From NCBI GenBank assembly GCA_003249935.1, contig QKHT01000208.1:1-37562 (forward strand): 37,562 bases of DNA. Direction: 5' to 3'. Below are positions 1 through 37,562 of the stretch, one piece after another; within the stretch, counting starts at the first letter, position 1; each line of letters starts with the position of its first letter. Source of the DNA: Bacteroidota bacterium. GTDB taxonomy: Bacteria > Bacteroidota > Bacteroidia > Bacteroidales > UBA5342. Below the pieces are notes generated by a model. It was not told where the DNA came from, did not search any database, and was given only the letters and a program-made list of their open reading frames with translations. Position numbers and translations under genes: made by a program.

Positions 1-102
1 GTTTGGCCATGTTTAAAGGGCTGGCAAAAAAATAAAAGCCGCATAATTTTGGTTGAACCATCTGCGAAGTTCGAATGGTTTTGCTATTGTATGATTGAAG
101 TT

Positions 103-430
103 GATGATTATACGATTGATTTGTTGTATTATCTGATGAGTAATATCATTTTACAGATTAGTCAGTCGTTTTCCCCGATGAGTAATGTCGTTTTACAGAT
201 TAGTCAGTCGTTTTCCCCGATGAGTAATGTCGTTTTACAGATTAGTACGTCGTTTCCCCCGATGAGTAATGTCGTTTTACAGATTAGTACGTCGTTTTCC
301 CCGATGAGTAATGTCATTTTACAGATTAGTACGTCGTTTCCCCCGATGAGTAATGTCGTTTTGCAGATTAGACAGTCGTTTCCCCCGATGAGTAATGTCG
401 TTTTGCAGATTTGTTGTATTGCCCCGAATG
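103..430. repeat. 42-bp tandem repeat (minisatellite) made of two 21-bp halves
   Basis: Units start with GATGAGTAAT at 135, 177, 219, 261, 303, 345 and 387, giving an exact 42-bp period. The copy at 387 is diverged and about 39 bp long, and a degenerate copy appears to precede 135 (about 103-134). Within each unit the two 21-bp halves resemble each other: both begin GAT(G/T)AGT and both carry GTCGTTT. The array can therefore be read as about 14 diverged 21-bp elements. Variant halves (AGTCAGTCG and AGTACGTCG) are mixed among units. If translated, the plus strand reads a 14-residue repeat starting MSNVVLQIS. Coding is possible but not supported by any flanking domain. Confidence 0.95.
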
Positions 431-561
431 TAGCACAACAGGCATCCATGGTTCAGCCCGGGTATTGATTAAAAATAGTCGCATTGTTATTTTTCAAATA
501 GCTGGTTATGTACCGTTTTTAATTATTTTTGTATTGAACCGCATAATGCAAGTGGTGGTTA

Positions 562-599
562 AATGGTTCGGATTTCGAGTTCATTTTAAATGAACCATT
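562..599. promoter_or_regulatory. Nested palindromes upstream of the XRE-type gene
   Basis: GTTCATTT (579-586) and AAATGAAC (588-595) form a perfect inverted repeat around a single T. An outer pair, AATGGTTC (562-569) and GAACCATT (592-599), is also perfectly inverted. The site lies about 45 bp before the ATG at 644, so it could be an operator for that regulator. This is inference from position only. Confidence 0.4.
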
Positions 600-643
600 G
601 ACAGGCATGAATACAGTTCGGATTATTTTAAAAGTTAAACGTT

Positions 644-994
644 ATGTTGCAATTTAATGTTGGTCGGGTATTAAAAGCTAAAGGTATCGAAAAGCCTGCA
701 TCGTATTTAAAAAGTCAGGGGTTTTCATCGGCCACTACCACCCGTATTCTTCACGAAAGTTCGGTCGGTTTTTCGCTTCAGATGGTTGAACGCATTTGTC
801 TTGTACTCAATTGTACGCCCAATGATCTACTGGAATGGGTTCCGTCGAAAAATACGACCAATCCGGCTTCGCATGCCCTAATGGAATTAAAGCGTGCCGA
901 TGCGTTGGGTAGTGTTAGCCAATTACTGAATAATGCCTCCATAAGCCAACTCGAAAAAATGGAAGCAATAATTAAAAAGGAGCTTGGTTTGTAG
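644..994 (+). CDS. XRE-family (Cro/C1-type) HTH regulator
   Basis: This is a small DNA-binding protein of 116 residues. Residues about 5-65 fit a Cro/C1 helix-turn-helix: helices around VGRVLKAKGIEKPASYLKSQG, then SSATTTRILHESS as the recognition region, then LQMVERICLVLNCTPNDLLEW, the typical end of this fold. The C-terminal 45 residues are helical and charged and may mediate dimer formation. The target is unknown. The palindrome at 579-595 and the tandem array further upstream are candidate binding sites. No toxin gene accompanies it, so an antitoxin role has no support. Start is the ATG at 644. Confidence 0.8.
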   Translation: MLQFNVGRVLKAKGIEKPASYLKSQGFSSATTTRILHESSVGFSLQMVERICLVLNCTPNDLLEWVPSKNTTNPASHALMELKRADALGSVSQLLNNASISQLEKMEAIIKKELGL

Positions 995-1091
995 ATTTTT
1001 GCCATGTTTTTACAAAAACGGATTGCTTTTAAGGCTGAACCGGATAAAATGCGTCGGTTCTTGCATTGATAGTGCTAAAAAGATGGACAAT

Positions 1092-1139
1092 ATTGCATGA
1101 GCAATCGGATGATAAGTACTTATTTTACTAAAAAAGTAC
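1092..1139. promoter_or_regulatory. Inverted repeats upstream of the GH27 gene
   Basis: ATTGC-ATGA-GCAAT (1092-1105) is a perfect short inverted repeat. GTACTT (1116-1121) and AAGTAC (1134-1139) form a second one that ends just before the ATG at 1143. Either could be an operator or affect translation. No regulator can be assigned. Confidence 0.25.
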
Positions 1140-1142
1140 AAT

Positions 1143-2600
1143 ATGAAAAATCTCATTTATTCGCTTGCACTGTGTGGTACGTTATTTTCGGCATGCCATG
1201 AGCCAAAGCAAGCGGTTACAGTGCAACTGCACAACAATGCCGACTGGCGTTCGGTGGCTTCAAAACCACCCATGGGCTGGAATAGTTACGATGCTTACCA
1301 TGGTGCCATTACCGAGAAACAATTTCTGAGCGTGGTTGATGTGTTGGCCGATAAAATGCTGCCTTTTGGTTATGAATATGCTGTGGTCGATTTTTGCTGG
1401 TATCAACCGGGGCCCGAAGGCTGGAATCCCGACAAATGGGAATCGTTTGAAGTAATGTTACCCAGAGATAAAAATTACAAGGCGATTTCTAACCTCAAAA
1501 TGGACGGCAATGGCCGGCTTATTCCCGATGTAGTCCGGTTTCCGAGTGCCGCCGATGGCAACGGGTTCAAAACAATATCCGATTATGTGCACAAAAAGGG
1601 GATGAAATTCGGTATTCATATCATGCGCGGTATTCCCCGCGAAGCGGTGGAGCAAAAAATGCCGATACTTGGCACTAACTATACCGCTGCCGATGTGGCC
1701 GAACCATTGGACACTTGTCGTTGGCTAAACCATATGTTTGGCGTAGATGCCTCGAAACCCGGGGCGCAGGAATACTACAATTCGCTGTTTAATATGTATG
1801 CTGCCTGGGGCGTTGATTTTATTAAAGCCGACGATATGATGGTGCCACCTTACCACAAAGGTGAAATTGAAATGATGCACAAAGCCATTGCGCAGTGCGG
1901 GCGACCAATGGTGTTGAGCCTTTCGTGCGGCGAAGCACCGTTGGGAATGGCCATCCATTTGGATAGCCTTGCAAATATGTACCGTATTTCGGGCGATTTT
2001 TGGGATAGATGGGACGATGTGGCACATATGTTCGATTTGCTTAACTGGTGGTCGCCGTTTATTGGCAATGGTTCGTGGCCCGATGCCGATATGCTGCCTT
2101 TGGGCAATTTGTGCCTCACCGGTTACCCCGGTGCAAAAAACAATCCGAAGTCGGGACATCGCGAACATGCCTGTTTTCTTACGCCCGATGAACAACAAAC
2201 ACTCATGACTTTGTGGTGCATGGCGCGTAGTCCGCTAATGTGGGGTGGCGATCCGCTTACCTCTGATGCTGCAACCTACCGGCTGATTACCAATAAAGAA
2301 GTGCTTGATGTAAATCAGAATAGCAGTAATAACCATCAGGCTTACAATAGCTTTTACGGCCGGTCGGATGTGCGGATTTGGATAGCCGATGGTTCGGACC
2401 GGAATACAAAGTATATTTCGTTCTCTAATATAACGGATAAACCCGCAAATGGTGCACTTACACTCGAAGTGGAAGATATACGAGGCATCTGGATGTTACG
2501 CGATTTGTGGCAGCATGCCGATTTGGGTTCAGCCGAAAAAGAGATTAAGGTGACATTAAAACCACATGCCTCGGTAATGTATAAACTTACTAAGTTGTAG
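1143..2600 (+). CDS. GH27-family alpha-galactosidase-like lipoprotein
   Basis: This 485-residue glycoside hydrolase probably removes alpha-linked galactose (or a related sugar) from oligosaccharides outside the cytoplasm. A lipoprotein signal ends at FSAC, giving a lipidated Cys18. The family's opening motif KPPMGWNSYD is at residues 41-50. FIKADD places the likely nucleophile at Asp230, and RISGDFWD places the likely acid/base at Asp285, by analogy with the GH27 motifs around the two catalytic aspartates of human alpha-galactosidase A. A beta-sandwich-like tail follows from about 400. There is no SusC/SusD pair or other glycan gene beside it, so the substrate stays open. Other GH27 activities (alpha-N-acetylgalactosaminidase, isomaltodextranase) are not excluded. 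Confidence 0.88.
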   Translation: MKNLIYSLALCGTLFSACHEPKQAVTVQLHNNADWRSVASKPPMGWNSYDAYHGAITEKQFLSVVDVLADKMLPFGYEYAVVDFCWYQPGPEGWNPDKWESFEVMLPRDKNYKAISNLKMDGNGRLIPDVVRFPSAADGNGFKTISDYVHKKGMKFGIHIMRGIPREAVEQKMPILGTNYTAADVAEPLDTCRWLNHMFGVDASKPGAQEYYNSLFNMYAAWGVDFIKADDMMVPPYHKGEIEMMHKAIAQCGRPMVLSLSCGEAPLGMAIHLDSLANMYRISGDFWDRWDDVAHMFDLLNWWSPFIGNGSWPDADMLPLGNLCLTGYPGAKNNPKSGHREHACFLTPDEQQTLMTLWCMARSPLMWGGDPLTSDAATYRLITNKEVLDVNQNSSNNHQAYNSFYGRSDVRIWIADGSDRNTKYISFSNITDKPANGALTLEVEDIRGIWMLRDLWQHADLGSAEKEIKVTLKPHASVMYKLTKL

Positions 2601-2621
2601 TTTGTGGTTCAAACAAAATAA

Positions 2622-2656
2622 AAAAGGCCGTTTTGCAATTTGCAGAACGGCCTTTT
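2622..2656. terminator. Bidirectional terminator between GH27 gene and ahcY
   Basis: AAAAGGCCGTT (2622-2632) pairs with AACGGCCTTTT (2646-2656), and the stem is extended by TGCA/TGCA around a small loop. The A-run on one side and T-run on the other let it work for both converging genes. Confidence 0.88.
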
Positions 2657-2674
2657 GTTATGGTTGTGAAATAA

Positions 2675-4069
2675 TTAGTAACGGTAGTGCTCCGGTTTAA
2701 ACGGGCCATCGCTATGCACGCCAAGATAAGCAGCCTGTTCGGGCGTTAGTTTGGTGAGTTTAACACCAATTTGTTCTAAATGCAGACGTGCTACTTCCTC
2801 ATCGAGTTTTTTCGACAATCGGTAAACGTCCACTTTGTAATCGTTTTTCCAGAGGTCGATTTGGGCCAGCGTTTGGTTAGTAAATGAGTTACTCATTACA
2901 AACGATGGGTGACCGGTAGCGCAACCAAGGTTTACCAAACGACCTTCGGCTAAGAGATAAATGGCGTGACCTTCGGGGAAAATGTATTTATCGACCTGTG
3001 GTTTGATATTTATTTTCTGAATACCGGCGTAGGTATTGAGTTTGTCCACCTGAATTTCGTTATCGAAGTGCCCAATGTTACACACAATGGCCTGATCTTT
3101 CATGGCAGCCATGTGTTCGATGGTTATTACATCGAGGTTGCCGGTGGTGGTTACATAAATGTTGCCTTCGTGGAGTACTTCCTCAATCGGTTTTACCTCA
3201 AAGCCTTCCATTGCCGCTTGCAGCGCGCAAATCGGGTCAATTTCGGTTACGATTACACGGGCACCATAACCACGCATTGAACGGGCACAACCTTTTCCTA
3301 CATCGCCGTAACCGCAAACGATAACTACTTTACCGGCAATCATTACGTCGGTGGCGCGTTTAATTCCATCGGCCAACGACTCGCGGCAGCCATAAAGGTT
3401 ATCGAATTTCGATTTGGTTACCGAGTCGTTTACATTAATCGCAGGAATAAGCAGTTCGCCTTTTTCCATCATTTGGTATAAGCGGTGAACGCCGGTAGTG
3501 GTTTCTTCCGATACCCCTTTGAGTTCGGCCACGGTACGATGCCAGCGTTGGTTGTCTTCGGCCAGTATCCGCTTAATGGTTTCGAGAATTACACCCTCTT
3601 CGGTAGTCGAAGCCTTACGGTCGATGCTGGTGGCATCGTTTTCGGCTTTGTAACCCCAATGAATGAGTAATGTCGCATCGCCACCATCATCAACAATAAG
3701 GTTCGGGCCTTTACCTTCCGGGAACCGGAGAGCCATATCGGTACACCACCAGTATTCGTCGAGGGTTTCGCCTTTCCATGCAAATACAGGCACACCTGCT
3801 GCGGCAATGGCTGCCGCCGCATGATCCTGAGTAGAAAATATATTACAGCTTGCCCAGCGTACATCGGCACCGAGTTCAACTAACGTTTCGATTAATACAG
3901 CTGTTTGTATGGTCATGTGTAAGGAGCCGGTAATTCTGGCACCTTTTAAAGGTTTTTCTTCACCATATTTCGCACGCAATGCCATTAAACCCGGCATCTC
4001 TTTTTCTGCAATTTCAATCTCTTTCCGGCCATATTCGGCCAAATTGATGTCTGCTACTTTGTAATTCAT
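2675..4069 (-). CDS. ahcY: Adenosylhomocysteinase (SAH hydrolase)
   Basis: This cytosolic NAD-dependent enzyme splits S-adenosyl-homocysteine into adenosine and homocysteine, clearing the product of methyltransferases. The 464 residues are full length. Catalytic-site signatures are visible: [13 protein letters not shown] near the N-terminus, [11 protein letters not shown] (214-224), the dinucleotide-binding GYGDVGKG (253-260) and the conserved C-terminal PFKPEHYRY that reaches the NAD site of the neighbouring subunit. The leader has its own -7 box (TATATTTG), so it need not depend on ribF transcription. I saw no SAH riboswitch in the short leader. Confidence 0.98.
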
Positions 4070-4123
4070 CTATTTTATTTGTTTTTATTGTTATTTTTAG
4101 TCACATTATCAGACAAAACGGTG

Positions 4124-4131
4124 CAAATATA
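4124..4131 (-). promoter_or_regulatory. Putative -7 box of ahcY promoter (TATATTTG)
   Basis: On the minus strand this matches the Bacteroidota -7 consensus TAnnTTTG exactly, about 55 bp before the ahcY ATG. No clear TTG sits at the -33 distance. Confidence 0.55.
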
Positions 4132-4142
4132 CGAATTGTAAT

Positions 4143-5072
4143 TTAAACCATCAGAATTTTAGTCACCGCTTCTTTGTCCTTTAAAAGTTGAACCGTAAGT
4201 GCTTCCAGATTTTCGAACCGTTGTTCGTTTCGAACAAAGGCTACAAAATTAAGTTCAATCGAACGGTCGTACAATACACCATCATAGCCAATAATGTGCA
4301 CTTCGGTCACAAGATGTGGGGTCGCTATTTCTAATGTTGGCCTGAACCCGATATTGAGCATTCCGGGCCAAATCTTGTCGTCGAGGTTCACCCAAACGGC
4401 ATAAACGCCCTGTGCCGGTATTATTTTTTGCGGATGCAACGGTTCGATGTTGGCCGTAGGAAATCCAATGCTGCGGCCAATTCGGTTGCCGCCTACCACG
4501 GTTCCCTTAAAAATATATGAATAGCCCAGCAGGTTATTGGCCTGTTCTATTTTTCCTGTTTTTATAAACTCACGAATAAGCGACGAACTGATGGTTGTTT
4601 CGGCCTCCATAAAAATTTCTTCCTGAAAAAGTTCGATGCCAATTTGTGCGGCATAGGTCTGGTAGTGTTCGTAGCTTTCGCTGCGTTTATGGCCGAACCG
4701 GTGGTCGTACCCAATGAGGTATTTGGTACAGTTCAGCTTTTCCTTGATGATATTATGGAGAAATTCGTTGGCCGAAAGTTGTGAAAATGCAATGTCGAAA
4801 TCGATCACAAGTACGTTTTGAATGCCGGTTTGTTCAAGAACCGATAGCTTCTCTTCGAGGGTTGTTAATATCCCGAATGTTTTTTCGGGATGAAGGACCA
4901 TTCGCGGATGAGGATCGAATGTAACGACGATGGCCTCCTGATTGCATTCACCGGCTTTTTTGAGTAGATTTTGGAGCAACCACCGATGTCCGAGATGTAC
5001 ACCGTCGAAAGTACCGGAAGTAGCCACACTGTTTTTTAATGGAATATAATCGTTGATTTTGTAAACCTTCAC
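4143..5072 (-). CDS. ribF: Bifunctional riboflavin kinase / FAD synthetase
   Basis: It phosphorylates riboflavin to FMN and adenylates FMN to FAD. The N-terminal nucleotidyltransferase domain shows GTFDGVHLGHR (20-30) and the later SSSLIREFI (162-170). The C-terminal flavokinase domain begins around 185 and has GRSIGFPTAN (199-208). Length (309) is normal for the family. The start is a GTG at 5072, because no ATG lies before the nucleotide-binding motif, and a -7 box lies a short distance upstream. The gap to ahcY is 73 bp. Confidence 0.96.
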   Translation of the reverse strand: MKVYKINDYIPLKNSVATSGTFDGVHLGHRWLLQNLLKKAGECNQEAIVVTFDPHPRMVLHPEKTFGILTTLEEKLSVLEQTGIQNVLVIDFDIAFSQLSANEFLHNIIKEKLNCTKYLIGYDHRFGHKRSESYEHYQTYAAQIGIELFQEEIFMEAETTISSSLIREFIKTGKIEQANNLLGYSYIFKGTVVGGNRIGRSIGFPTANIEPLHPQKIIPAQGVYAVWVNLDDKIWPGMLNIGFRPTLEIATPHLVTEVHIIGYDGVLYDRSIELNFVAFVRNEQRFENLEALTVQLLKDKEAVTKILMV

Positions 5073-5089
5073 GTGAAATTTATTTTGGA

Positions 5090-5097
5090 CAAAAGTA
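5090..5097 (-). promoter_or_regulatory. Putative -7 box of ribF promoter (TACTTTTG)
   Basis: Exact TAnnTTTG match on the minus strand, 17 bp before the GTG start of ribF. It supports the GTG start by leaving a short leader. Confidence 0.5.
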
Positions 5098-5140
5098 TAA
5101 AAAACAGTTTTAAATAACCGACTAATTGTGATTACAATGA

Positions 5141-5533
5141 TTATTCGGCATGACGTACTCTGAATGTTTTACGTGCAACTTCCACATCATTAATCCATGT
5201 TGTAAGTGTCCAGTTTCCCGTTTTATCATTCAATGGCAACCAAATTGAATCGCCAAGAAAAAACTGCCAGTCGTTGGAGTTTATGTGCTGAACCCCGTCG
5301 AAGGGGAGTAGTATTTTTCCATTTTCGTCGCGAATGCCCGGGTGGGCTATTCTGTATCGTAAAAGTGCACCTTTTGCCCCTTTTATTTTGAGTACGTAGC
5401 CAAATTCGATGCCTTCGATGGCCGGAATCTGGTCGGTTATTTTCAATAGTTTGGGTATTGCCTTGCTTTTGCTGTCCCAACCATCGAATATACCGTAGCT
5501 GTAAAGTTCTGCTTCCGTTTTTCTTTTTGCCAT
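5141..5533 (-). CDS. Small conserved protein, DUF3859-like
   Basis: This is a predicted cytosolic protein of 130 residues with no signal peptide or membrane segment. The central part (FGYVLKIKGAKGALLRYRIAHPG, then a short DENGK turn) looks like the beta-rich DUF3859 family, whose function is not known. I recognise this only by pattern, so the assignment is tentative. The ATG at 5533 (MAKRKTEAE) is chosen over an upstream TTG because a -7 box lies between the two. It is divergent from the carbamate kinase gene, with 78 bp between them. Confidence 0.7.
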   Translation of the reverse strand: MAKRKTEAELYSYGIFDGWDSKSKAIPKLLKITDQIPAIEGIEFGYVLKIKGAKGALLRYRIAHPGIRDENGKILLPFDGVQHINSNDWQFFLGDSIWLPLNDKTGNWTLTTWINDVEVARKTFRVRHAE

Positions 5534-5537
5534 AACG

Positions 5538-5545
5538 CAAAGATA
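5538..5545 (-). promoter_or_regulatory. Putative -7 box only 4 bp before an ATG (TATCTTTG)
   Basis: Exact TAnnTTTG on the minus strand ending four bases before the ATG at 5533. Transcription would begin at or next to the start codon, predicting a leaderless mRNA for the DUF3859-like gene. Confidence 0.5.
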
Positions 5546-5564
5546 TAAAATCTGATTTGTATCA

Positions 5565-5579
5565 TTTGGTTCAACCAAA
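5565..5579. promoter_or_regulatory. 15-bp palindrome in the divergent intergenic region
   Basis: TTTGGTT-C-AACCAAA is a perfect inverted repeat around one base, placed between the divergent DUF3859-like and carbamate kinase genes. It could be an operator. Related GGTTGAACC words also occur inside coding sequence, so chance is a real alternative. Confidence 0.25.
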
Positions 5580-5611
5580 AAATAGCAGAAATTGGCTCAA
5601 AATATATCAAA

Positions 5612-6592
5612 ATGCTGGCTTTAGTTGCTTTAGGAGGTAATGCTTTGTTGCGCGATGGGCAACAGGGTACCATCAATGAACAAAACGAAAATACAGTACG
5701 TACGCTCGAAAGTTTGATGTTTCTTGTTGAACAAGGTTACAATTTGGTAATTACACACGGTAACGGACCGCAGGTGGGCAATATAATGCTGCGTAACGAT
5801 GCCGGCGAAATGCAATACGGCATTGCCCAAATGCCGCTCGATATCTGCGTGGCCGATTCGCAAGGTGGCATTGGGTACATGATTGAACGCAATTTGCATA
5901 ATGTATTGAACCGCCATGGTTTGGTTCGGAACGTCATTACTTTGGTTACACAGGTTTTGGTTGAACCCGATGATGAAGCATTCCGAAATCCGGCTAAGCG
6001 TATCGGCCGAAAATTTACGAAGGATGAATCCGAAGAACTTTCCCGTATAAAGGGTTGGCGGTTCAAGCCGGATAAAAACGAGGCCGAAAAATTTCGTCGG
6101 GTGGTGCCATCGCCCGAGCCGGTTGGCATTATGAACGAATTTGTGGTGAAACAAAATGCGCTTGAAGGAACCATTGTTATTGCGGCCGGCGGTGGCGGTG
6201 TGCCGGTATTTCTCGATGCAAATAATGAACTTCAACCCGTTGAAGCGGTGGTTGATAAAGATTTGGCCTCGGCCATGCTGGCGGCACATATCGGAGCCGA
6301 TGAGTTTTATATTCTTACCGATGTGCCTTTTGTATATGCCAATTACAATACACCACAACAAAAAGTATTAGAGTTTTTGGATTATCACGATACTATAAAA
6401 TACCGTAATTCCGGTACTTTTGCCGAAGGTTCCATGGCTCCAAAAATTAACGCAGCACTACGGTTTCTCGAAAAAGGCGGAAAGAAAAGCATTATTACCG
6501 AAGCAAATTATTTGTGTGATAAAGCATACGGAACCAAAATTACTATGCAATACGATGAGGATGATAATGAAAAAAGAATGGACCGATTGTGA
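5612..6592 (+). CDS. arcC: Carbamate kinase
   Basis: It catalyses reversible phosphate transfer between carbamoyl phosphate and ADP, giving ATP, carbamate and then CO2 and ammonia. It belongs to the amino acid kinase fold: ALGGNALL at residues 6-13, THGNGPQVG at 48-56, then AAGGGGVPV and DKDLASAMLA in the second half. Its 326 residues match the family. The usual arginine deiminase partners arcA, arcB and arcD are not adjacent. It sits between the DUF3859-like gene and rpsO, so the pathway it serves cannot be read from context. Start is the ATG at 5612, directly before the first motif. Confidence 0.93.
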   Translation: MLALVALGGNALLRDGQQGTINEQNENTVRTLESLMFLVEQGYNLVITHGNGPQVGNIMLRNDAGEMQYGIAQMPLDICVADSQGGIGYMIERNLHNVLNRHGLVRNVITLVTQVLVEPDDEAFRNPAKRIGRKFTKDESEELSRIKGWRFKPDKNEAEKFRRVVPSPEPVGIMNEFVVKQNALEGTIVIAAGGGGVPVFLDANNELQPVEAVVDKDLASAMLAAHIGADEFYILTDVPFVYANYNTPQQKVLEFLDYHDTIKYRNSGTFAEGSMAPKINAALRFLEKGGKKSIITEANYLCDKAYGTKITMQYDEDDNEKRMDRL

Positions 6593-6606
6593 TTTTAGTC
6601 GTTAAA

Positions 6607-6640
6607 TTGTTGTGTAACTCAAATAATTATCGTTATTTTG
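6607..6640 (+). promoter_or_regulatory. Putative rpsO promoter
   Basis: TTG (6610-6612), a 20-bp spacer, then TTATTTTG (6633-6640), one mismatch from TAnnTTTG. It precedes the rpsO ATG by 25 bp. Confidence 0.5.
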
Positions 6641-6665
6641 CCCCCGATTTTATAATAATTATATT

Positions 6666-6935
6666 ATGTATTTAACAACTGACAAAAAACAGGAACTTTT
6701 CGGTCAGTACGGAACGTCTAACACTGATACTGGTTCTCCGGAGAGCCAGATTGCATTGTTTTCATACCGTATTAGCCATCTTACAGGTCACCTCAAAGAG
6801 CACAAACACGATTTTGCTACTGAGCGTGCCCTTAAGAAATTGGTAGGCAAACGCCGTCGTTTACTCGATTATCTGAAGGCTAAGGATATTAGCCGTTATC
6901 GCGCGATAATTGAGCAACTCGGTATTCGTCGTTAA
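6666..6935 (+). CDS. rpsO: 30S ribosomal protein S15
   Basis: This primary-binding protein of the small subunit contacts 16S rRNA and helps bridge to the 50S subunit. Its 89 residues are full length. Conserved stretches are visible: DTGSPESQIALFSYRI, LTGHLKEHKHD and LVGKRRRLLDYLK. It is monocistronic here, with its own promoter-like sequence and a strong terminator directly downstream. pnp, often its neighbour in other bacteria, is absent. Confidence 0.99.
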   Translation: MYLTTDKKQELFGQYGTSNTDTGSPESQIALFSYRISHLTGHLKEHKHDFATERALKKLVGKRRRLLDYLKAKDISRYRAIIEQLGIRR

Positions 6936-6957
6936 TACCCCTGTAGAGAATACTCAG

Positions 6958-6988
6958 AATCGGCCATCTCATTACGAGATGGCCGATT
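6958..6988 (+). terminator. Rho-independent terminator of rpsO
   Basis: AATCGGCCATCTC (6958-6970) pairs perfectly with GAGATGGCCGATT (6976-6988) around a 5-base loop, followed by a T-run. This is a 13-bp stem. Confidence 0.95.
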
Positions 6989-7021
6989 TTTGTTTATTCG
7001 GGACCGTACCGGTTGTTAATA

Positions 7022-7029
7022 TACTTTTG
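7022..7029 (+). promoter_or_regulatory. Putative -7 box of the porQ-nadE gene run (TACTTTTG)
   Basis: Exact TAnnTTTG about 70 bp before the porQ ATG and after the rpsO terminator. No TTG was found at the expected -33 distance. Confidence 0.45.
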
Positions 7030-7097
7030 CAATTTTTGTTGTGAAATAGAATAATTTTAAGCTACTTTCGTTTTCAAATGGATATTGAAAAGATTTT

Positions 7098-8117
7098 ATG
7101 CGATATATAGGTTTACTTCTTATTGTAATTACTTCATTTACAGCATATAGCCAGAAGGGTGAAAACACTTATGAATTTTTAAATATTCCCACCTCGGCCA
7201 AAGGAGCCGGATTGGGCGGTATTAATGTGTCGTTGAGCGATGCCGATCAGGTGTTGGCGGTTTATAATCCGGCATTGCTGTTGGATTCCATTTCGGAAAG
7301 ATTGTCGGTTAACTATCTGAATTATGTGAGTGATATTAATCTGGGGTATGCGCAGTATGCCCGCAAGTTTAACTGTCCCGGTATTTTTGCGCTTGGTGTG
7401 CAATATATCAATTATGGTAGTTTCGACGAGCGCGATGCTACCGATCTTCATCTTGGTGTGTTTACCGCTCAGGAAACGGCGGTTAGTTTGATGTATGCTT
7501 ACCGGTTTAATCGGTTGTTTACTGTTGGTGCTTCCTTCAAGCAGGTTATGAGCGCAATGGAGAAGTATCAGTCGTACGGCATTTTGTTCGATTTGGGCGT
7601 GAAGTATCAGGCCGTTGACGGGTTGTTTTCGGCCGGACTGGTTGTACGCAATTTTGGAACACAAATTACGACTTATACCGATAACAATTTCGAAAGCATG
7701 CCAACGGATATTGCACTTGGCATTTCACAAAAACTTGCTCATGCACCCTTCAGGTTTTCGTTAACACTAAACAACTTACAACAGCCGGATTTAAGTTACA
7801 AAATGGCCCATACCGGTTCAGACAATAGCCTTGCCGACAAAACTTCTAATCTGTCATTTGGTGAAAAAGCACTTCGCCATGCGGTAATTGGGGTCGAATT
7901 TTTACCATCGAAAAATTTTTTTCTCATGGGTGGATATAATTTTATGCGCCGGGCAGAACTAAAGATCGAAGATTATTCCTCGTGGGTAGGTTTTTCATTT
8001 GGTTTCGGTATTAAAATCGATCGTTTTAACATCGCGTACAGCACCACAAAATACCACTTAGCCGGTATTTCGAACCATATTTCGGTATCGACAAATCTTA
8101 AAAGTTTCGGATTCTAA
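7098..8117 (+). CDS. porQ: Type IX secretion system protein PorQ
   Basis: This is an outer-membrane beta-barrel protein of the PorV/FadL-like superfamily, associated with the type IX secretion system that exports and anchors proteins in Bacteroidota. A signal peptide ends near AYS-Q (about residue 18). The mature start has the characteristic YEFLNIPTSAKGAGLGGINVSL and the NPALL motif of PorQ. The rest alternates short beta strands and ends in an aromatic residue (SFGF), as barrels do. Length (339) fits the family. It leads a same-strand run with a thioredoxin-fold protein and another barrel. The T9SS core genes (porK, L, M, N) are not in the window. Confidence 0.85.
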   Translation: MRYIGLLLIVITSFTAYSQKGENTYEFLNIPTSAKGAGLGGINVSLSDADQVLAVYNPALLLDSISERLSVNYLNYVSDINLGYAQYARKFNCPGIFALGVQYINYGSFDERDATDLHLGVFTAQETAVSLMYAYRFNRLFTVGASFKQVMSAMEKYQSYGILFDLGVKYQAVDGLFSAGLVVRNFGTQITTYTDNNFESMPTDIALGISQKLAHAPFRFSLTLNNLQQPDLSYKMAHTGSDNSLADKTSNLSFGEKALRHAVIGVEFLPSKNFFLMGGYNFMRRAELKIEDYSSWVGFSFGFGIKIDRFNIAYSTTKYHLAGISNHISVSTNLKSFGF

Positions 8118-8127
8118 ATTTCCTGTT

Positions 8128-9519
8128 ATGAGAATTTTGGTTTCCATAAATATTCTGCTTTTCGGTGTACTTACAGTTTCAGCAATTCAACCAAAAAAGA
8201 GGACTGAAATACAATTCAATGTTCCGGGATTAAAGGATACAACAATAAAAATCGGTCAATACAACAATGGTGTATTGACCGAATTTGCGACATCGGCCAT
8301 TAAAAAAGGAAAAATTGTAATTAAAGCCGATTCGGTATGGCCGGCTGGCGTATATTCTCTGTTTGTAAGACCCGATATGAGTGCCGATTTTTTTATTGGG
8401 GCTGAACCGAATATAAAAGGCCATCTGCCAAAAAATATTAAATGGTTGAATAATAATATTATTATAGATAAAAATGATGAGTCTAAAGGATTTGCCGAAT
8501 TTATTCGAAAGATGGATGCGCATGTAATTCAACTGGGAATTTGGCACAAGCAGTTGGAAAACGTTTCGGATAATGGTTTGAAGACGAAAATTCAGGACTC
8601 ATTAAAAGTGATAAGTGAAAGTATGCAGAAATTTTGGAGTCAGTCTGCTGTGATGTATAAAAATACGCCATTTGGTACCTATGTTGGGAGTTACATCCAA
8701 TTTCAGGTTCCCGAAAACATTAATCAAAACTATTACCTCTGCAATCATTTTTTCGACAATATGCCATTGGATAATTCACTGTTTTTGCACGTACCGGGTA
8801 TTGATAGTCGAATTTTTGATTATATGGATCGGGTAGTGGTTCAACACCCCGATTCGATTAATCTGTATGGAATGGCTCTTTTTTCAAAGACTAATGGGAA
8901 CATTGAAATGAAACGAGCGCTCTATTATTTGTTGATGAAATATACAGCTGAGAGCCGGATAATGGGTATCGAAAAATTGCGGATTAACCTCGCCGAACGT
9001 GCGTTGCAGCAACCCGAAATGTATAAGTTAGATAGCTTGCATATTCAAAAGCTGAGAGCGTACATCGACCGGGAAACGCCCACCGTGCTCGATAATCAGG
9101 CACCGGCTTTCGAAGTGGAAACCTATCGCGGTTCAACCATAAACCTGTATAACATCGAAGCGAACTATACCGTTTTGCTATTTTGGGAACCGACATGCAG
9201 CCATTGTGCCATTGAAATTCCAAAGATTAAAGAATTAATTTGGGATAAATATGCCGAAACCGGGGTTAAGATCTTTGCCGTAAATGTAGAATCGAATGTG
9301 GACGCATGGCAAAAATTTATTCTGAAGCACGAAATTGATAAATGGGAAAATGGTATGACGGGCGATAAGCATTTTTATGTGAAATCGCTATATAATGTAG
9401 ATGTTACGCCAAAGATATTTTTGTTGGATCAAAACAAAAGGATTATTGCCAAAGGCATTGGTGCCGAGACCCTTGCTGAGATATTATTCAGATTAATTAA
9501 TTTTGGGCACATTTACTAA
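8128..9519 (+). CDS. TlpA/thioredoxin-fold exported protein with N-terminal DUF-type region
   Basis: This 463-residue exported protein has a signal peptide (about residues 1-19). A beta-rich segment (about 25-110) resembles DUF4369-like regions, and a helical middle part (about 115-320) is like the DUF5106-type part of Bacteroidota thiol-disulfide proteins. A C-terminal thioredoxin domain (about 323-463) carries a CSHC redox pair (Cys357 and Cys360) after LLFWEPT. The cis-Pro region is seen at VTPKIFLL. It probably acts in periplasmic thiol-disulfide exchange, plausibly in envelope protein maturation given the outer-membrane neighbours. The substrate is unknown. It starts 10 bp after porQ. 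Confidence 0.82.
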   Translation: MRILVSINILLFGVLTVSAIQPKKRTEIQFNVPGLKDTTIKIGQYNNGVLTEFATSAIKKGKIVIKADSVWPAGVYSLFVRPDMSADFFIGAEPNIKGHLPKNIKWLNNNIIIDKNDESKGFAEFIRKMDAHVIQLGIWHKQLENVSDNGLKTKIQDSLKVISESMQKFWSQSAVMYKNTPFGTYVGSYIQFQVPENINQNYYLCNHFFDNMPLDNSLFLHVPGIDSRIFDYMDRVVVQHPDSINLYGMALFSKTNGNIEMKRALYYLLMKYTAESRIMGIEKLRINLAERALQQPEMYKLDSLHIQKLRAYIDRETPTVLDNQAPAFEVETYRGSTINLYNIEANYTVLLFWEPTCSHCAIEIPKIKELIWDKYAETGVKIFAVNVESNVDAWQKFILKHEIDKWENGMTGDKHFYVKSLYNVDVTPKIFLLDQNKRIIAKGIGAETLAEILFRLINFGHIY

Positions 9520-9530
9520 GAAAAGAGTTT

Positions 9531-9538
9531 TATTTTTG
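9531..9538 (+). promoter_or_regulatory. Putative internal -7 box (TATTTTTG)
   Basis: Exact TAnnTTTG 17 bp before the ATG of the outer-membrane barrel gene. The nearest upstream TTG is 25 bp away, a longer gap than at the better promoters here. Confidence 0.4.
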
Positions 9539-9555
9539 TAAAAAAATCAAGTGAT

Positions 9556-10224
9556 ATGAAAAAGTATTTTATTGTAGCATCAATAGCAGTTTGCAGCATT
9601 TTAAGCTCCTCGGTTTTTGCGCAGGAGTTGTACGAGGGAACTAAACTTGGCTTTGTGTTTACGCCTCAGTTTTCGTGGATGAAGTCCGATAACAGTAAAA
9701 TAGATAATGGCGGAACCCGTTTAGGGTACAAATTCGGATTGATGGCCGACCATTTTTTTCAACCCAATTATGCCTTCTCTACCGGGTTTTTAATCAATTC
9801 TACAGGAGGCTCATTAACATACAATTCTGATAAGATAACATTATTGTCTTTGGACAGCAGTGACACGATTAGAACTGGTGGAAGTGTTGATTTTAGAATT
9901 ACTTATCTCGAAATACCATTGTCGATTAAATTGCGTACCAATGAGAGCAATAAACTTACTTTTTTTGGCATCTTCGGTTTAACGCCCATGATAAATGTAA
10001 AGACTTCGGATAACGATGGCAAAAAACTTTCGGGAGCTGTAAAGCTGTTTAATCTTGGGTATCAGTTTGGTGGCGGTGCCGAGTATGCTTTGGGTGGAAC
10101 CACTTATCTTACCGGTGGCATTGTATATCAGAATGGTTTTGTGGATGTTACATCCAATAACTATACCAACAACGATAAAACTGTATTGAACAGTATATCA
10201 TTGAATTTGGGTATTTTATTTTAG
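9556..10224 (+). CDS. Outer-membrane beta-barrel protein (PorT-like/OMP_b-brl family)
   Basis: This is a 222-residue small outer-membrane barrel. A signal peptide ends at VFAQ (about residue 22). The mature part alternates hydrophobic strands and polar turns (GTKLGFVFTPQFSWM, LGYKFGLMADHFF, YAFSTGFLINSTGG, ITYLEIPLSIKLRT, NLGYQFGGGAEYAL) and ends SISLNLGILF, with the expected C-terminal Phe. This is the generic PorT/porin-family pattern. I do not claim it is PorT itself. The position next to porQ and a thiol-disulfide protein suggests an envelope role. Confidence 0.82.
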   Translation: MKKYFIVASIAVCSILSSSVFAQELYEGTKLGFVFTPQFSWMKSDNSKIDNGGTRLGYKFGLMADHFFQPNYAFSTGFLINSTGGSLTYNSDKITLLSLDSSDTIRTGGSVDFRITYLEIPLSIKLRTNESNKLTFFGIFGLTPMINVKTSDNDGKKLSGAVKLFNLGYQFGGGAEYALGGTTYLTGGIVYQNGFVDVTSNNYTNNDKTVLNSISLNLGILF

Positions 10225-10233
10225 CAATAATTA

Positions 10234-11883
10234 ATGAAAATAGCTTTAGCACAACTGAATTATATGGTGGCCGATTTCGAAGGAAATCTGGCTAAGATTT
10301 TGGTCGAAATTGAAAAGGCTAAATCTCAGAATGTCGATATTCTGGCATTTTCCGAATTGGCTATATGTGGTTATCCGCCACACGATTTGCTCGAACGACG
10401 CGAATTTATCGAAACTTGTCTTGAGTATGTTGACAACATTGCGACCCATTGTACGGATATTGCCGTAGTGATTGGCGCGCCAAGTATCAATGCCAATAAT
10501 AAGGGCAAACGCCTATATAATTCAGCTTTCTTTTTGTGCGAAGGCAAAGTACAGCAGGTATTCAACAAAACACTGCTGCCTACTTACGATGTATTCGACG
10601 AATACCGCTATTTTGAACCGAACAGTAGTTTTGAACTGCTTGAATACAAAGGCAAAAAAATAGCAATAACCATTTGCGAGGATATTTGGGAGAATCAACC
10701 GGTTGCCAATCCTTTTTTAGCGAGCCGATTGTATGCGTTGGTGCCAATGGAACAGTTGGCACCATTACGGCCCGACTTTATGATAAATATTGCTGCTTCG
10801 CCTTTTTCTTATGTGCAGGCCGGCACCCGAAAACGTATTTTGAAGCAAAATGCAGAAAAATACCATCTCGATGTATTTTATGTGAACCAGGTTGGGGCTC
10901 ATACCGAACTTGTTTTCGATGGGCTGAGTATGGCCGTGAATCGAAATGGAGAATTGGTAGCTCAGGCCAAACAATTCGAAGAGGATACCCTTGTTTTTGA
11001 CACAGAAAATCTCAAAGGTTCACCCATAGATATAGATCAGAAAAGTGATCATATTCCGTTAATATACAATGCCTTGGTGCTTGGTATTCGTGATTATTTC
11101 GGTAAAATGAATTTTACCAAAGCTGTGCTCGGCTTGTCGGGTGGCATAGATTCGGCTTTAGTTGCCGCCTTGGCGGTTGATGCACTCGGTGCTGAAAATG
11201 TACGTGGTGTGCTTATGCCATCGCAATATTCATCCGATCATTCGGTTACAGATGCTGTTGATCTTGCCAACAATTTGGGTATGCAATACGACATCGTACC
11301 TATAAAGTCAGTATATAATCAGTTTGTATCGGATTTGAACCCTTTATTTGGCAATCTACCGTTTAATGTTGCCGAGGAGAATATTCAGGCAAGGGTGAGA
11401 GGCACTTTGCTAATGGCTGTTTCGAATAAATTCGGCAATATTCTGCTCAATACGACCAACAAAAGCGAAGCAGCAGTGGGGTATGGTACGCTTTATGGCG
11501 ATATGAATGGCGGCCTTGCGGTGTTAGGCGATGTGTACAAAACCGATGTTTTTAAATTGTGTTACTTCATCAACCGCAATGGGATTCGTATTCCGGAAAA
11601 TACCATTTCGAAACCACCATCGGCCGAATTGCGGCCAAATCAAAAGGACAGCGATTCATTGCCGGAATATGATATTCTCGACGGTATTCTTTTCAATTAT
11701 ATCGAATTGAACCGCACACCTAAGGAAATCGAATCACTCGGCTATGCATCCGAAACTGTGGCAAAAACCATCAGATTGGTAAATATCAACGAATACAAAC
11801 GCTTTCAGGCAGCACCAATCTTACGTGTGTCATCCAAAGCTTTCGGTTTTGGTCGCCGTATGCCATTAGTTGCCAAGTATTAG
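10234..11883 (+). CDS. nadE: Glutamine-dependent NAD+ synthetase
   Basis: The last step of NAD synthesis: amidation of nicotinic acid adenine dinucleotide using glutamine and ATP. It has two domains. The N-terminal nitrilase-type glutaminase (about 1-270) has the Glu41-Lys112-Cys148 triad in FSELAICGYPP, NKTLLP and TICEDIWEN. The C-terminal synthetase has the PP-loop SGGIDS (302-307), and NTTNKSE further on. Its 549 residues are typical of the two-domain bacterial form. It lies 9 bp after the barrel gene and 3 bp before the next gene, so the run is probably co-transcribed. Confidence 0.97.
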   Translation: MKIALAQLNYMVADFEGNLAKILVEIEKAKSQNVDILAFSELAICGYPPHDLLERREFIETCLEYVDNIATHCTDIAVVIGAPSINANNKGKRLYNSAFFLCEGKVQQVFNKTLLPTYDVFDEYRYFEPNSSFELLEYKGKKIAITICEDIWENQPVANPFLASRLYALVPMEQLAPLRPDFMINIAASPFSYVQAGTRKRILKQNAEKYHLDVFYVNQVGAHTELVFDGLSMAVNRNGELVAQAKQFEEDTLVFDTENLKGSPIDIDQKSDHIPLIYNALVLGIRDYFGKMNFTKAVLGLSGGIDSALVAALAVDALGAENVRGVLMPSQYSSDHSVTDAVDLANNLGMQYDIVPIKSVYNQFVSDLNPLFGNLPFNVAEENIQARVRGTLLMAVSNKFGNILLNTTNKSEAAVGYGTLYGDMNGGLAVLGDVYKTDVFKLCYFINRNGIRIPENTISKPPSAELRPNQKDSDSLPEYDILDGILFNYIELNRTPKEIESLGYASETVAKTIRLVNINEYKRFQAAPILRVSSKAFGFGRRMPLVAKY

Positions 11884-11886
11884 AAA

Positions 11887-12417
11887 ATGAATTCTGATCT
11901 TGAAAATATGCTGGATTCATTGCACTCAGGCGAAGCCGTTGCTCAATTCGGGCAATCTGCATCGCAAAATCCGGTATTATTTCAACAATTGTGGCAGGCA
12001 ACCTTTGCCGACAATTACAAAACAGCCTGGCATGCCGCCTGGGTGCTCGACAAGGCTACTGAGCACAATGTTCACCTGCTTTTGCCGTATGCCAAAGACA
12101 TTCATTTAAGATTGCTTACGGAGACTAATGATAGTGTTATACGGCATTTGCTTAAATTTTTATTGCGTATACCCATAGATTTAGAAAAGGCCATTCCTTT
12201 GCTCGAACGGTTCAATATGTGGGTATTTAGCGAAAACGAAAGCATGTCGAAACGGGGTTTACCGGTTCAGTATATGATAAATATAATGCGGGTTGAACCA
12301 GCTTTTGCCTATGAATTTTCCGGCGTTTTTTCCGAATTATGGCGGAGGGGCGGAACGCCGGGATTTATGCAATACCTTAAAAGAGCTATCGCCGAAGCCG
12401 AAAAGTTGAAAGGTTAA
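11887..12417 (+). CDS. Conserved-looking helical protein of unknown function, coupled to nadE
   Basis: I do not recognise this 176-residue protein. It is predicted cytosolic and almost all helical. Paired amphipathic helices (QLWQATFADNYKTAWHAAWVLDK, then LLPYAKDIHLRLLTE, then RHLLKFLLRIP) look like HEAT/ARM-type repeats. Only 3 bp separates it from the nadE stop, which suggests translational coupling. It converges with the macrodomain gene with 3 bp between stop codons and no room for a terminator. Confidence 0.75.
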   Translation: MNSDLENMLDSLHSGEAVAQFGQSASQNPVLFQQLWQATFADNYKTAWHAAWVLDKATEHNVHLLLPYAKDIHLRLLTETNDSVIRHLLKFLLRIPIDLEKAIPLLERFNMWVFSENESMSKRGLPVQYMINIMRVEPAFAYEFSGVFSELWRRGGTPGFMQYLKRAIAEAEKLKG

Positions 12418-12420
12418 TCG

Positions 12421-12951
12421 TTAATCCGATTCTGAAATTGCCTTACAAACATAATCGTAATTATTCCGGTCGAAACAAACCAATACGATTTCTACGGGAA
12501 TTGGTGAAGTCTTTATAAAGTCGAGAATGGCCTTTATCGAAATTTTTGCTGCCCGTTCTTTGGGAAACAAGTAAACACCGGTACTGATATTTGGAAAAGC
12601 AATGGTGTGGCAATTGTATTTCGCCGCAATCTCGAGCGAATGGCGATAACAATCTGCCAATTTTCGGTCTTCGTAGTTTTTTCCGCCATGCCACACGGGG
12701 CCAACCGTATGGATGACATATTTCGATGGCAAATTTCCGGCATTGGTAATCACTGCATTTCCAGTTTCACATCGTCCGATTTTTGCAGCAATTTGTCTGC
12801 ACTCCTCTAATAACGTAGGGCCGGCCACCCTGTGTATTGCCCCATCGACACCTCCTCCACCAAGCAAACTACTGTTGGCGGCATTAACCATCGCATCAAC
12901 CTTAATTTTGGTTATATCTCCAATAATAACTTTGATGCGGTTTGTATTCAT
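12421..12951 (-). CDS. Macrodomain protein (O-acetyl-ADP-ribose deacetylase type)
   Basis: This single macrodomain of 176 residues probably hydrolyses ADP-ribose esters such as O-acetyl-ADP-ribose, or removes ADP-ribose from proteins. Family motifs are clear: GDITKIKVDAMVNAANSSL (11-29), with NAAN at 23-26, the GGGGVDGAIH loop (31-40), and ISTGVYLFP later, which wraps the diphosphate. This is the YmdB/MacroD-like class. The start used is the ATG at 12951, not an upstream TTG that would overlap trkH. The ATG lies 2 bp after the trkH stop, so it is probably translated as the third gene of the trkA-trkH transcript. Confidence 0.93.
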   Translation of the reverse strand: MNTNRIKVIIGDITKIKVDAMVNAANSSLLGGGGVDGAIHRVAGPTLLEECRQIAAKIGRCETGNAVITNAGNLPSKYVIHTVGPVWHGGKNYEDRKLADCYRHSLEIAAKYNCHTIAFPNISTGVYLFPKERAAKISIKAILDFIKTSPIPVEIVLVCFDRNNYDYVCKAISESD

Positions 12952-12953
12952 GA

Positions 12954-14417
12954 TTATTTTTGCCAAAATTTTGCAAAGAAAAGAATGCCAATAGTGAAAA
13001 GTTCCATACGTCCTATTAACATCGTGGCAATCAAGGTGACTTTTGCGCCAAAAGGAAAGGTTGAATATACATTGTTGGTTAGAACCGATGGGTCGAGGTT
13101 TATTCCATTATTTGCCAAACAGGTTAAGGCACTGCCTAAGGCCGTATTAAATTCGAGACCAAACGACGACAGCAACAAAAAACTTGTGGCTAATGAAATA
13201 ATGTACAGAACCGAAAAAGCAATAATATGCGAAATGATTTGTGGCATCACAACGTGATTATCATATCGTATTGGCATCAATGCATTTGGGTGAATAATTC
13301 GTTTGAGTTCCACAATCGAGTTGTTTATTAATATATTCATTCGAATCATTTTTACACCACCGGCGGGTGAGCCCGAGGATCCACCCTGAAATAGCAAAAT
13401 AATAAAAATCATTGTAATAAAAGGGCCGAATGCAGAATAGCCAATTGTTGAATATCCTGAAGTTGAAAAAAGTGAAGCGACATTAAATAAGGCCGTTCTT
13501 ACAGAATCTGCAAAAGGGATATTCGCATTGACTAATGCAATGGTTACAATGGCTGAGAATATAACAATGGATTTAAGATGAAATCTGAATTCCTGATGAA
13601 CCCATAGTTTATTAAACTTGAATTTTAGTAAAAAGTACAATACGAAATAACTAATGCCCGAAATGAACATAAAAATTGAAAACAACCAAACAGTCAAAGG
13701 TGTATTCCATTGGTCAATGGGGGCATCGTGTGTCGAAAAACCACCGGTTGAAATGGTCGCTAATGCATGACATATGGCATCAAATCCGTTCATCCCACTA
13801 ATACGAAATGCTAATGAAAAGAATATGCTAAAGCCGATGTAGAGCAATATTAATCGTTTTGCACTATCGGAAATCCTTGGCCTGATTCTGTCTTTTGAAT
13901 GTCCGGTAACTTCGGTAACAAACATCAAACTGCCCGAAAACCCAAGATAGATTAAAAAAATTAGTACTAACAGAATGAATATTAAACCTCCGATCCATTG
14001 CATTAAGCTGCGCCAGAGTAAAATACCATGGGTTAATGCATCTAAATTGTCGAAAATAGTTGCAGAGGTGGTTGTAATTCCGGATGTGGCTTCAAAAGCG
14101 GCATCCACATATGCTTTCGATGTTCCTGACAGTAAAAAAGGTAACGAACCGGTTAAAATAAGGAGGATAGGGGTTGAAACGATTACAATGATACTTTCTT
14201 TAAAGTTTAACTTTTCGTAACCCTTGTTTCCAAATGAATAAAGGACCAAACCGGCAAAAAATGTGAGAAGTGCTGATATGAAAAATGAACTAAAATCATT
14301 TTCCTTATAAAAAATTGATACAATTCCCGGAATAGCGATGAATATCGAATAAACCGACAACATAATACCCAGGTAGTGGAAAATTATTTCATAATTAATA
14401 CTGCGCTTCTTCTTCAT
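12954..14417 (-). CDS. trkH: Trk-type potassium uptake protein TrkH
   Basis: This inner-membrane K+ channel-like subunit works with TrkA. The 487 residues have four membrane-pore-membrane repeats. The filter glycines I infer are Gly113 (TSGIT), Gly226 (TGGF), Gly321 (TSGY) and Gly438 (NNGI). SSGSPAGGVKM matches the intramembrane gating-loop region. Start is the ATG at 14417 (MKKKRSINYE). The longer open frame would run back into trkA, whose stop lies 22 bp upstream. The first pore segment has TTTSAT where many relatives have TTTGAT, but this is not the filter glycine. Confidence 0.94.
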   Translation of the reverse strand: MKKKRSINYEIIFHYLGIMLSVYSIFIAIPGIVSIFYKENDFSSFFISALLTFFAGLVLYSFGNKGYEKLNFKESIIVIVSTPILLILTGSLPFLLSGTSKAYVDAAFEATSGITTTSATIFDNLDALTHGILLWRSLMQWIGGLIFILLVLIFLIYLGFSGSLMFVTEVTGHSKDRIRPRISDSAKRLILLYIGFSIFFSLAFRISGMNGFDAICHALATISTGGFSTHDAPIDQWNTPLTVWLFSIFMFISGISYFVLYFLLKFKFNKLWVHQEFRFHLKSIVIFSAIVTIALVNANIPFADSVRTALFNVASLFSTSGYSTIGYSAFGPFITMIFIILLFQGGSSGSPAGGVKMIRMNILINNSIVELKRIIHPNALMPIRYDNHVVMPQIISHIIAFSVLYIISLATSFLLLSSFGLEFNTALGSALTCLANNGINLDPSVLTNNVYSTFPFGAKVTLIATMLIGRMELFTIGILFFAKFWQK

Positions 14418-14439
14418 TGATATTTCGTATGTTTTCGGC

Positions 14440-15774
14440 TTATGCGAAGTATTTTTCGATTTTTCCAATGCCCGATTCAAGACAAAAAACAATAACGCGG
14501 TCGCCGGCAAGAATTTGAATATCACCATGAGCAATAAAAATCTGATCGCCACGAATAATTGCACCAATGTTAACTTCGTTAGATATTTTAAGGTCTTTAA
14601 GTAACTCGCGTGTAATTTTTGAACCCGACATGGCTGTTAGCTCAATCACTTCGGCACGAGAGGCTGTTATACATTTTACGGTGTTGATACTTGCACTTAG
14701 AGTTAACTGGTAAATGTGCGATGCAGCAATTCTTTTTTTGTTGATAATTGTACCAATATTAAAATTCTCGGCCAATTCCAGAAAATCAATATTTTCAACC
14801 TCAGCCACAGTTTTTTTTACGCCCAATCGTTTGGCAAGAATCGAACTTAAAATATTTGTTTCACTACTTCCGGTTAACGCTACAAATGCATCCATTCGCT
14901 CAATCCCTTCCTCTTTTAGTAATTCCAGATTCCGGCCATCACCGTGTATAACCAATGCATTATCGAGCTGATCCACAAGTTTATATCCCCGTTCGCGATC
15001 CGTTTCAATTATTTTAATATTGTATGATTCTGGCGCAAATTGTGCTGTTTTAACGCCAATACGACTTCCACCCAAAATCATAACATTTTTAACATCAAAA
15101 TTACCCTTCCCGGCCTTTTCTTTCAGGTGTTTCATGTTATTTTGAGGGGTGATAAAATAGACGATATCACCATTTTGAATCGAGTCGTGTGCAGTTGGTA
15201 TAAAAGTTTCGGGACCACGTGTTATAGCCATAATTCTGAAATTCTCCGATTTTATGTCCATCGTGTGCAAAGGCTTATTTATAATTGGCGAATTTTCTCT
15301 TATTTTAAATCCGGCCATAATAAGCTTCCCTTCTTCAAATTCATAAAGCTGCCTTATTCCGGGCATTTTTAACGATTGTACAATTTCTTGAGCCGCAAGC
15401 ATTTCGGGGTAAATGAGCGAATCGATGCCAAAACTCCTGAATCGTTCAAGGTTTTCAGCCCGAAAATATTCGTAGTTGTCTATCCGTGCAACTGTTTTTT
15501 CTGCCCCTAAATTCTTTGCTAAAATACATGCTGAAATATTTTCCGATTCGTATGGGGTAACCGCAATAAACAAATCGGTAGTTTTTATTCCCGTTTCGTA
15601 TAAATCACTGATAGACATGGGCGAACCATTCATTGTCATTACATCACTATTGCCGTCAAGTAATCTTAACCGTTCGTCTGCATTATCCAACAATACAATA
15701 TTATGTTTTTCGCTCGAGAGCATACGAGCTAAATGTGTTCCTACCTGACCGGCACCAGCAATAACAATATTCAT
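14440..15774 (-). CDS. trkA: Trk potassium system regulatory subunit TrkA
   Basis: This cytosolic nucleotide-binding subunit gates TrkH. Its 444 residues are laid out as two RCK halves: Rossmann domain one (GAGQVG at 7-12) plus a first RCK_C around 140-215, then Rossmann domain two (MILGGSRIGVKTA near 230) plus a second RCK_C at the end. Both halves appear intact. It begins the trkA-trkH-macrodomain transcript, preceded by two candidate -7 boxes. Confidence 0.95.
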   Translation of the reverse strand: MNIVIAGAGQVGTHLARMLSSEKHNIVLLDNADERLRLLDGNSDVMTMNGSPMSISDLYETGIKTTDLFIAVTPYESENISACILAKNLGAEKTVARIDNYEYFRAENLERFRSFGIDSLIYPEMLAAQEIVQSLKMPGIRQLYEFEEGKLIMAGFKIRENSPIINKPLHTMDIKSENFRIMAITRGPETFIPTAHDSIQNGDIVYFITPQNNMKHLKEKAGKGNFDVKNVMILGGSRIGVKTAQFAPESYNIKIIETDRERGYKLVDQLDNALVIHGDGRNLELLKEEGIERMDAFVALTGSSETNILSSILAKRLGVKKTVAEVENIDFLELAENFNIGTIINKKRIAASHIYQLTLSASINTVKCITASRAEVIELTAMSGSKITRELLKDLKISNEVNIGAIIRGDQIFIAHGDIQILAGDRVIVFCLESGIGKIEKYFA

Positions 15775-15793
15775 AATTCCAAAAGAATATAAA

Positions 15794-15816
15794 CAAATCT
15801 AATCGCTGCAAAGTTA
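15794..15816 (-). promoter_or_regulatory. Two stacked -7 boxes upstream of trkA
   Basis: On the minus strand TAACTTTG (15809-15816) and TAGATTTG (15794-15801) both match TAnnTTTG exactly, 15 bp apart. A TTA, not TTG, lies 20 bp before the second. They may be alternative start sites. Confidence 0.45.
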
Positions 15817-15869
15817 ATTGTTAATGTGTGAAATTTGTATGATTTGTTTTGTTTTTTTATTCAATGGGG

Positions 15870-17564
15870 TCATTCTAATTTGTGAATGTAAATTTGCTTT
15901 GAACCGTACACTTTGATGATGCCAGAAATCAGTCTGTCTTCGTTTTTTAAATAATCTTGTTTTATATAAATATCCGATTTTAAACCGGTAACAATTACCT
16001 TGTAATTATCGGTTTTAACTTCATATTGTTGTTTACTGAACCAAAAACTATATGCCGTATGGGTTACAACTAAAAGATTAAGGCATATCAATGCCGGCGT
16101 TACGTGCGCTAATCGTTTAAGATAAACCATACGAAGCAGAAAAAATACGGACAGGATGAGAATCGGAAATTCCCACTGATAAATATAGATATTGTTAAAT
16201 GTACTGCCCGGTAAGGATGCGAAAAATGCTGCTACTGAACGCATATATGTTAGTAACCAGCCGGTTAATAGGCCCATCCACCCGTTTGGTATATGCAGCA
16301 ATTGGAATAATGCAATGGCTATTCCACCACCACAAATATATCCTACTACGGGCAATGCCAGGATATTCGCGAAAATAAAATATACAGGAAACTGGCCGAA
16401 CCAGTACAATGTAAATGGTATGGTGCCTATTTGTGCCGAAGTAGATACTAAAGCCGTTGATTTTAAATATTTTAATATGCTGTTTTTGTCGTGGCCGAAA
16501 TCTTTGATGGCATCGGATGCAAGAAATATCGAAGCTACAGCCGCATAACTAAGGTAAAAACCCGGCATTGATACCGCACATGGATCAAACATAAGCACTA
16601 AAAAGGCCGAGACAGATATCGTATTAAACGGATTAGGGTTTCGTTTAATAAGTCTGCAAATGCTGAAAAGCGAAAACATAACAACCGCCCGGTTTACCGA
16701 AGGTGATAGTCCGGTAAACATTGCAAATCCGAATAAACAGCCTATTATAAGCAATTGCTGTAGGGTTCTGCCCGGAATATATTTAAATACCTGTGAAAGC
16801 ATCATAAAAATAATACCCACATGTAATCCACTAACTGCGAGTATATGAACTAATCCGGCATTGGAAAAGGCTTGCTTTTCTTCGGGCGAAAGTTCATTTT
16901 TGTCACCGGTGGTCAGTGCCATAAGTACTGCACGATTCTGGTCATTCAAGCCTGCATTGATATATGCATTCTTTACATAGTGTCGGATTTGCGCCATTAC
17001 AACGAACAGATTTGTTTCTGCGCCGTTGGGTATTATTTCATTTTCATTACACCACAATTCGCCAACGAAATGCTGGTTTTGCATATATCTTGCATAATCG
17101 AACTCAAGCAATGTATACGGTTTTTTAAAAGGTTGCAGATTGCCTTTTAGTTTTAGCTTTGAACCGGGAACAAATGTTATTGTACTGTTTGATTTGTACT
17201 TTACGACAATCTTTCTATCAACCCCTTTTAGTATTGCCGGATACGATTTTATGCCAAAACCCTCTTTAGGATAATCGATTATTGTGGCCTCAAATATTCC
17301 CTTTGCCGGCTCGATCGGTTTGTACAAGTCGATGGCAATTTTATGTCGCGAAAATCCTGTGGCTGCAAAAAACAATGCTGTAAAAAGTGGAAAAACCCAG
17401 AAGAAATTCGATAAATAACGCTTTTGTTTTAAAAAGGTGATAAGCAATACCATAAAGCAAAAGACCATACCAATATAACCGGCAATCAGGGGCGTGGATT
17501 CCGGAATGAATGCCATGCCAAATATTAAGAACAGCGAAGGTATCAGAAAAGGTATCTTATTCAT
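15870..17564 (-). CDS. ComEC/Rec2-family DNA internalisation protein, short form
   Basis: This polytopic inner-membrane protein of 564 residues is related to the channel that takes single-stranded DNA into the cytoplasm during natural transformation. N-terminal membrane helices (about 5-70) are followed by a DUF4131-type soluble region (about 75-190). The competence domain follows, with the signature HILAVSGLHVG at 240-250 and many helices to about 500. The C-terminal metallo-beta-lactamase domain of full-length ComEC is missing; only a short beta-rich tail remains. The ATG at 17564 is preferred over an open frame beginning at 17684, because a strong promoter lies between them. Confidence 0.88.
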   Translation of the reverse strand: MNKIPFLIPSLFLIFGMAFIPESTPLIAGYIGMVFCFMVLLITFLKQKRYLSNFFWVFPLFTALFFAATGFSRHKIAIDLYKPIEPAKGIFEATIIDYPKEGFGIKSYPAILKGVDRKIVVKYKSNSTITFVPGSKLKLKGNLQPFKKPYTLLEFDYARYMQNQHFVGELWCNENEIIPNGAETNLFVVMAQIRHYVKNAYINAGLNDQNRAVLMALTTGDKNELSPEEKQAFSNAGLVHILAVSGLHVGIIFMMLSQVFKYIPGRTLQQLLIIGCLFGFAMFTGLSPSVNRAVVMFSLFSICRLIKRNPNPFNTISVSAFLVLMFDPCAVSMPGFYLSYAAVASIFLASDAIKDFGHDKNSILKYLKSTALVSTSAQIGTIPFTLYWFGQFPVYFIFANILALPVVGYICGGGIAIALFQLLHIPNGWMGLLTGWLLTYMRSVAAFFASLPGSTFNNIYIYQWEFPILILSVFFLLRMVYLKRLAHVTPALICLNLLVVTHTAYSFWFSKQQYEVKTDNYKVIVTGLKSDIYIKQDYLKNEDRLISGIIKVYGSKQIYIHKLE

Positions 17565-17584
17565 AATAATTAATTTAAGTGGCA

Positions 17585-17615
17585 CAAATTTATTATATAT
17601 TCCGGAAAAAGACAA
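17585..17615 (-). promoter_or_regulatory. comEC promoter, TTG-N20-TAAATTTG
   Basis: On the minus strand TTG (17613-17615), exactly 20 bp, then TAAATTTG (17585-17592), a full match to the Bacteroidota promoter. It starts in the tail of the hydrogenase terminator and fixes the comEC start at 17564. Confidence 0.75.
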
Positions 17616-17619
17616 TAAA

Positions 17620-17649
17620 AAACGCCGGAAATTTTTACTTCCGGCGTTT
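17620..17649 (-). terminator. Rho-independent terminator of the hydrogenase operon
   Basis: TTCCGGCGTTT and AAACGCCGGAA form an 11-bp perfect stem (17639-17649 with 17620-17630) around an 8-base loop, followed on the minus strand by a T-rich tail. It lies 18 bp after the last hydrogenase gene. Confidence 0.93.
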
Positions 17650-17667
17650 ATTTGAATGGTATTTAAA

Positions 17668-18153
17668 TTACCTGAATTCTGCAAGTATCTCTTCTACTTT
17701 GTCTGCCGAAACGCGTCCGAAAGTTTTTTCACCGACCATTACCACAGGAGCAAGTCCACAGGCACCTACACAACGCAAGCATCCTAACGAAAACTTTCCA
17801 TCGGGTGTGGTTTGACCCACTTCAATGTTCAACTGTTTCCTAAATTCGTCCAACACTTTTTCTGCCCCACGTACATAGCAAGCTGTACCAGTACATATTG
17901 AAATCGGAAATTCGCCTTTGGGAAGCATCGTAAAAAACGAATAGAAAGTCACTACACCAAATACTTTCGCTACCGACATTTTGAGTTCCGAAGCTATTTT
18001 TTCCTGAACCTCTGCCGGCAAATAACCGAAATGTTCCTGAACCTGATGAAGCACGTTGATGAGTTCGGTTTTCGAATAGTTAAAACTCGCGCAAACCTTT
18101 TCGATAAACTCGTTATCTTCCTTTTTTAACTTTATTGTGATGTTATCTGCCAT
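17668..18153 (-). CDS. hydC: NuoE-like subunit of the [FeFe] hydrogenase (HydC)
   Basis: This small subunit of the NAD-linked, electron-bifurcating type [FeFe] hydrogenase has 161 residues. An N-terminal helical part (about 12-60, including YSKTELINVLHQVQEHFGYLP) leads into a thioredoxin-like [2Fe-2S] domain. Ligands are Cys87 and Cys92 (ICTGTACYV) and Cys128 and Cys132 (CVGACGLAPV), as in NuoE. Cys125 is an extra nearby cysteine. It relays electrons close to the HydB flavin. It is the last gene of the operon, 18 bp after hydA and just before the terminator. Confidence 0.93.
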   Translation of the reverse strand: MADNITIKLKKEDNEFIEKVCASFNYSKTELINVLHQVQEHFGYLPAEVQEKIASELKMSVAKVFGVVTFYSFFTMLPKGEFPISICTGTACYVRGAEKVLDEFRKQLNIEVGQTTPDGKFSLGCLRCVGACGLAPVVMVGEKTFGRVSADKVEEILAEFR

Positions 18154-18171
18154 TTTTCTGGTTTTTAAAAG

Positions 18172-19962
18172 TTAACACTCCTTCGAGTCTTCAAATTTAA
18201 TTTTACGGTCGAAATAGTTGGTATGCAACAAGTGATGTGCTTTTTTCGACAAAGGTGCGCCGAGAAACTCTTCGTAAAGCTTGGTGATGTAAGGATTTTC
18301 GTGCGATTTGCGGATTGGTTTTCCGGCATCTTCACGATAAATGGCTTCCATACGGGCTTTAAGAATTTCGCTGTGTCCATGGTGTAATGGTTGGCCACCG
18401 CCACCAATACATCCACCGGGGCACGACATTATTTCAATGGCATGGTATACACATTTGTTTTCGCGGATACACTCAAGCAATTTGCGTGCATTACCCAAAC
18501 CGTGAGCAATACCGATACTGATGGGTGTTCCATCGAAATCAATAACAGCTTGTCTGAACCCTTCAAGCCCCCTAAGTTCGGTGTAGTCGAGTTTTGGAAG
18601 GGGTTTACCCGTATGTAATTCGTACGCAGTACGCACTGCCGCTTCAATTACACCACCGGTTGCCCCGAATATTACACCGGCACCGGACGATTCACCCAAC
18701 GGACGGTCGAAGTCTTCTTCGTGTAACGAATCGAAATCGATATTTGCATGTTTTATCAGTGCCGCCAATTCGCGGGTCGATAATGCGAAATTAACATCAG
18801 GATCGCCATCTACCTTAAACTCATCACGTTGGCATTCGTATTTTTTTGCAAGGCATGGCATGATCGATACCACAATGAGGTCTTCGCGTTTTACACCAAT
18901 TTTGTCGGCAAAATAGGTTTTAGCGATCGAACCAAACATCTGTTGTGGCGAACGTGCCGTCGATGGAATGTCGAGCAGGTCCGGAAATTGTTTTTCGAAA
19001 AAGTTTACCCATGCCGGACAGCACGAAGTAAGAATTGGCATTTTCACTTCTTTGTCGCCACTAAGGTATTTGTTTAAACGACCAAGCAGTTCTGTGCCTT
19101 CTTCCATAATGGTAAGGTCGGCCGCAAAATCGGTGTCAAAAACGTAGTCGAAACCCAGTTCGCGTAAAGCGGCTACCATTTTACCGGTTACCAACGTGCC
19201 CGGTTCTTTATCGAATTCTTCGCCAAGTGCCGCACGTACAGCAGGTGCCGTTTGTACGATAACCGTTTTTGTCGGATCAGCCAAAAGTTTAATAACCTCG
19301 TTGGTATGGTTCACTTCGGTAAGTGCTCCTGTTGGGCATACTGCCACACACTGCCCGCAATAGGTGCATACCGAATTTACAAGGTCCATTTCAAAGGCAG
19401 GTGATACTACGGCGTTAAAACCGCGATGTACACCGCTAAGTGCGCCAACTGTTTGCACTTCGTTACACATCATTTCACACCTGCGGCACATAATGCATTT
19501 GTCCATATCGCGGATAATGCTTGGCGAAAAGTCTTCGCGATAACACGATTGTTCGCCTTGATATCTTATTTCGCGGACTCCCAAACGATGAGCCATCGAC
19601 TGGAGTTCGCAATCGCCCGATTTTACACATGTCAGGCAATCTGCCGGGTGATCCGATAGGATCAGCTCCATTACGGTCTGACGTGCATTAAGAACACGCA
19701 TCGAGTTTGTTTTTATCACCATGCCATCTGTGGCTTCAGTGGCACATGATGGTGCCAGATTACGGCGTCCCTGAACTTCTACGACACAAATACGACAACC
19801 GGCAGGTTTATTTTCAATACCCATGTTGTGCAGCTTCATGTGGCAAAGTGTAGGAATATCTATACCAACCAATTTGGCCGCATCGAGCACGGTGGTCCCT
19901 TTTGGAACCTCTAACTGATGTTTATCTATGGTTAGCGAAATCATTTCTTTATTTTCAGCCAT
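18172..19962 (-). CDS. hydA: [FeFe] hydrogenase catalytic subunit (HydA)
   Basis: This 596-residue catalytic subunit reduces protons or oxidises H2. From the N-terminus: a plant-type [2Fe-2S] domain (Cys40, 56, 59, 73), a His-ligated [4Fe-4S] site (His105, Cys109, 112, 118), two ferredoxin-type [4Fe-4S] clusters (Cys156-166 and Cys199-209), then the H-cluster domain. All three H-cluster motifs are intact: TSCCPAW (Cys314, Cys315), MPCLAKKYE (Cys370) and IMSCPGGCIGGGGQP (Cys514, Cys518). With HydB and HydC this is the trimeric type that couples NADH and reduced ferredoxin oxidation to H2 formation. No extra C-terminal [2Fe-2S] domain is present. The maturases HydE, HydF and HydG are not in the window. 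Confidence 0.97.
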   Translation of the reverse strand: MAENKEMISLTIDKHQLEVPKGTTVLDAAKLVGIDIPTLCHMKLHNMGIENKPAGCRICVVEVQGRRNLAPSCATEATDGMVIKTNSMRVLNARQTVMELILSDHPADCLTCVKSGDCELQSMAHRLGVREIRYQGEQSCYREDFSPSIIRDMDKCIMCRRCEMMCNEVQTVGALSGVHRGFNAVVSPAFEMDLVNSVCTYCGQCVAVCPTGALTEVNHTNEVIKLLADPTKTVIVQTAPAVRAALGEEFDKEPGTLVTGKMVAALRELGFDYVFDTDFAADLTIMEEGTELLGRLNKYLSGDKEVKMPILTSCCPAWVNFFEKQFPDLLDIPSTARSPQQMFGSIAKTYFADKIGVKREDLIVVSIMPCLAKKYECQRDEFKVDGDPDVNFALSTRELAALIKHANIDFDSLHEEDFDRPLGESSGAGVIFGATGGVIEAAVRTAYELHTGKPLPKLDYTELRGLEGFRQAVIDFDGTPISIGIAHGLGNARKLLECIRENKCVYHAIEIMSCPGGCIGGGGQPLHHGHSEILKARMEAIYREDAGKPIRKSHENPYITKLYEEFLGAPLSKKAHHLLHTNYFDRKIKFEDSKEC

Positions 19963-19964
19963 TG

Positions 19965-21758
19965 TTACTTCAGAATTACAGCGTTAAACTTACATTTTTC
20001 CATACAGGCACCACATTTTATACAAATGGCCTGGTTGATAATATGCGGCATTTTTTTCGATCCCGTAATAGCCGCTACCGGACAAGCCCTCGCACAAGCA
20101 GTACAACCGATACAATTTTCTTCGTCTATTTCGTACTTCATTAGAGCACGGCAGTGGGCTGCTTCGCATTTGTGGTTTTCGATATGATCGACATATTCAT
20201 GCCAAAAATTTTCCATGGTCGATAAAATCGGATTAGGCGATGTTTGTCCCAAACCACATAACGATGTGTCTTTGATTACATTGCAAAGGTTTCGTAAATC
20301 AGTAAGGTCCTGCTTTACTCCTTTTCCATCGGTTATTTTGGTCAGAATCTCAAATAATCGCTTATTACCAATACGGCACGGTGCACATTTACCACACGAT
20401 TCTTCAACAGTAAATTCGAGGAAGAATTTGGCCATAGAAACCATACAATCGTCTTCGTCCATTACAATCATACCGCCCGATCCCATCATGGAGCCTGCTG
20501 CAATAAGGTTGTCGAAATCGATTGGGATATCCAGATGCTTTTCGGTTAAACAGCCACCCGATGGGCCTCCGGTTTGAACCGCCTTAAATTTTTTGCCGTT
20601 TTTTATTCCGCCCCCAATCTCAAAAATTACTTCGCGCAAGGTAGTGCCCATAGGTACTTCTATGAGACCCACATTGTTTATTTTTCCTGCAAGTGCAAAA
20701 ACTTTTGTTCCCTTTGATTTTTCGGTGCCAATAGACGCAAACCAGTCGGCTCCTTTGTTTATTATTACAGGGATGTTCGCATAAGTTTCTACATTGTTTA
20801 CAATGGTTGGTTTATTCATGAACCCGCTCTCGGCCGGAAACGGTGGCTTAACGGTTGGTTCACCACGTTTTCCTTCCATTGAATGTATTAAAGATGTTTC
20901 TTCACCACAAACAAATGCGCCGGCACCGTACCGGAGTTCAACATCGAAATCGAAACCAAAATCGAGAATATTTTTGCCCAGCAAGCCGTATTCGCGTGCC
21001 TGACCAATGGCTACCTTGAGCCGTTTAATCGCCAACGGATACTCTGCTCTAATGTAAATTAACCCTTTTGTAGCACCTATGCAGTAACCACAAATGGCCA
21101 TCGCTTCGAGAACCGAATGCGGGTCGCCTTCGAGTATCGACCGGTCCATAAAGGCACCGGGATCGCCTTCGTCGGCATTGCATACCACATATTTCTGATC
21201 GGCATTATTTTTACGCGCCATTTCCCATTTAATACCCGTTGGGAAACCACCACCGCCACGACCACGAAGACCGCTTTTTTTCAAAATGTCTATTACGCCT
21301 TCGGGTGTTATGCTCTGAAGTATGGTGCCAAGTGCACTATAACCATCTCGGGCTATCGACTCTTCGATGTTTTCGGGATTTATAAATCCGCAGTTTCTAA
21401 GCGCAACACGCAACTGCTTTTTGTAAAAGTCCATGTTCTTCGAGTCCGCTACATTTTTGTTTTCTACCGGGTCGAGATACAATAAACGGTTTACTTTCCG
21501 CCCTTTAACAATGTGTTCAGATACTATTTCGGCAGCATCTGAAGCATTTACCTGTGTATAAAAAGTATTGTCGGGCATTATTTTTACAATGGGTCCCTTT
21601 TCGCAAAAGCCAAAACAACCGGTCGAAACCACTTGCACTTCGCTATCGAGTTGAAGCGTTTTAAGCTCGGCTTTTAAATTAGAAACCAAAAGTTCGCTTT
21701 CGGTTGCACGGCATCCTGTACCGCCACAAACCAATATGTCATATTTATAATCTGCCAT
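19965..21758 (-). CDS. hydB: NuoF-like FMN/NAD(H)-binding hydrogenase subunit (HydB)
   Basis: This 597-residue flavin subunit is where NADH is used and bifurcation is thought to occur. An N-terminal thioredoxin-like [2Fe-2S] domain (Cys11, 16, 48, 52) is followed by the NuoF core with GRGGGGFPTG (166-175) and CNADEGDPGAFMDR. Next come the SLBB region and the [4Fe-4S] motif ESCGKCAPCRIG. A C-terminal pair of ferredoxin clusters (CIGCTACARACP and CIKCGACMEKC) is present, as in HydB-type but not Complex I NuoF proteins. The stop is separated from the hydA start by two bases. Confidence 0.97.
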   Translation of the reverse strand: MADYKYDILVCGGTGCRATESELLVSNLKAELKTLQLDSEVQVVSTGCFGFCEKGPIVKIMPDNTFYTQVNASDAAEIVSEHIVKGRKVNRLLYLDPVENKNVADSKNMDFYKKQLRVALRNCGFINPENIEESIARDGYSALGTILQSITPEGVIDILKKSGLRGRGGGGFPTGIKWEMARKNNADQKYVVCNADEGDPGAFMDRSILEGDPHSVLEAMAICGYCIGATKGLIYIRAEYPLAIKRLKVAIGQAREYGLLGKNILDFGFDFDVELRYGAGAFVCGEETSLIHSMEGKRGEPTVKPPFPAESGFMNKPTIVNNVETYANIPVIINKGADWFASIGTEKSKGTKVFALAGKINNVGLIEVPMGTTLREVIFEIGGGIKNGKKFKAVQTGGPSGGCLTEKHLDIPIDFDNLIAAGSMMGSGGMIVMDEDDCMVSMAKFFLEFTVEESCGKCAPCRIGNKRLFEILTKITDGKGVKQDLTDLRNLCNVIKDTSLCGLGQTSPNPILSTMENFWHEYVDHIENHKCEAAHCRALMKYEIDEENCIGCTACARACPVAAITGSKKMPHIINQAICIKCGACMEKCKFNAVILK

Positions 21759-21769
21759 AATCAGCCTGT

Positions 21770-22165
21770 TTATTTGTCGATGGGGTTAAACGTTTGTGGA
21801 ATAATACCATCGACTAATTCGCCTTTTTTAATGTACTTTTCAATAATTTCGTCGGCCACATTTTCGGTTACATTTCCAAAAACAACAGGTGTTTTTCCCG
21901 GAATAGTTACTTCTATTGTCGGTTCGGCATAACAATATCCCATGCAACCGGTTTGAGTTACTAAGGCGGTAATTTGCCTTTTTCTGAGTTCTGTTACAAA
22001 GAAATCCATTGTTTTTTTTGCGCCCGATGCGATACCACATGTGGCCATTGCAACTTTAATTTGCACCACACTGTCGGGATTATCGGCATTTTCGCGCATG
22101 TCCATGCCTTGTCGCAAGTTTGTGCGAAGGTTACGCAAATCGTCGAGAGTCCTAATTTTGGTCAT
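21770..22165 (-). CDS. Thioredoxin-like [2Fe-2S] ferredoxin-type protein (HndB-like)
   Basis: This 131-residue protein has a helical N-terminus (residues 1-32) and a thioredoxin-like ferredoxin domain. The cysteines visible are Cys43 (MATCGIASGA), Cys74 and Cys78 (TGCMGYC). The classic fourth cysteine is absent, which I believe is common in this subfamily. It resembles the small protein next to HydABC/HndABCD hydrogenases and may be an accessory electron carrier or a link between the hydrogenase and the regulatory genes upstream. It lies 11 bp from each neighbour. Confidence 0.85.
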   Translation of the reverse strand: MTKIRTLDDLRNLRTNLRQGMDMRENADNPDSVVQIKVAMATCGIASGAKKTMDFFVTELRKRQITALVTQTGCMGYCYAEPTIEVTIPGKTPVVFGNVTENVADEIIEKYIKKGELVDGIIPQTFNPIDK

Positions 22166-22176
22166 TTTAATTTTTA

Positions 22177-22725
22177 TTATTGTGTTATTTCCAAATCCTT
22201 TAAATTTTCGCGAATCATTTCCGACAGCGCTTCCATAATTTGCGGGTCGCTCATCGGGTGTCCGTCCAAAATCGTTTTAATATCGTGACTTATCAATTGA
22301 TATGTTCCTTTATCCGTTTCGAAATTGAATGTCAGATTCACATTTTCGTACGAAGCTGCCAAGCCCACAACCACACCGGCTACATCGCCCAAGGGTTGTC
22401 TGTTAAGATGCGATAACCTGAAGTTTACAATTACTTTAGTACCTACACCTTCGGTGCTATTGATGGTTAAACTGCCATCGGCCATTTCGGCATTCATTTG
22501 CAAAAGTGGTAACCCGAGCCCCATTTTACGTGTGGTGCGTGTAGTATAAAACGGATCGGTTACTGTTTCGAGCCTGTCGGCAGGAATTCCTGTTCCGTTG
22601 TCTGCTATTTTAATTGTTAACATGTCGTTGGTTCGGCTTTGTACAATCTCAATTGCAAGTTGAGTTGCCTTACCACGAATCGAATTTTCGGCTATGTCGA
22701 GTATATGCAGGCTCAAATCTTTCAT
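22177..22725 (-). CDS. GHKL-type ATPase without a phosphoacceptor domain
   Basis: This 182-residue protein has a histidine-kinase-like ATP-binding domain standing alone. Its N box (LDIAENSI, Asn14), G1 (DNGTGIP, 42-48), F box (DPFYTT, 57-62) and G2 (GLGLPL, 69-74) are all present, so ATP binding is likely. No HisKA dimerisation helix, sensor or membrane segment precedes it. The last 70 residues are an extra tail with no motif I know. The gap to the PHP gene is one base. Function is probably signalling or regulation of the hydrogenase, by context only. Confidence 0.85.
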   Translation of the reverse strand: MKDLSLHILDIAENSIRGKATQLAIEIVQSRTNDMLTIKIADNGTGIPADRLETVTDPFYTTRTTRKMGLGLPLLQMNAEMADGSLTINSTEGVGTKVIVNFRLSHLNRQPLGDVAGVVVGLAASYENVNLTFNFETDKGTYQLISHDIKTILDGHPMSDPQIMEALSEMIRENLKDLEITQ

Positions 22726-22726
22726 G

Positions 22727-23482
22727 TTACACGTTATTTTTATTGAACCCTGTAACTGCCCGACCTTCTGTATGTTGCAACGCTTTTCCCAACTCTTCGA
22801 ATGTGGGTTCAGCCATACTTATAATGGTGTGCCATTTACCAATATCTTCCGGAATATGGGCATCGGACGAACCAATCCAAACCGTGTTTTCGCGTAAATC
22901 GGTACGTTCGGCATAGTTGGTCAAATAACCTTTTTCTGTAACTTCCAATGCATCGTAATACAGATTGTCGGGCACTGTACCTAATTGATGAATCAGCCCG
23001 TTCATTGGCCTGAAAATATGTGCCGGAATAAACAATCCTCCAAGCTGATGAACTTTTTCGGCTATCTCTACAATGCCGGCCCTAAGTGCATTAATGAGCA
23101 GTTTCGGTTCGGAATATATAATGTTTTCGTCTTCGTCGACCTGAACCTGATGCCCGAACCACTCGACGTTGTTGGCAATATTCGGAAGTCGCTCATCCAA
23201 AAATATCTGAAAAATCGCAGCTGTTATGCCATCTTTAAACAGACAAATACAATGAACTTCTTCGCTGGTGGTCACTTCTGTACCAAATAATACAGTTAAA
23301 CCAAGTTGAGCACCATAGCCAGCCACTGCTTCGCACATTCTTGTGGTATTGTGGTCGGTAATGGCAATTATATCTAGCCCTTTGTCCAAAGCCTTATGCA
23401 CTATGGTTTTGGGACTCATGTCCAAGTCGCCACATGGCGACAAAACCGTGTGAATATGCAAATCGGCCCTGTATTGGTTCAT
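22727..23482 (-). CDS. PHP-domain metal-dependent phosphoesterase
   Basis: This is a 251-residue protein of the PHP superfamily. Metal-binding motifs are seen in order: DLHIHT (7-12), ITDHN (41-45), GTEVT with Glu69, His77, PAHIFRP and GSSDAH. They fit a PHP phosphoesterase of the TrpH/YciV kind, which acts on nucleotides or short phosphorylated substrates. Here it lies inside a redox-signalling-like operon, so the substrate could be a phosphoprotein or nucleotide in that pathway. That is inference only. Confidence 0.88.
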   Translation of the reverse strand: MNQYRADLHIHTVLSPCGDLDMSPKTIVHKALDKGLDIIAITDHNTTRMCEAVAGYGAQLGLTVLFGTEVTTSEEVHCICLFKDGITAAIFQIFLDERLPNIANNVEWFGHQVQVDEDENIIYSEPKLLINALRAGIVEIAEKVHQLGGLFIPAHIFRPMNGLIHQLGTVPDNLYYDALEVTEKGYLTNYAERTDLRENTVWIGSSDAHIPEDIGKWHTIISMAEPTFEELGKALQHTEGRAVTGFNKNNV

Positions 23483-23488
23483 TGTTGC

Positions 23489-23821
23489 TTATTGAATAAT
23501 TGCGTATAGTTTTCCGGAAATTTCGAAGGCTCTCTCGTTGGTTGCCAATACCGGAAAACCTTCTTTTATAGCTTTTTCGAGCATATCGGCATCGGGTTTA
23601 TTCCCGTTTACAATTATTACGGCCGAGGCTTCGCGTAACATGGCCACAGCAAGTACATTTTTATGTGTTTGCATCGTTATCCATATTTGGCCATCCTTAA
23701 TGTTTCCCATCACATCCGAAAGTAAATCGCTGGTATATCCTCCGGTTACTTCTGCCCCGATATTTTCGCTGCCACTTAATACATCGAGCGATAGTTGTTT
23801 TACTACTTCAGAAATTTTCAT
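23489..23821 (-). CDS. DRTGG-domain protein (copy 2)
   Basis: This 110-residue protein is made of a single DRTGG-type domain. Its hallmark run is GGYTSDLLSDVMGNIKDG followed by WITMQTHKNVLAVAMLREA. The domain occurs elsewhere with CBS or phosphotransacetylase domains and probably binds a small ligand. Its first codons overlap the end of the HydS-like gene by 14 bp, suggesting coupled translation. It is a diverged paralogue of the first gene of the operon. Confidence 0.85.
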   Translation of the reverse strand: MKISEVVKQLSLDVLSGSENIGAEVTGGYTSDLLSDVMGNIKDGQIWITMQTHKNVLAVAMLREASAVIIVNGNKPDADMLEKAIKEGFPVLATNERAFEISGKLYAIIQ

Positions 23822-25199
23822 TTTTTGCTCCTTTTTTGCTACAATCTTTATTGAGTCTGTCTGTTCCCCAAACTTTTTCTATGATTTTAAATGCGTGGTT
23901 GTGACTTAGTTTATTGTGCTTTTCCATTTGTCGTTGCATAAATATGCAGTGCGAAAGGTTGGCTTTTCGATTTACAATATCGGTTGCCAAAGCCATACAA
24001 GTAGGTGCACCACATGCGCCACAATCGATGCCCGGAAGAAAACACATTAAATCGCGGGTTTTTTCCATTTTTTTCATCGCCACATACCTGTCGTTATCCA
24101 AAACAATCATGCGTGGTTCAATTTTTTGCTTCAAAGCCAAATTTTGTTTCAGATAAACAGACTGATCATTAAACGATTTACGTACAACGCTCTGGTTAAT
24201 TATAAGCTGTTTTTTATTGTATCGTGCCCATTTATTGAGTCGTTCTACGGTTAAAAAGCGATTTTCAGGAATTAATATCCCGCCGGCACACGATTCGTCG
24301 CAGGCCCTTAGTTCCAGAAAATCAATATTTTTAACTTGCTCTGTTTCTACAAGTTCTAAAAATTCAATTACGTTATGTATCCCGTCTATGCACAACGAAC
24401 GACCTTTTACATGTTTGGCTTCACCATTGGTAAGGCAGTATCTCAGTGCTTTACTTTCAAGAAGTTCGGGTTCGAGTACAACTTTTTTATTTGGTTTTCC
24501 CTGCTTAATAATTCTGAAAACTTTGTTGAATAAAAAATCGAGATTAATTACCCCGTTAATAGGCGATTCGAAATCGCCGACCGGACTATTGACTGCTGCA
24601 ATTTTGGCTGCACAAGGTGTAATATAAAATACGCCTATTTTTTCGGGTTGAACCCCTTCGTCCGAAAGTTTTTTTCGATAATAATTTGCCGCCAAATCGA
24701 GTGGGGCGATAATTTTTGAGATGTTATCCACTAACGACGGAAATTTAACCTGTATGAGTCGTACAATGGCCGGGCAAAACGACGAAATAACGGGTTTCTC
24801 CGAATCTATATCTGCAACAATATCATTAATCGCATCAAACAAAATGTCCACACCGCCTTCTATTTCATAAACATGGGTAAAGCCCAAAGCTTGCATCGCA
24901 TGATGTATTTCGTACAATGAAACATGGTCCGGAAACTGACCAAAAAAAACACTTGGTAATATGGCAACCCTGTATTCAAATTTTTCGACCAATGCAATAT
25001 CATCGTCGGTAACCGAGTAGGCTCTTACCGGACATACCCTGAAGCATTCACCACAATCTACACAATGGTCGCTGTGAAGTGTGGCCTTGCCGTTCACAAT
25101 TCTTATTGCTTCGGTCGGACAAGCTTTCATGCAATGGGCACATCCAATGCACTTTTCCTGATCAATTTTTATGGCATGAAAAAAAAACGGATTATCCAT
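23808..25199 (-). CDS. Putative sensory [FeFe]-hydrogenase-like protein (HydS-like)
   Basis: This is a 463-residue iron-sulfur protein. Two ferredoxin [4Fe-4S] clusters lie at the N-terminus (Cys17-27 and Cys46-56). A hydrogenase large-subunit domain follows, then an RnfB-type four-cysteine motif near the C-terminus (Cys386, 393, 396, 401, with Cys418 close by). The H-cluster motifs are altered: SSFCPA replaces TSCCPA (Phe141 where the proton-transfer cysteine normally is, Cys142 kept), TPCAAK replaces MPC..K..E (Cys196 kept), and ACDESCAGG replaces CPGGC..GG (Cys300 and Cys304 kept). Four cluster ligands therefore survive while catalytic residues are lost, as in putative sensory hydrogenases such as Thermotoga maritima HydS. 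A redox or H2 sensor is the most likely role. Confidence 0.88.
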   Translation of the reverse strand: MDNPFFFHAIKIDQEKCIGCAHCMKACPTEAIRIVNGKATLHSDHCVDCGECFRVCPVRAYSVTDDDIALVEKFEYRVAILPSVFFGQFPDHVSLYEIHHAMQALGFTHVYEIEGGVDILFDAINDIVADIDSEKPVISSFCPAIVRLIQVKFPSLVDNISKIIAPLDLAANYYRKKLSDEGVQPEKIGVFYITPCAAKIAAVNSPVGDFESPINGVINLDFLFNKVFRIIKQGKPNKKVVLEPELLESKALRYCLTNGEAKHVKGRSLCIDGIHNVIEFLELVETEQVKNIDFLELRACDESCAGGILIPENRFLTVERLNKWARYNKKQLIINQSVVRKSFNDQSVYLKQNLALKQKIEPRMIVLDNDRYVAMKKMEKTRDLMCFLPGIDCGACGAPTCMALATDIVNRKANLSHCIFMQRQMEKHNKLSHNHAFKIIEKVWGTDRLNKDCSKKGAKNENF

Positions 25200-25615
25200 T
25201 ACTTATTCAAAAAAACTTTCATTTCGACTCGTGTTCCTTTATTTACCTCACTGGTTACATTCAATTCGTCGGTATTGTCCTTTATATTCGGAAGTCCCAT
25301 GCCTGCTCCAAACCCCATTTGTCGTACCATAGGCGAAGCCGTAGAGTAACCTTTTTGCATTGCAAGATCAATATCGGCTATACCGGGGCCCTCATCTTCG
25401 AGAATCATATGTATAAAGTCCGGTTCAAGATCTATTTTTATTGAACCTTTATCGGCATGAGCCACAATATTTACTTCGGCTTCGTAAAGTGCTATTACGG
25501 TGCGTTTTATTATTTGTGGCTCAATACCCACCTGCTTCATTATTTTTTTTATCTGGCTCGATGCCAATCCTGCATTGGTAAAATCGCCGCCCTCTATTTT
25601 ATATTCAAAACGCAT
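25199..25615 (-). CDS. RsbW/SpoIIAB-like GHKL ATPase
   Basis: This 138-residue protein is of the anti-sigma/serine kinase type. The N box reads ALYEAEVNIVAHA (Glu45, Asn49), G1 reads DEGPGI (74-79) and the ATP lid/G2 region reads GFGAGMGLP (101-109). No second domain is present. Such proteins phosphorylate or sequester a partner in partner-switching pathways, but no sigma factor or STAS antagonist is encoded nearby. Its TAA stop overlaps the ATG of the HydS-like gene (TAATG), so the two are probably made in fixed ratio. Confidence 0.87.
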   Translation of the reverse strand: MRFEYKIEGGDFTNAGLASSQIKKIMKQVGIEPQIIKRTVIALYEAEVNIVAHADKGSIKIDLEPDFIHMILEDEGPGIADIDLAMQKGYSTASPMVRQMGFGAGMGLPNIKDNTDELNVTSEVNKGTRVEMKVFLNK

Positions 25616-25631
25616 GTAATATCAGATTTTT

Positions 25632-25979
25632 TTAATAAACCGGTTCCATACCTGCATTGCGTAAAACGCCTGCACAATAAAACAACGATTTAGTTGTAGT
25701 TAGTAATACGATATTGTTTTCCTTCGCCAAAGCACACATCTCGGGTGTTACTTTTTTTCCACGTACAAATAATATCTGACCAATATCGGCCATTTCTGCG
25801 GTTCGTATGGTTTGTAAATTAGATAAACCAGTAATAAATAGTAGATTATCGACACTCAACGTAAGCACGTCGCTCAATAAATCGGAGGCAAAACCAAATT
25901 TTACCTCACGTTTCATTTGCTCTATTCCACAAATAACTTCTGCTTCTGTAAGTGTTGCGACTTCATTTAAACTCAACAT
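25632..25979 (-). CDS. DRTGG-domain protein (copy 1), first gene of hydrogenase operon
   Basis: This 115-residue protein is a paralogue of the other DRTGG gene: FGFASDLLSDVLTLSVDN parallels TSDLLSDVMGNIKDG, and ENNIVLLTT parallels EGFPVLAT. The ATG at 25979 is used. A TTG at 26015 would add 12 residues but lies upstream of the -7 box, so it cannot be on the predicted transcript. Function is unknown; ligand binding in a signalling module is the likely role. Confidence 0.82.
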   Translation of the reverse strand: MLSLNEVATLTEAEVICGIEQMKREVKFGFASDLLSDVLTLSVDNLLFITGLSNLQTIRTAEMADIGQILFVRGKKVTPEMCALAKENNIVLLTTTKSLFYCAGVLRNAGMEPVY

Positions 25980-26001
25980 CTGCTCATTCTGAAATTTGCT
26001 G

Positions 26002-26009
26002 CAAAGATA
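26002..26009 (-). promoter_or_regulatory. -7 box of the hydrogenase operon (TATCTTTG)
   Basis: Exact TAnnTTTG on the minus strand, 22 bp before the ATG of the first DRTGG gene. No TTG is at the expected -33 position, where a palindrome lies instead, as expected if the promoter needs or is blocked by a regulator. Confidence 0.6.
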
Positions 26010-26013
26010 ATTC

Positions 26014-26037
26014 AATTAATGAAAATTTTCGCTAATT
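26014..26037. promoter_or_regulatory. 24-bp imperfect palindrome at the hydrogenase promoter
   Basis: Two 12-bp arms, AATTAATGAAAA and (reverse strand) AATTAGCGAAAA, match at 10 of 12 positions around a perfect GAAAATTTTC core. The site ends 5 bp upstream of the -7 box and covers the -33 region. It does not fit the Rex or CRP/FNR consensus closely. The regulator is unknown. Confidence 0.45.
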
Positions 26038-26113
26038 GACCTTCGTTCAATACAATATAGACTAAGTCAAAATAGAAGTTTAATCAAAAATTATCTCAAT
26101 TAGAAAAGATAGT

Positions 26114-26121
26114 TATATTTG
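26114..26121 (+). promoter_or_regulatory. Putative -7 box of the Ppx/GppA gene (TATATTTG)
   Basis: Exact TAnnTTTG 22 bp before the ATG at 26144, divergent from the hydrogenase promoter about 110 bp away. Confidence 0.5.
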
Positions 26122-26143
26122 CCAATAACAAAAATTGTGAATA

Positions 26144-27055
26144 ATGAGGAAAGCTGTAATTGATATAGGTTCGAATACAATCAATTTAATTGTTGCCGAT
26201 ATATATAACGGAAAACTCGAAGTGTTGTATGATGGTAAAAATCATGCCCGTTTGGCACGAGGTGGTATTGTAAATGGTGCGATGACCCTGGAAGCCATGC
26301 AAAGGGGATACGATGCGATTAACGGCTATGTTTTGGTTTGTAAAAAGTTTTTGGTTGAACCGCACGCGATTCATGCATTTGCCACCGCTACAATTCGCGA
26401 TACGGCTAATGGTGCCGAATTTGTAAATAGAATTAAAGCCGATTGTGGTGTAACAATAGAAACCGTAACCGGCGATACAGAGGCATATATGATCTATCTT
26501 GGCGTAAAGGCCGGGTTTCCGCTTTCCGATAAAACTGTGTTGATATTGGATATTGGCGGGGGATCTAACGAGTTGATTATTTGTAACAATAAGCAGATAT
26601 TTTGGAAACAGAGCTTTCCGCTCGGTGTTTCGCGCTTACTCGATCTCTTTCATCCGTCGGATCCTATTTCATCCAACGACATTCTTCGGTTGAATCACCA
26701 TTTTGCCGAAGTGCTTAGGTCGGCAGTTGAGGCCATCCATACATTTAAACCCGAGGCCCTGATTGGGTCTTCCGGATCGTTCGATACCTTTAGGGCTTTG
26801 GTTCATGCAAAAAAAGAGATAGAATACGGCACAGCAACCTGGGTTGAATTGTATATCGACGATTTTAACCAATTGTTTCCCGATTTAAAGCAGATGAATA
26901 TATCCCAACGACGCTCACTGAAAGGCATGGATCCGATGCGCGTGGAATATATGCCGGTTGCTGTTACTTTTGTAGAATATGTACTTAAAATCACCGGCAT
27001 AAAAACCGTTTTTCAATGCGGGTATGCCATAAAAGAGGGGGCATTTTTTGTTTAA
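26144..27055 (+). CDS. Ppx/GppA-family phosphatase
   Basis: This is a 303-residue enzyme of the ASKHA fold that hydrolyses inorganic polyphosphate or converts pppGpp to ppGpp. The phosphate-binding loop DIGSNTINL (7-15) and the second nucleotide/phosphate loop ILDIGGGSNELI mark the family. The length fits the short two-domain form without the C-terminal HD-like domain of E. coli Ppx/GppA. The sequence alone does not separate the two activities. Its stop overlaps the stop of the convergent TPR gene by a few bases. Confidence 0.92.
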   Translation: MRKAVIDIGSNTINLIVADIYNGKLEVLYDGKNHARLARGGIVNGAMTLEAMQRGYDAINGYVLVCKKFLVEPHAIHAFATATIRDTANGAEFVNRIKADCGVTIETVTGDTEAYMIYLGVKAGFPLSDKTVLILDIGGGSNELIICNNKQIFWKQSFPLGVSRLLDLFHPSDPISSNDILRLNHHFAEVLRSAVEAIHTFKPEALIGSSGSFDTFRALVHAKKEIEYGTATWVELYIDDFNQLFPDLKQMNISQRRSLKGMDPMRVEYMPVAVTFVEYVLKITGIKTVFQCGYAIKEGAFFV

Positions 27056-29247
27056 TTTTCTTCGAGTGAGTAGCGGATACTATCGAGCAAAATGGCCAAA
27101 TCTTCGTAGTCGAATCCACGGTTAAGTAATAGGGCATAGTCATCTTCGAAAAGTGTTGAAAATTCCTGTATACCCCCATTTAACTTGTTGATACAGTTTT
27201 TGTAGGCCACAATGGCCGCTTTTCGTTGGTTTTTAATTAAAGCAATATGGCCGGCATGCATATAATCGTGAGGATTTGGGTCGTTATTTAATACTTTTTG
27301 AGAATAGCTCTCGGCTTGTTCAATTTTGTTGTTCATAATAGAACACCACACAATAGGCCGCCAAACTTTGTGGTTGTCCGGTTGAATGTAAGCAACACGA
27401 TAATAGCATTTTAATGCTTCTTCGTACTTTTCGAGCTCCATATAGCAATGTCCGATATACACATACACCGATGTGTTATCGGGTTCCGATTTTTCGATTT
27501 TCAGATAATGAGCCAATGCTTTTTCCGGTTGTTGCAACTGACGATAGCAGAGTGCCATTTTTTTTATCGTCCAAAGATTGTCTGATGCGATAATGTCGCT
27601 CTTTTCGTAATACGACAGGGCAAGGGCATACCTGCCAAGCTTTTGGGCACAAAATCCGGCCTTTTGTAATGCGGTACTGTCTGCTGGTTTTTCGGCCAAA
27701 ATCATATCGAACAAATGTAACGCTTCGGTAAAATAGTTTTTCTCGAAATAGTAGTCGGCAATTTTTCGCAAGCTTTCCTGCTGCTGTACAATAATGTTAA
27801 AAAAACGCTTTTCGAAAAAGTTAAGGTCGAGTGCAAATATGTCGGTAAACTCGCGGTGTTGTGGATGCAATTTGAAAAACCGATACAAATCCTGAATATA
27901 CGCCTTGGAGTATATGCCAATATTTCGATTTGTAAGCGATTCTATTTCTGCCGATTTTATATCCTGTTCGTTAATGTTTTGCTCCTGAAGCGCATTTACC
28001 ATCATATCGCGGTACGATTTTGGAATTTGCTGCATGCTTAAAATAAACGAATATTTGTCGGAATTGCATAAAAACTGAGAATTGGAAATAAGACTAAAAA
28101 AGGAGTTTGAACCAAATTCACGTGCTAAGTCTGCAATTTCGGGATGTTTGAGTGAAAACGGAATAAACCAGTTACCCAGACTCGAGAAAAAGGGAAAGTT
28201 TTTAAGTGCAGAAAAAGTGCTCATAAATACATCGGCCCCTTCGAGTTGAAGATTTGTTAGTTCGCGTAAACTTTGCGTAAGTTTTGGCGATTCTTCGAGC
28301 AAATTTTCCCAATCCGGGTTTTTGTCTTCTATTGCTTCATTCAACAAATTATCCAATCCGAGTTTTTTCCGCAAATTAGGGTTCATTTTGGCCATTTCCG
28401 GAAATATTTCGTCGTGGAATTTTCGCATAATTTTTTCTGTATCTTTTGTTTGAATAAGCAGTAAAAGTATTTTTTCAATGGCGTTTAATATTCCTTTATC
28501 TTCGCATAATAACTCTAACCGAACCACTATTTCCGGAAAAAACGGCAATCTTTTTTCCCAAATAAACAGCAAAATCAAAAGCGAAAATAAAGCCCTTTCC
28601 GATGTATCAGGATTTTTACTTTCGATTAAGTTGAAGAATATGTGAAACTTAGCAACGTCGAAATCACGAATGCCACTTAAAAACAATGCACTTGTTATAG
28701 CACTTTTTTCAAAATCAGGAATATCGTTGTGATTTACAATTTCTAAAAACAGTAATCGCTGTTGTTCATTCAAAGCACTATTAGTCCAAAACATCTGAAA
28801 AAGCATATTCAACGATGCCAGATGCTCCGAAATCAATCGGAGATCGGTGATCTCCATCGTATCGGCAATTTTGAAATAACCAGCAAAACGATCGATAAAT
28901 TGCTGGTAACTATCGGGGCTTACGGGTGCTAATACTCTTTTTTGCGAATATACATACGCATTTGAATGTTGCGTATAAAGGTAATCGGCTAATTTATCGG
29001 TAAGTAAGTAGCAATTTTCGATTAGATTGTTGTAAATCTGGTGTCTTTCCGGGTCTACAATTCCGTCGATTGTATATTTCATCATCAACAGATAGGTTGT
29101 TTCTAATTGTTCTAATTTACTCCTGAAATCTATATTACCGGTAAAATCGACCAATTTGCCAAGTTCTGTAAATACATCCTTGAGTTGTTTGTGTTGTAAG
29201 CCCTCATTAATTCGCTGAATGCCCTTATCTATATGTTCTGTTTTCAC
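27052..29247 (-). CDS. Large TPR-repeat protein of unknown function
   Basis: This is a 731-residue, predicted cytosolic, nearly all-helical protein. The first two thirds (about 1-490) have no motif I recognise. From about 490 to 690 there are four to six tetratricopeptide repeats (for example YFTEALHLFDMILAEKPAD, YALALSYYEKSDIIASDN and KYEEALKCYYRVAYIQPDN). TPRs suggest a scaffold. The start is a GTG whose first base is the last base of the upstream lipoprotein's TAG (TAGTG), a sign of translational coupling. This protein is probably the main partner of that lipoprotein's transcript. Confidence 0.82.
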   Translation of the reverse strand: MKTEHIDKGIQRINEGLQHKQLKDVFTELGKLVDFTGNIDFRSKLEQLETTYLLMMKYTIDGIVDPERHQIYNNLIENCYLLTDKLADYLYTQHSNAYVYSQKRVLAPVSPDSYQQFIDRFAGYFKIADTMEITDLRLISEHLASLNMLFQMFWTNSALNEQQRLLFLEIVNHNDIPDFEKSAITSALFLSGIRDFDVAKFHIFFNLIESKNPDTSERALFSLLILLFIWEKRLPFFPEIVVRLELLCEDKGILNAIEKILLLLIQTKDTEKIMRKFHDEIFPEMAKMNPNLRKKLGLDNLLNEAIEDKNPDWENLLEESPKLTQSLRELTNLQLEGADVFMSTFSALKNFPFFSSLGNWFIPFSLKHPEIADLAREFGSNSFFSLISNSQFLCNSDKYSFILSMQQIPKSYRDMMVNALQEQNINEQDIKSAEIESLTNRNIGIYSKAYIQDLYRFFKLHPQHREFTDIFALDLNFFEKRFFNIIVQQQESLRKIADYYFEKNYFTEALHLFDMILAEKPADSTALQKAGFCAQKLGRYALALSYYEKSDIIASDNLWTIKKMALCYRQLQQPEKALAHYLKIEKSEPDNTSVYVYIGHCYMELEKYEEALKCYYRVAYIQPDNHKVWRPIVWCSIMNNKIEQAESYSQKVLNNDPNPHDYMHAGHIALIKNQRKAAIVAYKNCINKLNGGIQEFSTLFEDDYALLLNRGFDYEDLAILLDSIRYSLEEN

Positions 29248-29714
29248 TATTGCTCAATTTTTTCAAAAACCGCATTTGCAGATTGTACATTCCCATTTGC
29301 CTCCCGTGGGTTCGAATAACTGTATGTCAGTTTTATTTTTTTTGCCCCGGATTCAATAGTTCCGTTACCTGTAATAATTGTTGTGCTATCGTTAATTGTT
29401 TTGTATAGAACCTGTTGCACCGTTTTAATTTCGCCTTTAATAAATTTGGTAACTAACCGGCATTGTGTTTTGGTGGTAGAAACATTTCCTGCAAGATTCA
29501 TAAAATTCCAAATATAAAAAATTGAACTATCTGTTTTTGATCGTTCTATTCTTACATCGTAACCAATACTTGTCGATTGATCAGTCGTTTGTTTAACATT
29601 CCAAAGTCCCTCCAATCCATTTTTATCGGCCTGATCCACACTGCATGAGGTGAGTACCCCAATGAGCGAAAACAGAATGACACAAGTATAGCAAAAAAAT
29701 TTCTTTCGATTCAT
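29247..29714 (-). CDS. Small lipoprotein of unknown function
   Basis: This 155-residue protein has a lipoprotein signal peptide (residues 1-23) and a lipobox LTSC giving Cys24. The mature part is beta-rich (GLEGLWNVKQTT, IGYDVRIERS, FYIWNFMNLAG, KIKLTYSYS), like a small lipocalin-type barrel, but I cannot assign a family. It is followed without a gap by the TPR gene. A -7 box lies 20 bp upstream of the ATG. Confidence 0.78.
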   Translation of the reverse strand: MNRKKFFCYTCVILFSLIGVLTSCSVDQADKNGLEGLWNVKQTTDQSTSIGYDVRIERSKTDSSIFYIWNFMNLAGNVSTTKTQCRLVTKFIKGEIKTVQQVLYKTINDSTTIITGNGTIESGAKKIKLTYSYSNPREANGNVQSANAVFEKIEQ

Positions 29715-29733
29715 AAAACCATTATGTTATATG

Positions 29734-29741
29734 CAAACTTA
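29734..29741 (-). promoter_or_regulatory. Putative -7 box of lipoprotein-TPR operon (TAAGTTTG)
   Basis: Exact TAnnTTTG on the minus strand, 20 bp before the lipoprotein ATG. No TTG at -33. Confidence 0.45.
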
Positions 29742-29793
29742 ATAAATTATTGCAGTTTATTTAATTGCTTTTTAAATTATATGCATTAACAGT

Positions 29794-30282
29794 TTAAGGA
29801 AGTTCAATTACCGATAGGTTTTTAAAGGTTGAACCGTCTATTTCGAGTTTAAGAATGGTTTTTACAGCATGAAAACCTGTTTTTCCACTTGCACCCGGAT
29901 TAACGAATAACCAGTTGTTCGCTTTGTCGAATTCAACCCTGCAAATATGCGAATGTCCGCATAAAAATAAGTTTGCCATATTTTCTATTGCTAATTTTCG
30001 CGCCGCCGGATTATATTTGCCGGGTTTTCCGCCGATGTGTGTTGCGAATACTTTAACTTTCTCAATTTCGAAAGTAAGCGTTGCACTAAATTCTCTTCGC
30101 ATGTTATGGTCGTCGATATTTCCGGTTACCGCACGTACCGGCGCAATTTGGTTCAAAAACGATATTACTTCACGGTTTCCAATATCTCCGGCATGCCATA
30201 TTTCGTCTACTCCCGAAAAATGTTTGGTCCATCTTTCGTCTATAAAGCTATGTGTATCAGATATAATACCTATTGTTTTCAT
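29794..30282 (-). CDS. YfcE/MJ0936-type metallophosphoesterase
   Basis: This 162-residue calcineurin-like phosphodiesterase has all its metal-site motifs: SDTH (Asp9, His11), AGD (Asp33), GNID (Asn55), THIGG (His82) and GHSH (His110, His112). Members hydrolyse phosphodiesters and the physiological substrate is usually unknown. It is divergent from the SixA-type gene, and its mRNA leader is short. There is no signal peptide, so it is cytosolic. Confidence 0.93.
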   Translation of the reverse strand: MKTIGIISDTHSFIDERWTKHFSGVDEIWHAGDIGNREVISFLNQIAPVRAVTGNIDDHNMRREFSATLTFEIEKVKVFATHIGGKPGKYNPAARKLAIENMANLFLCGHSHICRVEFDKANNWLFVNPGASGKTGFHAVKTILKLEIDGSTFKNLSVIELP

Positions 30283-30321
30283 ATGGTGCGAAGATACAAT
30301 TTAAAATGAAGCAAATCATGA

Positions 30322-30350
30322 TTGGATTTCGATCTATTCTGCTAATTTTG
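30322..30350 (+). promoter_or_regulatory. sixA-type gene promoter, TTG-N18-TAATTTTG
   Basis: TTG (30322-30324), 18 bp, TAATTTTG (30343-30350), a full match to the Bacteroidota promoter, 36 bp before the ATG at 30387. Confidence 0.7.
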
Positions 30351-30386
30351 CACCCACTTTTAAATAAACATTATAGATTAAATATT

Positions 30387-30887
30387 ATGAAACGTCTTAT
30401 TCTGGTGCGTCATGCAAAAGCCGAAATAGCCGACTACGAAAAAACCGATGTACAGCGTAAACTGATTCAGCGTGGTATAAATGATGCTGGTTTAATGGCA
30501 AATATGATCAACGAAAACATACCGATGCCTTCATTAATTGTTTCGAGTAATGCCGTAAGGGCCTACCAAACCGCCTGTATTATTGGCGAAAAAATTGGCT
30601 ATAATGTTTGTAGTATTAAAAAAATCCCGGATTTTTATGAAAATGTATCGGCTTCCGATATTCTTACTTTTGCTAATAATGAACCACGGTGCAGTGATTC
30701 GTTGATGGTTGTGGGACATAATCCCTGGATTACTTATGTTGCGCAACACTTAGCCGACCGATTTCGGGAAAGTATGCCTACTTGCGCACTTGTGGTACTT
30801 GAGTTTGATGCCCTGGAGTGGGATTTGATTGAACCACATAGTGGAAAAGTGGTTCAATACGAATACCCTAAAAAATATAACGATTAA
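30387..30887 (+). CDS. SixA-type phosphohistidine phosphatase
   Basis: This is a 166-residue histidine phosphatase superfamily protein. The RHAK motif (Arg8, His9) holds the phospho-accepting histidine, and VVGHNP (His111) holds the second catalytic histidine. The short length and RHAKAE start match SixA, which removes phosphate from histidine phosphotransfer domains or PTS proteins. The ATG at 30387 is used. A longer frame from 30273 overlaps the divergent phosphoesterase gene and lies upstream of the promoter. A terminator follows directly. Confidence 0.9.
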   Translation: MKRLILVRHAKAEIADYEKTDVQRKLIQRGINDAGLMANMINENIPMPSLIVSSNAVRAYQTACIIGEKIGYNVCSIKKIPDFYENVSASDILTFANNEPRCSDSLMVVGHNPWITYVAQHLADRFRESMPTCALVVLEFDALEWDLIEPHSGKVVQYEYPKKYND

Positions 30888-30892
30888 ATTAG

Positions 30893-30914
30893 AAAGGACC
30901 CGGAGTGGTCCTTT
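30893..30914 (+). terminator. Rho-independent terminator after the sixA-type gene
   Basis: AAAGGACC (30893-30900) pairs with GGTCCTTT (30907-30914) around a 6-base loop, followed by a T-run. Confidence 0.9.
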
Positions 30915-31039
30915 TTTTTGTGGTTAATTTTATGAAGCTTTTCCGTAAGCCGGCTAATTTTTGTATTGATTAGGTTGTTTGCTCAGAAATCTGTAAATTT
31001 AATGGCGTTGAGGTAAAATGATGATAATTAAATAGTAGC

Positions 31040-32347
31040 ATGAATAAGCCCGCGTTAAGAATTGGTGGTATATATCTGTTATTTAGTGTTTTGTGGATTG
31101 TTTTTACCGACCGTTTATTAAGCGGGCTTCTTAACGATACGCATCAGATTCAGTATTTTCAAACCTATAAAGGCTTGGTATTTGTTACATTAAGTGCTTT
31201 TATTGTTTACAAGCTTTCACTTCGCGAACTTAAAATAAAACATAAACTGATTGAATCCGTAAACAAAAAAAATATTTGGCTAAGTCATTTATTGACTGTG
31301 TTACCCCGTGTGGATTGTATTCTTGTAAATTCCGATTTGCAATGTGTGCTTGCACAGGGTGGCGAACTGCTTAAAGGTTATCGAATGGTTGCAGGGTCGA
31401 AGTTGACATTAACTGATTTGCCTATGGCCGAGCGACTAATGAAACATATTGTCGTTTCAATTAAAAAGGCACTAACCGATGAGCGCTGCAATATTGAAAT
31501 ACAAATAGATCAAAACTGGTATTTTATTGCCTGTGTAAGGGTGGCATCGGAAGAAGATGACTCCGGTTGTTTTTGTATTATTGAAAACATTACCGATTTA
31601 AAAACAGAATACAACCGCCTATCCGGTGCGTTGAAATATGCCGAACAACGCGATAAAATTAAGTCGGTTTTTTTGGCCAATATGTCGCACGAGATTCGAA
31701 CCCCATTAAATGCCATTGCCGGCTTAACCGAACTAATGATCTATGATTCGGAATTGACTATTGAAGATAGAGTTAAATATCATTCGGTAATTAGTAGTAA
31801 TACCCGCCAGTTGTTACGAATTATAAACGATATAGTTGACATCTCAAAAATTCAAACCAACCAAATAGATATATCCCTCGAGGAGTTTAATTTGTTTGGG
31901 TTTGTTCGTGAAATTGAAGATTGGGCTCAGGACATTTTAAAAAAAACAGATAAACAACATGTTGTAGCACTATTAATTCGTTCCGATTTTTTGAAACGAA
32001 CATCATTTGTAAGCGACAGAGACAGAATAAAACAAATTGTAACTAACCTGGTAGAAAATGCGATATCTTATACCGAAATGGGGTATGTGGAAATTTTATT
32101 CTCAATTAACACATTTAACCAATTAGAGATTCGTATTAACGATACCGGACGTGGTATACCGGAAGTGTTGCAAAAACAGATATTTAATTTGTTTGAACAA
32201 CACGATTTGTTTGTACCCTTTGGCACAGGGCTTGGCCTTTCAATTGCTAACGGATTGATATCTGCACTTCATGGGCATATTTGGCTCGAATCCAAAGTCG
32301 ATAAGGGCACAAAAGTTATTGTTACACTGCCCGAAAATTGCACATAG
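31040..32347 (+). CDS. Membrane sensor histidine kinase
   Basis: This 435-residue kinase has two N-terminal membrane helices (about 9-28 and 45-60) joined by a short external loop. A cytosolic PAS-like region follows (about 85-185), then a HisKA domain with FLANMSHEIRTPLN (phospho-acceptor His217) and a HATPase_c domain. That last domain has NLVENAISYTE (N box), NDTGRGIP (G1) and GTGLGLSIANG (G2). No receiver domain is fused, and no response regulator gene is adjacent, so its partner is encoded elsewhere. The next gene, 102 bp downstream on the same strand, is a trkH. Confidence 0.92.
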   Translation: MNKPALRIGGIYLLFSVLWIVFTDRLLSGLLNDTHQIQYFQTYKGLVFVTLSAFIVYKLSLRELKIKHKLIESVNKKNIWLSHLLTVLPRVDCILVNSDLQCVLAQGGELLKGYRMVAGSKLTLTDLPMAERLMKHIVVSIKKALTDERCNIEIQIDQNWYFIACVRVASEEDDSGCFCIIENITDLKTEYNRLSGALKYAEQRDKIKSVFLANMSHEIRTPLNAIAGLTELMIYDSELTIEDRVKYHSVISSNTRQLLRIINDIVDISKIQTNQIDISLEEFNLFGFVREIEDWAQDILKKTDKQHVVALLIRSDFLKRTSFVSDRDRIKQIVTNLVENAISYTEMGYVEILFSINTFNQLEIRINDTGRGIPEVLQKQIFNLFEQHDLFVPFGTGLGLSIANGLISALHGHIWLESKVDKGTKVIVTLPENCT

Positions 32348-32449
32348 TGGTTACTTTTTTCAATTTTGAATGAACCTCGCCATATTTCTTAAATGTAATG
32401 TGTTGGAATTAATGAATTGTTTTTAAATTCGCTGCCCAATATTCAGATT

Positions 32450-33901
32450 ATGCAAACTATCCGATTACGGATTATACTCAATTTAATAGGTTTAGTCCTT
32501 TTTTTCGAAGGCCTGTTTATGTCGTCATCTATTATTGTGGCAATAATTTACAATGGGACCGATATTTATGCGCATATTTATAGTAGTATAATTACCATTC
32601 TTTCAGGAACCATACTTTATGTAAGTACCATTCGACGAAATTTGCCGGAAGCGAGTTTGCGTGACAGCCTGATTGCTGTTTCGCTTTCGTGGATTGTGAT
32701 GAGCATTTTTGGTGCATTTCCGTATTTAATAAGCGGCGCGATACCTCGTTTTGTCGATGCATTGTTCGAATCTGTTTCGGGTTTTACTACCACCGGGGCC
32801 TCGATTCTTACCGATATCGAATCGTTGCCAAAGGGTATTTTATTCTGGCGAAGCCTTACGCACTGGATTGGCGGAATGGGTATTATTGTACTTGTTGTGG
32901 CCGTATTTCCCTACTTTGGTGTTAGTGCAAACAACCTTAGTATGGCCGAAGGTTCGTTATTTAGTGTTTCGAAACTTAAACCGAGGGTAATTGAAGTGGC
33001 CCGCAGGTTATGGGCTATTTATGTATTACTTACTGTACTCGAAATAATTTTTTTACGCGCCTTTGGTATGAACCTCTACGAAAGCGTTTGTCATTCATTT
33101 GGTACAGTTGCCACTGGCGGATTTTCTCCAAAAAACACCAGCATTATGAATTATCCAACGCCAATTCATATTATCATAACCGTATTTATGTTTTTGTCGG
33201 GGGTAAACTTCGGTTTGCATTTTTTACTGCTAACCGGGCGTGCTAAGTCTGCTTTACGCGATCAGGAGCTACATTTGTACACGTTTATTACAGTTGTAGC
33301 CAGCCTCGGAGTCACTCTTATTTTGTATAAAAATGGGATGAATTTTGGCCTTGCTCTGCGCGATGCCACCTTTCAAACCGTTTCGCTAATGACCTGTACC
33401 GGGTTTATGTCGGCCGATTACATGTTGTGGCCTTCATTTGCGTGGCATATTATGTTTTTGCTTCTTTTTGCCAGTGGTTGTACCGGTTCTACTGCGGGAG
33501 GAATAAAAATGGTTCGGCACCTGATTGCTATTAAAAGTATTCGGGTTCTTATACAGCGTATGATTTATCCGAATTCGGTGGTTACTGTACGATACAACAA
33601 CAAATCGATCGATCGTCCAATGGTGGTCAGTGTGTTTGGATTTATTTTTATGTATATCGGGGTTTTTATTTTAGGTTCGGTTATATTAACCGGTACCGGA
33701 ATTGATATTCAAACGTCCATGGGTAGTGTAGCCACCACTTTAGGAGGCATTGGTCCCGGAATTGGAACCGTGGGTCCGGCCTCAAACTTTTTTGCTATTA
33801 ACGATTTTTCTAAATTTTATCTCTCCTTTAATATGATATTGGGGCGTCTGGAAATAATACCGCTCTTAGTTATTTTTACCCGCGCATTTTGGAAGGCATA
33901 A
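32450..33901 (+). CDS. trkH: Second TrkH-type potassium uptake protein
   Basis: This 483-residue inner-membrane K+ transporter subunit is independent of the trkA-trkH cluster. The pore glycines are Gly111 (VSGFT), Gly224 (TGGF), Gly318 (CTGF) and Gly433 (GGIG), and TGSTAGGIKM matches the gating-loop region. The start is the ATG at 32450; a TTG frame from 32417 would add only 11 residues. It is a clear but diverged paralogue of the copy at 12954-14417. No trkA lies next to it, so it probably shares that TrkA or uses another. Possible regulation by the neighbouring kinase is only a guess. Confidence 0.93.
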   Translation: MQTIRLRIILNLIGLVLFFEGLFMSSSIIVAIIYNGTDIYAHIYSSIITILSGTILYVSTIRRNLPEASLRDSLIAVSLSWIVMSIFGAFPYLISGAIPRFVDALFESVSGFTTTGASILTDIESLPKGILFWRSLTHWIGGMGIIVLVVAVFPYFGVSANNLSMAEGSLFSVSKLKPRVIEVARRLWAIYVLLTVLEIIFLRAFGMNLYESVCHSFGTVATGGFSPKNTSIMNYPTPIHIIITVFMFLSGVNFGLHFLLLTGRAKSALRDQELHLYTFITVVASLGVTLILYKNGMNFGLALRDATFQTVSLMTCTGFMSADYMLWPSFAWHIMFLLLFASGCTGSTAGGIKMVRHLIAIKSIRVLIQRMIYPNSVVTVRYNNKSIDRPMVVSVFGFIFMYIGVFILGSVILTGTGIDIQTSMGSVATTLGGIGPGIGTVGPASNFFAINDFSKFYLSFNMILGRLEIIPLLVIFTRAFWKA

Positions 33902-33943
33902 TTGGCTTTCTATCTTAAATATTCTTAATTAGCCATCTTTTTT

Positions 33944-33974
33944 TTGCTGCCAAACAGAAGATGGTTTATTTTTG
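33944..33974 (+). promoter_or_regulatory. tetR promoter, TTG-N20-TATTTTTG
   Basis: TTG (33944-33946), exactly 20 bp, TATTTTTG (33967-33974), a full match to the Bacteroidota promoter. The expected start site (about 33980) lies just before the palindrome at 33983-33998. Confidence 0.78.
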
Positions 33975-33982
33975 TCGCATTA

Positions 33983-33998
33983 TTAACCATATGGTTAA
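33983..33998. promoter_or_regulatory. Perfect 16-bp palindrome, candidate TetR operator
   Basis: TTAACCATATGGTTAA is perfectly self-complementary, lies just downstream of the predicted transcription start and 18 bp before the ATG at 34017. This is the usual place and size for a TetR autoregulatory site. Confidence 0.75.
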
Positions 33999-34016
33999 AC
34001 CAAATAGATTAAACGA

Positions 34017-34610
34017 ATGGTCAGCGAAACTGAAAAGAAAATATTTGAGGCCGCACGGTCGGTTTTTATGCAAAAAGGTATTGATGGTGCACGTATGCAG
34101 GAAATTGCAGATGCGGCAGGCATTAATAAAGCTATGTTGCACTATTATTTCCGAACCAAGGAAAAGTTGTTTGTAGCCATTGTTGCCGAAGCTTTTGCCG
34201 ACTTTTTTCCGAATATGATTGACATTGCCTTATTGGATTTGCCTATTCGCGATAAAATCGGGGCCTTTATCGACCGGTATTTGGACATGGTTGGAAAGAA
34301 CCCATTTTTGCCACACTTTATGATCCATGCTTTGTATCGTAATCCCGAATTGGCTGGTGAAGTGGTCGCTAATATGGGGCATTTCCCCAAACAAATTATT
34401 GGCCTGATAGCCAACGAAATGGAAAAAGGGACGATACCCAAAAGCTCGCCGCAACATTTTGTGCTGAACCTTGTGAGTATGCTTATCTTCCCGATTGTGG
34501 GCCGCCCCATTGTGCAACTAATTTATTTTGATAACGATGTGGAGTTGTACAATGGCATACTGAAAGAAAGAAAAGAAGAGATTTTGAAAACAATACTTAA
34601 AGAGCAATAA
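34017..34610 (+). CDS. TetR/AcrR-family transcriptional regulator
   Basis: This is a 197-residue one-component regulator. The N-terminal HTH (ETEKKIFEAARSVFMQKGIDGARMQEIADAAGINKAMLHYYFRTKEKLF, about 5-52) is typical; the rest is a helical ligand-binding and dimer domain. It heads an efflux operon (TolC, HlyD and ABC genes follow at 19, 14 and 6 bp). The likely job is repression of that operon and of itself through the palindrome before its start, relieved by a compound the pump exports. The ligand is unknown. Confidence 0.93.
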   Translation: MVSETEKKIFEAARSVFMQKGIDGARMQEIADAAGINKAMLHYYFRTKEKLFVAIVAEAFADFFPNMIDIALLDLPIRDKIGAFIDRYLDMVGKNPFLPHFMIHALYRNPELAGEVVANMGHFPKQIIGLIANEMEKGTIPKSSPQHFVLNLVSMLIFPIVGRPIVQLIYFDNDVELYNGILKERKEEILKTILKEQ

Positions 34611-34629
34611 ACCATTATAATTAATTGAT

Positions 34630-35898
34630 ATGAAGCCAATAAAGCTTTTCATTTTGTCAGCCATACTCGGCATAGTGCCGGTTATGAAAGCGGTAACGCT
34701 CGAAGCGTGTTATACCGGAGCCAGGCAAAACCATCCGTTGTTGGTGCAATTGGGCGTTTACGACGAAATAAAGTCGCTCAACATGCATAATGTCGATGCA
34801 GCTAATTTGCCGCAAATAGATCTTACCGGTCGGGCATCGTATCAGAGCGATGTAACGCAACTCGATGTATCTAAAATTCCCATTCCGGGATTCAAAATGG
34901 AGGAGATGTCGAAAGATATTTACAAGGTCTACGTTTCGGTTCGTCAAAAGATTTACGACGGGGGCAGCAGTAGCGTACGCAAAAGCCTCGAAAACGATAA
35001 GAATGCGGTTCAAAAACAACAAACCGAAGTCGCACTATATCAGTCGTACGAAACGGTAAATGCGCTGTTTTTTAATGTATTGAGCCTGAAAAATAATTTT
35101 TCGGTGCTCGATCTTAAAATGGCTACCATCGACGAACGACTCAAACAGCTCAAATCTGGACGAAACAATGGTATGGTGCTGCAATCGGATATCGACCGGT
35201 TAACTGTGGATAGAATTAACGCGGTAAAAATGGCCGACGAGGTACGTTTTGCCATTAAAAACAGTACCGGATTGCTATCGGTAATTACCGGTTTGCCGCT
35301 CGACGAAGCCACGGTATTCGAAATGCCGCAGACCGTGGATGAAAGTGGTTCAGCCAAAAACATCAGACCCGAGTTGCAACTGTTTGAATACCAAAAGCAA
35401 CAACTGTTCGACAGTCAAAAAATGCTGCAACTCGACCGCATGCCAAAAGTTTTTCTTACCGGCGAATTGGGCTATGGCCGTCCCGGATTGAATATGCTGA
35501 AAAACGAATTCGACAATTGGTATTTGGTCGGTGCCGGCGTGAGTTGGAACGTGTTTGATTGGGGCGTGGTTCAGCGAAAAAAACGAGAGATTACCTTGCA
35601 AACGCAACTGATAGATGCACAAAAACTGAATTTTGACAGAGGTATTCTCATGTCATCACAAACCGAACAAACCAATCTCGAAAAAATAAAATTGGCCATA
35701 GAAACCGATAAACAATTGCTCGAAATTCAAAATCGTATTGCCGAATCGTCACGATCGGCGTTCGATAATGGTACTTGTACTTCGGCCGATTATCTGCGCG
35801 ATTTGAATGCTGCCCTTCAGGCAGAAATATCGTTGAAAACCGACATCTTGAAATTGCAACAAACATTAGCACAAATTAAAATTATTAACGGATTATAA
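34630..35898 (+). CDS. TolC-family outer-membrane efflux protein
   Basis: This 422-residue outer-membrane channel component has a signal peptide (about 1-20, ending KA-VTLEACYTGARQNHP). Two long helical hairpins typical of the OEP family follow. There is internal similarity between the halves (for example YDEIKSLNMHNVDAANLPQID and the later part from KSFDNWYLVGAGVSWNVFDWG, a barrel-strand segment). It forms the exit duct for substrates delivered by the HlyD and ABC parts. Co-transcribed with tetR and hlyD. Confidence 0.9.
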   Translation: MKPIKLFILSAILGIVPVMKAVTLEACYTGARQNHPLLVQLGVYDEIKSLNMHNVDAANLPQIDLTGRASYQSDVTQLDVSKIPIPGFKMEEMSKDIYKVYVSVRQKIYDGGSSSVRKSLENDKNAVQKQQTEVALYQSYETVNALFFNVLSLKNNFSVLDLKMATIDERLKQLKSGRNNGMVLQSDIDRLTVDRINAVKMADEVRFAIKNSTGLLSVITGLPLDEATVFEMPQTVDESGSAKNIRPELQLFEYQKQQLFDSQKMLQLDRMPKVFLTGELGYGRPGLNMLKNEFDNWYLVGAGVSWNVFDWGVVQRKKREITLQTQLIDAQKLNFDRGILMSSQTEQTNLEKIKLAIETDKQLLEIQNRIAESSRSAFDNGTCTSADYLRDLNAALQAEISLKTDILKLQQTLAQIKIINGL

Positions 35899-35912
35899 AC
35901 AGAATATTAAAT

Positions 35913-36794
35913 ATGAACCAGTTAGTTATAACCGCATTGGCACTTACAATGGCTTTGGGTGCATGCAAAAACAACAACCATAAACCCGATGCTTTCGGCA
36001 ATTTTGAGGTAGACGATGTGACTGTTTCGGCACAATCGCAAGGCACGGTTTTAAATGTTTATACCGATAGGGGTAATACGGTAAAGGCGGGCGATATACT
36101 GGCCGAAATAGATTCATCGGCCATTGTATTACAAAAGGCTCAGCTCGAAGCACAAAAGTTAGCCGTACAGAGTTCAACCGATCAGGCTGCAGCTCAAATT
36201 TCGGTTATTAATCAGCAAATTACCAACTTAAACCGCGATATAACGCGTTTCGGCAAAATGCTGAAAGATGGTGCGGCCACGCAAAAACAGGTCGACGATG
36301 TGGCCGGGCAGCTCGATGTGTTGAAAAAACAAAAATTGTCGGCCGAAAGTCAGCGTAAATCGGTAAGTGCTCAGGTTTCAGCTATTTCGGCACAAATAAA
36401 TGTATTGAACGATCAGATTGGTAAATGCACCATTAAAGCACCAATTGATGGGGTGGTGCTCGAAAAATATTTGGAAAAAGGAGAATTGGCCTCACCCGGA
36501 AAACCGCTTTTTAAAGTTGCCCCGGTGGGTAAAATGTACCTTAAAATATACATTAGCGAAACCCAGCTTGCCGGCATTAAGCTTGGACAAACGGTGTGGG
36601 TAATGGCCGATAACGGGGCTGATTTGAAAAAATTTGATGGTGTAATTTCGTGGATTTCAACCGAGGCCGAATTTACGCCTAAAATTATTCAAACCCGCGA
36701 GGAACGCAAAAATCTGGTTTATGCCGTGCGTGTTGCGGTAATTAACGATGGTTCATTGAAAATAGGGATGCCGGGCGAAGTGACTTTTAACTAA
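35913..36794 (+). CDS. HlyD/RND-type membrane-fusion lipoprotein
   Basis: This is a 293-residue periplasmic adaptor linking the inner-membrane ABC transporter with the outer-membrane channel. A lipoprotein signal ends at LGAC (Cys18). A biotinyl-lipoyl half (VSAQSQGTVLNVYTDRGNTVKAGDILAEID), then a coiled-coil hairpin (about 70-170, rich in Gln, Ala and Lys), then the second lipoyl half (CTIKAPIDGVVLEKYLEKGELASPG) and a beta-barrel follow in the usual order. It resembles the YbhG kind. The ABC gene starts 6 bp later. Confidence 0.93.
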   Translation: MNQLVITALALTMALGACKNNNHKPDAFGNFEVDDVTVSAQSQGTVLNVYTDRGNTVKAGDILAEIDSSAIVLQKAQLEAQKLAVQSSTDQAAAQISVINQQITNLNRDITRFGKMLKDGAATQKQVDDVAGQLDVLKKQKLSAESQRKSVSAQVSAISAQINVLNDQIGKCTIKAPIDGVVLEKYLEKGELASPGKPLFKVAPVGKMYLKIYISETQLAGIKLGQTVWVMADNGADLKKFDGVISWISTEAEFTPKIIQTREERKNLVYAVRVAVINDGSLKIGMPGEVTFN

Positions 36795-36800
36795 CCGATT

Positions 36801-37562
36801 ATGATAGAAATTCGCAATGTGTCGAAATCGTATGGCGAGGTTAAAGCACTGAACCAGGTGAACTTTTCAATAAAGGATGGGGAGTTGTTTGGTTTGATAG
36901 GACCCGATGGTGCCGGAAAAACATCGCTGATGCGCATGATGGTGTCGCTTCTGTTGCCGTCGGAGGGTACTTTGTGCATCAATGGCTTGAATGTGGATGG
37001 CGATTTCAGGCAAATCAGGCGCATTATGGGTTATATGCCCGGGCGGTTTTCGCTCTATCCCGATTTAACGGTGGCCGAGAACCTCGATTTTTTCGCTTCG
37101 GTTTTTGGTACCACGGTTCAGGCCAATTACCACTTAATACGAGACATCTATGTGCAGTTGGAACCTTTTGCCAACCGAAGAGCCGGAAAACTGTCGGGTG
37201 GGATGAAACAAAAATTAGCGTTGTGCTGTGCCTTGATTCACAAACCCGATGTGTTGGTTTTGGATGAACCGACCACCGGGGTGGATGCCGTGTCGCGAAA
37301 AGAGTTTTGGGAGATGCTGCGTCGGTTGCACGAAATGAAAATTACCATTGTGGTTTCGACACCCTATATGGATGAGGCCGCTATGTGCGACCGGATTGCG
37401 TTGATGCAACATGGCGAGATTCTGGGCATCGATACACCCGAAAATATAGCAGCCGGCTTTCCCGAGGATTTGTTTGCGGTTCGAACCGAAAAATTGTATA
37501 CTGCTACAAGAATACTGCATACGCTGCCCGATGTAATGTCGGTTCACAGCTTTGGCCAATAC
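36801..37562 (+). CDS. ABC transporter ATP-binding protein, YbhF-like (partial)
   Basis: This open frame runs off the end of the window; 254 codons are visible. It has Walker A GPDGAGKT (34-41), the signature LSGGMKQ (131-137) and Walker B VLVLDEP (151-157). Two usual catalytic positions differ: the Q-loop reads YMPGRFSLY (Gly81 in place of Gln) and the H-loop reads STPYMDEA (Pro188 in place of His). I believe these changes are typical of the first, degenerate half of YbhF-type exporters, whose active half would follow downstream. It probably powers export through the HlyD and TolC partners. The membrane permease genes lie beyond the window. Confidence 0.9.
   Translation, partial: MIEIRNVSKSYGEVKALNQVNFSIKDGELFGLIGPDGAGKTSLMRMMVSLLLPSEGTLCINGLNVDGDFRQIRRIMGYMPGRFSLYPDLTVAENLDFFASVFGTTVQANYHLIRDIYVQLEPFANRRAGKLSGGMKQKLALCCALIHKPDVLVLDEPTTGVDAVSRKEFWEMLRRLHEMKITIVVSTPYMDEAAMCDRIALMQHGEILGIDTPENIAAGFPEDLFAVRTEKLYTATRILHTLPDVMSVHSFGQY

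Follow-up and report, generated by a model that had tools for sequence, protein, structure and literature searches.

The hydS gene in the window (the whole stretch analysed here, 37,562 nucleotides of contig QKHT01000208.1 from a Bacteroidota bacterium) encodes a protein whose sequence fits group D (M2e) of the putative sensory [FeFe] hydrogenases, in a Bacteroidota variant. The kind of protein is known. New are the census of this variant, in which Phe or Tyr at the position of the group A relay Cys accompanies Arg or Lys at that of CpI Met497, the co-occurrence of hydS with a cassette of regulatory-type genes, and a cassette that lacks hydS.

The hydS operon and the domains of HydS

hydS is the third gene of a ten-gene operon read in one direction, with gaps of -14 to 18 nt. 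The genes, in operon order with the features of hydS placed below it, are as follows.

25632..26015, minus strand: DRTGG-A, DRTGG-domain protein, gene 1 of the operon (Pfam; the DRTGG-B search also gave weaker relatives)
25199..25615, minus strand: HATPase-A, a lone GHKL ATPase that resembles SpoIIAB/RsbW at scores under the curated cut-offs, with a 1-nt overlap with the start of hydS
23808..25199, minus strand: hydS, predicted group D (M2e) [FeFe] hydrogenase-like protein of 463 aa, ATG to TGA, with F141 and R298
25032..25151, minus strand: 2x[4Fe-4S] ferredoxin motif at the HydS N-terminus (Cys 17-56; sequence and Pfam Fer4), 8/8 Cys in 105/105 orthologs
24768..24785, minus strand: SSFCPA of hydS, with F141 in place of the group A relay Cys and C142 an H-cluster ligand by alignment
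24603..24620, minus strand: TPCAAK of hydS, with T194 at the CpI Met353 position, C196 a ligand, and K199 at what we take to be the CpI Lys358 position
24384..24431, minus strand: T257 to D272 of hydS, with T257, E260, and D272 of the proposed group D proton route (PMC10407848)
24288..24314, minus strand: ELRACDESC of hydS, with E296, R298 at the Met497 position, and the ligands C300 and C304
23940..24038, minus strand: PF04060 domain at the HydS C-terminus, RnfB-like Cx2Cx4Cx16C (Pfam), Cys in 105/105 orthologs
23489..23821, minus strand: DRTGG-B, with a 14-nt overlap with the end of hydS
22727..23482, minus strand: PHP-domain protein with HxH, TDHN, PAH, and SDAH motifs
22177..22725, minus strand: HATPase-B, second lone GHKL ATPase (Pfam; GHKL motifs)
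21770..22165, minus strand: 2Fe-2S thioredoxin-like ferredoxin (NCBIfam fdxn_Clost, 36.6 bits, below the cut-off of 150)
19965..21758, minus strand: hydB, NuoF-like subunit of bifurcating hydrogenase (Pfam/NCBIfam)
18172..19962, minus strand: hydA, group A [FeFe] hydrogenase with the relay Cys (NCBIfam FeFe_hydrog_A6, 891 bits, over the cut-off of 765)
17668..18153, minus strand: hydC, NuoE-like subunit (Pfam/NCBIfam)
17620..17649, minus strand: terminator-like hairpin just past hydC, a 13-pair stem followed by a T-rich stretch (consensus match only; the region has 17 such sites against 12.2 in shuffles)

GHKL ATPase motifs are present in both HATPase-A and HATPase-B, and Pfam found no HisKA domain in either. 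At 15870-17684, an ORF with a TTG start call shares sequence with the hydC end and the hairpin; this ComEC-like gene probably starts further inside.

The eight ferredoxin ligands and the RnfB-like motif named in the original prediction were both recovered, at Cys 17, 20, 23, 27, 46, 49, 52, and 56 and at Cys 393, 396, 401, and 418, respectively. Pfam matched Fe_hyd_lg_C (84 bits, residues 89-307) and PF04060 (50 bits, residues 388-420) in addition to the ferredoxin domains. The cluster cysteines C142, C196, C300, and C304 are all present, the last two in the motif C300-D-E-S-C304, and T194-P195-C196 is followed by two Ala and K199, with no Glu downstream of the motif. No PAS domain was found in HydS by Pfam at E 1e-3, a scan that is weak by itself, with three group C-like proteins (L034, L033, and L026) also giving no PAS match at E 1e-5; the 43 residues after PF04060 are too short for a PAS domain. 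Group C sensory hydrogenases, to which Ruminococcus albus HydS belongs, carry a C-terminal PAS domain.

Land et al. (PMC8163306) describe group D/M2e proteins as lacking both a PAS domain and the relay Cys (CpI C299), as having Ser or Thr in place of Met353, and as carrying two clusters at the N-terminus and a Cx2Cx4Cx16C motif at the C-terminus. The window HydS has the four H-cluster Cys, both sets of cluster motifs, and the hydroxyl residue T194, without PAS. The group D protein TamHydS of Thermoanaerobacter mathranii resembles HydS in domain order, Cx2Cx4Cx16C, lack of PAS, loss of the relay Cys, the hydroxyl residue at the Met353 position, an E252/D265/E289/S249-type route, and a location upstream of bifurcating HydABC. 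The window lineage, which is of Bacteroidota, differs from it in having Phe/Tyr rather than Ala at 137 and Arg/Lys rather than Leu at 291 (TamHydS numbering). Group C (M2f) proteins such as TmHydS (PMC10055695) share the cluster set and the putative sensor role with the window HydS, whereas they have a long C-terminal extension, with Ala at the relay position in TmHydS and Cys in L034, L033, and L026. A SpoIIE-type phosphatase adjoins the group C-like HydS in L034 and L033. Beside its group D protein, genome G000 carries a group C-like HydS at G000:C179:64591-65868 (L026:694-2400), which has a long C-terminal extension and keeps the Cys (SQCCPA) that the group D protein lost; another, group B-looking PF02906 protein lies about 2 kb from it.

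Membership in group C was ruled out by the missing PAS match, the short C-terminal end after PF04060, and the tree described below, and membership in group B was rejected on the domain and profile scans and the tree. Group A HydA (CpI and the hydA product of the window) has the H-domain family and the ligands in common with HydS, whereas the group A relay Cys, Met353, Met497, and CPGGC are all replaced in HydS; F141, TPC, CDESC, a score of 87 bits with the group A profile TIGR02512 against a cut-off of 405.95, and the tree ruled this group out.

Active-site residues and phylogeny of HydS

F141 had been predicted to stand at the first Cys of TSCCP, TPC to replace MPC without its downstream Glu, and CDESC to replace CPGGC, and the same register was obtained by phmmer, hhalign, and multiple alignment. 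With phmmer against HydA2 (PDB 7qv7), SSFCPA lay on TSCCPA and TPC on MPC. Profile-profile alignment (hhalign) with seven group A/B HydA proteins, at a probability of 99.8, set F141 on the first Cys of SCCP and, in the same register, T194 on the Met that opens MPC and R298 on the Met that precedes the CPGGC-motif Cys by two residues; the multiple alignment of HydS agreed with both on the motif register. R298 and the group D proton-route residues are observations beyond those of the original prediction. The CpI position numbers (Met353 and Met497) follow PMC8163306 and PMC10055695. An AlphaFold2 model of HydS from a five-row alignment had a mean pLDDT of 40.5 and was discarded as unusable.

Conservation was counted in the ortholog set A3. 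Matches were obtained in 112/393 genomes of the window's order, and 103 of these together with L021 and L035 make up 105 proteins, which are 40-64% identical to the window HydS. Left out of A3 were G295, G479, G414, G317, and G513, with a stop within the matched range, and the partial proteins G007 and G375, both of which show F. The type-2 proteins G268 (by eye) and G343 (the same as L170, counted apart) stand outside the 105. L022:8001-9332, a Draconibacterium MAG hydS with Tyr at the relay position, was excluded from A1-A3 because of its three in-frame stops, which reflect decay or assembly error; L032 was also unused.

Position 141 is F in 96 and Y in 9 of the 105 aligned Bacteroidota orthologs and never A, L, I, V, or S, and position 298 is R in 102 and K in 3; the pairs are F-R (94), Y-R (8), F-K (2), and Y-K (1). 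By this alignment, the aromatic residue at the relay-Cys position is not due to chance, being present in 105/105 orthologs. Position 168, which we take to correspond to CpI Gln325, is D in 96, N in 4, E in 4, and Q in 1, and position 194 is T in 98, S in 6, and A in 1. The ferredoxin and C-terminal Cys and the H-cluster ligands, including the four cysteines that had been noted as remaining in HydS, are kept in 105/105. C304 is likewise found in 105/105, K199 in 103/105, and P82 in 104/105; the equivalents of these three presumably hold the diiron site in known enzymes.

In TamHydS, the proposed group D proton route is E252-E289-S249-D265 (Cabotaje et al., PMC10407848). The window HydS has E260 (105/105 orthologs), E296 (105/105), T257 (T or S in 100/105), and D272 (105/105) at matching spacing, a match that rests on this spacing, L031, and the published numbers, with TamHydS itself outside the alignments. 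E260 fell on the Glu of GGVIEA in hhalign and on Val in the multiple alignment, the latter in agreement with the published account that group A has Val at the E252-equivalent position (PMC10407848), and we regard the E260 column as less certain than the other aligned columns. The pocket looks constrained, since the ligand Cys, E260, D272, E296, T/S257, and K199 are conserved across the orthologs. With the group D route apparently present (T257, E260, D272, and E296), the missing relay Cys alone is no proof of poor proton access, and the slow turnover that had been deduced from Phe alone does not follow. Nor does loss of the relay Cys, a published hallmark of groups C and D, serve as a subgroup marker. 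Since this loss and the extra C-terminal cluster are both published for the two groups (PMC8163306 and PMC13104023), they do not define a new subgroup, and the RnfB-like cluster was rejected as a new feature; the distinct subgroup that had been proposed is supported for Bacteroidota as one with F or Y at 141 and R or K at 298.

FastTree analysis of 115 H-domains gave supports of 0.994 for all group D, 0.939 for the main type, and 0.877 for type 2 plus L031. IQ-TREE analysis of 35 sequences, including 24 main-type proteins drawn at random, the window HydS, and three of the five type-2 proteins, gave UFBoot values of 100 for C plus D, 90 for all D, 100 for the main type, and 99 for type 2 plus L031. 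Both trees placed the protein outside group A, in line with its description as HydS-like in the original prediction. The window clade groups with Bacillota L031 and the type-2 proteins (UFBoot 90) in a tree that is without TamHydS or any other named group D reference, and the group C-like L034, L033, and L026 are sister to D.

F occupies the relay position in 5/5 type-2 HydS of the phylum (L029, L030, and L170 aligned; L169 and L172 by eye), and E260 is lost in the three aligned ones. These five proteins have H, D, or R instead of C20, the second Cys of the first ferredoxin motif; a C20A variant of TamHydS was defective (PMC13104023), with a correspondence by number and not by alignment. L031 (Subdoligranulum, Bacillota), the one group D protein from outside Bacteroidota that was compared, has Ala and Asp at the 141 and 298 positions and keeps E260 and D272. 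The fall of this single Ala-bearing Bacillota sequence with type 2 gives a weak indication that aromatic residues at this position do not mark a single clade. Across wider samples of the phylum, few genomes carry HydS of this type (3/198 at E 1e-40). The mixed profile A2 matched 52/395 genomes, five of which score apart as group D (G000, G303, G231, G239, and G727), and a scan of viral contigs with A1 gave 43 pattern matches and zero relatives.

Gene cassette and maturases in HydS genomes

Co-occurrence was examined in the genome of the window and those of 59 relatives (60 genomes, 58 families). HydS of this type was found in 19 of them. Strong matches to DRTGG-B, PHP (E<1e-30), HATPase-A (E<1e-40), and HATPase-B (E<1e-12) fell in an identical set of 20 genomes, 19 of which have HydS (hypergeometric 1e-14, phylogeny ignored). 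At E 1e-3, two further genomes were added for PHP and four for HATPase-A, all weak, with the HATPase-B search cut at 1e-12. By hand-checked positions, hydS is immediately preceded by HATPase-A in 19/19 genomes (the gap reaching about 380 nt in G001) and immediately followed by DRTGG-B in 17/19. A high-scoring HydA was found by hand within 7 kb of HydS on the same contig in 11/19 genomes, and in one more across a contig break (12/19).

The twentieth genome, G034 (L036:4570-7784, G034:C100), has DRTGG-A, HATPase-A, DRTGG-B, PHP, and HATPase-B in order, with hydS cleanly absent; 15 nt separate the HATPase-A and DRTGG-B frames at the place of hydS, and NuoE-like, NuoF-like, and hydA genes adjoin. 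A gene with PF06971 and PF02629, a pair that we take to be that of the redox repressor Rex, also adjoins this cassette.

The surroundings of HydS differ among lineages. Pfam matched DRTGG, HATPase_c_2, PHP, HATPase_c, NuoE, and NuoF near HydS in L031; the gene at the DRTGG-B location had no Pfam match. In L172 (G727), the cassette is flanked by heterodisulfide-reductase-like (Hdr-like) genes on one side and NuoE/NuoF on the other, and in L043 (G231) by an HdrA-like gene and NuoE/NuoF. The type-2 HydS of L170 (G343) has a GHKL ATPase gene on one side and genes for NuoE, NuoF, and a molybdopterin oxidoreductase on the other. In L170 and L043, Fe_hyd_lg_C did not match the additional large subunit scanned beside NuoE/NuoF. 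Parabacteroides distasonis has the cassette without hydBAC. L035 (NZ_OY725779.1) is a "plasmid" record of this species with gyrA and the HydS cassette, and may be a piece of chromosome. With the cassette found beside other NAD-linked genes or without hydBAC, its role may be wider than HydABC. In clostridial M2e operons, e.g., Cthe_0335 with Cthe_0340-0342, four locus tags separate the M2e gene from HydABC in 6/6 entries seen (PMC3561251 Table 6), and four genes likewise lie between hydS and hydBAC in the window, a comparison by tag arithmetic and not by gene identity. These operons are of Bacillota, for which active-site residues were compared for L031 only (Ala and Asp).

HydF and HydG were both over the cut-off in 13/19 HydS genomes, and neither was in 4/19; the latter four also have other PF02906 matches. 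In G003 (99% complete), no protein other than HydS matches PF02906, yet HydF and HydG are kept over the cut-off; this suggests HydS as their client, which would receive a diiron site. Since G006 has HydF and HydG with zero PF02906 matches, the missing HydA of G003 could be an assembly gap. More widely, 7/37 genomes with [FeFe] hydrogenase domains are without HydF/HydG over the cut-off (G001, G005, G011, G024, G045, G051, and G052), some of them 98-99% complete. With maturase absence this common, and with genome gaps, the argument for an H-cluster from HydF/HydG is limited.

Possible role of HydS and alternative explanations

In the reading that we prefer and consider fairly probable, HydS is a group D putative sensory [FeFe] hydrogenase that would be slowly reduced by H2 and would signal through HATPase-A to HydABC. 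The sensor role, which is plausible and was already suggested in the original prediction, and the partner are what we infer here. A complete H-cluster would be installed by HydEFG-type machinery and slowly reduced by H2 (or low potential), with protons leaving via E260-E296-T257-D272. The bulky aromatic residue at 141 would close the group A path and hold the azadithiolate amine toward E260, while R298 would shift the diiron potential. Reduced HydS would then change shape, its state would be read by contact with HATPase-A, encoded directly upstream, and the signal would be relayed by HATPase-B and the DRTGG and PHP proteins and would govern HydABC of the same operon. As to known proteins, TamHydS is slow, H2-responsive, and turns over H2 (PMC8163306). 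Restoring Cys at 137 alone in TamHydS gave lower currents, explained by the amine of the azadithiolate being drawn off the E252 route (PMC11803613), and A131C in TmHydS also lowered activity (PMC10055695); our own supposition is that a bulky aromatic residue at 141 might act in the opposite way to this Cys at TamHydS 137 and favour E260. The C-terminal cluster of TamHydS was not reduced by H2 (PMC13104023), and we therefore do not propose this cluster as a wire. Points against the sensor reading include a possible exclusion of the diiron site by Phe and Arg filling the pocket, the presence of HydA near HydS in 12/19 genomes, and the 4/19 HydS genomes in which neither HydF nor HydG exceeds the cut-off.

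A first alternative, which we think unlikely, is a pseudo-hydrogenase with the cubane and ferredoxin-type clusters only, in which Phe and Arg fill the diiron space and redox state rather than H2 is sensed. The two bulky residues do stand where the residues of known enzymes lie next to the azadithiolate, HydF and HydG are below the cut-off in four HydS genomes, and related HydS also adjoin NAD-linked enzymes other than HydABC. However, C304, K199, and P82, residues that we presume to hold the diiron site, are nearly or fully invariant, as is E260; G003 keeps both maturases with HydS as its only PF02906 match; and the four maturase-less genomes hold other PF02906 matches too. A further explanation, that HydS is a slow catalyst or electron-transfer subunit that docks on HydBC or NuoEF-type modules and passes electrons among H2, ferredoxin, and NADH at a low rate without signalling, fits with hydBAC adjoining here, with NuoE, NuoF, and a large subunit lacking Fe_hyd_lg_C in L170 and L043, with NuoE, NuoF, and Hdr-like genes in L172, and with the H2 turnover of TamHydS (PMC8163306). 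The regulatory-type cassette proteins in the same genomes as HydS, the cassette without hydBAC in P. distasonis, and the absence of any other PF02906 match in G003 make it, in our judgement, decidedly improbable.

The aromatic residue itself might be a neutral lineage marker, any hydrophobic residue sufficing as Ala does in TamHydS, with no functional effect. Sensory proteins in HydDB vary at the relay position (about 43% Ala, 17% Cys, and about 10% each of Pro and Ser, with about 20% unnamed; PMC10055695), and Bacillota L031 has Ala with a similar cassette. We nevertheless give this explanation little credence, with F or Y in 105/105 Bacteroidota orthologs at 40-64% identity, together with R or K at 298. 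The preferred sensor reading can be extended, tentatively and with more doubt than confidence, to a distinct H-cluster pocket in which F/Y141 and R/K298, in place of the relay Cys and Met497, would commit the azadithiolate to Glu260, and HydS would gauge H2 with almost no turnover; together with both HATPases and the DRTGG and PHP proteins, it might form a modular signalling cassette for NAD(H)-linked bifurcating enzymes generally, not only HydABC.

Phe at the relay-Cys position may already be contained in a supplementary figure of PMC10055695. No paper naming it was found in the open-access article text consulted, a result that does not prove its absence. In the available text of the literature searched, including PMC8924675, PMC12578642, and PMC10102598, we did not find the F/Y plus R/K census, the cassette co-occurrence, or the HydS-less cassette; a search for DRTGG with hydrogenase gave nothing relevant, and one for HydS with a PHP domain gave none. 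With its F/Y plus R/K pocket, this variant offers a natural experiment at the two second-sphere positions targeted by mutagenesis in CpI, TmHydS, and TamHydS, and G034, which kept the cassette with hydS cleanly absent, is a natural test case. The signalling partner of group D hydrogenases is named as future work in the conclusion of the 2026 TamHydS paper (PMC13104023). Co-occurrence offers a candidate for this partner: HATPase-A, the lone GHKL ATPase whose gene immediately precedes hydS in 19/19 genomes.
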